Part shown: piece by piece, positions 1 to 64,000 of the stretch
Layout of the letters: the number at the start of each line of letters is the position of its first letter
Position numbering within the stretch: position 1 is the stretch's first letter
Source of the DNA: Synechococcus sp. JA-2-3B'a(2-13)
GTDB taxonomy: Bacteria; Cyanobacteriota; Cyanobacteriia; Thermostichales; Thermostichaceae
NCBI RefSeq assembly: GCF_000013225.1
Contig: NC_007776.1
Location: 2,672,501 to 2,736,500 of the forward strand
DNA: 64,000 nt
Direction of reading: 5' to 3'
Notes under the pieces: generated by a model
The model's database searches: none
Told to the model about the DNA's origin: nothing
Seen by the model: only the letters and a program-made list of their open reading frames with translations
Translations under genes and position numbers: made by a program

Positions 1-1023
1 CCAACCGGCGTAAAGGCTGCTGGCAATGGCCAGCCCACCCGCCCCCACCCCTTCCTTGACATAGCCCCGCTCGTAAGCCTGTAGAGGCAGATAGCGGCTA
101 TTGGCAAAGCTCAGTTGGGTGGCCAAAAGGGGAGCAACCCCCAACAACTCTGCCAAGGCCACCGTATTGCCCGAGGGATCCTCTGCCACCCAGCGGGTGG
201 TTCCCACCACCACGTTCTCTGGGGGCCAAGGGATCCCCTGCTCTTCCCCCCAGCGCTGCATCAAGGCCAGCACCGCCAACATTTGGGTTCCCCCCGCCAG
301 CAGCACCGCTCCCCGCTGCGCTGCGCCCATCGCCAACCCGGCCACAAAGGGCTGCATGGGATCCCCCACTGCCGCCACCACCTCAGCAGCAGAAGCTCCC
401 CTTGGCAGACGGGCCAATCCCTGCCGGGCCAAGGCCAGCTTTTGGGCGTGGTTGCAGACCGGGTGGCTGCTGTTTACCATGCCCTCTGCTGCCCACCCCA
501 GTCCCAACAACACCGCCAGCGCCGTGGTGGTGCCCCCTGCCACACACTCCCCAATCACACAGTAGCCTTGCTCCAGCCGGGATCCGCGGTCGTACCCTTC
601 TTGCCAAAGGGATCCCACCTGCTCCAAAGACAGAGCCTGTCCTGTGCTCAAGCAGCGGGCCACTCCCCCAGAGCTCACCATTTCTGCCCCCGGCAAAGGT
701 TCCGGCAAGCCACAATCGAACACTCGGCACGGGATCCCCAACTCCCTCAGGATGGCGCAGCTGATCACCACTGGGGAAGGATAGCCATCCGGAGAGGTGG
801 GCAAGCGGTGAGAATGGCCCGCCAGCAACACTTCCCCATCGGCAAGAGCTGTGTAGCGACGCAAGGAGGGGGTAGCGCCGGCAGCCGAAATGCCCGGAAC
901 AAGAGCCGTTTCGGTAAACCCCAAGCAGGCCAGAAACAGAGGTCGGGATCCCTGCACCCGTTCGCACCACCGCCGGGCCACAGCCGGCTGAGTGTAAGCC
1001 TTAACGCAAGGAAACGGAAGCAT
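1..1023 (-). CDS. CobT-like nicotinate-nucleotide phosphoribosyltransferase (UPF0284/TIGR00303 type), 3' end cut by window
   Basis: The reverse strand is open from an ATG to the left edge, 341 codons. It begins MLPFPCVKAYTQP and contains GCVAGGTTTALAVLLG-like text (CVAGGTTTALAV near residue 165), typical of the CobT-like family found in archaea and cyanobacteria. The family is thought to take part in assembling the lower axial ligand of cobalamin. TTG and GTG codons lie in frame a few codons upstream, so the start could be slightly longer. The carboxyl end lies outside the window. Other B12 genes (cobO, cobB) are about 15 kb away, so this is not one operon. The family is reasonably clear; the exact substrate is inferred. 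Confidence 0.8.
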   Translation of the reverse strand, partial: MLPFPCVKAYTQPAVARRWCERVQGSRPLFLACLGFTETALVPGISAAGATPSLRRYTALADGEVLLAGHSHRLPTSPDGYPSPVVISCAILRELGIPCRVFDCGLPEPLPGAEMVSSGGVARCLSTGQALSLEQVGSLWQEGYDRGSRLEQGYCVIGECVAGGTTTALAVLLGLGWAAEGMVNSSHPVCNHAQKLALARQGLARLPRGASAAEVVAAVGDPMQPFVAGLAMGAAQRGAVLLAGGTQMLAVLALMQRWGEEQGIPWPPENVVVGTTRWVAEDPSGNTVALAELLGVAPLLATQLSFANSRYLPLQAYERGYVKEGVGAGGLAIASSLYAGW

Positions 1024-1173
1024 ACCGGACACCGAGGCAAACAAGCCAGAGTCTATCCTGAGCCAGAAGGGCGGGATCCCGTACTCGCAGGAGGGGTTGC
1101 CTCCTGCTGAGGCAATCGGATTCGGATAGGATGGGTATACCCAATGCAGTTTATTCAGGGCAAACGGAAGGCC

Positions 1174-1497
1174 ATGAGCTTCTTCGACTCTGAGATCGTC
1201 CAAGAGGAAGCCAAGCAACTGTTTCAGGATTTCCAAAACCTGATGCAGCTTGGTCAACGGTACGGCCAATTCGACCGGGAAGGCAAAAAAATCTTCATCG
1301 AGCAGATGGAGGAGTTGCTGGAGCGCCAGCGCATTTTCATGAAGCGGCTGGAACTCTCCGACGACTTTATGGCTCAAATGACCATCAAACAACTGCAAAC
1401 TCAGCTTGGGGGGTTTGGGCTCTCCCTGACCCAAATGTTTGACCAGATGCACCAGACCCTAGAGCGCATGAAAGCTGAGGCAGACGCTGAGCGTTGA
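1174..1497 (+). CDS. DUF1825 family protein
   Basis: A 107-residue soluble protein starting MSFFDSEIVQEEAKQLF, the sequence by which this cyanobacteria-specific family is recognised. The conserved core FDREGKKIFIEQMEELL and the tail MFDQMHQTLERMKAE are intact. An upstream in-frame start (at 1144) would add ten residues that do not look conserved, so the second ATG is preferred. The protein is rich in E, Q, K and M with no membrane segment and is predicted to be largely helical. No biochemical function is known to me. It sits 28 bp upstream of a Fur-family gene on the same strand, which may only be coincidence. Confidence 0.85.
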   Translation: MSFFDSEIVQEEAKQLFQDFQNLMQLGQRYGQFDREGKKIFIEQMEELLERQRIFMKRLELSDDFMAQMTIKQLQTQLGGFGLSLTQMFDQMHQTLERMKAEADAER

Positions 1498-1525
1498 CCC
1501 CCAAGAACGACCTACACGAAGGATC

Positions 1526-1975
1526 ATGTCTTCTTCCCGCCAGACCCGCAACCAGAAATTGATTCTGGAGGTGCTAGAGCAGCAGTCGCAGCCCCTTTCG
1601 GCGCAAGAGATCTTTCTGGAGTTGCGCAATGCCAACCACACCGTCGGTCTGGCCACGGTTTATCGAGTTTTGGATGCTCTGCGCAATGAGGGCAAGCTGC
1701 AAGCGGTCAACTTGGGAGACCAGCAGACCTACTACCAGGTTCTGCCCAGCAATGGCCACAACCGCCACCACCTGATCTGCACCGAATGTCGGCGGGTGGT
1801 GCCTTTGCCCGATTGTCCGGTGGAAGATTTGGAGGCACAGCTTTCCAGTCAGTACCAATTCGCGATCGAGTACCATGTGCTTGACTTCTACGGCGTCTGT
1901 GCCCAGTGCCGTAGAGGGGTTGGGCCAAGCCCGGACTCACGGCGTTCCTCTTTTCTCAAAGCTAAGCCCAAATGA
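1526..1975 (+). CDS. Fur-family metalloregulator
   Basis: A 149-residue DNA-binding repressor of the Fur/Zur/PerR superfamily. Residues 1-80 form the winged helix (SAQEIFLELR, then GLATVYRVLDALRNEG as recognition helix). The second half has the metal-binding signature HNRHHLICTECRRV followed by CPVEDLE and HVLDFYGVCAQC, so the two CxxC pairs of the structural zinc site are present. Which metal it senses cannot be decided from sequence; the cysteine arrangement would fit Zur as well as Fur. An AAGGA-like ribosome site precedes the ATG. Its stop overlaps the next gene's ATG (ATGA), implying co-translation with an AbrB-type membrane protein. Confidence 0.88.
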   Translation: MSSSRQTRNQKLILEVLEQQSQPLSAQEIFLELRNANHTVGLATVYRVLDALRNEGKLQAVNLGDQQTYYQVLPSNGHNRHHLICTECRRVVPLPDCPVEDLEAQLSSQYQFAIEYHVLDFYGVCAQCRRGVGPSPDSRRSSFLKAKPK

Positions 1976-2475
1976 TGAGCTATCTCTGGACGGTGTTGAT
2001 CGGGCTGGCCGGCGCCCTGATCGGGGTCAAGCTGAGGCTTCCGGCGGGAGCACTGGTGGGCTCCATGGTGGCGGTGGGTTTGGTGAATGTCTGGGGGGCG
2101 ATCCCAATTCCCGCTCCCCCAGCCGGGATCCGTTTTGCCATGCAGGTGGTGTTGGGCATTCTTTTGGGTACTAAGCTCACTGCCGATACGCTTCTGGCCC
2201 TAAAAGATCTGTGGCGACCGGCCCTGCTCTGTACGGTGATTGCGGTGAGCACAGGGGTCTTGTCGGGGTACCTGATCTCCCGTTGGCTGGGGATCGAGCG
2301 CTTGACTGCCATCTTGGGCACAGCTCCAGGAGGCATTTCCGACATGAGCCTGATAGCCCTGGACATGGGAGCCCAAACCAGCACAGTGGTGGTCATGCAC
2401 TTGGCACGCCTGATCAGTGTCGTCGTGGTCGTCCCCTGGGTGGTGCGACTGCTCGTTCAGCCGGGCACGAGTTAG
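1972..2475 (+). CDS. AbrB-duplication family membrane protein (half-size)
   Basis: A 167-residue hydrophobic protein with about five membrane segments. It contains GALVGSMVAVGLVNVW and the family signature ILGTAPGGISDMSLIA, in which the GTAPGG(I/M)S(E/D)M motif marks the AbrB-duplication fold (unrelated to the DNA-binding AbrB). Most bacterial members are about 350 residues with two copies of this unit; this gene encodes one unit, and in cyanobacteria half-size genes are common. Two ATG codons in tandem overlap the stop of the Fur-family gene, so translation is probably coupled. Transport function is possible but unproven. Confidence 0.78.
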   Translation: MMSYLWTVLIGLAGALIGVKLRLPAGALVGSMVAVGLVNVWGAIPIPAPPAGIRFAMQVVLGILLGTKLTADTLLALKDLWRPALLCTVIAVSTGVLSGYLISRWLGIERLTAILGTAPGGISDMSLIALDMGAQTSTVVVMHLARLISVVVVVPWVVRLLVQPGTS

Positions 2476-2607
2476 CTAGACCGCCGGGAAGCCCCGCCCT
2501 CTGTGCATCAGCATGAGTGCCGGAGTATGTCACGAAAGTCCTCGGAGCAGAGATGGTGGGTGGGTTAGACTAAGGGCGATACAGAACTTAACAACTGAAC
2601 CGCTGCC

Positions 2608-3303
2608 TTGGAACTTTCCCCTTCTCCCCTCACCTACCATGCCGACGCTGCCGGATCCCCTTGGAGCGCTACTCTCTGTTCTGCAGATGGCTCTTTGGGG
2701 AATGTCTCCTCCGGCCAGGGTGATTGGTGGCCTCTACAACTGCACTGGCAGGGGGAGGCAGATCCGGTGCAACCTGAGCTGGTACAGGTGGATCCCGTGC
2801 TGCGCTTGCTGCTTTTGGGGGATGGCTTTACCACCCGTAATCTTGCTGCCTTGATCCAAGAGCCGATTCAGGCTCATCTGCTGGACACGGGCCGGGTTGA
2901 TTTACAGGCAGAGCAGGGCACTGCCCCCAAGTCCATGCAACAGCTGGCCAGAGATTTGGGGCGGCTGGGATCCCCTTTGATGCGGCGGCGGGTTTGGCTG
3001 TGCGGGGCAACCTCTCAACAGCCCTTGCTCTATGCCACCTCTTGGTGGAACTCTGAACATTTGGCCCAATACTTGCCCCATCCCGATCAGCCCATCGGCC
3101 AAAATCTGATCCAAGAAAAACTGGAGACCTTTCGCGAGCTGCGCGGCCTTTACCACGGCGAGGCAGACCCGGTTGCCCGGCTGCTGCAGTGTCCCGGTCC
3201 CTTCTGGGCTAGGCATTATCTTTTGTTGCACAGGGGCCAGCCTTTGACCGTCATCTACGAGGTGTTTTCTCCACGGCTGGCCGCAAGGGCCCTGTCCCGC
3301 TAG
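2608..3303 (+). CDS. chorismate lyase family protein (plastoquinone head-group synthesis)
   Basis: A 231-residue protein of the UbiC/DUF98-like family, which in cyanobacteria removes pyruvate from chorismate to give 4-hydroxybenzoate for plastoquinone. Supporting text includes LLGDGFTTRNLAAL, then PLMRRRVWLCGATSQQPLLYATSWWN and a late PLTVIYEVFSPRL, as in cyanobacterial members. The first start in frame is TTG at 2608 and no ATG fits the conserved region, so the amino end is uncertain. The stop codon overlaps the stop of the converging J-domain gene through the shared palindrome CTAG. Confidence 0.75.
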   Translation: MELSPSPLTYHADAAGSPWSATLCSADGSLGNVSSGQGDWWPLQLHWQGEADPVQPELVQVDPVLRLLLLGDGFTTRNLAALIQEPIQAHLLDTGRVDLQAEQGTAPKSMQQLARDLGRLGSPLMRRRVWLCGATSQQPLLYATSWWNSEHLAQYLPHPDQPIGQNLIQEKLETFRELRGLYHGEADPVARLLQCPGPFWARHYLLLHRGQPLTVIYEVFSPRLAARALSR

Positions 3304-4127
3304 CGCGACGGAGACCTCCAACGGCGCACGGCTGCGGTGATGGCGGCTGCCACCTGCGGATCCAATTGGGCGCTGGCGGAGATGCGCTGATAGTCCTCTG
3401 GGGTCAGTTGATGGGCGACGATGATCTCGGCAGCAGCAGCCTCAAACTGTTGTTCGATTTGCCGACGTTCCTCGCTGCTGTTGGCCTGTTGGAGGCGATT
3501 TTGGGTGCTCTCCAGAAGAGGTTGCACCGCCAGGAGGGTGCGGGCAAAGCGGTCAATCTGCTCAGAAGAAGGTGGAGAGGTGGCTTCAGAAAGACTAGCC
3601 GGGGCCGAGGTCATCGTCTCTGAAGAGGTTGCGGGCAGATCCCCATCCCATCCGGAGTCTGGCCTGGGCGAGGGAGAGGGATCCGGGTTGGCAGGAGCCT
3701 GGAGGGCCACTCTGCCGGCTGCGTCCAAGTCTTGGGCCGGGTTGAGGGCATTCCAAAGGGCCAAGCCCGCCAAACACAGAGCAGCCCCTATCAGTCCAGC
3801 ACTCAAGAGGGCGAGCCAACTGACAGAGGTCGCAGTCGGCTCAAGCACCACCTGCACCGGCGCATGAGGAGGCAAGGGTTTGGACATGAGGCTGAGATCG
3901 TAAGCCCGACGCTGCTGGCTATCGCTGAGAACTCGGTAGGCGTGTTGTAGCTGGAGGAACTCCCGCTGGGCCAACTGCCGCAACCCTGCGGGGATATCGG
4001 CAGGCAACCGATCCGGGTGCAGTTCGCGTGCCCGCTGGCGGTAGGCAGCTTTGATCTCCTCCAGGCTGGCTTGGGGAGAAAGCCCCAGCTGTTGGTAGTA
4101 GGTGGGGGAAGCAGGCAGAGTAGGCAT
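3300..4127 (-). CDS. J-domain (DnaJ-like) membrane protein
   Basis: A 275-residue protein with an amino-terminal J domain (residues about 8-78) including the HPD tripeptide at 37-39 in ARELHPDRLPA, which stimulates Hsp70 ATPases. A single hydrophobic segment follows (about 102-126, WLALLSAGLIGAALCLAG), then a Pro/Ser-rich linker and a helical Gln/Glu-rich tail. There is no zinc-finger or DnaJ substrate domain, so this is a type III co-chaperone anchored in a membrane. The J domain would face the cytoplasm. Partners cannot be read from context; it converges on the chorismate lyase gene with a 4-bp overlap. Confidence 0.85.
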   Translation of the reverse strand: MPTLPASPTYYQQLGLSPQASLEEIKAAYRQRARELHPDRLPADIPAGLRQLAQREFLQLQHAYRVLSDSQQRRAYDLSLMSKPLPPHAPVQVVLEPTATSVSWLALLSAGLIGAALCLAGLALWNALNPAQDLDAAGRVALQAPANPDPSPSPRPDSGWDGDLPATSSETMTSAPASLSEATSPPSSEQIDRFARTLLAVQPLLESTQNRLQQANSSEERRQIEQQFEAAAAEIIVAHQLTPEDYQRISASAQLDPQVAAAITAAVRRWRSPSR

Positions 4128-4256
4128 GGGAGCAGTTGGTTGCAGAACAGAGGGAGAACCGGCTGCCTTCGAAGGCCAGCCACCTTACCCCAACAGGGAT
4201 CCCTCCTTTCGGACCAGCATATCCTGCCCGGTTCAGCGAGGCTGCTGGCCCAAGAG

Positions 4257-5828
4257 CTAAGACACGTAAACCCCTGTTAGAGGCGCGCTCAGGGCTTCTT
4301 CCAACTCTGCCAGGCCAAGACGACGCTCCAGAATATCCATCACCTCGCGGCCAAAATCATGGGGGTTGCGATCCCAGGCTTCCAGACACACTTCCCCAAA
4401 AAAGGATCCCAGGGGTTCTGGGTTCCAGAGCAGTTTGCGCGCCGTCCAAGGAGTCATGTGCATGGGGTTAAAGCGGTCGTCGATAACACCGATTTTGCGA
4501 GCAAAATCTTCTAGATGAGTGTGGGGTTGCAGGCCGATGAAGAAGATGGCCGGCTCAACTTTGTCGCGACCAAAGATGGCTTCCAGCTCGCGATGGTACC
4601 GTACTGTTTGCCGAATGGTTTCCGGTCGCTCGTCGATAACATTAAAGGAGTAATTGACCGAAACCAGGTCGTTAAATCCTGCCTGTTTGAGGTAGCGGCA
4701 ACTCTCCAGTACCGTGCGCAGGTTATAGCCCATGCGCATTTTGCGCACCAGTTCCTGGGATCCGCTGGTGATGCCGATCTCGAAGTAGCTCATGCCAGTT
4801 TTCACCATGAGCTCGGCCAGCTTTGGGGTGAGGTTGTCGGCCCGAATATAGGCAGCCCAACGAATATCGGTCATGCCGGCATCAAGGATTTTCTGCAGCA
4901 ATTCCTCCGCATCCTCAATGTAGCGGTGGGCAGGGATAAACTGGGCGTCAGTAAACCAAAAGTTTCGCACTCCTCGCTCGTACAACTGCATCATTTCTCG
5001 GATCACCTCATCCACAGGGTTGAGGCGCACCTGCTTGCCTTCGATGACGGTGTAGATGCAGTAGCAGCAGTTGTGGGGGCAGCCGCGCTTGGTTTGTACC
5101 CCAATGTAAAAGTCGCCCCCTTCTAAGTAGTAGTCAATTTCCGGCCAAATGGCGGTGATGTAGGTGTAATCACAGGCGGTTTTTTGCAGAGGTTGAGGCG
5201 GCTCGTGGATCAAACCTGGGCGAGGCTGCTCCAGCTTGGCCCGATAGCAACGCTCTGCAGCAAGGCTTTGCCCTTGGATCACTTTTTCCAGCAGGGTTTC
5301 CCCCTCCCCTACCGAGATGATGGTGCCTTTGGGCAGATAGCGGCCCAATTGTTCGTAGAAGACGCTGACTGCCCCACCCCCCAACACCGCTTCAGCGTGA
5401 GGTTTGTAGCGCCTGGCTCTGCGGATCCCCTGCCAGACCAGCCGGGTGTTGCGCCAAATCTCGCCATAGTAGGCCAGCACCAGCCTGAGGCTATTCAGGG
5501 ATCCCCGCAATTTTTTCAGGGGGTTGCGGGCGTAGAAAAACTCAAAAGAGTGTTGCAACAGGTTGCCGGCCCGCCCGTTCACCGGCGCATAGACTTGAAT
5601 ATCTCGCCAAGAGAAAACCAGCAAATCCGGCTGAAACTGATCAATTTGCTCCAGCATGCGGCGGCGAAAATCCAAGGGCGGGAAGGTGCCCATATCGAAG
5701 ATGCGCTGCTCAACTTGGGGGAACAGCTTGTGGACATGATCGGCCAAATAAACCACCCCAATGGGAAAAATGGGGTTGCAGGGCAGCCGCACATAGAGGA
5801 TTTTTTGAATCTTCAGGTTCGAGGCCAT
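4257..5828 (-). CDS. B12-binding-type radical SAM protein (cyanobacterial PSII high-light acclimation family)
   Basis: A 523-residue protein beginning with a Rossmann-like B12-binding-type half (ILYVRLPCNPIFPIGVVYLA, then GEGETLLEK near 175). The radical SAM half starts with C250-x3-C254-x2-C257 in RGCPHNCCYC, the ligands of the SAM-bound 4Fe-4S cluster. The sequence closely matches, from memory, a cyanobacterial family annotated as a photosystem II high-light acclimation radical SAM protein. That name rests on family annotation, and the substrate is unknown. The canonical B12 motif DxHxxG is not apparent, so cobalamin binding is doubtful. It is divergent from the kinase gene upstream, leaving a 151-bp shared promoter region. 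Confidence 0.85.
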   Translation of the reverse strand: MASNLKIQKILYVRLPCNPIFPIGVVYLADHVHKLFPQVEQRIFDMGTFPPLDFRRRMLEQIDQFQPDLLVFSWRDIQVYAPVNGRAGNLLQHSFEFFYARNPLKKLRGSLNSLRLVLAYYGEIWRNTRLVWQGIRRARRYKPHAEAVLGGGAVSVFYEQLGRYLPKGTIISVGEGETLLEKVIQGQSLAAERCYRAKLEQPRPGLIHEPPQPLQKTACDYTYITAIWPEIDYYLEGGDFYIGVQTKRGCPHNCCYCIYTVIEGKQVRLNPVDEVIREMMQLYERGVRNFWFTDAQFIPAHRYIEDAEELLQKILDAGMTDIRWAAYIRADNLTPKLAELMVKTGMSYFEIGITSGSQELVRKMRMGYNLRTVLESCRYLKQAGFNDLVSVNYSFNVIDERPETIRQTVRYHRELEAIFGRDKVEPAIFFIGLQPHTHLEDFARKIGVIDDRFNPMHMTPWTARKLLWNPEPLGSFFGEVCLEAWDRNPHDFGREVMDILERRLGLAELEEALSAPLTGVYVS

Positions 5829-5979
5829 ACAACCTGAGAGCTTACTTCACATCTCTTCACTCACTCTAGTCGGTTTTTGAGGGGCGCGGCGGCAGGGATC
5901 CGAAAGGGACAAAGATCCGAAAGGGACAAAGATAAGCTAAAGCTGAAGCAACCAGCAGGGGCAGACCTGAGGAGGGGGT

Positions 5980-7332
5980 ATGGCTCCAGAGGGCCCAATT
6001 TGGCACAGTCGCTATCGGCCAGAGCGGCGATTGAGCAAGCGCAACGGCAGACACACCTATCTGGCCCAGGATTTGCTCACCTCGGAACAGGTGGTGATCA
6101 AGCTGCTGCTCTTTGGGCCAGACTTTGATTGGGCCGACCTGAAGCTGTTCGAGCGGGAAGCCCAGATCCTGCAGACCCTCTCCCATCCAGCCATTCCTGA
6201 ATACCGCGACCACTTCGAGGTTAGCTTTGAGGGAGGACGGGGCCTAGCCCTGGTGCAAACCTACATCGACGCCCCCTCTTTGCAAGAGTGGATGGAGCAA
6301 GGGCGGCGCTTTGCCGAGCCGGAGGTGCGGGATCTGGCGCAAAAGCTGCTGCGCATTCTCGTCTACCTGCACGAACTCCATCCCCCCGTCATTCACCGGG
6401 ATCTCAAGCCCAGCAACATTCTCTTGGGATCCGACCAGCAGGTGTATCTGGTGGACTTTGGCTCGGTTCAGGCGGCTGCTCCACGGGAGCAGGGATCCTA
6501 CACCGTGGTGGGGAGCTACGGCTACATGCCCCTGGAGCAATTTGGCGGCAGAACCGTGCCCGCTTCCGACCTCTACAGCCTGGGTGCCACCCTGATTCAC
6601 CTGCTCACCGGCCAACACCCGGCGGATCTGCCCCAGGAGGGAGCCCGGATTGTGTTCGAGCAAGCGGTGCACCTGAGCTCGCCCTTTCGCGACTGGCTGC
6701 GGTGGATGACGGAACCTGTGGTGGCGGATCGTCCTGCTTCCGCCCGGCAGGCCCTGGAGGCGCTGGAGCATTTGGATCGTCGTCCCGCCTTGATTCCCTC
6801 AGACGCAGCAGCAGTCCCTACTCGACAGCCAGCAGGCAGCCGGATTCAACTGCACAAGTCCGAACAGACCTTTCAGGTGGTGATCCCGGCCCGGCAAACC
6901 GATGTTTTGTTGTTGCTGTCTATCGTCTCCTCCATCACCTTTTCCGCGATCATGTTGGTTGGGCTTGTGCCTTTTCCGGGCAATCTGGTGTTTGGCCTAT
7001 TCATGCTGCCCTTCTGGACGGTGGGGTTGGTGATGGTGGGCGTGATCCTCTACGGTCTATTCGGCAAAGTCCACCTACGGATCGACACAAAATACATTCG
7101 CCTGGTTTACGAGGTGTTTGGCCTGCGCTTTCGCAGAGTTCCCCCCAGTCGGCGATGGGATATTGACCGGCTAGAGCTGATCCCATGCCAAAGCCCACAG
7201 TTGAACATCTGGGCGGGCAACCGCAAATACGAGTTGGGAGCGGGGATCCCTTTGCAGGAGCCAGAGCTGGAGTGGTTGGCCTCGGAACTAAGCCGTTGGC
7301 TGAAGATCCCAGTTGAACGGCGAAAGGTGTAG
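5980..7332 (+). CDS. membrane-anchored Ser/Thr protein kinase (Hanks type)
   Basis: A 450-residue kinase. The catalytic domain spans residues about 10-265: VVIKLLLFG gives the ATP-site lysine (K41), E60 is its likely partner, HRDLKPSN (139-146) is the catalytic loop, and DFGSV (159-163) binds magnesium. The glycine-rich loop is poorly kept. GSYGYMPLEQFGG follows the activation segment. Two or three hydrophobic segments (about 310-365) and a soluble carboxyl tail of about 85 residues follow. A strong GGAGGGGGT ribosome site lies just before the ATG. It is the standard cyanobacterial STK layout; its target is unknown. Confidence 0.9.
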   Translation: MAPEGPIWHSRYRPERRLSKRNGRHTYLAQDLLTSEQVVIKLLLFGPDFDWADLKLFEREAQILQTLSHPAIPEYRDHFEVSFEGGRGLALVQTYIDAPSLQEWMEQGRRFAEPEVRDLAQKLLRILVYLHELHPPVIHRDLKPSNILLGSDQQVYLVDFGSVQAAAPREQGSYTVVGSYGYMPLEQFGGRTVPASDLYSLGATLIHLLTGQHPADLPQEGARIVFEQAVHLSSPFRDWLRWMTEPVVADRPASARQALEALEHLDRRPALIPSDAAAVPTRQPAGSRIQLHKSEQTFQVVIPARQTDVLLLLSIVSSITFSAIMLVGLVPFPGNLVFGLFMLPFWTVGLVMVGVILYGLFGKVHLRIDTKYIRLVYEVFGLRFRRVPPSRRWDIDRLELIPCQSPQLNIWAGNRKYELGAGIPLQEPELEWLASELSRWLKIPVERRKV

Positions 7333-7424
7333 TCGTTAGGTTTTTTGCATTTAGTTATGATAAGGACAGTTTTTGGGTAAGGTCTGATGAGTTATCTTGC
7401 TGCAGATCACAGCAAATAAAATAG
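7333..7424. other. spacer between kinase gene and IS relic
   Basis: AT-rich 92-bp stretch with no gene, hairpin or promoter I can support. Base composition changes sharply from the GC-rich kinase gene, marking the edge of the foreign sequence. Confidence 0.4.
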
Positions 7425-8000
7425 CAAAAAATTATAGCTTTCCTGAAAACAGAATCCAGATCCACATCGGCAAAGAGGCAGGATGCAAACAGTTTATCCA
7501 AGGCCTGCTGTAATAGCTCGCTCTGGATCCCCGTGGCGCTACCTCCCAAAAAGATATGGAAAATGATACACCAGAGATTCCATCGCTGGAGTTGCTTGGG
7601 AGTTTGGGAAAGACCCTGACTTAGAGCATCTTATCCTTGACTCAACTGTCGTTCGTGCTCACCCCTGGGCAGCCGCAAAAAAAGGGGAGCAAGCTTTGGG
7701 GAGGAGTCGAGGTGGATACAGCACTCAGATCCATGTGAGTGTGGATGGTTTGGGGAAGCCGTTAGTGTTTAGAATCACAGCAGGGCAAAGCAGGATATTA
7801 CCCAAGCAGAGGCATTACCAGAGAGTTGGCAAGAAGAGCATACGAAGGTGATAGGGGATAAGATTCTCAGGAATTCAGGGAGAGGATAGACAAGGGAAGG
7901 CCGGGTGCTGATTCCTTCTAAGAGGAATAGGAGGGTGGTGGGAGATTTGACCGGCACGTTTACAGGGAGAGGCATTTAGTCGATAAAAGATTTTTTTGCG
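7425..8000 (+). pseudogene. decayed IS5-type transposase relic
   Basis: This AT-rich stretch aligns by eye with the intact IS element found elsewhere in the window. Shared landmarks are GCAAACAGTTTATCC, TGGCGCTACCTCCCA, GACTTAGAGCATCTTAT, GGGGAGCAAGCTTTGGGG and AGTGTGGATGGTTTGGGG, in the same order and on the plus strand. Frames are broken by several indels and stops, and a block near the first DDE aspartate is shortened. No clear terminal repeats remain, so the limits are approximate. It is clearly older than the two 811-bp copies and represents a related but diverged element. Confidence 0.8.
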
Positions 8001-8078
8001 ATTTAACACGGATTGCTATATTGGTGCTTGTGCTGAGAATTATCTGGCCAAATTGCTGTGGCTAAAGTTTAAGGGTAT

Positions 8079-8837
8079 ATGTGGCAAGCGTGGCTTCTGA
8101 GTCAGTGGGGGGTGGCACTCTGGCTCAACCTGGCTCTGGTGGTGCTGGGTCTGCTGAGCCCTCAGAAGGCTTTGACGCGAGCAGGGGTCATCCACGCGGG
8201 CCTGCTGGGCCTGCTGGTGTGGGGGGGGCTGGGGGGGCGGGGCTACGCGGTGGTAGCTGCCTATTTTTTAGTGGGAACAGCCGTAACCAAACTGGGGATC
8301 CGGCGCAAGCAGGCGCAGGGGATCGCCGAAAAGCGAGAGGGGGCACGAGGGCCGGAGAACGTCTGGGGATCCGCTTTAACCGGGGCAGTATGTGCGCTAG
8401 GATACGCTTTCTTCCCGCATCCCCTGTGGTGGTTGGGATACAGCGCCAGCTTTGCAGCGAAATTGGCCGATACCGTCAGCAGCGAGGTGGGGAAAGCCTA
8501 TGGCCGCAAGACCTTTTTGATCACCACCTTCCAGTCCGTGCCGGCGGGCACAGAAGGAGCCGTGAGCCTAGAGGGATCCCTGGCGGGAGTGGCGGCAGCG
8601 GCAGGGATGGCCGGGTTGGCCTGGGGGATTGGCGGGGAATGGGTAGGGGGCAGCCCATTCTGGTTGGTCATCTGCTGGCTGGCCGGGATCCTGGCCACCC
8701 TGGCGGAAAGCTGGATGGGAGTGGTGTTACAACCCCGTTTGGCCTGGATGAGCAATGAAGTGGTGAACGGCATTCAAACAACCTTGGCCGCTCTCCTGGC
8801 CGTGGGGTTGGGAGCGCTTTTGGGGATCGGATCCTGA
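8079..8837 (+). CDS. DUF92 family membrane protein, probable phytyl-phosphate kinase (VTE6-like)
   Basis: A 252-residue protein with about six membrane segments (starting WLNLALVVLGLL). The family signature includes KRGARGPENVWGSA-like text and FAAKLADTVSSEVGKAYG, with the acidic residues of the presumed cytidylyltransferase/kinase-like fold. In plants the DUF92 protein VTE6 phosphorylates phytyl phosphate to phytyl diphosphate, recycling chlorophyll phytol for tocopherol and phylloquinone; the same role here is inferred by family. The ATG follows the IS relic by about 80 bp, so its native upstream region may have been altered by that insertion. Confidence 0.82.
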   Translation: MWQAWLLSQWGVALWLNLALVVLGLLSPQKALTRAGVIHAGLLGLLVWGGLGGRGYAVVAAYFLVGTAVTKLGIRRKQAQGIAEKREGARGPENVWGSALTGAVCALGYAFFPHPLWWLGYSASFAAKLADTVSSEVGKAYGRKTFLITTFQSVPAGTEGAVSLEGSLAGVAAAAGMAGLAWGIGGEWVGGSPFWLVICWLAGILATLAESWMGVVLQPRLAWMSNEVVNGIQTTLAALLAVGLGALLGIGS

Positions 8838-8958
8838 GAACAGGGTTGCTTCGGGACAGTTGCCCAACTCTGGCCCAGAGCAACTGCGCCGCTAACGCCA
8901 ACACGGGACAAACTGTTGCCCTGCAATCGGGAAGGCTCCCGTTGGATCCCCTCGCATA

Positions 8959-8993
8959 AGAAAAAGGAGAGAGACGCTCCAGAAGCTCTCTCC
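8959..8993 (-). terminator. intrinsic terminator of the rbcLXS operon
   Basis: An 8-bp perfect stem (GGAGAGAG with CTCTCTCC, 12-nt loop) is followed on the minus strand by TTTTTCTTAT. It lies about 30 bp past the rbcS stop, the expected place for a Rho-independent terminator. Confidence 0.85.
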
Positions 8994-9022
8994 CCCAAGC
9001 TGGTCAAAACTCTGAACCTCTC

Positions 9023-9355
9023 TCAGCGCAGGCCGCTGGGCTTGTAGACCAGGAAGCTGAGCACCTGGCACTGCTTAATGTTGTCGAACCCCACCACGCG
9101 AATGAAACAGTTGGGGTAGGCGCTGCGGCAAGCCTGCACTTCGCTGAGCACCTCCTGGGGAGAAGTGGCGCTGAACAGGGGCAGCTTCCACAGCGTCCAA
9201 TAGCGAACCGTTGGTTCAGACGATTCGTTGAACTCTATGGCCGGGATGTAGCCCTGATCCAAGATGTACTGCACCTGCTTGATGATCTGCAGATCCGTCA
9301 GCGGCGGCAGATAGGAGAGGGTTTCGTAGCGGCGCTCTTTTGGTAAGGTTTGCAT
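9023..9355 (-). CDS. rbcS: Rubisco small subunit
   Basis: A 110-residue form IB small subunit: [19 protein letters not shown] at the start, then [25 protein letters not shown] and [13 protein letters not shown] near the end. Four copies cap each end of the L8S8 hexadecamer. A GTG four codons upstream overlaps the rbcX stop (GTGA), but the conserved amino terminus begins at the ATG. It is the last gene of the rbcL-rbcX-rbcS operon and is followed at once by a terminator. Confidence 0.97.
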
Positions 9356-9363
9356 GATCGGTG

Positions 9364-9771
9364 TCACTCCGTTTCGAGCCTAGGGTTTTGTGGGGGGGAT
9401 CCCGCTTCCGGGTGGGTAACGGGTAGGGATCCTGTTGCTGAGGTGATCCGTTCTAGATGATTGCGGCGGTGCTCCATGTTGGCTTGCTGGATGCCGGCTT
9501 TGGCCATTTCCGGCAGGTAATCGACCACCTCCGCAGCAATGTGTTCACGAACGGTCATGATGCGATAGGCCAACTCAGGACGCTCAGCCAGCAAAGCCCG
9601 CAGGTAGGCTTCCCCATCCTGAAGGTTTTGCCGAGCGGAGAACTGCTGTAGCCAAAGAGCCCTGGGGGGATCTGTTTCGCTCAGTTGAGCCAGCACCGTG
9701 CGCATCGCCTGATAAGTCAGGTAGCTGATCAAGGTCTTGGCGGTGTCTTTGGCGATCTGTTTCAGATCCAT
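9364..9771 (-). CDS. rbcX: Rubisco assembly chaperone RbcX
   Basis: A 135-residue helical protein. The amino-terminal part matches RbcX ([20 protein letters not shown], then [14 protein letters not shown] and [12 protein letters not shown]). RbcX dimers hold the carboxyl tail of unassembled RbcL so that RbcL2 dimers form and assemble into octamers. The last 25 residues ([15 protein letters not shown]) are a low-complexity tail not needed for the fold. The gene lies between rbcL and rbcS on one transcript, the usual cyanobacterial order. Confidence 0.96.
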
Positions 9772-9837
9772 TGCCGATCCAGGGAGGGAGCCAGTAGGGC
9801 AAGAGAACCGTGGGGATCCCCTGCCCCCAGCAGATCT

Positions 9838-11710
<1,873 letters not shown>

Positions 11711-11741
11711 CAAAACCAAAAGCTCCCTTCTTTGAGGGAGC
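11711..11741 (-). terminator. intrinsic terminator after clpP
   Basis: A perfect 7-bp stem (GCTCCCT / AGGGAGC, 6-nt loop) is followed on the minus strand by TTTTGGTTTTGG. It sits about 30 bp beyond the clpP stop. Confidence 0.8.
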
Positions 11742-11771
11742 GGAGCAAGTCCACCCACAGGATCTGGAGGG

Positions 11772-12374
11772 TCAAGAAACGGCTGCCAGGGTTGGCTGGG
11801 GTCTCTTGCTGATCACCTGGTCGATAAGGCCGTACTCTTTGGCTTGTTCTGGGGTCATGAAGTTGTCGCGGTCGGTATCTCGTTCGATGCGCTCTAGAGG
11901 TTGACCGGTGTGGTAGGCCAGCAAGCTATTGAGGCTGTTTTTGATGAAGAGGATCTCTTTGGCCTGAATTTCAATATCGGTAGCTGGCCCCTGAGCTCCA
12001 CCAAGGGGTTGGTGGATCATGATGCGGGCGTGGGGAAGGGCAATGCGCTTGCCTTTGGTGCCCCCTGCCAGCAGAAAGGCTCCCATGCTGGCAGCCAAAC
12101 CAATGCAGATGGTGGAGACATCCGGCTGAATGTGCTGCATGGTGTCGTAAATGGCCATGCCGGCATAGACAGAGCCGCCGGGGGAGTTGATGTAGAGGTA
12201 GATGTCTTTTTCAGGGTCTTCCGATTCCAAGTAGAGCATCTGGGCCACAATCAGGTTGGCAATGTCGTCGTCCACCTGGGTGCCCAAGAAAATGATCCGA
12301 TCCCGCAAGAGACGCGAATAAATGTCAAAGGCGCGCTCGCCTCGCGCAGATTGCTCAATAACGGTGGGAATCAT
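11772..12374 (-). CDS. clpP: ATP-dependent Clp protease proteolytic subunit
   Basis: A 200-residue serine protease subunit. The catalytic serine lies in [14 protein letters not shown], the histidine in [11 protein letters not shown] and the aspartate in the DTDRDNFM region; [11 protein letters not shown] forms the oxyanion strand. Fourteen subunits form the chamber used with ClpC or ClpX. Cyanobacteria carry several ClpP paralogues plus ClpR; with an intact Ser-His-Asp triad this is a true ClpP, but which paralogue is not decided. It appears monocistronic and has its own terminator. Confidence 0.95.
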
Positions 12375-12597
12375 GCCAGTCCAAACGATGGGTCAGTCCT
12401 TACTAGTGTAGTCTAAGCCACTGGACGGATGCTTTGCTCAGGACGACTCACCGGCCCGCCTCCGTACGGGGCTCGATGGGGTGTGAGCCGGCTAGAACAG
12501 CAAAGAGACGGGGTGGTTATAGCGGGATCCCTCTTCTTCTGGGATGTGGAACGGGTCTGAGGTGTGGCTCTTTGTGATGTGGTGAGGTGAAGCCAAG
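12375..12597. other. intergenic region upstream of clpP and of the small membrane gene
   Basis: A 223-bp divergent spacer. It must hold the clpP promoter on one strand and that of the small peptide gene on the other. I see no hexamer pair worth naming and no gene. Confidence 0.3.
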
Positions 12598-12708
12598 ATG
12601 GACGTGATCCCAGATGAACCGATTGTGATTGCCAGCCTGCTGAGCCTGGCTTTGCTGGGGATCTTGATTCTGAACTTGGCAGGGCGTGGGTCTGGGGATG
12701 CAGATTAA
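12598..12708 (+). CDS. 36-residue single-span membrane peptide, unknown
   Basis: An ATG preceded by GAGGTGA at a spacing of 7 nt opens a 36-codon frame: MDVIPDEPIVIASLLSLALL, then a continuing hydrophobic stretch and a short polar tail GRGSGDAD. One membrane helix (about residues 9-28) with a negative amino end fits the size and style of small photosystem, cytochrome b6f or NDH subunits, yet it matches none that I can recall (PetG/L/M/N, PsaI/J/M, PsbI-Z, Ycf12). A good ribosome site and clean hydrophobic design support expression. tRNA-Glu follows from its own promoter. Confidence 0.55.
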   Translation: MDVIPDEPIVIASLLSLALLGILILNLAGRGSGDAD

Positions 12709-12712
12709 AAGG

Positions 12713-12742
12713 TTGACAAGCTTACTTATCCTTCTTTAGGAT
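12713..12742 (+). promoter_or_regulatory. sigma70-type promoter of tRNA-Glu
   Basis: TTGACA (12713-12718) and TAGGAT (12737-12742) are 18 bp apart. The predicted start is some 15 bp before the tRNA, and the site begins right after the stop of the small membrane gene. Confidence 0.6.
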
Positions 12743-12764
12743 TAGGATCACCTTGTCGGAGAGC

Positions 12765-12837
12765 GCCCCCATCGTCTAGAGGCCTAGGACACATCCCTTT
12801 CACGGATGCGACAGGGGTTCGAATCCCCTTGGGGGTA
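12765..12837 (+). tRNA. tRNA-Glu (UUC)
   Basis: A 73-nt cloverleaf with acceptor GCCCCCA / TGGGGGT plus discriminator A, a D-arm GTCTAGAGGCCTAGGACA, anticodon loop CCCTTTCACG giving UUC, and T-arm GGGGTTCGAATCCCC. CCA is not encoded. In cyanobacteria this tRNA also supplies glutamyl-tRNA to glutamyl-tRNA reductase, the first step of chlorophyll and heme synthesis. Confidence 0.97.
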
Positions 12838-13147
12838 TTGGGTCAGAGTTATAAGATGAAGCCGTCAACAGGGGATCCCTGGCAGCGGTGACACCTTACT
12901 CAGACTTTACTCAGAGAGGCTTTGCCGCCACAAACCACTCCAGATACAAGCTGGGAGAGCGGGTTATCTGGGATCCCCATACAAGCGGCATGGGCAGCCA
13001 GCCAACTGCCACTCCGTCGAGGGGGATCCCTATTCCACCCTTACTCCTCAACAGGGGAAAAATCTCCAAAGCAGCGGCCTAGAAGGTTAGGCTTAGTTGT
13101 CCAATCGGCTACGGCTTGGGTTTGAGCAGACCTAGGGCCTGCCAGGA
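12838..13147. other. intergenic region after tRNA-Glu
   Basis: About 310 bp with several GGGATCCC-type palindromes. The short frames here (12888-13125) are proline-rich, without ribosome sites or conserved features. I see no gene. Confidence 0.4.
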
Positions 13148-13495
13148 TCAGGTGCTGGCCACCAGAGCTTCAGCCGGCGTGGCGGCGACCAACAGCTCAT
13201 CTTTGATAAGCTCTGCCAGCTCCTGCAGTTGGCGAATCGCCTCTGCCCCTTCCAATTTCATAAGCTCCCGGTCATCCCGCATTTCTGTCCAGCTAATGGA
13301 GCATTCGGAAACCAAAAAGCGGATTAGGTGCCCCTCTCGTAAACTGACCATAAACGAGGCACTCTCGAAAGACGTACCACAGGTGTAGCAAGAGGCTGGG
13401 TAGCCCCGCTTCTCCAAAACGATGGCCAGAGCCTGCAAACTCATCACCAGATCTTGAACATAGCTGCGGTATTGTTCCGCCAACCGTGTGAACAT
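13148..13495 (-). CDS. DUF1815 family protein
   Basis: A 115-residue cyanobacterial protein recognised from MFTRLAEQYRSYVQDLVMSLQ-type text at the start, then YPASCYTCG, HLIRFLVSECSISWTEMRDD and ELMKLEGAEAIRQLQEL. The CxxC pair could bind metal. The family has no known role. An in-frame GTG directly precedes the ATG and could be used instead; the ATG is chosen because the conserved region starts with it. The gene stands alone, with a 480-bp spacer on its 5' side. Confidence 0.82.
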   Translation of the reverse strand: MFTRLAEQYRSYVQDLVMSLQALAIVLEKRGYPASCYTCGTSFESASFMVSLREGHLIRFLVSECSISWTEMRDDRELMKLEGAEAIRQLQELAELIKDELLVAATPAEALVAST

Positions 13496-13498
13496 CAC

Positions 13499-13980
13499 AC
13501 TCCTCCCTGATGGATTGGCACTTTTGGGGCTCCGCCTAGCTGCAAATGACCTAACTAGTAATTTATGCTTAGGGCTAGGTTTACATCTATCATAACAATC
13601 GACAACCCCTCAAGGAAGTGGTTAAGGCCACAGAGTAGGCGAAGTCTACTTCAGTGAAATGTAGTATTCAACACTTCTCTTAACAGGGACATCAAAATTT
13701 ACCTCGAGTCAATGCTCTTATCTATCGGGATCCTCACCCAGTGCTTGGCCCAGTCTTTTCTCAAAATGGCTCAGGGCTGCTCGTGTCAGCAGGACAGTTG
13801 CCTCAAAGCTTTCTCTTGCAAGGGTCTCACCGATCGCGAAGTAAGACGCGGTCTTTTGACAAGAGACCGGCGGGAGTGTCAAGTGGGCCAAGGCTTGCAG
13901 ACGAATGCAGATCAAGGTGGGTTCCCGCCCGATTATGCTGAGAAAATTCTCGGCATGGACAATTGAGAAGGAACGGCTTG
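13499..13980. other. 480-bp spacer between DUF1815 and DUF1688 genes
   Basis: Two overlapping frames on opposite strands (13712-13966 plus, 13718-13990 minus) cover the second half, but neither has a family I recognise, a ribosome site or a coherent composition. Promoters for both flanking genes must be here. The run 13560-13700 is AT-richer than its surroundings. Confidence 0.35.
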
Positions 13981-15228
13981 ATGCTGACACCTGTTGATCT
14001 GGAAAAACGAGTGGCTTATTTGCAGAGTCCCCAAGCCGTTCGGGATCGCTGTCGGTTGCTATTGGAAAGGGTTTTGGCCGGTGAATCAGAGCATTTTCGC
14101 CTCGACCTGAATCGGATGGGATCCGTAGCCGACTATGTGATCACCACAATGCGGGCCCACTATCCCACCGGGGAAATTCCCTTCCACAGCCGCTGGCAAC
14201 ATTTTCAAGTGGGATCCGGGGAGCGCCTAGCCCGTTTGGAAAATCGACTTAAAGACATGGATCCGCTGGAGCGGCTGCGATGCAAGTGGGATCTGGCCAT
14301 CGTCAGCGTGTTGCTGGACGCAGGCGCAGGCTCTGCCTGGAAGTACCGGGATCCAGAAAGTCAGACGGCGGTGGGTCGTTCCGAAGGTTTGGCCTTGGCC
14401 AGTTTCGACTGGTTCTGGCAAGGTGGGTTTTCCAGCGATCCCCAGCAGCCTCTGCAGGTGGATGCGGCGGGCCTGGAGCGGATCACCTTGGCGGATTTGG
14501 CAGCAGCTTTCCAGGTGGGGCCGGAAAATCCTTTACTGGGACTGGAGGGGCGCTGGCAACTGCTGCAAAGGTTGGCACAAACTTTGCGGGCTCAACCCCA
14601 TTACTTTGGATCCGGTCACAATCTTCCTCGTCCAGGCCGGTTGTGGGACGCCATCCAGCCTGAGGATCCCAGCCGTGGGATCAAAGCAGCACAGGTCTTC
14701 CAGGCAGTTCAGAGGGGGTTTAGCTCCATTTGGCCTGGGCGAGTCTCGCTGGCCGGGATCCCTCTGGGGGATGTCTGGCCCTATCCCCACCTGCCCCAAA
14801 CAGAGCCGGGGAGCCATTGGGTGCCTTTTCACAAGTTGTCCCAGTGGATGACCTATTCCCTGCTGGAGCCGTTGCAGCAGGAGGGGATCCCAATCGGGGG
14901 TTTGGATGAGCTGACGGGTTTGGCGGAGTATCGCAACGGGGGGCTGTTTGTGGATTTGGGGGTGATCCAGCTCAAGCAGCCGGAGATTGGGCAGCAACCG
15001 CATCCCCCAGATTCGACGGTGATTGTGGAGTGGCGAGCCCTGACGGTGATTTTGCTGGATCAAGTTGCCTCCTTAATCCGGGAAAGGCTTGGCTGCTCTG
15101 CCCAGGAGTTGCCCCTGGTGAAAATACTGCAAGGGGGAACCTGGACGGCAGGACGGCAAATCGCGGCCCAGCTCAGGCCAGATGCTTCTCCTCCCATCCA
15201 ACTGCTCAGCGATGGCACGGTGTTCTAA
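13981..15228 (+). CDS. DUF1688 / URC4-like protein (uracil catabolism family)
   Basis: A 415-residue protein starting MLTPVDLEKRVAYLQSPQAV. DLNRMGSVADYV, RWQHFQVGSGERL, KWDLAIVSVLLDAGAG and a late NGGLFVDLGVIQLK mark the DUF1688 family, whose yeast member URC4 belongs to the URC pyrimidine-degradation pathway; its chemistry is unsettled. GAGAAGGAA upstream of the ATG supports this start over a TTG 18 bp earlier. No uracil phosphoribosyltransferase gene, the frequent partner, is adjacent here. The gene converges on cobB with a 4-bp stop overlap (CTAA). Confidence 0.82.
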   Translation: MLTPVDLEKRVAYLQSPQAVRDRCRLLLERVLAGESEHFRLDLNRMGSVADYVITTMRAHYPTGEIPFHSRWQHFQVGSGERLARLENRLKDMDPLERLRCKWDLAIVSVLLDAGAGSAWKYRDPESQTAVGRSEGLALASFDWFWQGGFSSDPQQPLQVDAAGLERITLADLAAAFQVGPENPLLGLEGRWQLLQRLAQTLRAQPHYFGSGHNLPRPGRLWDAIQPEDPSRGIKAAQVFQAVQRGFSSIWPGRVSLAGIPLGDVWPYPHLPQTEPGSHWVPFHKLSQWMTYSLLEPLQQEGIPIGGLDELTGLAEYRNGGLFVDLGVIQLKQPEIGQQPHPPDSTVIVEWRALTVILLDQVASLIRERLGCSAQELPLVKILQGGTWTAGRQIAAQLRPDASPPIQLLSDGTVF

Positions 15229-16637
15229 GAGGGGATGGGCAGGCCCCGAGTAATCCTTATGAAACTTCGCAGCAGCCGCATGGCCAGGTCGGGACGGGAT
15301 CCCCAGTGCAGATGCAGGTACGAAGCGTGAAGGCGCTCGGTGGCCCATCCTTCCTGTTGAAGCTGGGCGGGGGATCCCCAGCTGTAGATTGGGCTGGGGG
15401 AGATGGGGGTGCTGCGGGAGCGGTGAAATTCATGCCCGCGCAGGCGATCCCCGGCTGGGGCCAGCAGGGTTGGGCGCAAAACCGCAGCTTCGCGGTAGCC
15501 CAAACACAGCCGGTCGGCCATGTCTACCTGGATGGGTAATAGCCCGGCCATCGGGTAGGTCTTTCCCTGAAAATCGGTGAGGGATTGGCCCAGCACCATC
15601 AGTCCGCCACACTCGGCATAGAGGGGTGGGTGGGTGGGCGGGGGAGGTTGTTGGTTAATTCTCTCAGATAGAGGTGCTGCAAACAATTCCGGGAACCCTC
15701 CCCCCAGCAGCACGCCGTCGCAGGGCTCCGGTGGCCATAGCCCCACCTGGAGGGGGGAATACTCCAGCAGCTCGGCTCCACAGGCCCGCAACAGATCCAA
15801 GTTGTCGGCGTAGTAGAAGTTAAAGGCGTGGTCTTGGGCCACCGCCACCCGTACCTGTTCGCAGCGGCGGGGCGGAGTCCTTTCGGTGAGAGGGGGGATC
15901 CCTGGCCACAGCTCTCCTACCGCTGGAGGAAGCCTCCGAATGAGGGGCAATAGGCTATCCCAATTGACGTGTTGCTCGGCCAGCTCGGCCCAGGCAGCTT
16001 GCCAGTGGGGGAAGTGATCCAGTTCTGAGACAGGCACCAACCCCAGGTGTCGGCTGGGCAACCGCAAATCCTCCCGCCGGGGAAACTGGCCCAAGACTAG
16101 GATCCCCGCTGCAGCCGCTGCCTGCTGCAAGATTTGTCCATGCCGCTCCGAGGCCACCCGGTTGAAGATCACCCCGGCAATGGAGAGGCGGGGATCCCAG
16201 CGGCTCAAGCCGTAGAGCAAAGCGGCCACCGTCGTTCCCATGCCACTGCCATCGATCACCAGCACCACAGGGATCCCGAGCAGGCGGGCCACATGGGCGC
16301 TGCTGGCAAAAAAAGGCTCCGTTCCGCCCTCGGGGAGGGGCAGGGATCCCGGCGCTCGTCCATCGAAGAGGCCCATTACCCCCTCTACAATGGCTCCATC
16401 CTTGCCCTGGCAATGGTGGCGAAAGCAGCGCTGCACAAAGTCCTCGTCGGTCAAGAAGGGATCCAAATTGCGACAGGGGATCCCGCTCACCGCCGTGTGA
16501 AACAGAGGATCAATGTAATCCGGCCCCACCTTGAAAGGTTGGATGCGCAGGCCCCGTCGCCTCAGAGCGGCCAACAGAGCCAGAGTGATGGTGGTTTTGC
16601 CGCTGCCGCTTGCTGCCGCCGCCAGCAGAATGGCCAT
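15225..16637 (-). CDS. cobB: cobyrinate a,c-diamide synthase (CobB/CbiA)
   Basis: A 470-residue amidotransferase that amidates the a and c carboxylates of cobyrinate with glutamine and ATP. An amino-terminal P-loop (AAAASGSGKTTITLALLAAL), VGPDYIDPLFH and VEGVMGLFDGR form the ATP-grasping half. The class I glutaminase half carries the nucleophile cysteine in LYAECGGLMVLG and a late histidine in GHEFHRS. The ATG at 16637 has an AGGAAAG ribosome site; a longer frame would run into cobO. It follows cobO by 16 bp, so the two form a cobalamin operon. Confidence 0.93.
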   Translation of the reverse strand: MAILLAAAASGSGKTTITLALLAALRRRGLRIQPFKVGPDYIDPLFHTAVSGIPCRNLDPFLTDEDFVQRCFRHHCQGKDGAIVEGVMGLFDGRAPGSLPLPEGGTEPFFASSAHVARLLGIPVVLVIDGSGMGTTVAALLYGLSRWDPRLSIAGVIFNRVASERHGQILQQAAAAAGILVLGQFPRREDLRLPSRHLGLVPVSELDHFPHWQAAWAELAEQHVNWDSLLPLIRRLPPAVGELWPGIPPLTERTPPRRCEQVRVAVAQDHAFNFYYADNLDLLRACGAELLEYSPLQVGLWPPEPCDGVLLGGGFPELFAAPLSERINQQPPPPTHPPLYAECGGLMVLGQSLTDFQGKTYPMAGLLPIQVDMADRLCLGYREAAVLRPTLLAPAGDRLRGHEFHRSRSTPISPSPIYSWGSPAQLQQEGWATERLHASYLHLHWGSRPDLAMRLLRSFIRITRGLPIPS

Positions 16638-16653
16638 CTTTCCTGCCCAAGGG

Positions 16654-17400
16654 TTAGAACTCGATGCCGATTTGCGCCTTGATCCCCTGGTCACGGAAGG
16701 GATGCTTGACCAAAGTCATCTCCGTCACCAGATCGGCTCGGTCGATCAACGCTGCCGGCGCGCCCCGCCCCGTCAAGATCAGGTGAACCCGCTCCGGTTT
16801 CTCCGCTAGCCCGGCCAACACCCTGTCCGGCGAGAGATATCCCAACTTGAGGGCGACATTGATCTCATCCAGAAGCACCAACTGAAACTCCCCGCTGGTG
16901 AACAGCTCCCGCCCCTTTTCCCAGGCCGCCTGTGCATGGGCGATGTCTCGCTCCCGGTCTTGGGTTTCCCAGGTAAAGCCCTCTCCCATGGCGTAAAAAG
17001 CTATTTTCCCCAGGCCCAGCTCTGGATGCTCGGCCAACTTTCGCAACAGCTTGGCTTCCCCCGGATCCCAGGCCCCCTTGATAAATTGCACCACCCCCAC
17101 CGACAATCCCTGGCCGAGGGCGCGGAAGATCATGCCAAAGGCAGCCGTGGTCTTTCCCTTGCCCTGCCCGGTGTGTACGATGATCAAGCCCTTGTCATCT
17201 CGCATGCCCGACAGACGCTGCCGCTGGATCTGCTGGCGTTTTTGCATTCTTTGGCGATGCCGCCAGTTTGGGTCGGCCTCTGCGCCCGGTGAAGACTCCG
17301 CACCGCTATCGCAAGCGTCCTCAAGTTCTGTTGTCGAGAGGGGTTGGGATCCGGAAGCCGGTGCAGGCCAGCCAGACAGGGCGGGTTGGGCCATAATCAT
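16654..17400 (-). CDS. cobO: cob(I)yrinic acid a,c-diamide adenosyltransferase (CobO/CobA type)
   Basis: A 248-residue protein. After about 70 variable residues comes the P-loop VHTGQGKGKTTAAFG, then VQFIKGAWDPGE, MGEGFTWETQDRE and VLLDEINVALKLGY with a Walker B-type DE. The enzyme transfers the adenosyl group of ATP to cobalt in corrinoids. Start choice is uncertain: ATG at 17400 or 17394, or a GTG at 17421. I saw no cobalamin-riboswitch consensus in the spacer upstream. Together with cobB it covers two neighbouring steps of B12 synthesis. Confidence 0.93.
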   Translation of the reverse strand: MIMAQPALSGWPAPASGSQPLSTTELEDACDSGAESSPGAEADPNWRHRQRMQKRQQIQRQRLSGMRDDKGLIIVHTGQGKGKTTAAFGMIFRALGQGLSVGVVQFIKGAWDPGEAKLLRKLAEHPELGLGKIAFYAMGEGFTWETQDRERDIAHAQAAWEKGRELFTSGEFQLVLLDEINVALKLGYLSPDRVLAGLAEKPERVHLILTGRGAPAALIDRADLVTEMTLVKHPFRDQGIKAQIGIEF

Positions 17401-17553
17401 AAAAATTGAGATTCGCCACACAAGCTGAGGGGAAGGTGCTGTGCCTACGGCAGGGGAACTGCACCGCTGACGCGACTGTTAGGGCAAACTCAAGTTCCCC
17501 CACAGCAGACCGCCCCCATCCTAATCCCTCATCTGGTTGCATTGGCTGGGATC

Positions 17554-17922
17554 ATGAGAGAACCGGCTGCCGCTTTCCGAGATAGCCTGCTAATGTACTG
17601 CTTCATCTGGGCAGTGCTGGCAATAGGGTGTTTTCAAGTCTTGCCCCGCATCCAAGTCGTATCTGCCGCCGAGTTGCAACCGTGGCTAGCGCCCAGCTAC
17701 TTTGCAGGTCTGGGGGGATCCCTATTGGCAGCCTTGGGATCCCTGTTGGCCATCTCAGCCGAAACGACGCCAAATCCTGCCGACAAAAAGCATCTGCACC
17801 GCTTGGCTTGGGGATTGGGGACAGTTGGCTTTCTCGGCGTTCTCTCCCCCCTGGGCTTGGCCGGCGCATTCTTTCTCAAAGCCGCTCAGGGGACAGACTG
17901 GTGGCAGGGTCTGTTTGGCTGA
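17554..17922 (+). CDS. small multi-span membrane protein, unknown family
   Basis: A 122-residue hydrophobic protein (MREPAAAFRDSLLMYCF) with about three membrane segments: residues 14-32, 50-68 and 87-110. The middle loop contains ETTPNPADKKHLHRL. I do not recognise a family; the layout resembles DUF3082-type cyanobacterial proteins, but this is a guess. The ATG is preferred over a TTG four codons earlier. It is divergent from cobO and lies just upstream of the metK regulatory region. Confidence 0.65.
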   Translation: MREPAAAFRDSLLMYCFIWAVLAIGCFQVLPRIQVVSAAELQPWLAPSYFAGLGGSLLAALGSLLAISAETTPNPADKKHLHRLAWGLGTVGFLGVLSPLGLAGAFFLKAAQGTDWWQGLFG

Positions 17923-17943
17923 AGCCGCCCACAGCTTATTTTT

Positions 17944-17974
17944 TTGACAAATGGGCGGAGGTTGGGGGTACTAT
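17944..17974 (+). promoter_or_regulatory. candidate promoter of the metK riboswitch transcript
   Basis: TTGACA (17944-17949) and TACTAT (17969-17974) are separated by 19 bp, slightly long. Transcription would begin near 17981, about ten bases before the aptamer. Confidence 0.5.
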
Positions 17975-17990
17975 AGGGACAAGTTCCGTT

Positions 17991-18100
17991 CTTTATCCAG
18001 AGCAGACTGAGGGACCAGGCCCAATGAAGCTGCGGCAACCCGGCGGAAGCCTCCGCTACGGTGCCAATTCCTGCGGTTAGTCAGTAACCGAAAGATAAAG
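17991..18100 (+). ncRNA. SAM-I (S-box) riboswitch aptamer
   Basis: All hallmarks of the SAM-I aptamer are present in order: P1 strand CTTTATC (17991-17997), the CAGAG turn, GAGGGACCAGGCCCAATGAAG (P2/kink-turn, quoted in part as GAGGGACCAGGCCC), GCGGCAACC, a P3 hairpin GCGGAAGCCTCCGC, the SAM-binding GGTGCCAATTCCTGC, a P4 hairpin CGGTTAGTCAGTAACCG, and the closing P1 strand GATAAAG (18094-18100). Binding of S-adenosylmethionine stabilises P1. It lies upstream of metK, whose product makes the ligand, so feedback repression is expected. See the leader entry for the likely switch. Confidence 0.93.
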
Positions 18101-18399
18101 GCAATAAAGTTTTCTCTAGAGGATAGCCCTCTTTGGCGGGGGACTTTTCTGGCAACTTTATCCTTTAGCAGCTCCCATAGCTCTGGTCGCGGCAGCGGGG
18201 CAAGGCCTTCGCGGCAGTGCTGGTGCGTCAGCGGTGCAGAACGCTTGCTGGTTGCTGGGCCTTTCCTCTGGCTGAGTTGGGGCTGGTGCGGAGCACCTGG
18301 GGATCCCTGGTTGGCTCTTTCTCCGACGGATAATGAACGAGCGGGTGAGCCTTGTTTTTTGTTCAGGTTCTCAGTTCTAGCTTTTAAGGAGAAGGTTCG
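18101..18399 (+). promoter_or_regulatory. metK leader / riboswitch expression platform
   Basis: A 300-nt leader separates aptamer and start codon. CTTTATCC recurs at 18156-18163, repeating the 5' P1 strand, so GATAAAG of P1 could pair with it instead when SAM is absent. A GGTGC/GCACC hairpin lies near 18275-18290 and a T-rich run at 18353-18361. A 15-codon frame (ATG 18333 to TAG 18380) ends just before the metK ribosome site; it lacks a good ribosome site of its own. Which part terminates or blocks translation is not resolved. Confidence 0.5.
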
Positions 18400-19659
18400 T
18401 TGTCCAAGTCGTTTTTGTTTTCCTCGGAGTCGGTGACGGAGGGGCACCCCGACAAAATCTGCGATCAGATCTCCGATGCCATCGTGGATGCCCTCTTGAC
18501 GGCGGATCCCCTCAGTCGGGTGGCCGCCGAGGTGGTGGTCAATACGGGCCTGGTTCTGTTGACCGGGGAGATTACCTCACAAGCGCAGGTCAACTTCACC
18601 CGTCTGGTGCGGGACAAGGTGGCCGAAATTGGCTATACCGATGCCAAGAATGGGTTTTGTGCAGAAAGCTGCGCGGTGTTGGTGGCTTTCGATGAGCAAT
18701 CTCCCGATATTGCCCAAGGGGTGAACATGGCCCTGGAAAGTCGCGGCTCCCAGGAAGATCAATTCGACTTGGTCGGGGCCGGGGATCAGGGGTTGATGTT
18801 TGGCTTTGCCTGCGATGAAACTCCCGAGTTGATGCCCTTGCCCATTAGCTTGGCCCACCGCCTCAGCCGCCAGTTGGCCACGGTTCGCAAAAACGGCACC
18901 CTGCCCTATCTGCGCCCGGATGGCAAAACGCAGGTGACTGTGGCCTATGAGGAAGGTCGCCCGGTGGGCATTCACACCCTGCTCATCTCCACCCAGCACA
19001 CACCCACGATTGGCGCCATTACGGAAGAGGCGGCGGTGCAAGAGCGGATCCGCGCCGATCTCTGGGAGGCAGTGGTCACGCCGGTGTTTGCCGAGCTGCC
19101 CATCAAGCCGGATAGCCACACCCGCTTCCTCACCAATCCCACCGGCAAGTTTGTCATCGGCGGCCCTCAGGGAGATGCGGGCCTGACCGGACGCAAGATC
19201 ATCGTCGATACCTACGGCGGCTATTCTCGCCATGGGGGTGGGGCCTTCTCCGGCAAGGATCCCACCAAGGTGGATCGCAGCGCTGCCTATGCGGCTCGTT
19301 ACGTGGCCAAGAACATCGTGGCAGCTGGCTTGGCGCAAAAATGTGAAGTGCAGGTGAGCTACGCCATTGGGGTAGCCCGCCCCATCAACATTTTGGTGGA
19401 AACCTTTGGCACAGGGCGCATCCCCGACGAAGAGCTGTTGCGGCTGGTGCAGCGCCACTTCGATCTGAGGCCGGCAGCCATTTTGGCCCAGTTCCAACTG
19501 CGGGAGCTGCCCCGCCAACGGGGGGGACGCTTCTACCAAAATGTAGCGGTCTATGGTCACTTCGGGCAAACTCACCTGGATCTGCCCTGGGAGCGCACCG
19601 ATAAAGCCGCTCTGCTGCGGGAGGAGGCTCTTGCCAAGGCGACTGCCCTCTTGGCCTAA
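18400..19659 (+). CDS. metK: S-adenosylmethionine synthetase
   Basis: A 419-residue enzyme making SAM from methionine and ATP. It has [20 protein letters not shown] at the start (ATP/methionine site), [15 protein letters not shown], the PPi-binding [20 protein letters not shown] region and [19 protein letters not shown]. The start is TTG with a strong AAGGAGAAGG ribosome site; no ATG fits the conserved amino end. It stands alone behind a SAM-I riboswitch, and an IS element begins 13 bp after its stop. Confidence 0.97.
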
Positions 19660-19672
19660 GAGGGGATCACTA

Positions 19673-20483
19673 GGTTGTGTTGATCTTTCATTTGAGCCAA
19701 AAGAGAGCACTGACGAGATAGAGAAAACTCAAGAAGTTCCTGGCCAATTTGTCAAAACGAGAAAATAGATGCCGGTACTGCTTTAACTTATGAAAAAAGC
19801 ATTCGATTAAATGCCTCTCTTTATACAGATGCTTGTCATAATGCCGCTGCGTCTTTCTATTCCTTTTAGGCGGAATAACCGCTTGAGCTTCCCCTATCTT
19901 CTCAATCAACTTATCCGCATCATATCCTTTATCCCCAATTACTTTGGTATCCTTTCTCTGCCAGCCCTCTATCAATTCTTCCCCTTGAGTAATATCGCTC
20001 TTTTCCCCGCCAGTTATTCTCAATTCCAGCGGATTTCCCAACCCATCTACACTCACATGAATCTTGGTGCTGTATCCGCCTCGGCTTCTCCCCAAAGCTT
20101 GCTCCCCTTTTTTCCGGCAGCACAGGAGTGCGCTCGAACCATGGTTGAATCAATAATGAGATGCTCTAAATCAGGGTCGTCAATAAAATACTTGAACATC
20201 CGTTCCCACACTCCAAAACGACTCCACCGGTGGAATCTTTGATAGATGGTGTACCATTTGCCATATCCTTCTGGGAGGTAGCGCCAAGGAGCACCGGAAC
20301 GGGCTATCCAAAGAACTGCTTCAATAAACTGTTTGCAGTTTGCTTCTTTCCCAATGTTAACTCTCTCTTCTGTCTGTAAAAAAGCCAATATCTTCTGCCA
20401 TTTGTTTTCATCTAAAAAAACCAACTTCATCCTCTTTCCTCTATAAATTATTCCCTCTATCCTAACATAAGATCAACACGACC
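19673..20483 (-). mobile_element. IS5-family insertion sequence, copy 1 (811 bp)
   Basis: Imperfect terminal repeats GGTTGTGTTGATCTT and GGTCGTGTTGATCTT bound an 811-bp element flanked by TA on both sides, a 2-bp target duplication as in the IS427 group. The second copy in this window has exactly the same length and only a few base differences. It sits between metK and the MoaB/MogA gene without damaging either. Confidence 0.92.
19688..20430 (-). CDS. IS5-family transposase, two frames joined by -1 frameshift
   Basis: The first frame (20430 to 20053) starts MKLVFLDENKWQKILAFL, includes WRYLPEGYGKWYTIYQRFHR and the first DDE aspartate in LEHLIIDSTMVRAH. The second frame (20095 to 19688) carries IGDKGYDADKL (second aspartate) and ERHLIECFFHKLK, the R-x3-E-x6-K signature holding the catalytic glutamate. 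The frames overlap, and a slippery heptamer A-AAA-AAG lies in the overlap in the right phase for -1 slippage. Both frames look undamaged, so this copy may be active. Confidence 0.9.
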
Positions 20484-20500
20484 TAAGACGGCCTGCTGCC

Positions 20501-21019
20501 TCAATGCTTGCCCTGGTGCAGTTGCTTAACCAGGTGGGGTAGCTCCGGCAGGATCAGGCTGCGCATAGCCAGTTGCACGGCTGCTGGGGAGCCAGGCATG
20601 GAAAAGATCAAGCACTTTCCGTGGATCCCGGCGATGGCCCGAGAGGCGATGGCCCGACTGCCAATCTGGGCATAGCTGAGCTGGCGGAAGATCTCCCCAA
20701 AGCCGGGCAAGGTCTTTTCCAGGAGAGCCTCGATGGCGTCGTAAGTGGTGTCGCGGGGGGCGATGCCTGTGCCACCATTCAACAAGATCACCGGCAGGGA
20801 TCCGGCCCAATCCTGAACCTGCTCTCGAATGAGCTGCGGTTCATCTCGGAGAATGCAATATCTCTCCACCCGGTGGCCGGACTCCTGGAGGGCTGTGCAG
20901 ATAAACTGGCCGCTGTGATCGGTTTCAGGGGTGCGCGTGTCGCTGACGGTGATCACCCCACAGGGCAAGGCGGCAAAAATGTGCTCCGCACCGCTGTCGC
21001 AATCGAGGGGAAAGGTCAT
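20501..21019 (-). CDS. MoaB/MogA-family molybdopterin protein
   Basis: A 172-residue protein of the MoaB/MogA fold (molybdopterin adenylyltransferase family). Evidence: GVITVSDTRTPETDHSG, then ILLNGGTGIAPRDTTYDAIE, the nucleotide-binding TGGTG(I/L) motif with the catalytic D, and IFSMPGSPAAVQLAM near the end. The role is activation of molybdopterin by AMP transfer in molybdenum cofactor synthesis. MoaB and MogA are hard to separate by eye. It is followed on the same strand, 36 bp upstream, by an unknown gene. Confidence 0.88.
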   Translation of the reverse strand: MTFPLDCDSGAEHIFAALPCGVITVSDTRTPETDHSGQFICTALQESGHRVERYCILRDEPQLIREQVQDWAGSLPVILLNGGTGIAPRDTTYDAIEALLEKTLPGFGEIFRQLSYAQIGSRAIASRAIAGIHGKCLIFSMPGSPAAVQLAMRSLILPELPHLVKQLHQGKH

Positions 21020-21055
21020 GGACAGGATCCCTGAGGAAAGAGAGTGGCAAGCCCA

Positions 21056-21583
21056 TCAAGACTGTCCCTGAGGGGGCTCGGCAGGAGTTGGCGGGTCAAC
21101 GACCGTCTGCTGGAGCTCTAGGATCCCTGAGGACTCTGCCCCACCAGCACGGGCGAGTTGGGGAGGAGGGGACTGGGCGAGCAGGCGGCGCAGCTTGGGG
21201 GGAAGCTCCTGCAACTGCTCCAACAACAAGTTTAGAGATATGGCCGGTTCTCTGGAAAACAGGGATCCCGCGGGGGGTACCGGCGGCAGAGGAGAACAGG
21301 CAAAGGCAGCCGCAGCCAAAGAGCGGATCCGCTCCTGCTGCTCCTGCCAAAGGAACTGGCCGATTTCTGGGGGAAAGGTAAGATGAGGAGAGCCGCGACG
21401 CTGCCAAAGGCGGAGAAGCTGCTCCACAGAGGCGGCCTTGTACCGCCCCTGGTAGAGGGCTTCTAGCAAGGCTGCCTCGATCCAAAGATCCGGGAACAAC
21501 TGGCTCCAGCGCTCCACCCAAACCTGGCTGGGTTGACCTTCCAGCTCAAACCCATAGTGCTCCAGAAAGGTGGCAGGATCCAT
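21056..21583 (-). CDS. conserved-looking hypothetical protein
   Basis: A 175-residue soluble protein beginning MDPATFLEHYGFELEGQPSQ. The first 110 residues (WVERWSQLFPDLWIEAALLE, then LRLWQRRGSPHLTFPPEIG) look folded and helical; the rest is Pro/Ser-rich. I do not recognise a family. The ATG at 21583 is chosen over an upstream TTG. It precedes the MoaB/MogA gene in the same direction with a 36-bp gap, so the two could share a transcript. Confidence 0.6.
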   Translation of the reverse strand: MDPATFLEHYGFELEGQPSQVWVERWSQLFPDLWIEAALLEALYQGRYKAASVEQLLRLWQRRGSPHLTFPPEIGQFLWQEQQERIRSLAAAAFACSPLPPVPPAGSLFSREPAISLNLLLEQLQELPPKLRRLLAQSPPPQLARAGGAESSGILELQQTVVDPPTPAEPPQGQS

Positions 21584-21767
21584 CAGCCCATGGCAGCCCA
21601 AGGAAACTCAACCCAAGCTAGTCCAGATCCGCCGAGACAAAGGGGAGATAAAGCCTTTCTCCCTGGATCTCGCAAGACAGCTCTCGTCCAAGAATACCCC
21701 TATTTGCCTTTCATGAAGGCTCTGTGAAGAGGCTATAAAGCTGCAAAGCTGCGGTACGCTTAAAGAC

Positions 21768-24155
21768 TCAGTGGCTGACGGGCCCCAGCTCAAGCGCTGC
21801 CTCCAGAGCGCGCTCGCTATCAGGAAACTGCGTCAGCAGCCGTCCTAGGAAGGCGACATCTCCCGTCAGGCCGTACAGAGCCATGAGCACATCCCCAGCA
21901 TGGCGGCTCTGGGGGAAGCGGTTCAGCAGCTCATTGCCGGCGTAGATCGCCTGGCGGGCATAGCCATCCTGCAGGGCTTTGGCTTCCAGAAAGTAGCTGT
22001 AGCTGAGGCTGCCAGGATCCACGTAGTCCGGCAGTGACGTGTCGAACAAGCTGGTATCTTCTGTCACTTCTGGGGGGAAGCCCGGCAGCGGATAGATGGC
22101 TGCCGTTTCCTCGGGAGGGTAGGTGGTGTACTGGCGGTAGAGGATCAGCACCTGCCGGTACAGGCTTTCTTCCTGAAGATGGGCAGGGGCGGTGGGATCC
22201 GCCAGCACAGAGCCGAGTAACTCTGCTGCTACAGCATGGTGATTGGCCCGCTGATAGTCCGATAGAGAACTGGAGGAAGCTGGTTGCGGCGGCGCGCTTC
22301 CATCAGCATCCCCACTCAGGCCACCGGCACGGGTTTGGTTAAACAGCCACAGGTACCCATTGCGCCAACCGTCGGCAGCGGCCCAGTGGGCGGCCAGTTG
22401 ATAGCGTTGTTGGGGAGTGGATTGGGCTTGCCAACGGCTCAATTGGCGCCAGCGTTCTCGTTGGGCCTGGATTTTCGGTTGCAGAGGGGTGCGGCTGGCG
22501 GGCACGGGATCCCAGTCGTCCAGCCAGTAGCCGCCATCCAGCAAGGGGTAGCGATCCAACACAGCATCCAAAGCCAGATTTTCCGTCAGCTGCAGGGCTA
22601 GGTCGTAGCGGTGTTCGCGGGCGAAGCGAACCGCCAGAGCATAGCGGACGGCGGCGGCCAGAGGATGCTCGCCGTGGCGGTCGAGAAAAGCTTGCAACTC
22701 GCTGGGGGTTGCACCGCTGTCTAAGAGCAAAAGCAGGCGGCGGCGCAAGACGTAGCGCATGTCTCCATCGCCGAAGGGATCCGCCAGCCAATTGGCCAAA
22801 AGGACCAGTGCTTCTTCCCTTTTGCCCTGCCACTCCAAGGTGCGTGTCAGCCAGAAGAGGGCATCGTCGGCACCGGGATGATTCGGGTAGACGGTCAGCC
22901 AAGTCCGCCAAAGGGTCTCTTCCTCTGCCGGGGGGAAAGGCCGCGGGATCGGTTCGCCGGTCTCGGGGTTGTAGAGGGAATGGCCAAAATAGCTGCCCCC
23001 CCGAATGCGGGCGTATTCCCGGCAAGCTTGCGTAAAGCGGGAATTGGGAAAAGCTTCTGCCAACTGCAGCAAAACCAGGTGGTCGTCGATGCCGTGAAGA
23101 GAGGCAAAGTCCTCGTTGAGAGCCTTCTGCAGCAGCGGCTCCCCGCTGGGATCCCCTTTTAAGTAGAGAAGAGCCGCCGCCAAAAACCGCTGCGGGTCAG
23201 CATCATCGCCCACCACGCTGCGCAGCAACACCTGAGCGGCAGGGGGGAGAGTTTCTGGATCCGCTATCTGCAGCAGAAAAAAGTGTCGGGATGGGGGCGG
23301 TAAATCTTCGTACAAAGGGCGCACCGTTTGCACCGTCGGCTGTTCTAGGATCAACACTTGGCCGGCACGCCCATAAACATCAGTGTATGGAGAAACATTC
23401 CCCGCAACCCGCTGCCGCACCGCCTGCACCTGCGACAGCGCCCAAGAGGGGATCCTTTCCTCCTCGTAGGGCAAGGCGCTCAAGAGTTTCTTTGCCCGCT
23501 GCGGAGAGCTGCTTTCCAAGGCGGGGAGCAGCGCTCTGTAGACCCGATCTCGCAAGGGAAATTCTTCTTGGGTCAGCAAGCTGTTGAGCCAGTTGAGATT
23601 AAAACTCCACTCGGGGCTATCGGCTTGGATCCCGGCCAAGGCCAGCTCGGTGAGGCGCTGCACCGACTCTGGCCGATCCAGCCCAAACAGCTCGTATTGA
23701 GGCGCAATCTCCTGCCCGCTTGAGTAGTCATAGCCCCCGAACAAAGCTGCTGGGGCGAAAAACTGAGCCGAATTTTGCCGCAGCCGATCCTCCAACCACC
23801 AACGGCTGTAGGGCAGGCCATGGCTTTGCAAGGTGTAGAAGGCGTAGCTGCGGCGGCTCGGGTCGGCGGATCCCCCCCAGCGGGCCAACACCGGATAGGT
23901 AAGAGGAAACCAGCGATCACTTTGGCCGGGATCGAACGCTGGCGAGCCTCCATAGCCAAACTCAGAAAAGACGGTGTACCGATAGAAGATCAGATCCCGG
24001 TGCATCTGCAGCCGTAGCCGCTGCAGTAAGGCATAGCCCCCCGCTCCTAACCCCGCCAAGAAGCCGGCAGTGAGGGCCACCATTGCTACGCGACGAAGGG
24101 GAAAGCGGCGGGACGAGGGCGCAGCAGGAGGGGTAGCTGGATTCACAAAACCCAA
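21768..24155 (-). CDS. large TPR-like membrane-anchored protein
   Basis: A protein of about 795 residues with one amino-terminal membrane anchor (residues about 23-45, VAMVALTAGFLAGLGAGGYALL) and a long, almost wholly helical body. Recurrent units resemble tetratricopeptide or Sel1 helices, for example DDALFWLTRTLEWQGKREEA, YALAVRFAREHRYDLALQL and the last NRFPQSRHAGDVLMALYGL. The start is a TTG (or GTG three codons later). No catalytic motif is visible. A role as a periplasm- or thylakoid-facing scaffold is only a guess. The gene stands alone. Confidence 0.7.
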   Translation of the reverse strand: MGFVNPATPPAAPSSRRFPLRRVAMVALTAGFLAGLGAGGYALLQRLRLQMHRDLIFYRYTVFSEFGYGGSPAFDPGQSDRWFPLTYPVLARWGGSADPSRRSYAFYTLQSHGLPYSRWWLEDRLRQNSAQFFAPAALFGGYDYSSGQEIAPQYELFGLDRPESVQRLTELALAGIQADSPEWSFNLNWLNSLLTQEEFPLRDRVYRALLPALESSSPQRAKKLLSALPYEEERIPSWALSQVQAVRQRVAGNVSPYTDVYGRAGQVLILEQPTVQTVRPLYEDLPPPSRHFFLLQIADPETLPPAAQVLLRSVVGDDADPQRFLAAALLYLKGDPSGEPLLQKALNEDFASLHGIDDHLVLLQLAEAFPNSRFTQACREYARIRGGSYFGHSLYNPETGEPIPRPFPPAEEETLWRTWLTVYPNHPGADDALFWLTRTLEWQGKREEALVLLANWLADPFGDGDMRYVLRRRLLLLLDSGATPSELQAFLDRHGEHPLAAAVRYALAVRFAREHRYDLALQLTENLALDAVLDRYPLLDGGYWLDDWDPVPASRTPLQPKIQAQRERWRQLSRWQAQSTPQQRYQLAAHWAAADGWRNGYLWLFNQTRAGGLSGDADGSAPPQPASSSSLSDYQRANHHAVAAELLGSVLADPTAPAHLQEESLYRQVLILYRQYTTYPPEETAAIYPLPGFPPEVTEDTSLFDTSLPDYVDPGSLSYSYFLEAKALQDGYARQAIYAGNELLNRFPQSRHAGDVLMALYGLTGDVAFLGRLLTQFPDSERALEAALELGPVSH

Positions 24156-24515
24156 TCCAAATCAAAGCAGGCGCCCCCACTCTACTCGATACTCGACTGT
24201 GTTGGAAGACAGAGGGAATGCCCACAGCCGTTTCCAGCCGGCTTGAGACGCCGGCCCTCTGCGCCACCCAAGGTCATCAGTCTTACCCCTGCCTGAGAGG
24301 GATCCCGGCCAGCCATTTCTTGGAAAGGCTCTGCTGTATTGCTTTATCGTTGTTTCAAACAAGATTAAGACACTTTGCCGCCGACTCCTACCCCCACAAT
24401 AAGAGGGGCGGCTGCGCCGCTCTTCTAAAACCCTTGCCTTTGACCATTCCTGCAGTGCATCCCCCGATTTCTTGGAGGCCTGAGTTGCCAGCACCCTTTC
24501 AGGATAGGCTCTCCC
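24156..24515. other. 360-bp spacer
   Basis: Between two minus-strand genes. The minus-strand frame 24162-24494 has no recognisable family or ribosome site. Nothing else stands out beyond GGATCC palindromes. Confidence 0.35.
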
Positions 24516-26570
24516 TTAGCCGGCGGTTGCCATGGCCTTCAACCCCTTCAAAATCAGGTAGTCCAGAATACTGGTGTTCTCCTCGCCGCGATAATTAAAA
24601 TTGGAGCGCACCAGCCACAGCCCCTTCTGAGTGCGGCAACAGAGGTTCAGCAGCGTGCGGGCCAAAATCTGTTGACGCGCCTGTAAATCCCGCGCCGCAT
24701 CGAAAACCTCCCCGTCCCATTCCGGCGTCAGCACACGGCTGTTGTAGAGCACATGCCAGAGGGAGCGGGACCAGCTGGGGTTGGTGATATCAAACCAAAA
24801 TTGGTAATCCGCCTCCAAACCCCGAGTGATGTAGGCCCCCGGAGTTGCAACTACCAAGTAACGGGAATAGTCGGGCTCGAAGCGGCTGCTGCTGGGGGTC
24901 TGTCCCGAGCGGATCATGGCCAAAAAGGCGGGATCCCCTTCGGCGGGGAAGGCCTGGCGAAACCGCCGTGCCGCTTCCATCAACACGCGCAGCAGCTCTT
25001 GATCCTGAGGGGAAGCAATCGCCGGGGCTAAGTGATCGGCAAAAAACTGCTGGAAGAAAGCGGCCAATGAAGGGCCGGGACGATAGCCGCGCAGCCAATC
25101 GAACAGTCGCTGGTAGCGCTCCAGGTTGGCAAACCCCACCCGCTCCGGCTGCCGTACTGCCGTTCGGGGACGCAGAGAACGCCCCACCGGATCCCAGGTA
25201 TCTTCGGCCAACAGAGCTGCCCGGATGGGATCCAGCCCCAGCACCCAGCTCAACATCAGCCGCCAAGCCGGCAAAGTGGGAAAAGCACCCCACTCGGGAT
25301 GGGCCAATTCTGCTGCCGTCAGCACCGCCCGCACCAAGGGATAGCGGATCAACGCCGGGAAGGGGGCAATCGACAAAACCGGCACTTCCGACAACTGCTC
25401 CTGCAAGCTCAGGCTCACCCCCACATCCATACGGGGCAGCAAAACAGCAATGCGATGGGCCGGGATCCCGGCCCCCAAAAGCCGGCGAATTTGAGCAACC
25501 ATCACCTCCACTGCCGCAAACTAGGTCTCTTCCTCCAGCGTTTGCACCAGCGGCAGTCCTCCCCCCTGCGGCTCGGGCAGCGGATGAGAAAACTGGGGAT
25601 CCAACACCCGCGCAATCTGCACCCCTAAGCGGATCATGCCTGCTGAAGCGCGATGGCTCCCCTCCAGAAACCGAACCTGCGTTTTTGCCATCAAGAAGTC
25701 AGCTACTGCCTCTGGGATCCCGGTCAAAGAGACCCCGCCGCCGAGGGTGTAGCTGAAAAATTGGCTTTGCAAATGGGCTTGCCCCTGCCGGTAAAACTCC
25801 AGCGCCACCCCGCAACTGTCTTCCGCCTGATCTACGATCAGATGATCCCACTCTTGCCAAAACTCCGCCAGCGGCAGGATGTGTTCGCCAAACAGCCGAA
25901 TTTGCAGACCAAAATCCAGGGATCCCAACCGAAGTGCTGCCTCCCACAGCCGACCCACACAGCAGCCCATTGCCTGCAAAGCCTCTGCCCGCCGCGGATC
26001 TGCCTCCTCGGGCCAAGCCCGGGCCAGCCGGGATCCCACCACCTCTGCCGGCAAACCCGAAGCCCCCGCAATATAAGCAGCACTGCTGATCTGATCCCAG
26101 ATCTGGAACTCCTTGAGCCCGACCCCGGCAAAGGCTTCCCCATGCCGAGGGCACAAAGCGCAGGCTCGTTCGCAGAGAAATTGAGTGAGATCTTTGGCCA
26201 AGGGGATCGGCTCCAACGAGCGTGGCAACTGGGGGACACGCTCACACACCTGTGGCCAATGATCGGCCAACGAGCGTCCCACCCGCTGCAAGAACGTTTC
26301 GATCCGCCACGGCCCCACCAAGCCCGAACTGGACTGCTGCAAGCGCCGCAGCACCTCATCCGCTTGCCGTTGACTCCGCACCAAAAATAAGACCCGGCCC
26401 GGATCGGCTCCTGCCTGCAACAATCTCCGATAGTGATCTACACAAGCCTGGGTCAGCCCACTGCCTGCCCAGCCCATCACACTTTGGAAGGGAGATGGCT
26501 TCCCTGGCCAATGGCTCTTTTCTTCCACTTGAGCTGCCCTTACCCTCTCCGGCCTCTCCAACCAACCCAT
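24516..26570 (-). pseudogene. UvrD/RecB-like helicase-related protein split by an in-frame TAG
   Basis: Two frames in the same phase, 350 and about 331 codons, are separated only by TAG at 25523-25521 and four codons, so this is one gene of about 684 codons with a nonsense change. The first part has VMGWAGSGLTQAC, a P-loop-like motif in which the lysine is leucine, then VLFLVRSQRQADEVLRRL and LIVDQAEDSCGVAL, a motif II-like segment. The second part has RYLVVATPGAYITRGLEADYQ. These resemble helicase superfamily I, as a divergent relative. A single base change in CAG or TGG would restore the frame. The stop and the missing lysine suggest a decaying gene, though two separate proteins or readthrough remain possible. 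Confidence 0.72.
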
Positions 26571-26998
26571 TTTCTCAGCAAAAGTCTGGACAAACGGGCC
26601 TTCGCTTCATTATGATTGTTTTCCGTTGCCAACTGAGTCCATCCGCTTTGGCGACCCGGCGCGCTGCTACACCAGATACTGCCTCTTTAGCAGGTAAGTC
26701 TGAGCAGCTCTCAACAAAAGCAGTTTGGCGTGCAGCTTTGGGGGTGAACTAAGCAAAAGGCTCAGCGTTGCCGGCGCTGAACTTGGCCTCGGGGGATCCC
26801 TACCTTGCTCTTTCGCCTCAGCCGGCAGACTCAGCTTTGTCTTGAGCTTCCTGCTGCCACGCTATTGCTGTATGCCTATCCATCCGGCTAACTGAGCCAT
26901 TGGCCTACGGCCCGCTTCGCGAACGGCTAGCCGATTGTCGGAGTGAGCTGGCTCTCAGTTGATGAAAACGAGTCGTGCAGGCTCGATTGGAGGTTCTT
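26571..26998 (+). promoter_or_regulatory. upstream region of the ribosomal protein operon
   Basis: A 430-bp spacer that must contain the promoter for at least 22 downstream genes. I see no convincing hexamer pair. A hairpin-like GCCTACGGCCCGCTTCGCGA region lies near 26903-26925. No gene is supported. Confidence 0.35.
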
Positions 26999-27643
26999 GT
27001 GGCACTTGGCATCCTCGGAAGAAAAGTCGGCATGACCCAGATCTTCTCTCCAGAAGGGCTGGCCATTCCGGTCACTGTCGTGCAGGCGGGGCCTTGCACC
27101 GTGACCCAGATCAAAACCCAAGCCACAGATGGCTACAACGCCATTCAGTTGGGCTACTTGCCCACTGCCGAAAAGCATCTCACGCGGGCGCAGCGGGGCC
27201 ACCTCACCAAAGCGGGGGTGACAGAGCTGCTGCGCCACCTGCGGGAGTTCCGGGTTGACCAGCCAGAAGCCTACCAGTTGGGGCAGAAAATTACCGTCGA
27301 GATGTTTTCCCCCGGCCAGTTGGTGGATGTGGCAGGTACCTCCATCGGGCGAGGGTTTGCCGGCTATCAAAAGCGCCACCACTTCGGTCGTGGCCCCATG
27401 TCCCACGGCTCCAAAAACCACCGCCGACCGGGTTCCATTGGCGCCGGCACAACCCCAGGCCGCGTGTTTCCGGGGATGCGCATGGCGGGGCGGTTGGGAG
27501 GTGGCCGAGTCACCACCCGCAAATTGCAGTTGGTGCAGGTGGATCCAGAGCGGGATCTGCTGGTGATCAAGGGTTGCGTGCCCGGGGTAGAAGGAGGGCT
27601 GCTGGAGATCACCCCTGCCAAGCAGGTGGGCAACAAGCGCTAA
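26999..27643 (+). CDS. rplC: 50S ribosomal protein L3
   Basis: A 214-residue L3 with [14 protein letters not shown] at the start and [20 protein letters not shown], the loop near the peptidyl transferase centre. The start is GTG at 26999, five bases after GGAGG; an upstream GTG at 26975 would add residues unlike any L3. It is the first gene of the cluster, since rpsJ (S10) is absent, as is usual in cyanobacteria where S10 travels with the str genes. Confidence 0.96.
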
Positions 27644-27693
27644 GGAGGGATCCCTGGCAAAGGCTGACCCGCATCCGCAAAGACGAGGGAACC

Positions 27694-28644
27694 ATGGCAA
27701 GTTGTGTGGTGAAAAATTGGCAAGGGGAAACGGTGGGCAGCGCGGAGCTGAGCCTTAAAGTTGCTCGTCCCGAAACAGCCGCCCACATCCTCTATCTGGC
27801 ACTGCGCCGGCAGATGACCAATGCTCGTCAGGGCAACGCCCACACCAAGACCCGAGCTGAGGTGCGCGGCGGCGGTCGCAAGCCTTGGAAGCAGAAAGGC
27901 ACCGGTCGGGCCCGTGCCGGCTCCATCCGCTCCCCACTTTGGCGCAAAGGGGGGGTGATCTTCGGCCCCCGCAAGCGGGAATACAACCTGGCCATGAACC
28001 GCAAAGAACGGCAACTGGCCCTGCGCACCGCTCTGCAAAGTCGGGTGGAAGACCTGATCGTCGTGGAGGATTTCCAGGAGCAGCTCAACCCGCCCAAAAC
28101 CCGTGCTGTGGCCCAGGCTTTGCTGCGCTGGGGGGTGATGGAAGATCAATCGGCTCTGCTCATCGTTGCCGAACGCTCGGAAGCCGTAGAGCGGGCCGTG
28201 CGCAACATCGCCCGCGTTAAGCTGATCGGCCTGGATCAGATCAACGTTTTCGATCTGCTCAACGTCGATTGGGTGCTGATCACCGTTTCTGCCCTAGAGC
28301 AGCTCAAGGCCCGTTGGGGATCCGACGCTGCGCCGGCAGTTCTGGAGACTCCCTCTGAGGATGCACCTCAGGCCGACATAGCCGAAGATCAGGCCCTGCC
28401 CGGAGATGGGCCGGAAGATCAGGCCGTTCCAGAAAGCGAACACGAGGAAGCAGAGCAAACCCCAGCCCAACCTGAGGCCCAGGAAAACCAAGCTGCCCTC
28501 CAAGGACGTCCAGCAGATCCGCAGGGGCCAGAAGAGCAAACCGAAGAGCCCCAAGATCCAGCAGAAGAACTGGCTCAAGGAGCAGAGCCGTCAACGGTAG
28601 AAGAGGCCGAAACAGCCCCAGCAGAGGAGGAAAGCGATGACTGA
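27694..28644 (+). CDS. rplD: 50S ribosomal protein L4 with long acidic tail
   Basis: Residues 1-210 are an ordinary L4: [21 protein letters not shown], then [19 protein letters not shown] (the exit-tunnel loop) and the globular end [14 protein letters not shown]. About 106 residues follow that normal L4 lacks, made almost only of E, D, P, A and Q, with roughly 34 acidic residues, a single Arg and no Lys, ending [14 protein letters not shown]. The tail is in frame, free of stops and overlaps rplW by 8 bp. Plant plastid L4 also has an acidic carboxyl extension. Confidence 0.96.
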
Positions 28645-28936
28645 GAGCAAGCGGATCCTGGCCGACGTCCTGTTGCGCCCCGTCATCACCGAAAAGGCAA
28701 CCGCCTTGATGGAGCAGCGCAAATATGTCTTTGAAGTGCTGCCCACCGCCACCAAGCCGCTCATCCGAGCTGCCGTCGAAGAAATGTTCCGCGTGCGAGT
28801 TACTTCCGTCAACACCCTGAAGCCCCCGCGCAAGCAGCGGCGGGTGGGCCGCTTCGTTGGCTATCGCACCCGTCCCAAGCGAGCCATTGTGACCTTGGCC
28901 GAGGGAGATTCCATTACCCTCTTCCCGGACACCTAA
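28637..28936 (+). CDS. rplW: 50S ribosomal protein L23
   Basis: A 99-residue L23 ([19 protein letters not shown], then [20 protein letters not shown] and the 23S-binding loop [15 protein letters not shown]). It sits at the tunnel exit and is the docking site for trigger factor and SRP. The ATG lies inside the last codons of rplD (8-bp overlap), so translation is coupled. Confidence 0.97.
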
Positions 28937-28985
28937 CCCCCCTTTTTGAGTTGTTGTCATCCCATCCCCCACCCCTACCCGAGCC

Positions 28986-29870
28986 ATGGGCATTCGTACT
29001 CTCCGACCTTACACCCCCAGCACCCGTCACATGACGGTCTCTGACTTCGAGGAGCTGTCCCGTGACGAGAACGGCAAGCGGCCCAGACCGGAAAAGTCGC
29101 TGCTGCAATTTATTCACCGCAAGAAAGGGCGCAACAACCGTGGCGTCATCACCTGCCGGCACCGCGGTGGTGGCCACAAGCGGCTTTACCGCATCATCGA
29201 CTTCCGTCGCGACAAGCGGGGGATCCCGGGGACCGTCAAAACCGTCGAGTACGATCCCAACCGTAGCGCCCACATCTGCCTGGTGGAATACGAAGACGGC
29301 GAGAAACGCTACATCCTCGCTCCCCGCAACCTACAGGTGGGATCCACCATCATGGCCGGGCCAGAGGCCCCCTTTGAGATCGGCAATGCCATGCCCCTGG
29401 AGCGGATCCCCTTGGGAACGGTGGTTCACAATGTGGAGCTGTATCCCGGTCGCGGCGGGCAGATGGTTCGCGCCGCTGGGGCTGGCGCTCAAGTGGTGGC
29501 CAGAGAAGGCAAATATGTCTCCCTCAAGCTGCCCTCCGGCGAAGTCCGCATGATCCGCGGCGAGTGCTACGCCACCATCGGCCAACTGGGCAACGTTGAC
29601 CACAACAACATCAGCCTGGGCAAGGCGGGTCGTAGCCGTTGGTTGGGGCGCCGTCCCAAGGTGCGTGGCTCGGTGATGAACCCTGTGGATCATCCCCATG
29701 GCGGCGGGGAAGGGCGAGCCCCCATAGGCCGCAGTACCCCTGTCACCCCTTGGGGCAAGCCCACCCTGGGGTACAAGACCCGCAAACGCAACAAGCCCAG
29801 CAACAAATTCATCGTGCGCGGTCGCCGTCGCGGAGGCCGCCGGGACAAGGGCGGAAGGGCTGCTCAGTAG
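28986..29870 (+). CDS. rplB: 50S ribosomal protein L2
   Basis: A 294-residue L2, slightly longer than the usual 275-280. [18 protein letters not shown] opens it; [19 protein letters not shown], the [13 protein letters not shown] strand and the conserved [20 protein letters not shown] with its essential histidine follow. The tail [16 protein letters not shown] is basic. It binds helices near the peptidyl transferase centre. Confidence 0.97.
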
Positions 29871-29936
29871 CCGCTGGCCATTCGCTCCCCGAAGCTTTTT
29901 CGACAGTGAATTGCTTATCAAACGGTTGAGGTTCTT

Positions 29937-30218
29937 ATGGGACGTTCGCTGAAAAAAGGCCCCTTTGTGGATGCCAAGCTGCTTCTCAAGGTGGAGAAGA
30001 TGAACGAGCGCAACGAGAAACACCTGATCAAGACTTGGTCGCGGGCCAGCACCATCTTGCCCGTCATGATCGGTCACACCATCGCTGTTCACAACGGCAA
30101 GCAACATGTGCCCATCTACATCACTGACCAGATGGTGGGTCACAAGCTGGGGGAATTCGTTCCCACCCGTACCTTCCGCGGTCACGCGGGGAGCGACAAA
30201 AAAGCCGCTCGCCGTTGA
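29937..30218 (+). CDS. rpsS: 30S ribosomal protein S19
   Basis: A 93-residue S19: [20 protein letters not shown], then [20 protein letters not shown] and [18 protein letters not shown]. It sits in the head of the small subunit near the A site. A GAGGTTCTT element precedes the ATG. The 66-bp gap before it holds no gene. Confidence 0.97.
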
Positions 30219-30263
30219 GAGGAATAACGAACAGGAAAGTATCGAGTAGGCAAGGAGAGGGCC

Positions 30264-30638
30264 ATGGCCGATTCATCCCCTGAGGTTAAAGCGGTAGCCC
30301 GCTATATCCGCATGTCCCCCTTTAAAGTGCGGCGGGTGTTGGATCAGATCCGTGGGCGCACCTATGCCGATGCCCTGATTCTTTTGGAGTTCATGCCCTA
30401 CGCTGCCTGTGAGCCGGTTCGTAAGGTGCTGCGCTCGGCGGTGGCCAACGCAGAGCACAACAACGGCTTGGATCCCCGGGATCTGGTGATCAGCCAGGCC
30501 TATGCTGATCAGGGGCCCGTCCTGAAACGGTTTCGCCCCCGCGCCCAAGGGCGGGCCTACCCCATTCGCAAGCGCACCTGTCACATCACCATCGCCGTCC
30601 GGCCCATAGAGGAAGCTGAAGCGGCGACGGCCTCTTAA
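30264..30638 (+). CDS. rplV: 50S ribosomal protein L22
   Basis: A 124-residue L22 with [20 protein letters not shown], then [18 protein letters not shown] and the tunnel hairpin [20 protein letters not shown]. It lines the exit tunnel together with L4. A TATTGAGT-type ribosome site is replaced by AAGGAGAGG before the ATG. Confidence 0.96.
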
Positions 30639-30680
30639 CCTCCTGTATTTCTAGCCCTTTACCCTTCAACCGACACCACC

Positions 30681-31451
30681 ATGGGACAGAAGATCCACCC
30701 CACCGGTTTCCGCCTCGGCGTGATTAAGGAGCATCGCAGCCGCTGGTTTGCCGATCCAGCCCGCTACCCAGCCTTGTTACAGGAGGACGACCAGATTCGC
30801 ACCTACCTGACCAAGCAACTGAGCAGTGCTGGTTTGGCCGATATCCAAATCGAGCGCAAAGCGGATCAAATTGACCTGGAGATCCGGGCTGCTCGCCCTG
30901 GGGTAGTTGTGGGTCGGGGCGGATCCAGCCTAGAGACTTTGCGCCAAGGTCTACAGAAAGAGCTGTCCGCGCTAGCGGGACAAAGCCCTGGTTCACGAGG
31001 TGGTGGCGAGCGAACCATTCGCATCAATGTAGTAGAGGTCACCCGTGCCGATGCCGAGGCGACCTTGTTGGCGGAAAACATTGCCCAACAGTTGGAACGG
31101 CGGATTGCCTTTCGCCGCATCGTGCGCCAGGTGATCCAACGGGCCCAGCGGGCAGGTGTACAAGGGATCAAAATCCAAATTGCCGGGCGTCTGAACGGGG
31201 CCGAGATTGCCCGCACCGAATGGACGCGGGAGGGGCGGATCCCTTTGCATACTTTGCGGGCCGACATCGACTACGCCGAGCACCTCGCCCACACCACTTT
31301 CGGCATCATCGGGGTCAAGGTCTGGGTCTTCAAAGGGGAAGTTCTGCCCGGGCAGGAACGCCACGAACAGAAGTTTCCCCTGCAACAGCCCAAACGTCGG
31401 CAGCAGCGGAGGCGGCCCACCTTTGAAGATCGCTCGGCTCAGGAGGCCTGA
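30681..31451 (+). CDS. rpsC: 30S ribosomal protein S3
   Basis: A 256-residue S3: [20 protein letters not shown], a KH domain with [18 protein letters not shown], and the carboxyl half with [18 protein letters not shown] and [19 protein letters not shown]. It forms part of the mRNA entry tunnel. The last 25 residues are a basic Gln/Arg tail. No good ribosome site precedes the ATG. Confidence 0.96.
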
Positions 31452-31506
31452 GGGCCAACACCGGAACGTCCAGGGATCCCTATCGCAGTTGACTTAAGGA
31501 ACGGCC

Positions 31507-31974
31507 ATGTTAAGCCCCAAACGCACCAAGTACCGCAAGCAACAGCGCGGGCGCATGAAAGGCAAAGCGACCCGTGGCAACCGTATCAACTTTGGGGAAT
31601 ACGGCCTTGTGGCCCTAGAACCCGCCTGGATTACAGCTCGACAGATCGAGGCCAGCCGTCGAGCCATGACCCGCTATGTTCGGCGGGGCGGCCAAATCTG
31701 GATTCGCATCTTTCCCGACAAGCCCGTTACTCAGCGAGCCGCGGAAACCCGCATGGGATCCGGCAAAGGCAACCCTGAGTACTGGGTTTGTGTCGTCAAG
31801 CCGGGCCGTATCCTCTTCGAAATGGGGGGAGTGGCAGAGCCCATCGCCCGCGAGGCCATGCGCCTTGCCGCCCAGAAGCTGCCCATTAAGGTCAAGTTTG
31901 TAACCAAAGCCGACTTTGAAAAGCCAGAGCCCGCCCAGGCAACGGCTTCAGAGGTGGCCACCAGCAGTGTATGA
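31507..31974 (+). CDS. rplP: 50S ribosomal protein L16
   Basis: A 155-residue L16: [19 protein letters not shown], then [38 protein letters not shown] and [10 protein letters not shown]. The usual length is about 138-144; here an Ala/Thr/Ser-rich tail of about 15 residues ([13 protein letters not shown]) is added. It helps position A-site tRNA. Confidence 0.96.
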
Positions 31975-31987
31975 GGAGAGTTCAGCC

Positions 31988-32209
31988 ATGCCCATGCCCA
32001 AAATTGCTGATGCCCGTGCTTTATCGGACGAAGAGCTGAGCAACGAAATCTACGCCGTCAAGAAAGAGCTGTTTGAGCTGCGTTTGCAGCAGGCCACGCG
32101 GCAGTTGAACCAGCCCCATCTCATCCGGCTGCGCAAACACAAGCTGGCGCAACTACTAACCGTGGAGGGAGAGCGTAAGCGGGGCAAACGCCCAACCAAG
32201 GAGGAGTAA
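31988..32209 (+). CDS. rpmC: 50S ribosomal protein L29
   Basis: A 73-residue L29: [20 protein letters not shown], then [19 protein letters not shown] and a basic tail GKRPTKEE. Two in-frame ATG codons (31988, 31994) are possible. Its stop shares the A of the rpsQ start (TAATG), so the two are translationally coupled. Confidence 0.94.
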
Positions 32210-32460
32210 TGGCTGTTCGGGAGAAGATTGGCATTGTTGTCAGCAACAAGATGCAAAAAACGGTGGTTGTTGCTGTGGAAAATCGAGTTGCTCACCCGAA
32301 GTACGGCAAGATCGTCGTCAAGACCAAGAAGTTTAAGGCCCACGACGAGGAAAACCGCTGTCAAGAAGGGGATCTGGTGCGCATCACGGAAACCCGTCCC
32401 CTTAGCCGCACCAAGCGTTGGCAAGTTGCCGAAATCCTGAGGGAGGTGAAGAAACTATGA
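32209..32460 (+). CDS. rpsQ: 30S ribosomal protein S17
   Basis: An 83-residue S17: [20 protein letters not shown], then [20 protein letters not shown] and [17 protein letters not shown]. It is an OB-fold primary binder of 16S rRNA. Stop and start overlap those of its neighbours on both sides. Confidence 0.97.
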
Positions 32461-32825
32461 TTCAGCAGCAAACTATGCTGACGGTGGCCGACAACACCGG
32501 TGCTCGCAAGATGATGTGTATTCGCGTGCTGGGCAGCAGTGGCCGTCGCTACGCCAGCTTGGGCGATGTGATCATTGGTGTCGTCAAGGATGCCCTGCCC
32601 AACATGCCCGTCAAAAAATCCGATGTTGTCAAGGCCGTTGTTATCCGCACCGTCGATACGGTACGTCGCCCTGACGGCATGTGCATCCGCTTCGACGACA
32701 ACGCCGCCGTGATCATCAACAATGATGGCAATCCCCGTGGAACTCGTGTTTTCGGCCCTGTAGCCCGCGAGCTGCGGGAGAAAAACTTCACCAAGATCAT
32801 CTCCCTTGCCCCGGAGGTACTCTGA
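32457..32825 (+). CDS. rplN: 50S ribosomal protein L14
   Basis: A 122-residue L14: [20 protein letters not shown], then [20 protein letters not shown] and [20 protein letters not shown]. It contributes to the subunit interface. The ATG overlaps the rpsQ stop (ATGA), and its own stop overlaps rplX (TGATG). Confidence 0.97.
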
Positions 32826-33223
32826 TGGTTCGCCCCCTCAAACCCAGCCAAATTCGGCGCTTAGTTCGGCGACCGGGCATTCGCAAGCACCGCAACAGCC
32901 TGCGCTACAAAATGCGTATCAAGCAAGGGGATACCGTGCAGGTGATCTCCGGCGATGACAAAGGCAAAATCGGCGAGGTGCTGCGCGTTTTTCCCGAGCG
33001 CAACATGGTTTTGGTGGAAGGGGTTAACATTGTTACCTACCACCGTAAACCCCAGCGAGAAGGGGAAAGTGGCCGAATTGAGACCAAGGAAGCTCCCATT
33101 CCCGTCTGCAAAGTGATGGCCTATTCCAAGAAGCAGGAGGTGGCCAGCCGTATCGGCTATCAAATCACCGCCGATGGTCGCAAGGTTCGCGTCCTTAAGA
33201 AAACGGGTGAGATTCTCGACTAG
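32825..33223 (+). CDS. rplX: 50S ribosomal protein L24 with extended amino end
   Basis: A 132-residue L24. The usual protein begins near [20 protein letters not shown]; about 28 basic residues precede it here ([20 protein letters not shown]). The ATG at 32825 overlaps the rplN stop, whereas the internal ATG at 32909 lacks a ribosome site, so the extension is probably real. L24 starts assembly of the large subunit. Confidence 0.94.
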
Positions 33224-33291
33224 GCATTACATTCTTTTTTCCATCATTGGTTTGGCTCTGACCCAGCCCAGAGCCGCAAGGAGAAGCCACC

Positions 33292-33834
33292 ATGCCCCAA
33301 CGTCTGCAAATCCTCTACAACACCGTCATCGTCCCCAAGCTGCAAAAGGAGTTGGGCTACACCAACATCCACCAGGTGCCCCGCCTGGAGAAGATCGTCA
33401 TCAACCGCGGCTTGGGGGAAGCTTCCCAAAATGCCAAGGCTCTGGAATCCTCCATTGCCGAGATCAGCGCCATCACTGGCCAGCGTCCGGTGATCACCCG
33501 CGCCAAGAAGGCAATTGCCAGCTTCAAGATTCGCAAGGGCATGCCTGTCGGCCTGATGGTGACCCTGCGACGGGAGCGCATGTATGCGTTTTTGGATCGC
33601 TTGATCAATGTTGCTCTGCCCCGTATCCGTGACTTCCGCGGTGTCAGCCCCAAGGCCTTTGATGGACGAGGCAACTACACCCTCGGCATCCGTGAACAAC
33701 TGATTTTTCCCGAAATCAACTATGACTCTGTGGATCAGTTGCGAGGTATGGATATCTCCATTGTGACCACTGCTAAAACCGACGAAGAGGGCCGTGCCCT
33801 GCTCAAAGCCTTTGGCATGCCCTTTGCCTCTTAG
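33292..33834 (+). CDS. rplE: 50S ribosomal protein L5
   Basis: A 180-residue L5: [20 protein letters not shown], then [35 protein letters not shown] and [19 protein letters not shown]. It binds 5S rRNA. AAGGAGAAGCC provides the ribosome site. No rpsN follows, as is common in cyanobacteria. Confidence 0.97.
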
Positions 33835-33880
33835 CTTTGCCCACCCTGAGTTTCCTTGATTGATCTTCCGAGGAGCACTG

Positions 33881-34291
33881 ATGGCCCACACCAACGACAC
33901 GATCGCCGATATGCTCACCCGCATTCGCAATGCCACCATGGCTCGGCACGAGTCGGTGGCAGTTCCGGCCACCCGCATGACCCGCAGCATCGCTCGCGTT
34001 CTTCATGAGGAAGGGTTCGTCAGCGAATGGAAGGAGGAGGGAGAAGGGATCCAAGCCCGGGTGGTGTTGCGATTGAAGTACAAAGGCAAAGGCCGCAACT
34101 GCAGGCCCATCATCAATGGTCTAAAGCGGGTGAGCCGACCCGGCCTGCGGGTTTACCGCAACCACAAAGAGCTGCCCCGAGTGCTGGGAGGAATTGGAAT
34201 TGCCATCATCTCCACCTCCAACGGCATTATGACCGACCGGGAGGCTCGTAAGCAGGGCATTGGCGGCGAAGTCCTCTGCCTTGTCTACTAG
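33881..34291 (+). CDS. rpsH: 30S ribosomal protein S8
   Basis: A 136-residue S8: [20 protein letters not shown], then [20 protein letters not shown] and the carboxyl signature [20 protein letters not shown] with [19 protein letters not shown] is the ribosome site. S8 organises the central domain of 16S rRNA. Confidence 0.97.
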
Positions 34292-34324
34292 ACATTAAGT
34301 TTTCTCTGGTCAGGAGTTTTTCCC

Positions 34325-34870
34325 ATGTCCCGTATCGGTAGACGCCCCATCGCCCTTCCTGCCAAGGTGGAGATCCAGATCGACGGCCAACACATTGCAG
34401 TGAAAGGCCCGAAAGGTCAACTGTCCCGCAGTTTGCCGCCCTTGATCACAGTCCAGCAAAACGCTCAGATGCTCACGGTCAGCCGTCTCAACGATTCTCG
34501 TCCTGCCCGCCAACTGCACGGCCTCTGCCGCACCTTGGTCGCCAACATGGTCGATGGAGTATCCAAGGGATTTGAGCGGCGGCTGGAATTGGTGGGCGTG
34601 GGCTACCGGGCTGCCATCCAAGGCAGCAAGTTGGTTTTGAACGTCGGCTACAGTCACCCTGTGGAGATCCCCTTTCCCCCCGGCATCCAAATTGCCGTTG
34701 AGGGAAACAACATCATTGTTGTCTCAGGCACAGATAAAGAACTGGTGGGCAATACTGCCGCCCGCATCCGAGCGGTCCGGCCTCCGGAGCCCTACAAGGG
34801 GAAAGGGATCCGTTATCTAGGGGAACAAGTTCGCCGCAAGGCGGGTAAATCCGGGAAAGCGAAGAAGTAA
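34325..34870 (+). CDS. rplF: 50S ribosomal protein L6
   Basis: A 181-residue L6: [20 protein letters not shown], then [20 protein letters not shown] and [20 protein letters not shown]. It lies near the sarcin-ricin loop. CAGGAG precedes the ATG. Confidence 0.97.
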
Positions 34871-34886
34871 ATAGCCCATTGCGAAA

Positions 34887-34900
34887 GCGGGACGGAGTCC
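34887..34900 (+). repeat. short interspersed repeat, copy in rplF-rplR spacer
   Basis: GCGGGACGGAGTCC with the hairpin half-sites GGAC/GTCC. Its GGAG is the only Shine-Dalgarno-like sequence before the rplR ATG. Confidence 0.6.
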
Positions 34901-34901
34901 T

Positions 34902-35270
34902 ATGAAAACCAGCCGCAAAATCACCACCCAACGTCGTCATCGACGCATTCGCCGCAAGGTCTTTGGCACTGCCGAGCGGCCTCGCCTGGCCGTGTTTCGC
35001 TCCCATCGACACATCTACGCCCAGGTGATCGACGATGTAGCCCAGCATACCTTAGCCTCCGCCTCCACCTTGGACAGGGAGCTGCGCGAAAAATTCAAAG
35101 AAACCGGGACGGCTACTCAAGAAGCGGCTGCCTTGGTGGGCCGCTCAGTTGCCGAACGAGCCTTACAGATGGGCATTTCCCGCGTGGTTTTCGATCGGGG
35201 GGGCAAGCTTTATCACGGGCGCGTTCAGGCTTTGGCAGAAGCTGCCCGAGAAGCAGGGTTACAGTTCTAG
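34902..35270 (+). CDS. rplR: 50S ribosomal protein L18
   Basis: A 122-residue L18: [20 protein letters not shown], then [19 protein letters not shown] and [20 protein letters not shown]. It binds 5S rRNA with L5. The ribosome site GGAG lies within a short interspersed repeat that ends one base before the ATG. Confidence 0.97.
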
Positions 35271-35288
35271 CTACTGAGGAAATAGCAC

Positions 35289-35825
35289 ATGGCTGAGCAG
35301 AGGGAACGTCGCAGAAGCAAAAAAAACCGCGAAGAGCAACCCACCGAGTGGCAAGAGCGGGTCATCCAGATTCGCCGCGTCACCAAGGTGGTCAAGGGCG
35401 GCAAGAAGTTGAGCTTCCGCGCTGTGGTGGTGGTCGGCAACGAGCGGGGCCAAGTCGGGGTTGGCGTGGGCAAAGCCAACGATGTGATCGGAGCAGTGCG
35501 CAAGGGAGTTGTGGACGGTAAAAAACACCTGATTGAGGTGCCCCTCACCAAAGGTTTGTCCGTACCCCATCCCATGCAGGGGGCAGGCGGCGGTGCCACT
35601 GTCTTGGTCATGCCAGCAGCTCCTGGCACAGGAGTCATTGCAGGGGGGGCAGTCCGCACCGTTCTGGAGCTGGCGGGTGTACGCAACAGCTTGGCCAAGC
35701 AACTGGGATCTAGCAACCCCCTTAACAATGCCCGTGCCACCATCGATGCGCTGCGGCGGATGCGTACCTTCAAGCAGGTGGCCCAAGACCGAGACATCGA
35801 TGTGCGCCGCCTATTGGGCAAGTGA
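35289..35825 (+). CDS. rpsE: 30S ribosomal protein S5
   Basis: A 178-residue S5: [20 protein letters not shown], the loop [20 protein letters not shown], and [20 protein letters not shown]. It takes part in decoding accuracy and mRNA entry. No rpmD (L30) follows, the usual cyanobacterial state. Confidence 0.97.
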
Positions 35826-35862
35826 TGGACAGGTATATCGAGCAAGTGAGCCAGAGGTAGCC

Positions 35863-36315
35863 ATGCGACTGGAAGACATTCGGCCTCAAGCAGGTTCGAC
35901 GCGGCGGCGGCGGCGCCTAGGTCGTGGCGTCTCTGCTGGACAGGGAGCCTCCTGTGGCAAGGGGATGCGGGGGCAAAAGGCCCGCAAGGGGGGCAGTACA
36001 CGGCCCGGCTTTGAAGGGGGCCAGACTCCCCTCTACCGGCGTTTACCCAAGCTTAAGCATTTCCCTCGCTACAGGCGGCGTCTGGAATACACCCTGGTTA
36101 ACCTGCGCGCCTTGGCGGATCTGCCTGCCGGCAGCGAGGTCAGCCTGGAAAGCCTGATGGAACGAGGGATCGTCACCACCAACGATGGCCCGCTGAAGAT
36201 CTTGGGGGATGGGGAAGTCAGCGTGCCCCTGACGATCAGGGCGGCGGCCATTACTGCTTCAGCCAAAGTCAAGGTCGAGGCAGCCGGAGGTCGGGTGGAG
36301 ATTTTGGGATCCTAA
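35863..36315 (+). CDS. rplO: 50S ribosomal protein L15
   Basis: A 150-residue L15: [20 protein letters not shown], then [20 protein letters not shown] and [28 protein letters not shown] precedes the ATG. A 150-bp gap to secY with a CCGGC/GCCGG hairpin separates the two; the hairpin lacks an adjacent T-run and is not a clear terminator. Confidence 0.96.
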
Positions 36316-36467
36316 ACCCCTTCTTCCCGTTGCTCTGGCCGGCTTCTGCCGGGTGGCGCTGAGTTGCACTTTTTTGATTTTGCTTTGATTTTGCCGACTG
36401 CTCCACCAGCAGCGTAGAGTGGTAGATAGCTAACCTTGCCCTTTGCTCCCGCGAGATTCTCTTCCCT

Positions 36468-37766
36468 ATGGTTGACACACGAGGCTCCGCCCCTTCTGCC
36501 CAAGAGACCTTTATGCAGATGGCTATGGCCTCTGGCCTGCGCAGCCGTCTGTTTCTCACCTTGGGCTTGCTGCTGTTGGTCAGACTGGGCATTTACATCC
36601 CCATTCCCAGTATCGATCGGGCCCGCTTTGCTGCCGAAGCTGCCAACAGCCCTGTGTTTGGCCTGCTGGATGTCTTCTCCGGCGGGGGGATTTCTGCTTT
36701 GGGAATTTTCGCCCTTGGGATCCTGCCCTTCATCAATGCCTCAATTATCATGCAGTTGCTGGTCTCGGCCATTCCAGCCTTGGAGAACCTGCAGAAAAAC
36801 GAGGGAGAACAGGGGCGGCGGCAGATTTCTCAATACACCCGCTATGTCACCTTGGTTTGGGCCATCATCCAGGGCATTGGCATTTCCTTTTGGGTGCGGG
36901 AGTTTGCCAGTACCACCAATGAGTTGGCCTTCATGGCCTCCACCACCCTGGCTCTGGCGGCGGGATCCCTGTTTGTGATGTGGCTGGGAGAGATGATCAC
37001 GGAGAAAGGGGTGGGAAGTGGCCCTTCGCTCTTGATCTTCGTCAACATTGTTGCCACTCTGCCCCGTGCCCTCGGACAGACTATTAGCCTGGCCCGTGCC
37101 GATAGCAGCACCATCGGTGGCATCTTGCTGTTGCTGGCAATCTTTTTGGTCACCATTGTCGGCATTGTCTTTGTCCAAGAAGGCAGCCGCAAGATCCCTA
37201 TCGTCTACGCCAAGCGCCAGGTGGGCAACAAGCTGTTCCGCGAGCAGAAAAGCTATCTGCCCCTGAGGCTAAACCAAGGGGGGGTGATGCCGATCATCTT
37301 TGCCTACTCGGTGATGTCCCTGCCTCTGGCCCTGGCCCAGTACACCCAAAACCTGACTTTGGTGCAAGTGGCCAACTTCCTATCCCCCACCTCCTGGTTC
37401 TACATTCCTTTTTATTTCGTGCTGATCCTCTTCTTCAGCTACTTCTACGCCTCTTTGCTCATCAACCCGGTGGATCTGGCTCAAAACTTGAAGAAGATGG
37501 GGGCCAGCATTCCAGGGGTACGCCCGGGCAAGGCCACTGCCGAGTATGTCGAAGGGATCCTCAACCGCCTGACGCTGCTGGGGGCTTTGTTCCTGTGCGC
37601 GGTGGCCATCATCCCGACGACGGTGGAACGGGCAACCGGCATCACCACTTTCCAAGGTTTGGGGGCGACCTCGCTACTGATTTTGGTGGGGGTGGCGATC
37701 GAGACCTCCAAGCAGATCCAGACTTATGTCATCTCACAACGCTACGAAGGGATGGTCAAACAGTAG
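36468..37766 (+). CDS. secY: protein translocase subunit SecY
   Basis: A 432-residue protein with ten membrane segments. Evidence: [19 protein letters not shown] (first span), the plug region [39 protein letters not shown] and [20 protein letters not shown]. It is the channel for Sec export and insertion into plasma and thylakoid membranes. Its stop shares a base with the GTG start of adk. Confidence 0.97.
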
Positions 37767-38347
37767 TGCCGAGGTTGATCTTTCTGGGGCCGCCGGGGGC
37801 GGGCAAAGGTACACAGGCGGAGCGGCTGGCGGCCATTTACCACACGCCCAAAATTTCCACAGGCGATCTGTTGCGGGCCGAGGTGAAAGCCCAAACGCCC
37901 CTGGGGTGCCAGGCCAAGGTTTACATGGATGCGGGAGAGCTGGTGCCTGACGAGGTGCTGATCGGAATGGTGAAGGGGCAGTTGCAGCAGTCTCCGGAGC
38001 AGGGTTGGATCCTGGATGGATTTCCTCGCACCTTAGCCCAGGCAGAAGCCTTGGAAGAGCTGCTGCAAGAGCTGGGACAAGATTACGACTACGTCCTCAA
38101 CTTGGAGGTGCCGGATGAGGTGGTGGTGGCCCGGCTGCTGGCCCGGGGCAAGGAACAGGGGCGCAGCGATGATGCGGATCGGTCGGTGATTCTCAAGCGT
38201 CTGGAGGTCTATCGGCAGCAGACGGCTCCCCTGATCGATTTTTATGAGGCCAAGGGGCGCTTGCAGCGGGTCAACGGCAACCAGCCGATGGAATCCGTAC
38301 AGGAACATCTGCAGGCTCTTTTGGAAGGCTTCAGGAGGACGGCGTGA
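37766..38347 (+). CDS. adk: adenylate kinase
   Basis: A 193-residue enzyme converting ATP and AMP to two ADP. P-loop [30 protein letters not shown] (AMP site), [17 protein letters not shown] and [14 protein letters not shown]. The LID is short, of the zinc-free type. The start is GTG, one base into the secY stop (TAGTG). The gene overlaps map by 4 bp. Confidence 0.97.
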
Positions 38348-39159
38348 TCAGAGCAGGAGCTGGAAATCCCTCCCAGCGGCGGGGCATGCAGCTTATTGAG
38401 ATCAAATCTCGCCGCGAAGTGGAGAAAATGCGGCGGGCCGGTCGGGTGGTGGCCCAAGTATTGCAGGAGATCGCGGAGCGCCTAGAGCCGGGCTGGACCA
38501 CGGCAGATATCGATGCCTATGCCGAGAGACGGGTGGCCCAACTTAATGCTTTGCCCAGTTTCAAGGGCTACTACGGCTTTCCCGCCTGCGTCTGTGTCAG
38601 TGTCAACCATGAGGTGGTGCACGGGATCCCCAGTCCCCGTAAAGTGGTGCAGCCGGGAGATGTGGTCAAAGTGGATTTTGGTGCCATCGTCGAGGGCTGG
38701 CATGCGGACTCCTGTATCACTATCGGCCTGGAACCCCTGAGCGACGCAGCTCGGGATCTGATCGATACTGCGGCCAAAGCCCTGCAGACGGGCATCGACT
38801 GTGTGCGCCACGGCGTTTGGCTTCAGGATGTCTCGGGTGCCATTGAAGATTACATCGAGGGGCGGGGCTATTCTGTGGTGAAGCAGTATGTTGGTCACGG
38901 GGTGGGGCGCAACCTGCACGAGGAGCCGCAGTTTCCCAACTATCGCACCCGCGATCTGCCCAATCCCAAGCTGCGCTCCGGCATGACGGTGGCCATTGAG
39001 CCGATGGTGAATGCGGGGGGAGAGGCAACCCGAGTGTTGCCAGACCAGTGGACGGTGGTCACGGTGGATGGCTCTTGGTCGGCTCAGTTTGAGCACACGG
39101 TCTTGGTCACCGAGTCTGGAGCAGAAATTTTGACCGATCGCACGCCTTTTCAGTCCTAA
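38344..39159 (+). CDS. map: methionine aminopeptidase type I
   Basis: A 271-residue enzyme removing the initiator methionine. Metal ligands are seen in [16 protein letters not shown] (the two aspartates), [12 protein letters not shown] (histidine), AIEPMVN and [10 protein letters not shown] (glutamates). The start is GTG overlapping the adk stop (GTGA). A later ATG at 38386 would give [15 protein letters not shown] and is also acceptable. Confidence 0.95.
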
Positions 39160-39289
39160 GGGATCCCCTGATGAAGGACTGCAACGGTTAGGATAGAAGA
39201 GATGGAGTATATTTTCATTTCTTAACAGCGCGTGTCGTCGCGGCTGTGGATTGTTCTGTTGTTTGTTATGTCGTTTTTGGGAGGGCTCA

Positions 39290-39514
39290 TTGTCTAAGGA
39301 AGATGCCATTGAAATGGAGGGGGTTGTTACGGAATCCCTGCCCAACGCCATGTTCCGAGTGGATCTGGACAACGGCTTCAACGTGCTCGCTCATATCTCC
39401 GGCAAAATTCGCCGCAACTACATCAAGATCTTGCCCGGCGACCGGGTTAAGGTGGAGCTGAGCCCCTATGACCTCAACAAAGGGCGCATCACCTACCGCC
39501 TTAAGAAAAAGTAG
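39290..39514 (+). CDS. infA: translation initiation factor IF-1
   Basis: A 74-residue S1-like OB fold: [20 protein letters not shown], then [20 protein letters not shown] and [11 protein letters not shown]. The start is TTG at 39290, five bases after GGGAGG; no ATG fits. It is the last gene of the cluster here: rpmJ, rpsM, rpsK, rpoA and rplQ, which usually follow, are not present. Confidence 0.95.
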
Positions 39515-39537
39515 GTTCCCTAGCTGGGCTGCTGAGG

Positions 39538-40797
39538 ATGAAAGAGCTGAGCCAAGTTCTCAAGATCGGGCTCTGGACTACTGTCGGCGGCTTGGGTGCT
39601 CTAGCCGTTTTCAACGCTTGGATCTCTTCCCAAACTCAGCCTCTGCAGAGCTTGCTGCCGGGAGAGGAAAGGCATCACTTCTGGCGCGGCCATCGCCTGT
39701 TTTACAAGGTCATGGGATCCGGCCAGCCGTTGTTGTTGTTGCACGGCATTGGGGCAGGCTCCTCCAGCTATGAGTTTCGTGCCATTATGGCGGAGCTGGG
39801 GCAGCACCATCAAGTCTATGCTCTGGATTTGTTGGGGTGGGGCAACTCAGAACGTCCAGATTTGGAGTACACCGGCAGCCTCTATGCCGAGATGATCGGG
39901 GATTTTGTCCAGCAGGTGATCGGGCGACCGTGTCACGTCATTGCCAATTCCCTCTCGGCAGGGTTTGTGCTGCGCTCGGCCCGCCTACAGCCCCACCATT
40001 GGCAGAAGCTGCTGCTCATCGCCCCTCTGGGAGACAACAGCCTCATCCCCGATTCCCTCGGGATCCCTTTGGCTCAGATTGCCTATGGATTTCTCAGCCT
40101 GCCCGTTTTGGGGTTGGCCTTCTACAACGGCATCACCGCCCCCTGGAGTGTACGCTTGTTTACAGAGCAGAGCTTGTTCTGATACATTTACGCTGAACAC
40201 TGCTGAACATCACTGTTCAACTATGCAGCGATAGCATTCTGTTTGTTTCCAACCAGAATGGCGGTATCCCGCAAAGCTTTGAGTAGAATACCCAAAGCGC
40301 AGTTTCCGTGTCGTCTTACTACCAATTTTCTGCTTTGCTTTGGCTACCATGTTGGCAGACTCGAAAGTAAACAGAAAGATCAACTGGTAGTAATCCGTAC
40401 TGAACATATTATACATTATTTTCAGTATAGTTGAGCTTATTATTGACTAGAGTCATGCTCCCCCAGCTACGCCCTGGATGAGGCGGTGGTGGACTACTAT
40501 TACCAGGCAGCCCACCAGGCGGGGGCTCAATTTGCCCCCCGTTCTTTTCTCACCGGCAGGCTCAATTTGCCCATCCAAGACGACTTTCGCGTGGTGGCCA
40601 AGCCCATGGCTCTGGTCTGGGGAGAACAAAATCGTCTCACCGGCCCAGAACAGGCAGAGCGGTATCGCGCTTTGCGCCCGGAGGTGCCGATATACCGATT
40701 GCCGGGGGCTGCTTTTCCGCACATTGAAGCGCCGCAGACCTTTTTGTCGGTGGCTTTGCGCTTCTTGGCCGAAGCCGATCCTGCCCTGCCGGGATAG
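39538..40797 (+). pseudogene. alpha/beta hydrolase gene split by a 277-bp insertion
   Basis: The amino part (39538-40180) has a membrane anchor, LLLLHGIGAGSSSYEFRA (oxyanion loop), LDLLGWGNSERPDLEY and IANSLSAGFVLRSARL. Its nucleophile-elbow is N-S-L-S-A. After the insertion the frame resumes at 40460 with PSYALDEAVVDYYYQAA, VWGEQNRLTGPEQAERYRAL and the catalytic histidine in GAAFPHIEAPQ. Removing the element plus one CT rejoins the frame exactly (LFSPSYALDE). The inserted DNA begins with a TGA in the gene's frame, so translation stops there. The intact gene would be about 327 residues; the present copy is most likely dead. Confidence 0.9.
40181..40457 (+). mobile_element. 277-bp AT-rich element, copy A
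   Basis: It begins GATACATTTACGCTGAACAC and ends GACTAGAGTCATG. An apparently identical copy lies inverted at 55381-55657. It is flanked by CT on both sides. No long terminal inverted repeats exist, but short internal palindromes (TGAACA/TGTTCA) do. It contains no recognisable gene, so it is a non-autonomous MITE-like element. Confidence 0.88.
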
Positions 40798-40941
40798 ACA
40801 GATGGGGGATCCCTTTGCCCCTTGGCAGAAAAAAGTGGGAGATTGGCGCAAGAAGCAGCCCTAGCGCCAGGGGTAAGGGCCGTGCTCTCGGTTGACGTGA
40901 CCATCCCGAGCGCAGAGGGGAGTTGGTACGAGTCCGGCAAC
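40798..40941. other. spacer between hydrolase remnant and PRC-barrel gene
   Basis: A short convergent spacer with no gene and no clear terminator. Confidence 0.3.
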
Positions 40942-41829
40942 TCAAGTGGGCTCCCCGGCCTTATCTTCCCAGGGATCACCATCCACAGGAGTGGAGCTGG
41001 AAGGAGGAGGGGCAGGCTCAGAAGGAGGGGCCTCTTCTTTGGCATACTCCTGTTCCCAAGCCGGTTGTTCGGGGGCGGGTGCGGGCTCAGGCGGGCGTGG
41101 ACGCACAGGCTGCGGCTCAGGTTCAGGCTCTTCTTCTGCGTAAACGTCTTCTTCTTCGGCCTCGTATTCCTCGTCGTATTCTTCTTCGTAATCTTCCTCG
41201 ACGGCGGAACTCTCGACAGCACTGGGCAGGGCAGGAGCCGGGCTAACTCCGGCTTCCCAAGGGGGCTTGCCGATTCCCAGGGTTTCCAAAATCCCCTTGG
41301 CCAGTTGGGTTAGGCGGGTCTCGGCGCCATCGGCAACAATAAGGCGATCCCCGCCCACAGAGACAATCTCGTCAGTGGAGAGCAGATAGGTGCTGAGGAT
41401 AAAGCCAGGTAAAAAGGTGAGGCCAAGGTTGGAGAGCACCAAGCCCGTGATGATGCCGGAGACGGAGTTGAACTCAAAATCCTTAACTTTGCCGAGGCGG
41501 ATCCCTTCTTCGGTTACCACCTCGCTGCCAACCACGCGACTCAGGCCCTCCAAATCCAAGTTATCGAAAACTTCTTCGCTGGGGACAAGAACTGCATCCT
41601 GACCCAACGCTGTTACTTGCCGCAGCTCCATCAAACGGGGGGATCCGGCAAGGGCTTTTTCCAGCACCCCCAGCACCAGAACCTGCTTGGCTTCCAGATC
41701 CGCCCAAACTTCGCTGACTACCCCAAGCCGGGCTGCGTTGCCCTGGCTGATCACCTGCGTTCCCAGAACCTGTGACCGCCGACGAACCTCTGATCGCACC
41801 AGCGCAACAGATCCTTTCCCAGTCGTCAT
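40942..41829 (-). CDS. PRC-barrel domain protein with acidic Pro-rich tail
   Basis: A 295-residue protein. Two PRC-barrel units: RRRSQVLGTQVISQGNAARL through residue about 85, and VVGSEVVTEEGIRLGKVKDF through about 165. From residue about 200 the tail is low complexity, first Glu/Tyr-rich (EEDYEEEYDEEYEAEEE), then Pro/Glu repeats. PRC barrels bind RNA or photosynthetic reaction-centre partners in other bacteria; the role here is unknown. A GTG at 41886 would add 19 residues; the ATG at 41829 follows GGGGA. Confidence 0.8.
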   Translation of the reverse strand: MTTGKGSVALVRSEVRRRSQVLGTQVISQGNAARLGVVSEVWADLEAKQVLVLGVLEKALAGSPRLMELRQVTALGQDAVLVPSEEVFDNLDLEGLSRVVGSEVVTEEGIRLGKVKDFEFNSVSGIITGLVLSNLGLTFLPGFILSTYLLSTDEIVSVGGDRLIVADGAETRLTQLAKGILETLGIGKPPWEAGVSPAPALPSAVESSAVEEDYEEEYDEEYEAEEEDVYAEEEPEPEPQPVRPRPPEPAPAPEQPAWEQEYAKEEAPPSEPAPPPSSSTPVDGDPWEDKAGEPT

Positions 41830-41916
41830 GATGGTTTCCCCGTCGTAAGTCAAAACGTTCCCGTTGTTGGGCTGCGTGTCTGACACAGTTCGCCAGAATT
41901 AAGTAAGTTAATAGTA

Positions 41917-43056
41917 TCACTGCCTGTCTCCTCCCTCGCGGGCTGCCCAGGTGGGATCCCGGCCAATCTGCCTGCTCCAGGCCAGAAACTGCTCTGCCAT
42001 CGCGCCCAGGGAATAGTGCTCTTCTGCCCGTTGCCGACAGCGGCTCCTGTCGATGTGATCTAGGCGCTCTACAGCCTCTGCCAAAGCTGCCACGTTGTCC
42101 GGCTCGACGATCCAGCCGGTTTCTCCATTGCTGACAATTTCCGCGGGCCCACCCCGGCGGTAGGTAATCACCGGCACGCCACAGGCCAAAGCTTCCACCG
42201 CCACCAAGCCAAAGGCCTCCACCCACTTGGGGGTCATGATCAAGGCTGAGCATTGCCCCAAGATCCGCTGCATTTGCGGGGTGGGCAAAAACCCTCGGTA
42301 ATCCAATTGGGCATGCGGGTACTGCTCTTGGATCTGCTGCCAGTAGCCTGGCTCTTGCAGGTGGCCTAAGATCACCACCGGCCTTCCCGTCTTCTCGGCT
42401 AGGGCAGCACAGTCTTCCAGGCCCTTCTCCGGGGCAATGCGGCCAATCCAACACAGGGATCCATTCCCTTGGGGCACAAAGTCGTAGAGGCGCAGATCCA
42501 CCCCGCAGGGCAGATAGACAAAGGGATCCCGACCTGCCGCCATCTCGGCTCGGGCAAAGGCAAAGGTCTGGGCTTGCGCCCGCGAATGCACCGCCAGCCG
42601 ACCAGGGTAGCGATGGGCAATGTGCTCTAGGGCCTGATCGACGGCATCGCTGAGGGATCCCATGCTAACAATGTGGGCCACCGGGGTGCGGAAAAAATCC
42701 GTCAAATAAAACGAGAGCCAATCGTAGCTCCAGTTCACGATTAGATCGAACTGATCTTGCAGGTGGGCAGCCCGCTGCCACAGGTTGGCCAGCAGAGAGG
42801 GGGTGTGGATCAGAACCGGCTGATCGCGGCGCTGGGTTTGCGCATAGGCCGGGGGAAGGCCCGCCACCGGCTCGATCACCTCCTCCGGCAACTCCGCCAT
42901 TCGGGATCCCACAGGGGCCAACACCCGCACTTGGGATCCCATCTGGAGTAAGACACGAGTCAGGTTCGCAAGATTGAGCTCCACACCACCACCGGCCCCG
43001 GATCCCAGAGGTCCAACAGGGGTGGAGAGGAACAGATAGCGGTAGGGACGAGCCAT
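41917..43056 (-). CDS. glycosyltransferase family 4
   Basis: A 379-residue GT-B enzyme. The amino Rossmann half has PLGSGAGGGVELNLANLTRVL, the glycine-rich acceptor loop. The donor half has WIGRIAPEKGLEDCAALAEK, ALIMTPKWVEAFGLVAVEAL (the E-x7-E motif) and ACGVPVITYRRGGPAEIV. It transfers a sugar from a nucleotide donor, probably to a glycan or lipid; substrate unknown. It is co-directional with a PRC-barrel gene 88 bp downstream. Confidence 0.9.
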   Translation of the reverse strand: MARPYRYLFLSTPVGPLGSGAGGGVELNLANLTRVLLQMGSQVRVLAPVGSRMAELPEEVIEPVAGLPPAYAQTQRRDQPVLIHTPSLLANLWQRAAHLQDQFDLIVNWSYDWLSFYLTDFFRTPVAHIVSMGSLSDAVDQALEHIAHRYPGRLAVHSRAQAQTFAFARAEMAAGRDPFVYLPCGVDLRLYDFVPQGNGSLCWIGRIAPEKGLEDCAALAEKTGRPVVILGHLQEPGYWQQIQEQYPHAQLDYRGFLPTPQMQRILGQCSALIMTPKWVEAFGLVAVEALACGVPVITYRRGGPAEIVSNGETGWIVEPDNVAALAEAVERLDHIDRSRCRQRAEEHYSLGAMAEQFLAWSRQIGRDPTWAAREGGDRQ

Positions 43057-43149
43057 AGGGAGAGCCTCGGTAGCTCAGCCCATTGTCTTCTCAATCCGGA
43101 TACCCGACTCCTTCTGCCTGGCCTCAAAGCCCACAGCCTGCCCAGAACT

Positions 43150-43602
43150 TTATGAGGCTTTGGCTACAAAAATTTCTCCCTTCTCCACCTTGACCTTGTA
43201 GATGGCCAGGTCTGCATTGGCCGGGCCACGGGTACGGCTGCCATCGGCAGCAAAAGCCGAGCCATGACAGGGGCAGACAAAGTTCTCCCCCCGCCAGTTC
43301 ACATCACACCCCGCATGGGGACAGGCGGCATCCAAAGCCAGCAGAGAATCTTCTTTTTGCGGATCCCCGACCAGCCAGAGGGTGGCGGTGTTTTTCCCAA
43401 AGGCGTTTTCCACCTTGAAGGGGCCATCTTTGAGATCGGCCAGGGTGGCAACTTTCACAAACTCAGGCTCAGAAGCCTTGGAGCCAGAAGCAGTTCCCTG
43501 GGCCAGGGCAAAACGGCGCCGGGCAAACCCAGGTAACCAACCCACCAACGAGCCCAAACCGAGAGCCAGCCAGCGAAGAAAACCGCGACGATTGTTGTAC
43601 AT
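43150..43602 (-). CDS. Rieske [2Fe-2S] protein with Tat-type signal
   Basis: A 150-residue protein. It begins MYNNRRGFLRWLALGLGSLV, a twin-arginine signal/anchor. The cluster ligands are in CPHAGCDVNW and CPCHGSAFAADG, the C-x-H-x15-17-C-x2-H pattern with the disulfide cysteines. It is smaller than the cytochrome b6f Rieske protein (about 180), and resembles minor PetC-like forms; assignment to PetC3 is possible but not proven. AAGGA at 9 nt favours the ATG at 43602; an ATG two codons earlier also exists. Confidence 0.85.
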   Translation of the reverse strand: MYNNRRGFLRWLALGLGSLVGWLPGFARRRFALAQGTASGSKASEPEFVKVATLADLKDGPFKVENAFGKNTATLWLVGDPQKEDSLLALDAACPHAGCDVNWRGENFVCPCHGSAFAADGSRTRGPANADLAIYKVKVEKGEIFVAKAS

Positions 43603-43842
43603 GGCCATGTGTCCTTGGAGGTGTGCAAAATGTGCGTCATGAGCCAGCAAAAGCCTGACCCCTTCGGAAGGGATCCCAGTGCAAATGCTGCCCTTAACAT
43701 CTTGTTACACCAGAACGGTTTCGGCCAGGGCCAAGCCGCACTTTTTCCGGCTAGAGTACGCAGCAGCAGGCATCTTGGTTGCTTCATTGATTTGGCCGAT
43801 GGGATGGGATGGGATCCCTTTCGGCTGTTGTACGCCTGGAGC
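43603..43842. other. spacer upstream of the Rieske gene
   Basis: 240 bp with no gene or clear hexamers. A hairpin with GGGATCCC and CTTCGGAAG occurs near 43660-43675. Confidence 0.3.
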
Positions 43843-44412
43843 CTAGGGTCGGGAGGTAAACAGCTCAGCAACCGTGCAGACAAAGCCGGGCAACAGGGGA
43901 GAAGACAACGCATCCTGAGCCAACAGCGTTTCTACCAAGACCAACTGGGCCTGTTGTCTGCGATACACCTCTACTCTCTGAGCCAGCCGATCGACGATCC
44001 AGTACTCTTGCACCCCATACACAGAGTAGAGTTTCCGTTTTGCCAAGCGGTCTCGATCCTCATGAACTTTTCCAGGTGATAGGACTTCAACCACCAGCTC
44101 AGGGGCACCCCGAAAATGTCCTGCTTCATCTTGAATCTGTGATAGCCGCTCATAACTAACCCAAACAACATCGGGAGACACATTATCAAATTCGGAAAAG
44201 AGGATCCCTGGCATGATTGAGGGTTCTCCCAATCCTGTTTCTAGCGACCACCGATGCAGTGCGGAGAACAAACACCCGATAATGTGCTGATGTTTGTGAT
44301 GAGGAGAGCGAGTCACCAGCAGTTCTCCGTCGATGATCTCGTAGCGGATCCATTCATTCTCTGGAAGAGCCTCGATATCCCGAGTGGTCCAGCGTACTTC
44401 TGTAGCAGTCAT
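43843..44412 (-). CDS. Uma2 family (DUF820) putative endonuclease
   Basis: A 189-residue protein with the PD-(D/E)XK-like fold of the Uma2 family, abundant in cyanobacteria. Landmarks: RYEIIDGELLVTRSPHHKHQ, the active-site FDNVSPDVVWVSYERL, and APELVVEVLSPGKVHEDRDR followed by KRKLYSVYGVQEYWIVD. Nuclease activity is presumed from the fold only. It lies alone, beside a 240-bp spacer, typical of these mobile, multi-copy genes. Confidence 0.88.
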   Translation of the reverse strand: MTATEVRWTTRDIEALPENEWIRYEIIDGELLVTRSPHHKHQHIIGCLFSALHRWSLETGLGEPSIMPGILFSEFDNVSPDVVWVSYERLSQIQDEAGHFRGAPELVVEVLSPGKVHEDRDRLAKRKLYSVYGVQEYWIVDRLAQRVEVYRRQQAQLVLVETLLAQDALSSPLLPGFVCTVAELFTSRP

Positions 44413-44649
44413 TAGCTATCCCTATAGCAATAAATGGTGCTATGCCCAGGGCACCCTGCTGCTGTACCTACGACACTGGGCCGACAACTGCAACGCTGTC
44501 GCAACAGCGGGAACCGCACTTGGCGTAGCCAAATCTTAGCCCAGGATCCCGTTCACAGAAGCGAGACGGAGTCCTTCCTCTCTAACCACGACGGCTCAAT
44601 GGGTAGAGCTTCTACGGAGCTGAACTATCGGTTGAGCTATCGTGTGGGG
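44413..44649. other. spacer with a short interspersed repeat
   Basis: About 240 bp between Uma2 and the Ycf45-like gene's 3' end. Besides the repeat at 44561-44574 I see no gene. Confidence 0.35.
44561..44574 (+). repeat. short interspersed repeat, intergenic copy
   Basis: GCGAGACGGAGTCC, one mismatch from the consensus GCGGGACGGAGTCC. Confidence 0.5.
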
Positions 44650-46569
44650 CTAGTTGGGATAGATGCGCAAGCGGCGGTTGGGCTCTTCGCCAAAGCTTTG
44701 GGCCCGCAGGTGGTAATGTTCCACCAACTGGTGTTGGAGCTTGCGGATCAGAGGCGAACGGGGCAAAAGTTCCACCGGCTGAGACTTGGGAATGACGATT
44801 TGCTCCACCGCCAGGCGGGCTTCTTCCAGAGCTTCGGTTTCATCGCCTGAGCTGGCGCGAATGAACAGCTCCAGGTCGGAATCGGATCCCTCTTCGCTTT
44901 CAATGTTGAGAATATGGCGCAGGGCGCGAGCCAGGGCAATCAGAGTATTGGCCTTAACGGTGTGAATCGGGATCTGGCGGGAGTGGGCCATCTGCTGGAT
45001 CTTGGAACGGCTGCGCACCTGGGATCGCAAGGCCAAGACAATGTCTGCCTCGTCTAGATCTTTGGTGACATCCGCCGACAGTTTCAGGGTTTGGATCACC
45101 TGCTCCAGGTAGAAGCGGCTCACTCCGTAGGGGTAGATCATCAGCGGCCCATCCGGATTCTGCTGCCGTCCTGTCGGGGCTAGGGCGGATCCCTCCCAGT
45201 CCAAATCTTCTTCTTCGTCAGAGCCGAATTCCGCTTTGGATTCGGCCACCACCTGAGCGGCAGGACGGGATCCCGCTGGCGTTAGCGGGACGGAGTCCTC
45301 TCGCCTCTCCAGGAGCAAACCCGATTCTCCTTGCTGCTGCGAGCGACTTTCAAGCGGCTCTGAAGGCAGAGCTTCCATCCGTCCAGAGCGTTGCCATCCT
45401 CCCCGCTCCCGTGCTGCGGAGATTGTGCTGCCGGCAGGGGGCCATTGGGGGCCAGATAGAGCCGGGCGCCCGTTTGCGCCAGCGGTGCTCCGCACTATCA
45501 CCACCTGGCCGTGTTCGTCTAAACTGCGGGTTTGGGTCAGCGGCTCGCGGTTGCGCAAGAGACGATCCACAGTGGCGGCCACATCTTCGTGGATGACCCA
45601 GCGGGATCGCTCCAGCATCTCTATGGCAATCTCAAACGTGGGGGGGGCTTTGCGCTCCAACACACTCTTCTGAGAGCCGCGCCGCCGCGCCTCTTCATCT
45701 CCCAGGGTGACCGATTGGATCCCGCCCACCAAGTCGGAGAGGGTGGGATTTTTGATCAGGTTGTCGATGCGGTTGCCATGGGCAGTGGCCACCAGTTGTA
45801 CCCCCCGCTCGGCAATGGTACGAGAGGCCAAAGCTTCCAGTTCAGTGCCGATCTCGTCGATGACCACCACTTCGGGCATGTGGTTCTCCACCGCCTCAAT
45901 CATCACCTTGTGCTGCAGCTCTGGGCTGGCCACCTGCATCCGTCTGGCCCGGCCAATGCCCGGGTGGGGCACATCGCCATCGCCGGCAATCTCGTTGGAA
46001 GTGTCGATAATAACCACTCGTTTGCCCAGCTCATCCGCCAGCACACGGGCAATTTCCCGCAGGGCCGTGGTTTTGCCCACCCCCGGTCGGCCCAGCAACA
46101 GCATGGAGCGCCCCTGTTCCACCAAGTCGCGGATCATGCTGATCACTCCGATAACGCAGCGACCCACCCGACAGGTAAGGCCGATGATCGTGCCTTGGCG
46201 GTTGCGAATGGCACTGATCCGGTGCAGGGTAGAGGCAATGCCTGCGCGGTTGTCACTGCTGAACTCTCCAACTCGGCTGATCACCTGATCCAAGTCAGCC
46301 CGGGTGATGACGTCCTCTAAGAGATAATCGGCAAAACCGGGGAAGCGGGCTTCGGGGCGGCGGCCCAAATCCAGCACCACCTCCACCAACCGATCCAGGT
46401 GGGGATGCTGTTCTAGGCGCTCGCGAATCGGAGCAGGCAGGATATCCAAAAGTTTGCTCAGGTCGTCGCTGTATTGAACCTGGCCGGGAAAGCCGGTACG
46501 TTCGTGCAAGCGGTGTGGAGCACTTTCCAGATCCGCCGACGGGTTGAAGGGCTGTACGGGGAAACTCAT
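44650..46569 (-). CDS. Ycf45-like AAA ATPase with R3H-type end
   Basis: A 639-residue protein. The P-loop ATPase domain spans about 130-300: [20 protein letters not shown] (Walker A), [17 protein letters not shown] (Walker B) and [13 protein letters not shown], like stage III sporulation protein AA and chloroplast Ycf45. A disordered linker of about 110 residues follows (365-475), rich in Ser, Gly and Glu. A conserved carboxyl part has [40 protein letters not shown] and an R3H-like end [20 protein letters not shown], so nucleic-acid binding is likely. Part of the linker is encoded by a short interspersed repeat. Exact role unknown. Confidence 0.85.
45285..45298 (+). repeat. short interspersed repeat inside the Ycf45-like gene
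   Basis: A perfect GCGGGACGGAGTCC; read on the minus strand it is translated as part of EDSVPLTP in the disordered linker. Confidence 0.6.
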
Positions 46570-46584
46570 GGCTGAGCAACGTCG

Positions 46585-47625
46585 TTAAACGCAGGAAAAA
46601 CGGGTTTGTTTAAAGGCAACGGATCGCCGCTTCACTTGCTGCACCAACTGCTTGGCCAACGGGATCCCTGCCACCAATCCAGGATTCCATCCTGACTCCG
46701 ATGAGCTGTGGGCTGGCTCTTCCAGATAGGCTGACACCAACTGTCGCGCGTAGCTGCCGAAGGCTACCCCCGCCACCGGCCACCGGGGATCCAACAGCGG
46801 CACCGTTTGGGCATTGGTTCCTCCCGCCAATTGCACATAGCCCGGCAGGCCCATGTTCAGCACCTTCTCGGCCAATTTCAGGGTGGCTTTGCCGGTGCCA
46901 GCTCCGATATCGCCACTCATAGGCCGGCCATCCACCTGCCAGATCAACACTTCCGGCAAGGGATCCATGAGGGCCAGCAGATCCCTCAAATAAGCCTCTA
47001 GGCCCGGACCATCGTTAAAGCTAATCGAGATTGCCTGGAGCTGAGGTAGCCAGGGCTTCAGGGATCCCCACAATTGCTCGAATGACCTCTGGCGACCAAT
47101 GCAGGTGTGGATCTCCACCGCTTGAATGCCCAGCTCGACCAAAGGCGGCAAAACTTCTGACAAAGCGACCTGGTAGCCGAAGGTGGCAATGCGCCGGTGG
47201 GGGCAAACCGGCTCACAGCGCCCACAGCCGTAGCACAGCTCTGTCTGGATGTGGACTTGAGCAGGAAGGGCTGCCTGGGTCAAAGCATGAGGGGGACAAA
47301 CTGCCAGACAAGGCTGAGGACAGTCGGCAGGACAGACGGGAGCCGTCAGCACCGCCTTGCGGAAATGCACGTCTTCGCCGTCATTGACGCTGACCATCAA
47401 CCAAGGGGATCCCGCCTGGGGATCTTCGGCTTGTGCCCGTTGGATCCCTTCTTGAGCAGCCCGCACAATGGCCGGATCGGCAGCAACATCAATGCAATCT
47501 GCCCCGGCCAGCGTGTAAAGGAAAGCCAGCTCCCGAACCGAGGGCAAGTGGTGGAAACTTGCGCCGCAGATCAGCTTAAACCAAGTACCCTGTTGCAGCG
47601 AGGCGGTTGGCAAGGTCACAGGCAC
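46585..47625 (-). CDS. ldpA: circadian input protein LdpA (iron-sulfur)
   Basis: A 346-residue protein like LdpA (light-dependent period) of Synechococcus elongatus. WFKLICGASFHHLPSVRELA opens the conserved part, TLAGADCIDVAADPAIV follows. Two cysteine clusters, CPADCPQPCLAVCPP and CYGCGRCEPVCPHRR, hold iron-sulfur centres that sense redox state. The end half has GGTNAQTVPLLDPRWPVAGVA. LdpA modulates clock period by light intensity. The start is GTG. It lies 15 bp from the Ycf45-like gene and about 90 bp after ndhN, all on one strand. Confidence 0.88.
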   Translation of the reverse strand: MPVTLPTASLQQGTWFKLICGASFHHLPSVRELAFLYTLAGADCIDVAADPAIVRAAQEGIQRAQAEDPQAGSPWLMVSVNDGEDVHFRKAVLTAPVCPADCPQPCLAVCPPHALTQAALPAQVHIQTELCYGCGRCEPVCPHRRIATFGYQVALSEVLPPLVELGIQAVEIHTCIGRQRSFEQLWGSLKPWLPQLQAISISFNDGPGLEAYLRDLLALMDPLPEVLIWQVDGRPMSGDIGAGTGKATLKLAEKVLNMGLPGYVQLAGGTNAQTVPLLDPRWPVAGVAFGSYARQLVSAYLEEPAHSSSESGWNPGLVAGIPLAKQLVQQVKRRSVAFKQTRFSCV

Positions 47626-47713
47626 GAGAAACCGCTAGCAGGATGGGGATCTGAGCCGCAGGCCATCTACTTGAGATGGTAGCAAAGAAATTTCCAGGAT
47701 CCCGAAGAGAGGT

Positions 47714-48157
47714 TCAGGCGCTCTGCAGAGGTTGCCAACGAATTGACCGTTCTCGGCCCAGTTCCACCACAAACTTCACTCCCTTGTCTTCCCGACTCAG
47801 CTTCACCAGGTAGGAGAGTTCCTGTTGGCTGAACACATGCCCTTCGTAAAACCAGAACACCAACCCCTTAGCTTTTGGGGGCAAGGTGGCCCGATACTGC
47901 TCGATCAACGCGGGAAAGAAATAGGTGCGCCGCTCCGATTTGCCCAGCGTGGCAGGCCGTACCCCATGAATGCGCGTCAAATAGCTGGCCAGGTCCCCGA
48001 TTCCCTTACTGGAGAGGGTGACCACCTCATACCCAGCTCCGCGCAGCCGCCGCAGGTAGTGCCCTTCGGATCCCCCCTCTGGGGTTACATAGATGGCCAA
48101 AGCTCCAGCTTGCTCCAGTTGCTGTACAAACTTTGCACCTGAGCCGACCAGCAGCAT
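47714..48157 (-). CDS. ndhN: NAD(P)H-quinone oxidoreductase subunit N
   Basis: A 147-residue NdhN, a peripheral-arm subunit of the cyanobacterial NDH-1 complex that reduces plastoquinone with electrons from ferredoxin. Match to the family: VQQLEQAGALAIYVTPEGG, RRLRGAGYEVVTLSSKGIGD, THGVRPA-like IHGVRPATLGK, LPPKAKGLVFWFYEGHVFS and the end ELGRERSIRWQPL. It is followed on the same strand by ldpA. Confidence 0.93.
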   Translation of the reverse strand: MLLVGSGAKFVQQLEQAGALAIYVTPEGGSEGHYLRRLRGAGYEVVTLSSKGIGDLASYLTRIHGVRPATLGKSERRTYFFPALIEQYRATLPPKAKGLVFWFYEGHVFSQQELSYLVKLSREDKGVKFVVELGRERSIRWQPLQSA

Positions 48158-48420
48158 AGGAAAAACTCCATGACTCGTCTAGGGTTGGACAAGCAGCCCA
48201 CCTGCGCTCATTGTAACGGGATGGCGACTGAAGCTGGGGATAGAAGCTGCCAATGGAACCCATAGAATACTGGCTATCTCCCTGTTTTGCAGAAGGGAGC
48301 GTAAAGAAGGGTTAAGATACGGGTAACCTGCTTGCAGGTCTCAACCCACAGGTGGCGGACAAAGGCGGATGGATCCCCCTAGTAGGGATGGCCTCCCCGC
48401 CACTTACACAGCGACAACAG

Positions 48421-48924
48421 ATGAACCTCATCATGCGACGACGCGAGCTGTTGACCTCGGCGGTGGCCGGGTTGATTACAGCACCCCTCAGCTTAGCAGG
48501 AGAGCAAAGAGCAATGGCCCAACAGACTTATCCCTTCACCAAAACCGACGCCGAGTGGCGGCAACTGCTCACCGAAGAGCAATACTATGTGCTGCGCCAA
48601 GAGGGCACTGAGCCCCCCTTCCGCAACGCTTACTACGACAACAAGGCCCCAGGTATCTATGTCTGTGCCGGCTGTGGTCAGGAGCTGTTTTCCTCGGCGG
48701 CCAAGTACGACAGTGGCACCGGTTGGCCCAGCTTTTGGGAGCCGATTGCTCCCCATGTGATCGGTACCAAGACGGACTGGAAATTGTTTGTGCCCCGCAC
48801 AGAAGTCCACTGCTCCAACTGCGGCGGGCATTTGGGGCACGTGTTTCGGGATGGCCCCCCGCCCACGGGCTTGCGCTACTGCATCAATTCTGCTGCCCTC
48901 AAGTTCATCCCAGCCACCGCCTAG
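48421..48924 (+). CDS. msrB: exported peptide-methionine (R)-S-oxide reductase MsrB
   Basis: A 167-residue protein. [21 protein letters not shown] at the start is a Tat-like signal or anchor (RR then hydrophobic), so the enzyme is probably lumenal or periplasmic. The catalytic domain has [13 protein letters not shown] and [13 protein letters not shown] (four zinc cysteines), [11 protein letters not shown] and the redox cysteine in [12 protein letters not shown]. It repairs oxidised methionine. Start uncertain: ATG at 48388, 48421 or 48433. Confidence 0.93.
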
Positions 48925-48973
48925 AAATCCTCTTGGCTCCAGCTAAAACTGAGCCGCCTGTCTGGGTGAGCCT

Positions 48974-49777
48974 ATGTCGGACTACACGTTCCTGGATGCT
49001 GCTTCGATTCTGCTGCGGGAGGGCCTGGAAGCTCTCTTGGTGCTGGTGGCACTGCTGGCCCTTATGAGCAAGAGCGGGCAATCGGCTCAGAAGCGCTGGG
49101 TGTGGATAGGGGGATCCGCGGGCTTGCTGGCAGCGGTGATGCTCGGTCTGCTGGTGAAGCTGTTTTTCCAGCAGATGCTCACCCACACGCGACAAGAGGT
49201 GCTGGAAGGGATCACCGGGCTGGTGGCAGCAGGTTTGTTGTTCTCGGTCAGCCTTTGGTTGCACCGCCGGGCTGCAGTGGCTTCTTGGCAAACCTTTGTG
49301 CGGGAACAGGCGCAGGCGGCACTGGCCACGGGTCAGGTTTTTTCCTTGGCTTTTCTGGCCTTTGTGGCGGTGTTTCGCGAGGGGGCGGAAACGGTGCTGT
49401 TTTATGTGGGGTTGGCCCCTTCCCTCTCGGCAAAAGATTTTTGGGCGGGGATCGGCCTGGGATCCCTGGTGTTGGTGGCACTGGCGATCTTGCTGCTGCA
49501 GGTGGGGCTGAAATTGCCGCTGGGAGTTTTTTTCCGGGGTCTAAGTCTGCTGGTTTTCTACTTGGGCTTTAAGTTTTTGGGCAGTGGCCTGCACGCTCTG
49601 CAGGTGGCGGACTGGCTGCCCATCACCCCCCTGGTCGGGATCCCAAAGCTGCGCTGGCTGGGCATATATCCCACTTGGCAGACGCTGCTCCCCCAACTGC
49701 TGCTGCTGGGAATAGCTTTCGCCTTGTGGGTGAGGCAATGGCTGCGGGCTGATTCTGCTCAGAGGCTTTCTTCGTGA
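48974..49777 (+). CDS. FTR1-family iron permease
   Basis: A 267-residue membrane protein with seven spans and two REGLE-type motifs: LLREGLEALLVLVALL near residue 15 and VFREGAETVLFYVGL near 137, where the acidic residues bind ferric iron in the family. It resembles bacterial EfeU/FTR1 permeases. No multicopper oxidase or EfeO/EfeB gene is adjacent. It lies 49 bp behind msrB and may be co-transcribed with it. Confidence 0.9.
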   Translation: MSDYTFLDAASILLREGLEALLVLVALLALMSKSGQSAQKRWVWIGGSAGLLAAVMLGLLVKLFFQQMLTHTRQEVLEGITGLVAAGLLFSVSLWLHRRAAVASWQTFVREQAQAALATGQVFSLAFLAFVAVFREGAETVLFYVGLAPSLSAKDFWAGIGLGSLVLVALAILLLQVGLKLPLGVFFRGLSLLVFYLGFKFLGSGLHALQVADWLPITPLVGIPKLRWLGIYPTWQTLLPQLLLLGIAFALWVRQWLRADSAQRLSS

Positions 49778-50175
49778 AAAACGCTCTCCACCGGCACTGG
49801 GGATCCCATAAGCCATAAGTTTGATGAATCCCTGTCCTGGTTTTGATGGATGGCAATGATGCAGGTCACAATTTCATAGTCGTTTCAGGTTGGGACAAGG
49901 CGACCGAGGTACTGGGAAAAGCCTTCTGGCCCTGTGCATCTAACGTTTTAAGTGCGGGTGCAGTGTCCTGGTTTGAATCAAAATGACCCTAAAAAGAAAG
50001 CGCTCTGTACGTCGCGCCTGAAACCGCACCCAGTCAAGCCTTCCAGTCCAAGAAAGCAAAGCCTACCGGCAGGGATCCGGCAGGCCGCTGGATTTTGTCG
50101 GAGATCCCCAGTAGGAAACCCTGTCGATCGCTACGGAATCGACAGAGAGCATCCACTCTGTGGGGTTCCCGAGAA
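49778..50175. other. 400-bp spacer upstream of the converging CP12 gene
   Basis: No gene. A 6-bp stem ACAGAG/CTCTGT occurs near 50143-50161, without a T-run, and a GGCAGG-containing inverted repeat near 50070-50090. A small RNA is possible but not supported. Confidence 0.35.
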
Positions 50176-50388
50176 TCAGGTATCGTAGACCCGGCATTCA
50201 ACAGCATCTGGGTTTTCAGCGCAGTGCTGCTCTAGGCTGCTGGGAGTCCTCGGCTGGTGGCTGCGAGCTGCCAGCACTTCTTCAACCGCATCCCAGGCCG
50301 CACGGCAGTGGGGATCCCCTTCGCCGTACTCAGAGCAGACGTTGCGAGCATTTTCCAGCTCTTTGGCGATCACTTCAGACAGTCCCAT
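50176..50388 (-). CDS. cp12: CP12, Calvin-cycle redox linker
   Basis: A 70-residue CP12: MGLSEVIAKELENARNVCSE at the start with the first cysteine pair (ARNVCSEYGEGDPHC), the AWDAVEEVLAARSHQ core, and SLEQHCAENPDAVECRVYD at the end with the second pair. When the disulfides form in the dark, CP12 binds phosphoribulokinase and GAPDH and switches both off. A longer upstream frame has no resemblance to CP12, so the ATG at 50388 is used. AAGGAG lies before it. Confidence 0.96.
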   Translation of the reverse strand: MGLSEVIAKELENARNVCSEYGEGDPHCRAAWDAVEEVLAARSHQPRTPSSLEQHCAENPDAVECRVYDT

Positions 50389-50645
50389 GTTCTCAAGCTC
50401 CTTTAGACTAGATGGGGCCGGTGGCCCGCTGATGTAACCGGTTGACGCAGAACCTGTAGGGATTCGGTGTAACCGAGGATCAACAGGTAAAAACCAGCCG
50501 ATCCAGATGAGGAATGAGTCCAGGATAATGACCTTGTGCCAACCGAATTGATCAACCGGATACATTACCCATTCTAAACAGTGACGGCAGGGGGGTGCAG
50601 CTGCGCTTTCGCGATCTCTTTGGGATCAGGATGCGCAGGGATCCC
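50389..50645. other. spacer between CP12 and the ECF-type ATPase gene
   Basis: About 257 bp that must hold the CP12 promoter. I see no gene, and no hexamer pair worth naming. Confidence 0.3.
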
Positions 50646-51326
50646 TCAGGCCCCAAACAGTTGTTCAATCCGTTGCCGCACCTGCTCTGGGGATCCCTGT
50701 TGACGCACTTGACCTTCCGAGAGCAAAATCGCCCCATCTGCCCATTCCAGTTCCGCCAGCCGATGGGTTACCCAGAGGGCGGTGATGCCTTCTTGATCCA
50801 CCAGTTGCCGGATGCACCGCAGCAAATCTGCCTGGCTGTCGGGATCCAACAGGGCTGTGGGCTCGTCCAAAAGCAGCACCTCGCTGCGCCGGGCCAAAGC
50901 CCCTGCCACTGCCACTCGTTGCTTCTGTCCGCCGCTGAGGCCGTGGATGGGCCGACGGATCAGGTGCTTTAATCCGACTTGCTCCAAGGCTGTTTCCACC
51001 CGCTGGTGAATTTCCGCCAAGGTCAGAGCCTCTGCTCCCAAGCCAAAGGCCACATCGGCTCCCACCGTGGGCATGAACAGTTGGTGATCCGGGTTTTGAA
51101 ACACATAGCCCAGCCGACCGCGAATCTCCAGGCGGCCCGAAAGGGGCTGGGGATGGGTCAGGGATCCGGACAACAACTGCAACAGGGTGGACTTACCGCT
51201 GCCATTGGGCCCCAAGAGCATCCACAACTGGCCCTTGGGAATGACAAAACTGCACGCCTGCAAAACCGGCGGACGCTCCGGCCAAGCAAAGGTCAGGCTC
51301 TCCACCCGAATGGCCACCTCAGACAT
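50646..51326 (-). CDS. energy-coupling-factor type ABC ATPase (CbiO-like)
   Basis: A 226-residue ATPase: LLGPNGSGKSTLLQLLSGSL (Walker A), the Q-loop FQNPDHQLFMPTV with the FQNPDxQ signature of ECF ATPases, LSGGQKQRVAVAGALARR (signature), VLLLDEPTALLDP (Walker B) and VTHRLAELEWAD (H-loop). It powers uptake of a vitamin or metal ion with a T and an S component, neither encoded here. Substrate cannot be assigned. Confidence 0.9.
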   Translation of the reverse strand: MSEVAIRVESLTFAWPERPPVLQACSFVIPKGQLWMLLGPNGSGKSTLLQLLSGSLTHPQPLSGRLEIRGRLGYVFQNPDHQLFMPTVGADVAFGLGAEALTLAEIHQRVETALEQVGLKHLIRRPIHGLSGGQKQRVAVAGALARRSEVLLLDEPTALLDPDSQADLLRCIRQLVDQEGITALWVTHRLAELEWADGAILLSEGQVRQQGSPEQVRQRIEQLFGA

Positions 51327-51362
51327 GGGGATCCCTTAGCGGCAGAGAGAAAAGGGCTGTCC

Positions 51363-51632
51363 TCAGCTTTGCAACTGGGCCAAAAAACCGGGACGGGTTC
51401 CCATGGGGCTGGCGCTGCCCGACTTAGAAGTCATTTGCACGCCACACAACTCACCGGTGAGCAGAAACACCTTTTTGCCGGTGCGGTCGCAGGTCAGCTC
51501 CAAACTCTGAGGGGATCCACTCTGCAGAGCATTGACGATGCTTTGGTAGGCCCGGTTGGCCGCTTCTTCCTCTTTTTGGTGGACAACGATGGGGGCAGGG
51601 TTCCCTTTCAGGAGCAGTTCCAGAGTGTACAT
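51363..51632 (-). CDS. UPF0367-type small cyanobacterial protein
   Basis: An 89-residue soluble protein: MYTLELLLKGNPAPIVVHQK, then AYQSIVNALQSGSPQSLELT and CDRTGKKVFLLTGELCGVQM. Length and the VQMTSKSG motif fit UPF0367. Function unknown. It lies 36 bp upstream of the ECF-type ATPase gene on the same strand, a possible two-gene operon. Confidence 0.72.
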   Translation of the reverse strand: MYTLELLLKGNPAPIVVHQKEEEAANRAYQSIVNALQSGSPQSLELTCDRTGKKVFLLTGELCGVQMTSKSGSASPMGTRPGFLAQLQS

Positions 51633-51697
51633 GGCTGACCGTTGCGTAGTGGGCCGTGGGACAAAAGAGAGGCACCCAGAGGACGCCGTTGGCGACA

Positions 51698-51711
51698 GCA
51701 GGACGAAGTCC
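51698..51711 (+). repeat. short interspersed repeat, diverged intergenic copy
   Basis: GCAGGACGAAGTCC, two mismatches from the consensus, preceded by GCCGTTGGCGACA as the 56740 copy is by a related sequence. Confidence 0.5.
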
Positions 51712-51783
51712 TTTTCCAGTATCGCAGGTTGGGCCAGGGTACCGGCAGGCTCAACAAATGACGGGGGAGTTTCTCTCGCCAGA

Positions 51784-52242
51784 TTAGGCCAGGCCGGTGC
51801 CGAGAAAAGGCAGCAGGCTAATCAGCAACAGGCCCAACGTGGCCAGGGATCCCGCCAAGAAGGAGAGGGATCGCCCAATGGGAATATCGGCAATGTAGAA
51901 AAAGTTGTAGAGCAGCCGCGCCAGCAGAAACACCCCACACAGCACGGCTACCCCTTCGTCTCCGCTGAGGCCAAAATACCAGGGATCCGAGTGAGGGCCG
52001 GTGATGTAGGCGATCAACGCTGCTGCCGCAAACATCCCAAAGGTCTCAAACCCGTTGGCGTGGGCCCAGGTGGCCCGTTGCCCGTAGGGAGGTAGCCTAT
52101 CGAACATAGCCCGAGGGGCATGCAGGTCGTAGCCGACGCGGGCACGGGCATAGCCCACCACCCCCATGGGCAGATAGACCAAGAGCATGGCTGCCGCAAT
52201 AGAGAACAGGGGGATGGCTACGAGAGGAGGATTTGGCAACAT
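51784..52242 (-). CDS. MAPEG family membrane protein
   Basis: A 152-residue protein with four membrane spans. MLPNPPLVAIPLFSIAAAML opens it; RATWAHANGFETFGMFAAAAL carries the family's conserved N and E, and ARLLYNFFYIADIPIGRSLS the end signature. MAPEG proteins include glutathione S-transferases of lipids; many cyanobacterial members are untested. The ATG at 52242 is preferred to a GTG eight codons earlier. Confidence 0.85.
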   Translation of the reverse strand: MLPNPPLVAIPLFSIAAAMLLVYLPMGVVGYARARVGYDLHAPRAMFDRLPPYGQRATWAHANGFETFGMFAAAALIAYITGPHSDPWYFGLSGDEGVAVLCGVFLLARLLYNFFYIADIPIGRSLSFLAGSLATLGLLLISLLPFLGTGLA

Positions 52243-52376
52243 AAGATAGGCAAAAGGGCGGTGCACAATGACAGAGGAGAGAAAAGAGCCCAGCTTGGGT
52301 GGGAACTATTGCCGGGAAAATCAACACCAGAACCATTATCCATCTATCGGGCTGTCTATCCAGGCAGATGCTTGCG

Positions 52377-52805
52377 TCAGGAAATCTTGCGGATTTGCCG
52401 GCGGCGCTCCTCATATTCAGCGCGGGTGATCAAGCCCTGTTTCAACAGGCTTTCCAACTGCTGTTCGGGATCCCGGGCTTCTCGCCCTTCCACACTGGTC
52501 CATTCCAGCTCGATCAACTCTCGGTTGAATCGAAAATCGAAATCGGCATTGCTCATGGTCAGGATCCACAGCCCTTCCAGCAAACAAAGGGCGCGTACCC
52601 CGTAGCTGAGGATCTGCAGCGGGATGGAAGGAACGAACACCATCAGCCCCGCCACCAAGTAGCCCCAGCCCCAGCGTTGGTGCCCCATATAGAAGCGCTG
52701 CAACCCTGGGATCAGCACCCCCAGCATCGCCAGCCAACCGGCCACCTCTCGGATTAACCGCCGACGATCCTGTGGGGGCGTATCAGGATCCCTGCTCTCG
52801 GCCAT
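52377..52805 (-). CDS. TM2-domain protein with SHOCT-like tail
   Basis: A 142-residue protein. Two membrane spans joined by GLQRFYMGHQRWGWGYLVAG, the TM2 signature (G-x-x-F-Y-x-G), lie at about 25-75. The end LESLLKQGLITRAEYEERRR is a SHOCT motif. Function unknown. The spacer behind it holds no gene. Confidence 0.85.
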   Translation of the reverse strand: MAESRDPDTPPQDRRRLIREVAGWLAMLGVLIPGLQRFYMGHQRWGWGYLVAGLMVFVPSIPLQILSYGVRALCLLEGLWILTMSNADFDFRFNRELIELEWTSVEGREARDPEQQLESLLKQGLITRAEYEERRRQIRKIS

Positions 52806-52943
52806 AGACTGCACCAGCTAGATGTGCCATTAAGCTAGCTCAGTTTTGGCCGCACAGGGCTCAGGAACTTGGATCCAACCTTAGAAGATTTTTGAGCAGC
52901 ATCCCGCCGCCTATACTTGATGGGGGCGGTTCGGGGAAGGAAC

Positions 52944-54842
52944 ATGGCAGAGCGGGAACTATCGGTAGCGATCTTGGCAGCGGGCAAAGGTACCCGGATG
53001 CGGTCGCAGTTGCCCAAGGTGCTGCACAAACTGGGATCCCTGTCTTTGATCGAGCGGCTGCTGCGCACGGTGCTGACGTTAAAGCCCCACCGCTGTCTGG
53101 TGGTCGTGGGTTATGAACAAGAGCAGGTGCGCCAAGCCCTGCGGGAGTACCCGGTTGAATTTGTGGAGCAGGCCCAGCAATTGGGCACCGGACACGCCGT
53201 TCAACAGCTGTTGCCCGTCCTGGGCGGTTTTCAGGGGGATCTGCTGGTGATCAACGGGGATGTGCCCCTGCTGCGGGCAGAAACCCTGCAAGCTCTGGTG
53301 GAGCGCCACCGCCAGGTGAACCCAGAGGTAACCTTGCTCTCGGCTCAGGTGGCGGATCCCTATGGCTATGGACGGGTGTTCTGCGATGCCCAACAGCGAG
53401 TGCTGGAACTGGTGGAAGAGCGAGACTGCACCCCAGCCCAACGGCAAAATCGCCGCATCAACAGTGGGGTGTATTGTTTTCACTGGCCGGCTCTGGCTCA
53501 GGTTTTGCCCCATCTCAATCGCAACAACGCACAGCAGGAGTACTACCTAACAGATGCCGTCAAGCGGGTGGGCAAAGCCATCGCTCTGGATGTTGCCGAT
53601 CCGCAAGAAATTGTGGGCGTCAACGACCGCCGCCAACTGGCCCAGGCGTACCAGATTTTGCAGGATCGCCTCAAAGAAGCCTGGATGGAAGCCGGGGTCA
53701 CCTTTGTGGATCCCGACAGCAGCAGCCTCGAGGAAACGGTGGAATTGGCCCCCGATGTGGTGATCGAGCCCCAAACCCATCTGCGAGGGGTGTGCCGCAT
53801 TGGGCCGGGAACCCGCCTGGGGCCGGGCAGTTGGATCGAGTCCAGCGAGATTGGATCTGGGTGTCACATTCTCTACTCGGTGGTCAGCCACAGCCGCATC
53901 GGCAACCACGTCTGGATAGGCCCCTACGCCCACGTGCGCCCCCACAGCCAGATCGGGGATCACTGCCGCATCGGCAACTTTGTGGAAACCAAAAATGCCC
54001 AGATCGGATCCCACAGCAACGCCGCCCACTTGGCCTACCTGGGCGATGCCAAGCTGGGATCCCAGGTCAACATCGGGGCGGGCACCATCATCGCCAACTA
54101 CGACGGCCAGCAAAAGCACTTTACCGAAATTGGGGATCGCAGCAAAACAGGCGCCAACTCGGTTCTGGTGGCTCCTTTGCAGGTGGGATCCGATGTCACC
54201 ATTGCTGCCGGCTCCACCATCCCTGCCCGCTACCCCCTGCCGGATGACTGCTTGGTGATCGCTCGCTCCCGCCCGGTGGTCAAGCCCGGTTGGCGACTTG
54301 GGATCCGCTCTTCCCGCCCCCAGGAGCCCCAGCCCATGCCGCCGGGATCCCTCAAGATTTATCCCTTGCGCCTTTTCCCCGGCCAAGATCTCAAGCAGGA
54401 ACTAGAGCGATTGGCCCGGCAGCAGCCCTTGCAAGCGGGGTTTGTCCTCAGCGCTGTCGGCAGCCTCAGCCAAGCCACCCTGCGCCTGGCCGACCAAACG
54501 GGGGATCACCTGTTGTCGGAACGCCTGGAGATCCTGGCCCTGAGTGGATCCCTGTGCCCTGACGGAGTCCATCTCCATCTCACCGTTGCCGATGCCCGAG
54601 GCCAAACCTGGGGGGGACACCTGCGCCCCGGCTGCCTCATCTACACCACCGCCGAAATTGTCCTCGCCGACAGCCCGGAGTATCGCTTCTCCCGTCAACC
54701 GGATCCGGCCACCGGCTACCTGGAGTTGCACATCCAACCCGTGGCAGGGGATCCCTGCTGGCCGTCCCCACCCCCCCAACCCCAGCAAAACCAGCAGACA
54801 AAACCAGAGGCTGACAACAGCAGGCCGAAAAGCCTACAGTAG
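52944..54842 (+). CDS. glmU: GlmU (UDP-GlcNAc pyrophosphorylase/acetyltransferase) fused to a PPC/DUF296 domain
   Basis: A 632-residue protein. Residues 1-230 are the uridylyltransferase: [44 protein letters not shown]. Residues 250-450 are the left-handed beta-helix acetyltransferase with hexad repeats, [20 protein letters not shown] and [13 protein letters not shown]. GlmU normally ends here. A short Pro linker leads to about 470-605, a PPC/DUF296 domain: [59 protein letters not shown] and [13 protein letters not shown] Gln/Pro tail ends it. No stop or frameshift separates the parts. GGGGAAGGA precedes the ATG. Confidence 0.93.
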
Positions 54843-55380
54843 TCAACACGAGTTACCTAAAGCTAAAGGGGGCTTGTGAGCGCCAAGCCGAAAGCTTCAC
54901 GGAACTCATGGACGCTTTGCGGTGTGGCGGGCATGTTACTGGGTTTTCGGACGCAACTCATTCTTAACCGCAAGCAAACAACTCTAGCCGCCCAACACGC
55001 TGGGGTAGCCCGCCACGCCTATAACTGGGGCTTAGAAGTCTGTCGGCAAGCCCTGGAGAACCAGCAAAAACTTCCCACCGCCATTGACCTGCACAAGCGC
55101 CTAGTGGCCGAGGTGAAGAAAGAACATCGCTGGTACTACCAGGTCTCCAAATGCGCCCCTCAGCATGCATTACGCAACCTGGAGCAAGCCCTTAAGCGCT
55201 GGCGGGGTGGGTTGGGGAAGTTTCCCCGCTTCAAACGCAAGGGAGTGCGAGACAGCTTTTACCTGGAAGGGAGTATTCGCACTTCTGGCAACCGCATCAA
55301 GGTACCTATCTTCGGTTGGCTGCGCTGTGCAGAGCTGCTCCCGGTGACCACACCCAAGAACGTGGTTGTTAGCTTGAGAG

Positions 55381-55657
55381 CATGACTCTAGTCAATAATA
55401 AGCTCAACTATACTGAAAATAATGTATAATATGTTCAGTACGGATTACTACCAGTTGATCTTTCTGTTTACTTTCGAGTCTGCCAACATGGTAGCCAAAG
55501 CAAAGCAGAAAATTGGTAGTAAGACGACACGGAAACTGCGCTTTGGGTATTCTACTCAAAGCTTTGCGGGATACCGCCATTCTGGTTGGAAACAAACAGA
55601 ATGCTATCGCTGCATAGTTGAACAGTGATGTTCAGCAGTGTTCAGCGTAAATGTATC
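55381..55657 (-). mobile_element. 277-bp AT-rich element, copy B
   Basis: Apparently the same sequence as at 40181-40457, inverted, flanked by AG on both sides (55379-55380 and 55658-55659). Deleting it with one AG restores the tnpB reading frame (SLRAGHW). Reading plus, a TATAAT hexamer occurs near 55424. Confidence 0.88.
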
Positions 55658-55897
55658 AGCCGGACATTGGTACATCTCCTTCAAGTACGAAGCTCCAACA
55701 CCCCAGGTGGAGAAGACCGGAGAGGTGGTGGGAGTGGATTTGGGTATCCATCACCTGGCCACCTGCTCCGGCGGGGAAGTGTTTCCCAATCCCAAGCCCT
55801 ACCGCAAGGCCCAGCGGCGTTTGGTCAGGCTGCAACGGCGGCTGAGCCGTAAGCAGAAAGGCTCTGCCAACCGCAAGAAGGCGGTGGTGCAGTTGGG

Positions 55898-56708
55898 GGT
55901 CGTGTTGATCTTATGTTAGGATAGAGAGAATAATTTATAGAGGAAAGAGGATGAAGTTGGTTTTTTTAGATGAAAACAAATGGCAGAAGATATTGGCTTT
56001 TTTACAGACAGAAGAGAGAGTTAACATTGGGAAAGAAGCAAACTGCAAACAGTTCATTGAAGCAGTTCTTTGGATAGCCCGTTCCGGTGCTCCTTGGCGC
56101 TACCTCCCAGAAGGATATGGCAAATGGTACACCATCTATCAAAGATTCCACCGGTGGAGTCGTTTTGGAGTGTGGGAACGGATGTTCAAGTATTTTATTG
56201 ACGACCCTGATTTAGAGCATCTCATTATTGATTCAACCATGGTTCGAGCGCACTCCTGTGCTGCCGGAAAAAAGGGGAGCAAGCTTTGGGGAGAAGCCGA
56301 GGCGGATACAGCACCAAGATTCATGTGAGTGTAGATGGGTTGGGAAATCCGCTGGAATTGAGAATAACTGGCGGAGAAAAGAGCGATATTACTCAAGGGG
56401 AAGAATTGATAGAGGGCTGGCAGAGAAAGGATACCAAAGTAATTGAGGATAAAGGATATGATGCGGATAAGTTGATTGAGAAGATAGGGGAAGCTCAAGC
56501 GGTTATTCCGCCTAAAAGGAATAGAAAGACGCAGCGGCATTATGACAAGCATCTGTATCAAGAGAGGCATTTAATCGAATGCTTTTTTCATAAGTTAAAG
56601 CAGTACCGGCATCTATTTTCTCGTTTTGACAAATTGGCCAGGAACTTCTTGAGTTTTCTCTATCTCGTCAGTGCTCTCTTTTGGCTCAAATGAAAGATCA
56701 ACACAACC
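55898..56708 (+). mobile_element. IS5-family insertion sequence, copy 2 (811 bp)
   Basis: Same length and ends (GGTCGTGTTGATCTT and AAGATCAACACAACC) as copy 1. It is flanked by GG on both sides, and removal with one GG restores tnpB (CAGTTGGGCAAAG). Only a few base changes separate the copies, implying recent transposition. Confidence 0.92.
55951..56693 (+). CDS. IS5-family transposase, two frames, copy 2
   Basis: As in copy 1, frame one (55951-56328) holds MKLVFLDENKWQKILAFL to the first aspartate (LIIDSTMVRAH) and frame two (56286-56693) holds IEDKGYDADKL and ERHLIECFFHKLK. The heptamer A-AAA-AAG at 56268-56274 is in phase (AAA at 56269) for -1 slippage, after which the ribosome would read the second frame. 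Frame two differs from copy 1 at a few residues (IGDKG to IEDKG, YKERH to YQERH). Confidence 0.9.
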
Positions 56709-56739
56709 GGCAAAGCTCACAAGCGGGTGGCAGACATAA

Positions 56740-56753
56740 GGACTCCGTCCCGC
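56740..56753 (-). repeat. short interspersed repeat at the tnpB deletion joint
   Basis: A perfect GGACTCCGTCCCGC (reverse complement of the consensus), followed by TATCGCGAACGGCG. It lies exactly where tnpB loses its central catalytic stretch. Confidence 0.6.
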
Positions 56754-57223
56754 TATCGCGAACGGCGACAGCTAGAGTACAAGGCCCGGCTCTACGGCTG
56801 TCAGGTGGTGGTGGCGGATAAGTTTTATCCGTCCAGCCAACTGTGTTCACGGTGTGGCCACAAACAGAAGATGCCACTCAGCGAGCGGGTATTTCGCTGC
56901 CCGTGTTGTGGTCTGGGGATAGACCGCGACCGCAATGCAGCGCTGAACCTGGTGCGGTGGTATTTTGAGTGCTACTTAAAGCGCTCAACTACCCCAAGCT
57001 CTGGGGAAAGAGACGCCTGTGGAGATTCCTCTAGCGGGGTGGTAAGCCTGAAGCTTACTACCAGTCACGAGTCGTGGAAGCAGGAAGAAAGCAGAGACGC
57101 GACAGGCACTGAACACTCTGGAAGTGTTTGTTAGCGTTTCGTAGGTCTTTCGGAGCGGTCATCAGTACCCCGTTGAGCAGCCAGAAATTGTTAAGCTTAA
57201 CGCACGGATGGCAGTATCCGGCC

Positions 57224-57670
57224 ATGCCCCGAGTGACAACTGCTGACGAGCTGCTGACAGAATATGCCTCTGGCGAGCGCAACTTTCAAGAATCCAACCT
57301 GGTGGGGGTGGACTTGGTGCGCTCCAACTTGCAAGGGGTGAATCTGAGAGGGGCCAACCTCTCCTTTGGCAAGCTGAGTGGCATTAACCTGCAGGAAGCC
57401 GATTTGCGCGGCGCCGATCTCAGCTCGGCCAACTTGATGGGGGCCAACCTCCGCGGGGCCAATCTTTGGGAAGCCAACTTGATCGGCGCGGATCTCAGCT
57501 TTGCCGACTTGCGGGAAGCCAACTTGCACGGTGCCTACCTTTGGGAAGCCAAGCTAACCCGTGCACAACTGCAGGGATCCGATCTGAGCGGGGCAAAAAT
57601 CGGCGGAGCAGTGCTGACCGGCGCTGACCTCAGGGGGGCCATCCTACCTGACGGGAGTGTGCTGGCTTGA
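57224..57670 (+). CDS. pentapeptide repeat protein
   Basis: A 148-residue protein made of A(N/D)LxX repeats from about residue 22 to 145, e.g. NLRGANLSFGKLSGINLQEA, DLRGADLSSANLMGANLRGA. These fold into a right-handed square beta-helix. The ATG at 57224 is used because the residues encoded upstream have no repeat character. Most cyanobacterial members have unknown roles. It lies directly behind the broken tnpB. Confidence 0.88.
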   Translation: MPRVTTADELLTEYASGERNFQESNLVGVDLVRSNLQGVNLRGANLSFGKLSGINLQEADLRGADLSSANLMGANLRGANLWEANLIGADLSFADLREANLHGAYLWEAKLTRAQLQGSDLSGAKIGGAVLTGADLRGAILPDGSVLA

Positions 57671-57721
57671 GCCACCCCCCAGCAGACAAGGCAGAATGGA
57701 ACTGTTGCGACGGGATCCCTG

Positions 57722-57997
57722 ATGTTACTGCTGTTCAACTTGGTCTTGACACTGCTGCTGGCTTTGGGAGTGGCAGTCCTGGCCGGGCAAAACCCCACCA
57801 CCCTGACCGTACATTTCTTAATGTGGCGCTCGGTGGAGCTGCCTTTGGGATTTCTCATTGCCGCGGCCGTCGGCTTGGGCCTGTTGACGGTGGGGCTGGG
57901 CTCTCTCCTCTGGCCTGGGCGCAGCTTTTCTGCCACCGCCCGCCAATTACAGGAACGGGTGCGCCAACTGGAAATGCAGGATCAACCGCCCCAATAA
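57722..57997 (+). CDS. LapA/DUF1049-domain membrane protein
   Basis: A 91-residue protein with two membrane spans (residues 3-20 and 43-65) joined by NPTTLTVHFLMWRSVELPLG, the DUF1049 signature, and ending in a short coiled coil ARQLQERVRQLEMQ. Family members (LapA/YciS) act in lipopolysaccharide assembly in proteobacteria; the cyanobacterial role is unknown. Confidence 0.82.
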   Translation: MLLLFNLVLTLLLALGVAVLAGQNPTTLTVHFLMWRSVELPLGFLIAAAVGLGLLTVGLGSLLWPGRSFSATARQLQERVRQLEMQDQPPQ

Positions 57998-58194
57998 CGC
58001 ACAATTGCCAAAGGGATCCCTCTGCTTTCTGGCTTTGGCTCAACAGCTTCGCTCCCGCCGTTGACTTGCTGGACGATTTTGTCGGTGGCCCTGAGGAAAG
58101 CGTGCCGAAATAGCTCGCCGACTGAGACTGGGCGTAAGCTGAGAAAGGATCCCTTCGCCGTCTGCTTGATCAGTGCGTATCTCCAACCGTAACC
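57998..58194. other. spacer before ispH
   Basis: About 200 bp, presumably holding the ispH promoter. Nothing specific seen. Confidence 0.3.
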
Positions 58195-59454
58195 ATGCCT
58201 CATTCCCAACCCACTTCCCCGGATCCCTCTCCCCAAGACCCACGGGCCCTGCGCAAAGCCCTGCGCGGATCCAGCACCTACTTTGCCAAGGGATTTGAAG
58301 AACACAAGGATCAGGCTCAACTGGAGCTGCAAACCACCTACAAAAGCCCCCTTGTGGAGCAAATCCGTGCCCAGTCCTACCGCTATCAGCGGGGCGACAT
58401 TACCATTCACCTGGCCAGGGCCTTTGGCTTTTGCTGGGGCGTGGAACGGGCGGTGGAATATGCCTATGAAGCGCGGCGACGCTTTCCGGATCGGCAACTG
58501 TGGATCACCAACGAGATCATCCACAACCCTTTGGTAAACCAGCACCTGAAGGAGATGGGGATCCGCTTTGTGGAGAAAGGCCCGGACGGCAAGAAGGACT
58601 TTTCTCAGATCCGGCCTCAAGATGTGGTGATCTGGCCTGCTTTTGGGGCGAGTGCCTCGGAAATGGCGTTTTTCCGGTCGCAGGGCAATGAGATCGTCGA
58701 TACCACCTGCCCCTGGGTTTCCCGCGTGTGGAACCAAGTGGACAAGCACCGCGCGGCTCAATTCACCTCTGTGATCCACGGCAAGTACAACCACGAGGAA
58801 ACCGTAGCCACCAGCTCCTTTGCCGAAAAATATCTGGTGGTGCTGAACCTGGAAGAAGCAGAATGGGTCGCTCGCTACATTTTGCAAGGCGGAGATGCGG
58901 CAGAATTTCGGCGGCGCTTTGGCAAGGCCACTTCCCCCGGTTTTGATCCGGATCGCGATCTAGAGCGGATCGGCATCGCCAACCAAACCACGATGCTGGA
59001 AGGGGAGACCCGCGCCATTGCCAAGCTGTTTGAGACCACCATGCTGCGCAAATATGGCCCCCAGGAGTTAGACAACCACTTCATGAGCTTCAACACCATC
59101 TGCAATGCCACCCAAGAGCGGCAGGACGCCATGTTCGAGCTGCTCGAGCAGCCTTTGGATGTCGTGGTGGTGATCGGGGGGTTTAATTCCTCGAATACCA
59201 CCCACTTGCAGGAAATTGCCCTGGCCAAAGGCCTGCCCTCCTTCCATATCGATGGTCCTGACTGCATCCAACCCAACAACCGCATCCGCCACAAGCCCCT
59301 TCACCAAGACCCGACAGTTACCGAAGGGTGGCTACCCGATGGGCCGGTGCAAATCGGCATTACCTCCGGTGCCTCTACCCCAGACCGCGTTGTTGAAGAG
59401 GTGATTCAACGCATCTTCGCCCTGCGTGAAGAACCTCGGCGGATCCCTGCCTAG
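58195..59454 (+). CDS. ispH: 4-hydroxy-3-methylbut-2-enyl diphosphate reductase
   Basis: A 419-residue enzyme, the last step of the MEP isoprenoid pathway, giving IPP and DMAPP. The three cluster cysteines are in [27 protein letters not shown] and [29 protein letters not shown] and [15 protein letters not shown] follow. The long amino extension (about 65 residues) and inserts are typical of the cyanobacterial/plant type that takes electrons from ferredoxin. Confidence 0.96.
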
Positions 59455-59474
59455 GGATCCCTTCCCTCTTCCCT

Positions 59475-60431
59475 TTGAGCGTGCTCAACACCCTTTTTCA
59501 GGTTTATCCTCCCTTGCTGGGCTGGACGCTGCTGGGGTTTGCTCTCCAGAAGGGGCTGCCCGGCGGCTGGAAGCGTTGGCTGGATCCCCACGCCTTGGGG
59601 CGATTCATGTTTTGGGTGGGAGTGCCCCTCAGCATTGTCGGGTTTATGCAGGGGGTGGATCTGTCGGGCCAAATCTGGGTCGCCCCTCTGATCTGTTGGC
59701 TGTCGGTGGGGCTGGGGTTTGCCTTGACCAGCGCCTGGCTGTGGTGGCAGCACCGTGGTGTGGGGGATGTCCCCAACTGTTGGAGCAGCGCACAGCAGGG
59801 CAGCTTTCACCTGACCGCCACCCTGGGGAACACCGGGTATTTGGGCTACCCCATCTGCTTGGCTGTGGCCGGAAGGGCTTACTTTGGCTGGGCCCTGTTC
59901 TACGATCTGCTGGGCACTCTCTTCATGGCCTACGGGTTTGGCGTGTGGGTGGCCAGCCGCCACGGCAGTTCCCATGCCCAACCTTGGCAGGTGGGCCTCC
60001 ACATTCTGCGCACCCCTGCCCTCTGGTCGTTTGCGATGGGCCTGCTGCTGACGCGCGAACCTCTGCCGGGTTGGCTCTCTCAAGGGTTGGCGGCTTTTGC
60101 TTGGAGCATGATCCCGCTCAGCTTGATGATCCTGGGGATGCGATTGGCCCAGGTGAAGCGCTGGGGATCCTTTCTTGCCGCCGGAGTGGCCCTCTTGATC
60201 AAAATTGTGATTGTGCCGCTCTTGGTGGGAATCGGCCTTGCCTTCACCCCCTACCCGCCTCTGGCCAAGCTGGTGCTGGTCCTGCAGAGCGGTATGCCCC
60301 CCGCCATCGCCACCCTGGTGCTCACGGAAGAATACGACTTGGATCGGGAAATTACCGTAACTGCCTTGGCCGTGGGGTACTTGGCCGCCTTGCTGACCTT
60401 GCCCCTCTGGCTGGGACTCTGGGGATCCTAA
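59475..60431 (+). CDS. AEC-family transporter (auxin efflux carrier type)
   Basis: A 318-residue protein with about ten membrane spans. TATLGNTGYLGYPICLAVAG (the N-x-G-Y/F-x-G motif) and MPPAIATLVLTEEYDLDREI mark the AEC superfamily, to which malate and auxin carriers belong. Substrate unknown. It starts at TTG (59475) or GTG (59481). It converges on a small gene with a 4-bp overlap (CTAA). Confidence 0.88.
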   Translation: MSVLNTLFQVYPPLLGWTLLGFALQKGLPGGWKRWLDPHALGRFMFWVGVPLSIVGFMQGVDLSGQIWVAPLICWLSVGLGFALTSAWLWWQHRGVGDVPNCWSSAQQGSFHLTATLGNTGYLGYPICLAVAGRAYFGWALFYDLLGTLFMAYGFGVWVASRHGSSHAQPWQVGLHILRTPALWSFAMGLLLTREPLPGWLSQGLAAFAWSMIPLSLMILGMRLAQVKRWGSFLAAGVALLIKIVIVPLLVGIGLAFTPYPPLAKLVLVLQSGMPPAIATLVLTEEYDLDREITVTALAVGYLAALLTLPLWLGLWGS

Positions 60432-60622
60432 TAGGCCAGGTGAGACAAGGTTTGCTCGAGGTAGCTATGCACCAGTTGATCCAGCTCTGCTTCCTGAGTG
60501 GGCAACTCCCGGCCCTGGAGCCATCCCCGAAAACCCGAGCTTTCCACAATGGCCTGCCGCAATGGCTTCCAAACTGCTTGCGTGCGCAGTGCTGTATCGG
60601 AGCTGAGAGCAGGACTGATCAT
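60428..60622 (-). CDS. small conserved cyanobacterial protein
   Basis: A 64-residue soluble protein: LRTQAVWKPLRQAIVESSGF, then a variable loop and the end LVHSYLEQTLSHLAY. From memory, cyanobacteria encode similar small proteins with ALRTQAVWKPLRQAI and a YLRETLETLAY-like end; no function is known. It overlaps the AEC gene's stop by 4 bp. Confidence 0.65.
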   Translation of the reverse strand: MISPALSSDTALRTQAVWKPLRQAIVESSGFRGWLQGRELPTQEAELDQLVHSYLEQTLSHLAY

Positions 60623-60792
60623 GAGAAGAAGGTGAGTAGGAGTGATTCACCCTCAGAATAGCTTGGATCCCAGTTGACTTTGGCTCTCTAGGATACAAAT
60701 CTCCCCTCTATGCTGAGCAAGCCTTCTCTCAGTCGCTCAGGCAAAACCAATCCATCACCATCAACCAACTGGCGCAAGAGGCCCAGGGATCC
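60623..60792. other. spacer
   Basis: 170 bp with no gene recognised. Confidence 0.3.
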
Positions 60793-62328
60793 CTAAACGA
60801 ACAATTGGCTGCGCTGCTCGACCCGCAAAGTTGGCCCCAAGGCATTGAGAAGAGAGACGCCGTAGCTGCGGACGATAATGCGGCTATCCAAAATAGCCAC
60901 CCATCGAGTGGGGGAGCTGGGGTCTTCTCCCGAATCAGAGCCTTGCCGCAGAGGCGCGACGGCCCGTTGCAACTGGGCAGCAGCCACCGGCAAAAGGTAC
61001 TGACGAAACCAGTCCTGCTGGGTGCGTTGCAGATATTGCACCCGTCCGGCCACCCTTGGGTCTTCCACAGAAGGGAAGGGCAAAGTGGTGATCACCATCA
61101 GTTCCGGGCGAGGCAAGCCGGCCTTGTGGTGCAGCCAGTAGGGCCAGTCGCAGACCAAAATGCCCTTTTCGCCGGGGAACGGGCTGTTTACCCGCACCCG
61201 TGAGCCGAATTCGGCAGCCAAAGCCGCCCCCACCTGTGCCTGCAGAGGCTGATCCGACACCAACACCACCACAAAGCCCTGCGCTTGAGGGATCAGCTTT
61301 TTCAGCTCTTGCAGCAGGTGATCCTGAAATAGAGGGCTGTTGGGCAGGGGGAGGCGCGGCAAGTAAAGGGAAAGCTCCGCCCCGCCAGAACGTGGCCAAC
61401 CCTCGCCTGAGGCAAACCGCAGCGGCGTCAGATCCGGCAAGCCCAACCGTCGCCGATAGGTTTCCGCCTGGCGATCCAGATCCAGCGCTTCCCCAATAAT
61501 CACCACCGGCTGTGTGGCCCAAATGGGGGCCAACCAATCCTGCAGAGCCGCCGGGCTGTGGTGAAGGGTGAGGCGACCGGTTTCTCGGTCGGTTTCGGCC
61601 CACCAAATCCATTTGGAGACGGGATCCCCCTCAGAGCTGAGCTGCCGGCGGATTTGATCCCAGGGATCCGGCAGCCAGCCGGGGTAGCCTGTCACCAAAG
61701 ACAGCACAGCATCCAGGTGAACCTGTTCATCCGCATGAAGCAGACAGCGGGAAAGAGGCCGCCGCAAAAGCTGCAGGGACAAATTGACCTGAACCTGGGA
61801 GAGCTGCTCCGCCTCGGCAGGGAAGATTTGCCGGAGCTGTTGCCAATGGCTGGCTTCCAGGGTCACCGTTAGCGCCTGGTAGGCCCAATCTTCTAGGTCT
61901 TCGGCTCCGTCGAGGATCAAAGGGATCCCTGTCGGCACTTGCGAGGATCCCTTTCTCAAGCGAGCTTGCAGCCAATCCAGGGGATCCACCAACAGCAACC
62001 CCTGGAAATCGGGATCCGGCCAACGGTCTTTTTGCAGGACAGGCTTATGCAACTGCAGGGTGTGCTGTAGCCAGGGGATCTCTTCCCCCAAAATTTGCGC
62101 CTGCACAGGAGCTGTAGCGCAGAGCAAGGTGGGGTTGGGCCACATCAGGGCCGGCAGCAGATAACTGAGGCGGTGCTGACCCCCAGCAGGCACCTGGATC
62201 AAGGTGCTGCGACCCAACCGCAACCCTCGCGCCACCATGCGAGCCATCGTCAACTGGTGGGGCCACAGGGCTTCGGGAGACTGCCGCAAAAGCTGCCGCA
62301 ACTGTTGGTGGACTTCAACCTCAATCAC
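60793..62328 (-). CDS. DinG/XPD-like helicase relative with degenerate ATP site
   Basis: A 511-residue protein. WPHQLTMARMVARGLRLGRS resembles the Q-motif region; the Walker A place reads IQVPAGGQHRLSYLLPAL, lacking GK(T/S); the Walker B/DEAH place reads PLILDGAEDLEDWAYQAL. The end half ILVCDWPYWLHHKAGLPRPE, TTLPFPSVEDPRV matches the helicase carboxyl domain of DinG-like proteins. ATP hydrolysis is therefore doubtful. The start is GTG, at the conserved IEVEVHQQLRQLLRQ. From memory cyanobacterial homologues are also degenerate here. Confidence 0.75.
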   Translation of the reverse strand: MIEVEVHQQLRQLLRQSPEALWPHQLTMARMVARGLRLGRSTLIQVPAGGQHRLSYLLPALMWPNPTLLCATAPVQAQILGEEIPWLQHTLQLHKPVLQKDRWPDPDFQGLLLVDPLDWLQARLRKGSSQVPTGIPLILDGAEDLEDWAYQALTVTLEASHWQQLRQIFPAEAEQLSQVQVNLSLQLLRRPLSRCLLHADEQVHLDAVLSLVTGYPGWLPDPWDQIRRQLSSEGDPVSKWIWWAETDRETGRLTLHHSPAALQDWLAPIWATQPVVIIGEALDLDRQAETYRRRLGLPDLTPLRFASGEGWPRSGGAELSLYLPRLPLPNSPLFQDHLLQELKKLIPQAQGFVVVLVSDQPLQAQVGAALAAEFGSRVRVNSPFPGEKGILVCDWPYWLHHKAGLPRPELMVITTLPFPSVEDPRVAGRVQYLQRTQQDWFRQYLLPVAAAQLQRAVAPLRQGSDSGEDPSSPTRWVAILDSRIIVRSYGVSLLNALGPTLRVEQRSQLFV

Positions 62329-62422
62329 AGTTCAGTACGCCGGGGGTCTGCCACAGACGGTAGGGTGAACTAGCCTATTCTAGGGTAGAGAAGAAAACCA
62401 AAGCCCATCTCTGGGGTGAGCG

Positions 62423-63391
62423 ATGTCTCTTCTAGCTGCTGTTTCCACGGGATCCCTGCTTCTGGATCGCTCCGGGTGGGGCCGTTTGCGCATGAAGGGA
62501 TCCCCAGGCTTGGACTATCTGCACAACCGAAGCACCCAAAATCTGAAGGCCCTCCAGCCAGGGCAGGGGGCCGACACGGTTTTCGTGACCCCCACCGCCG
62601 GCATCCTGGATCTGGCCACAGTGTACGCGGGAGAAGAAGACTGCTGGATCTGGACTTCGCCCCAGCGGCGCAGCCTGCTGATGCAGAGTTTGGGGCGTAT
62701 GCTGCCTTTGGTGCGGGGAGCACAGTTGAAAGATGAGACGGACCAGACCTTTGGTTTTGGGTTGCTCGGCCCCCAGAGTCAGGCTCTCCTGGAGCAAGTG
62801 GTGAGCTCAGAAGAGATTCCGACCAGGCTCAATGAGCACTGCGCCGTGGAGATCCAGGGGATCCCTGTCCATCTGGCTTGTGGCACGGGTCTTGCCCAGC
62901 CGGGGTTTACCCTCTGGGGCACCATTGACCAGAAAGTCGCTCTTGAAGAATGCTTGCTCCAAGCCGGAGCCAAGCTGGCCCCACCTGAGCTGTGGGAAGT
63001 CCTCCGCCTAGAAGCGGGTCGCCCCGCCGCCGACCGAGAGCTGACCTCAGACTACAACCCCCTAGAAGCCGGCCTGTGGCGAGCTGTTTCCCTTGACAAA
63101 GGTTGCTACGTTGGCCAGGAAGTCTTGGCCAAGCAGGTAACCTACCAGCGCATTCGGCAAACTTTGTGGGGGATCCGCCTCCAAGGAGAAGCTCATCCTG
63201 GCACAGAGATTTTGCGGCAGGGGGAAAAGATTGGGCTGCTGACCAGTGCAGGCCTAACTTCCCAAGGGTACCTGGGATTGGGATACGTGCGCACCAAATT
63301 CGATCCTGCCGAGGGGCTGGAAGTTGAAGTCGGCTCAGCGCCGGGAGTCCTGACCCGAATGCCGTTTTTGAGTTTCCCGCCTATTGTCTAG
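62423..63391 (+). CDS. ygfZ: folate-binding YgfZ/GcvT-like protein
   Basis: A 322-residue protein of the COG0354 family, which supports iron-sulfur cluster repair with tetrahydrofolate. The signature KGCYVGQEVLAKQVTYQRIR lies near residue 225; DYLHNRSTQNLKALQPGQGA and LTSDYNPLEAGLWRAVSLDK flank it. GGGGTGAG precedes the ATG. It is divergent from the helicase-like gene. Confidence 0.92.
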   Translation: MSLLAAVSTGSLLLDRSGWGRLRMKGSPGLDYLHNRSTQNLKALQPGQGADTVFVTPTAGILDLATVYAGEEDCWIWTSPQRRSLLMQSLGRMLPLVRGAQLKDETDQTFGFGLLGPQSQALLEQVVSSEEIPTRLNEHCAVEIQGIPVHLACGTGLAQPGFTLWGTIDQKVALEECLLQAGAKLAPPELWEVLRLEAGRPAADRELTSDYNPLEAGLWRAVSLDKGCYVGQEVLAKQVTYQRIRQTLWGIRLQGEAHPGTEILRQGEKIGLLTSAGLTSQGYLGLGYVRTKFDPAEGLEVEVGSAPGVLTRMPFLSFPPIV

Positions 63392-63455
63392 CATTATTTT
63401 TGCGGCAGAAAGCTCTCCTGCTTTGTAGAGAGAAAATGGGCAAAGGATTAAGAAC

Positions 63456-63710
63456 TTACCAGTCAAAGTGACGGCGAAAGCGGGGATCCCGTCGATCCTT
63501 TTTGCGTCGGTTACAGGTTTTGCACAACGTTTGCAGATTGCTGATGTCGTTGCTGCCCCCTTGGGCAATGGGGATGATGTGATCGATCTGAAGCTGAACC
63601 TCTGGGGGCGACTTTCCGCAACCGCGACAACGGAAGCCGTCTCTTTGGAAAACATACTCCCGCACGGCTGCTGGAATTAGAATCCTTTCGCCGGATTTTC
63701 TTTCTTTCAT
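63456..63710 (-). CDS. HNH endonuclease-type protein
   Basis: An 84-residue protein: REYVFQRDGFRCRGCGKSP (first CxxC), LQIDHIIPIAQGGSNDISNL (D-H and N of the HNH motif) and LCKTCNRRKKDRR (second CxxC). The fold cuts DNA or RNA; a stand-alone copy of this size is common in cyanobacteria. It lies 2 bp behind the KGK gene. Confidence 0.9.
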   Translation of the reverse strand: MKERKSGERILIPAAVREYVFQRDGFRCRGCGKSPPEVQLQIDHIIPIAQGGSNDISNLQTLCKTCNRRKKDRRDPRFRRHFDW

Positions 63711-63712
63711 CG

Positions 63713-63997
63713 TTATTCATCCATACTGCGAAGATCGTCCAGTGGAGACTTTTCATCTAGAGGTTCTAATATCTCTTGGTCGGGTTCTTTTATCAGAAAT
63801 TCAGGATTGTCAGGATAAAAGTCAATCGTAACTTCTACTCTTACTTTTACTCTACCGGTCTGCCAACCGTTAGTTTTAGGAGAAAGAATCAAGCATGGAA
63901 CTCCTTTATCGAAAAAATGAACCTGATCTTCATAGGGAATACCTGTTTCTATCTGTATCTCACGCGAACTCAAGTAACTGTCTAGTCCTCTTCCCAT
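63713..63997 (-). CDS. KGK-domain protein, possibly continuing past the window
   Basis: A 94-residue protein: FDKGVPCLILSPKTNGWQTG, then RVKVRVEVTIDFYPDNPEFL, the KGK-domain signature (W-x-x-G-(K/R)-x-(K/R), FxPD(N/E)PE). Function unknown. The ATG is 3 bp from the window's edge, so an earlier start cannot be excluded. It is in tandem with the HNH gene and probably co-translated. Confidence 0.72.
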   Translation of the reverse strand: MGRGLDSYLSSREIQIETGIPYEDQVHFFDKGVPCLILSPKTNGWQTGRVKVRVEVTIDFYPDNPEFLIKEPDQEILEPLDEKSPLDDLRSMDE

Positions 63998-64000
63998 TTG

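Follow-up and report, generated by a model that had tools for sequence, protein, structure and literature searches.

Does the leader of metK in this thermophilic cyanobacterium carry a genuine SAM-I (S-box) riboswitch, and which of its sequences would do the switching? SAM-I riboswitches have been described mainly from Firmicutes. In the 64,000-nucleotide stretch of DNA analysed here (the window), the original prediction placed a complete aptamer ahead of metK and proposed that an exact second copy of the 5' strand of helix P1, CTTTATCC, allows the 3' strand to alternate between two partners in a mutually exclusive manner. The features discussed below are collected in Table 1.

Table 1. Features of the metK locus; positions are those of the window.
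Feature	Position	Strand	Basis or remark
Candidate sigma-70 promoter TTGACA-19-TACTAT	17944..17974	+	By eye from the sequence
SAM-I (S-box) aptamer, RF00162, complete	17990..18101	+	84.8 bits, model 1-108
P1 5' strand CTTTATC	17991..17997	+	Model match and consensus fold
P1 3' strand GATAAAG	18094..18100	+	Unchanged in five congeners; consensus fold
UAAAGG, able to leave P1 and pair with CCUUUA (18162-18167)	18096..18101	+	Ensemble folding, alignment
Terminator-like hairpin CCCTC-TTTGGC-GGGGG, then ACTTTTCT	18127..18150	+	Terminator scan; kept in five congeners, some compensatory changes
Second CTTTATCC	18156..18163	+	Common only to own genome and G330; its CTTTAT also complements AUAAAGUU (18104-18111)
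CCTTTAGC, likely competitor for the P1 3' strand	18162..18169	+	Longest invariant run after P1; ensemble folding
Shine-Dalgarno sequence AAGGAGA of metK	18386..18392	+	Invariant in five congeners
metK, S-adenosylmethionine synthetase, 419 aa, TTG start	18400..19659	+	Three S-AdoMet_synt Pfam domains

The Infernal search with RF00162 supported the first part of this proposal. The match spans the full model, its score lies well above the gathering score of 44.4 (E=1.3e-18), and the metK-leader copy is the sole SAM-I element that the model finds in the 3,046,682-bp (3.05-Mb) genome; the aptamer is complete, as predicted, and metK, itself complete, follows directly 3' of the leader on the same strand. 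The four-helix junction P1-P4 with the core motifs AGAG, GAGGGA, GGCAACC, GGUGC and CCUGCGG aligns to RF00162 with no broken pairs and was recovered in the consensus fold of five congeners, namely the own genome, its nearest relative G330, and G389, G391 and G392. A check for the kink-turn and the L2-J3/4 pseudoknot at the level of the primary sequence found complementary CAGG (18016-18019) and CCUG (18070-18073), the same in all five. The aptamer is almost unchanged among these congeners, with GATAAAGG invariant. The metK leader carries a genuine SAM-I riboswitch of the ordinary known kind, and its binding of SAM is putative.

From the candidate promoter, transcription would start just 5' of P1, and TTGACA with a TA-rich -10 element was found again at the same place in most relatives; a consensus promoter scan, which covered spacers of 16-18 nt only, did not report it. 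Upstream of the leader lie cobalamin genes on the opposite strand (cobB/cbiA-like and cobO, 15225-17421). Directly 3' of metK, on the minus strand, there is an IS4/5-type transposase (19688-20430) in two overlapping frames (DUF4096 and DDE_Tnp_1), and this split may reflect a programmed frameshift or a broken gene.

Beyond P1 the leader is only about 24% invariant among the five congeners, and its longest invariant run is CCTTTAGC, ahead of GGGATCC, a genomic palindrome, and of the Shine-Dalgarno sequence. CCTTTAGC overlaps the second CTTTATCC by two bases and can pair with UAAAGG, that is, with most of the P1 3' strand; a random 8-mer would match GATAAAGG in this way, with six complementary bases, at a probability of 0.0019. 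The resulting UAAAGG/CCUUUA helix is possible in 5/5 congeners and shows no covariation, because its sequence never varies. In ligand-free ensemble folding of the own and G330 leaders at 37 °C, P1 has a probability of about 0.8 (0.78-0.83) before CCUUUA emerges and of 0 afterwards, and the shifted helix rises to 0.90-0.97 once CCUUUA is out (0.63-0.89 at 60 °C). The same procedure predicts the shifted helix clearly in G392 at some lengths, weakly or partially in G389, and with near-zero probability or not at all in G391. A mutually exclusive P1 switch had thus been correctly anticipated in kind, with the register misplaced: the invariant partner is CCTTTAGC, which folding favours in the own genome, and the duplication that drew attention to the leader is a real feature read in the wrong pairing register.

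Between P1 and CCTTTAGC stands a terminator-like hairpin, present in 5/5 congeners and in the consensus fold. Its alignment cells are paired in 93% of cases compared to 41-69% in slid controls, and four of its pairs are changed on both sides, with a covariation score reached by 9/500 shuffles, which, coming from five related sequences, is supportive and not proof. The terminator scan of the region would yield about one such site by chance (shuffle mean 1.2), and the U-tract of the hairpin is imperfect (UUUUCU). When P1 was forced, the predicted probability of the terminator stem at the U-tract increased in G392 (1.00 vs 0.04) and G391 (0.55 vs 0.07) at 37 °C and in G330 (0.38 vs 0.11) at 60 °C; in the own sequence forcing P1 made practically no difference to the predicted stem (0.05 vs 0.06 at 60 °C). 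In the own and G330 leaders the stem competes with another hairpin. In the leaders that respond to forcing of P1 (G391, G392, and G330 at 60 °C), the aptamer sequence GAGGG(AUC) is predicted to capture the terminator 5' arm when P1 is open; in G392 this match is partly the abundant GGATCC palindrome of the genome and is therefore only a candidate. As a general antiterminator this capture was rejected, since it is not predicted in the own sequence or in G389. A second terminator near 18314-18359 (GGCTC...GAGCC followed by T6), seen by eye in the own and G330 leaders only and not in the other congeners, was likewise set aside.

An antiterminator in which the P1 3' strand pairs with the terminator 5' arm was not found, and in the own, G330 and G392 leaders the partners of the P1 3' strand lie beyond the U-tract. 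The only conserved terminator-like hairpin lies upstream of both the second CTTTATCC and CCTTTAGC, which excludes a classical antiterminator role for either; CCUUUA, which emerges after the U-tract, is for this reason limited to stabilising read-through or to an effect further downstream.

Our preferred reading, to which we give a probability of roughly 60%, is that the SAM-I riboswitch lowers metK when SAM is plentiful, by attenuation at the hairpin, with the UAAAGG/CCUUUA helix locking P1 open in the alternative state. The element would be a SAM-off switch probably acting on transcription, in which the coupling of P1 to the hairpin and the details of the platform are our model. SAM would hold P1 together, and the hairpin would then form beside it and end some transcripts early. 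At low SAM, P1 would be unstable at the growth temperature of a thermophile and the terminator arm would be open to capture by upstream sequence; once the polymerase has passed 18167, UAAAGG would leave P1 for CCUUUA. The second CTTTATCC would have an accessory role, lengthening the closing helix via AUAAAGUU in this species and G330 alone: as read from the own leader, the CTTTAT copy with AUAAAGUU and UAAAGG with CCUUUA make up a closing helix that has six plus eight pairs and a two-base bulge. The riboswitch class, its target and the OFF logic are already known.

The best-placed alternative, which we regard as rather unlikely, is that the riboswitch controls metK translation: formation of P1 would free the CCUUUAGCRGCUCC block, which contains the anti-Shine-Dalgarno cores CCUU and CUCC, or favour some other structure, to hide AAGGAG. 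Such control would suit the Gloeobacterales-like relatives, whose leaders are short (P1 and the MetK motif are 59-104 nt apart in 7/8) with no terminator-like hairpin noticed, and forcing P1 at 37 °C indeed lowered the predicted exposure of the Shine-Dalgarno sequence in G330 (0.22 vs 0.43), G386 (0.08 vs 0.32) and G388 (0.03 vs 0.17). However, in folding with and without P1 fixed, exposure hardly altered in 4/5 congeners at this temperature, being 0.64 vs 0.63 in the own leader and nearly unchanged in G389, G391 and G392, and the block lies about 220 nt 5' of the Shine-Dalgarno sequence it would have to mask. Sequestration as the main mode in the genus was rejected on the grounds of this insensitivity to P1 which, together with the evidence for the hairpin, leads us to prefer transcription attenuation.

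The switch as first proposed, with GATAAAG alternating between the two copies of CTTTATCC, now appears highly improbable. The underlying observation is correct, as CTTTATCC occurs exactly at 17991-17998 and again at 18156-18163 and GATAAAG exactly at 18094-18100, and the probability that CTTTATCC would occur by chance at any position of the 298-nt leader after the aptamer is 0.0036 (dinucleotide shuffle; one test on one sequence), so that pure chance is an unlikely explanation for the copy. Lack of conservation in relatives had been named in advance as an argument against the switch, and the outcome is divided: the copy is retained in G330, but it is replaced in three of the five congeners, where the aligned sequence is CTTCGCCC (G389) or ATTCACCC (G391 and G392). 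A helix between GATAAAG and the second CTTTATCC has standard pairs in 77% of cells of the five-congener alignment, with the A-U pairs at columns 106/181 and 108/179 lost in three sequences, and in ligand-free ensemble folding its probability is at most 0.05 in the own leader and 0 in G330. The exact duplication is therefore ruled out as a conserved switch by alignment and ensemble folding together, and its low pairing probability is explained by the register six bases further on, which wins.

Equally improbable is an intact aptamer whose platform is degenerate or acts otherwise, through RNA decay or pausing: the divergence of the post-P1 leader and the lack of any one platform predicted in all five congeners would fit it, but the aptamer is nearly invariant throughout the genus and has been retained at metK through two orders, which argues for selection on a working switch.

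Three known systems come closest to this leader. It shares with the Firmicutes SAM-I/S-box elements (RF00162; metK and methionine genes) the full-length match, the P1-P4 helices with their conserved core and the metK target, whereas the host here is an early-branching oxygenic cyanobacterium and the sequence competing for the P1 3' strand is placed beyond the terminator-like hairpin and not in its 5' arm. This leader from a thermophile is a compact case of a P1 partner placed beyond the attenuator. The Melainabacteria-type elements of other Cyanobacteriota classes have the aptamer class and the metK target in common with it (11 sampled loci), and other SAM-I loci of those classes, unlike here, precede genes other than metK. 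In the Gloeobacter-type leaders (L037-L042) an aptamer above the cut-off also lies directly before a TTG-started metK; they differ in their short leader, in that no terminator-like hairpin was noticed, and in the complementary sequences GUCUCUUG and CAAGAGAC that flank P1. In these six genomes GUCUCUUG, just 5' of P1, complements CAAGAGAC, between P1 and the Shine-Dalgarno sequence, and both are nearly invariant; by pairing, they would hold the mRNA 5' end against the stretch that precedes the start codon.

The remark in the original prediction that S-boxes are rare in cyanobacteria is borne out by their distribution. SAM-I was found in 16/390 sampled genomes of the class, confined to two orders, and in 36/386 sampled genomes of the phylum, among which the class is represented by the window's own genus only. 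Within the window's own order, SAM-I precedes metK in 8/9 genomes; in the second order, which we take to be Gloeobacterales, it exceeds the threshold in 8/9, and when a derivative is counted as well, metK has such an element in front of it in 9/9. All 16 above-threshold hits of the class directly precede metK, which has a TTG start with a Shine-Dalgarno sequence in 15/16 of these loci, own included. The remaining approximately 372 genomes of the class sample gave no SAM-I hit under stricter filters, and at ten metK loci of other cyanobacteria none was found even at a permissive threshold. The exception in the window's own order, G390, is a 99%-complete genome assigned to the same genus in which protein and domain searches found no MetK, no archaeal-type synthetase was found and no DNA matched the neighbourhood; it is thus neutral on the distribution pattern, and the absence of metK may reflect a misassignment, withheld sequence or a real loss.

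Riboswitches in general are rare in Cyanobacteria, where direct translational control is frequent (Barrick and Breaker 2007, PMC2258182), a metagenome study assigned two S-boxes to cyanobacteria (PMC2211319), and a 2013 survey counted, in addition to Firmicutes, eight phyla with SAM riboswitches (PMC3766115). Our literature search, in which subscription journals were largely uncovered, found nothing on SAM-I in Gloeobacter, on its spread within cyanobacteria or on the two-order pattern.

A MetK tree, weakly supported in parts, places the SAM-I carriers of both orders within the clade of oxygenic cyanobacteria, where they group with each other or sit close to its base; there are four label changes on this tree, compared to 19 in shuffles. 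Horizontal gain of the locus was rejected, as the MetK proteins of the carriers nest within the cyanobacterial clade. The two carrier orders appear to be the earliest branches of the oxygenic cyanobacteria. Taken with the tree, the distribution fits vertical descent with loss in the crown, and we hold it slightly better than an even bet that the SAM-I/metK arrangement is a relic dating back to the ancestor of oxygenic cyanobacteria, or perhaps to that of the entire phylum, which would have been inherited vertically in the two earliest orders, reduced in one of their families to a derivative lacking the kink-turn, and lost elsewhere in the class. Alternatively, SAM-I may have been gained in the common ancestor of the two orders, or the leader alone may have been transferred. 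We consider the distribution the most interesting part of this analysis, as a metK switch in both basal orders allows ideas on how old a riboswitch is and how it was lost to be tested within a single phylum, and raises the question of how SAM synthesis is controlled in cyanobacteria without SAM-I.

Several divergent elements were observed in addition. Derived SAM-I elements lie directly before metK in one family, in G451 (L044:1501-1592) and in G444, the ninth Gloeobacterales-like genome (L130:2762-2892, minus strand; below threshold at 22.9 bits, with E=0.086 in a search of 4.2 kb). Both keep P1, CGGCAACC and GGUGCC, but the GAGGGA/GGCCC part of P2, which comprises the kink-turn and the pseudoknot loop, has been lost or exchanged for other sequence, which in G451 is a short CGUA-GGAA-UACG hairpin; judged by their sequence, they are possibly a SAM-I variant without the pseudoknot. 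A further SAM-I element before metK, in G422 (L043:1501-1625, minus strand), scores 40.1 bits, below the threshold, and has a large hairpin inserted in P2. As a separate matter, GGGATCCC, known as the dominant, highly iterated palindrome of Synechococcus JA-3-3Ab and JA-2-3B (PMC4390886), does not share the fate of GCGATCGC, which has zero occurrences in the 64 kb of the window: it occurs there 82 times, compared to 1.7 expected.
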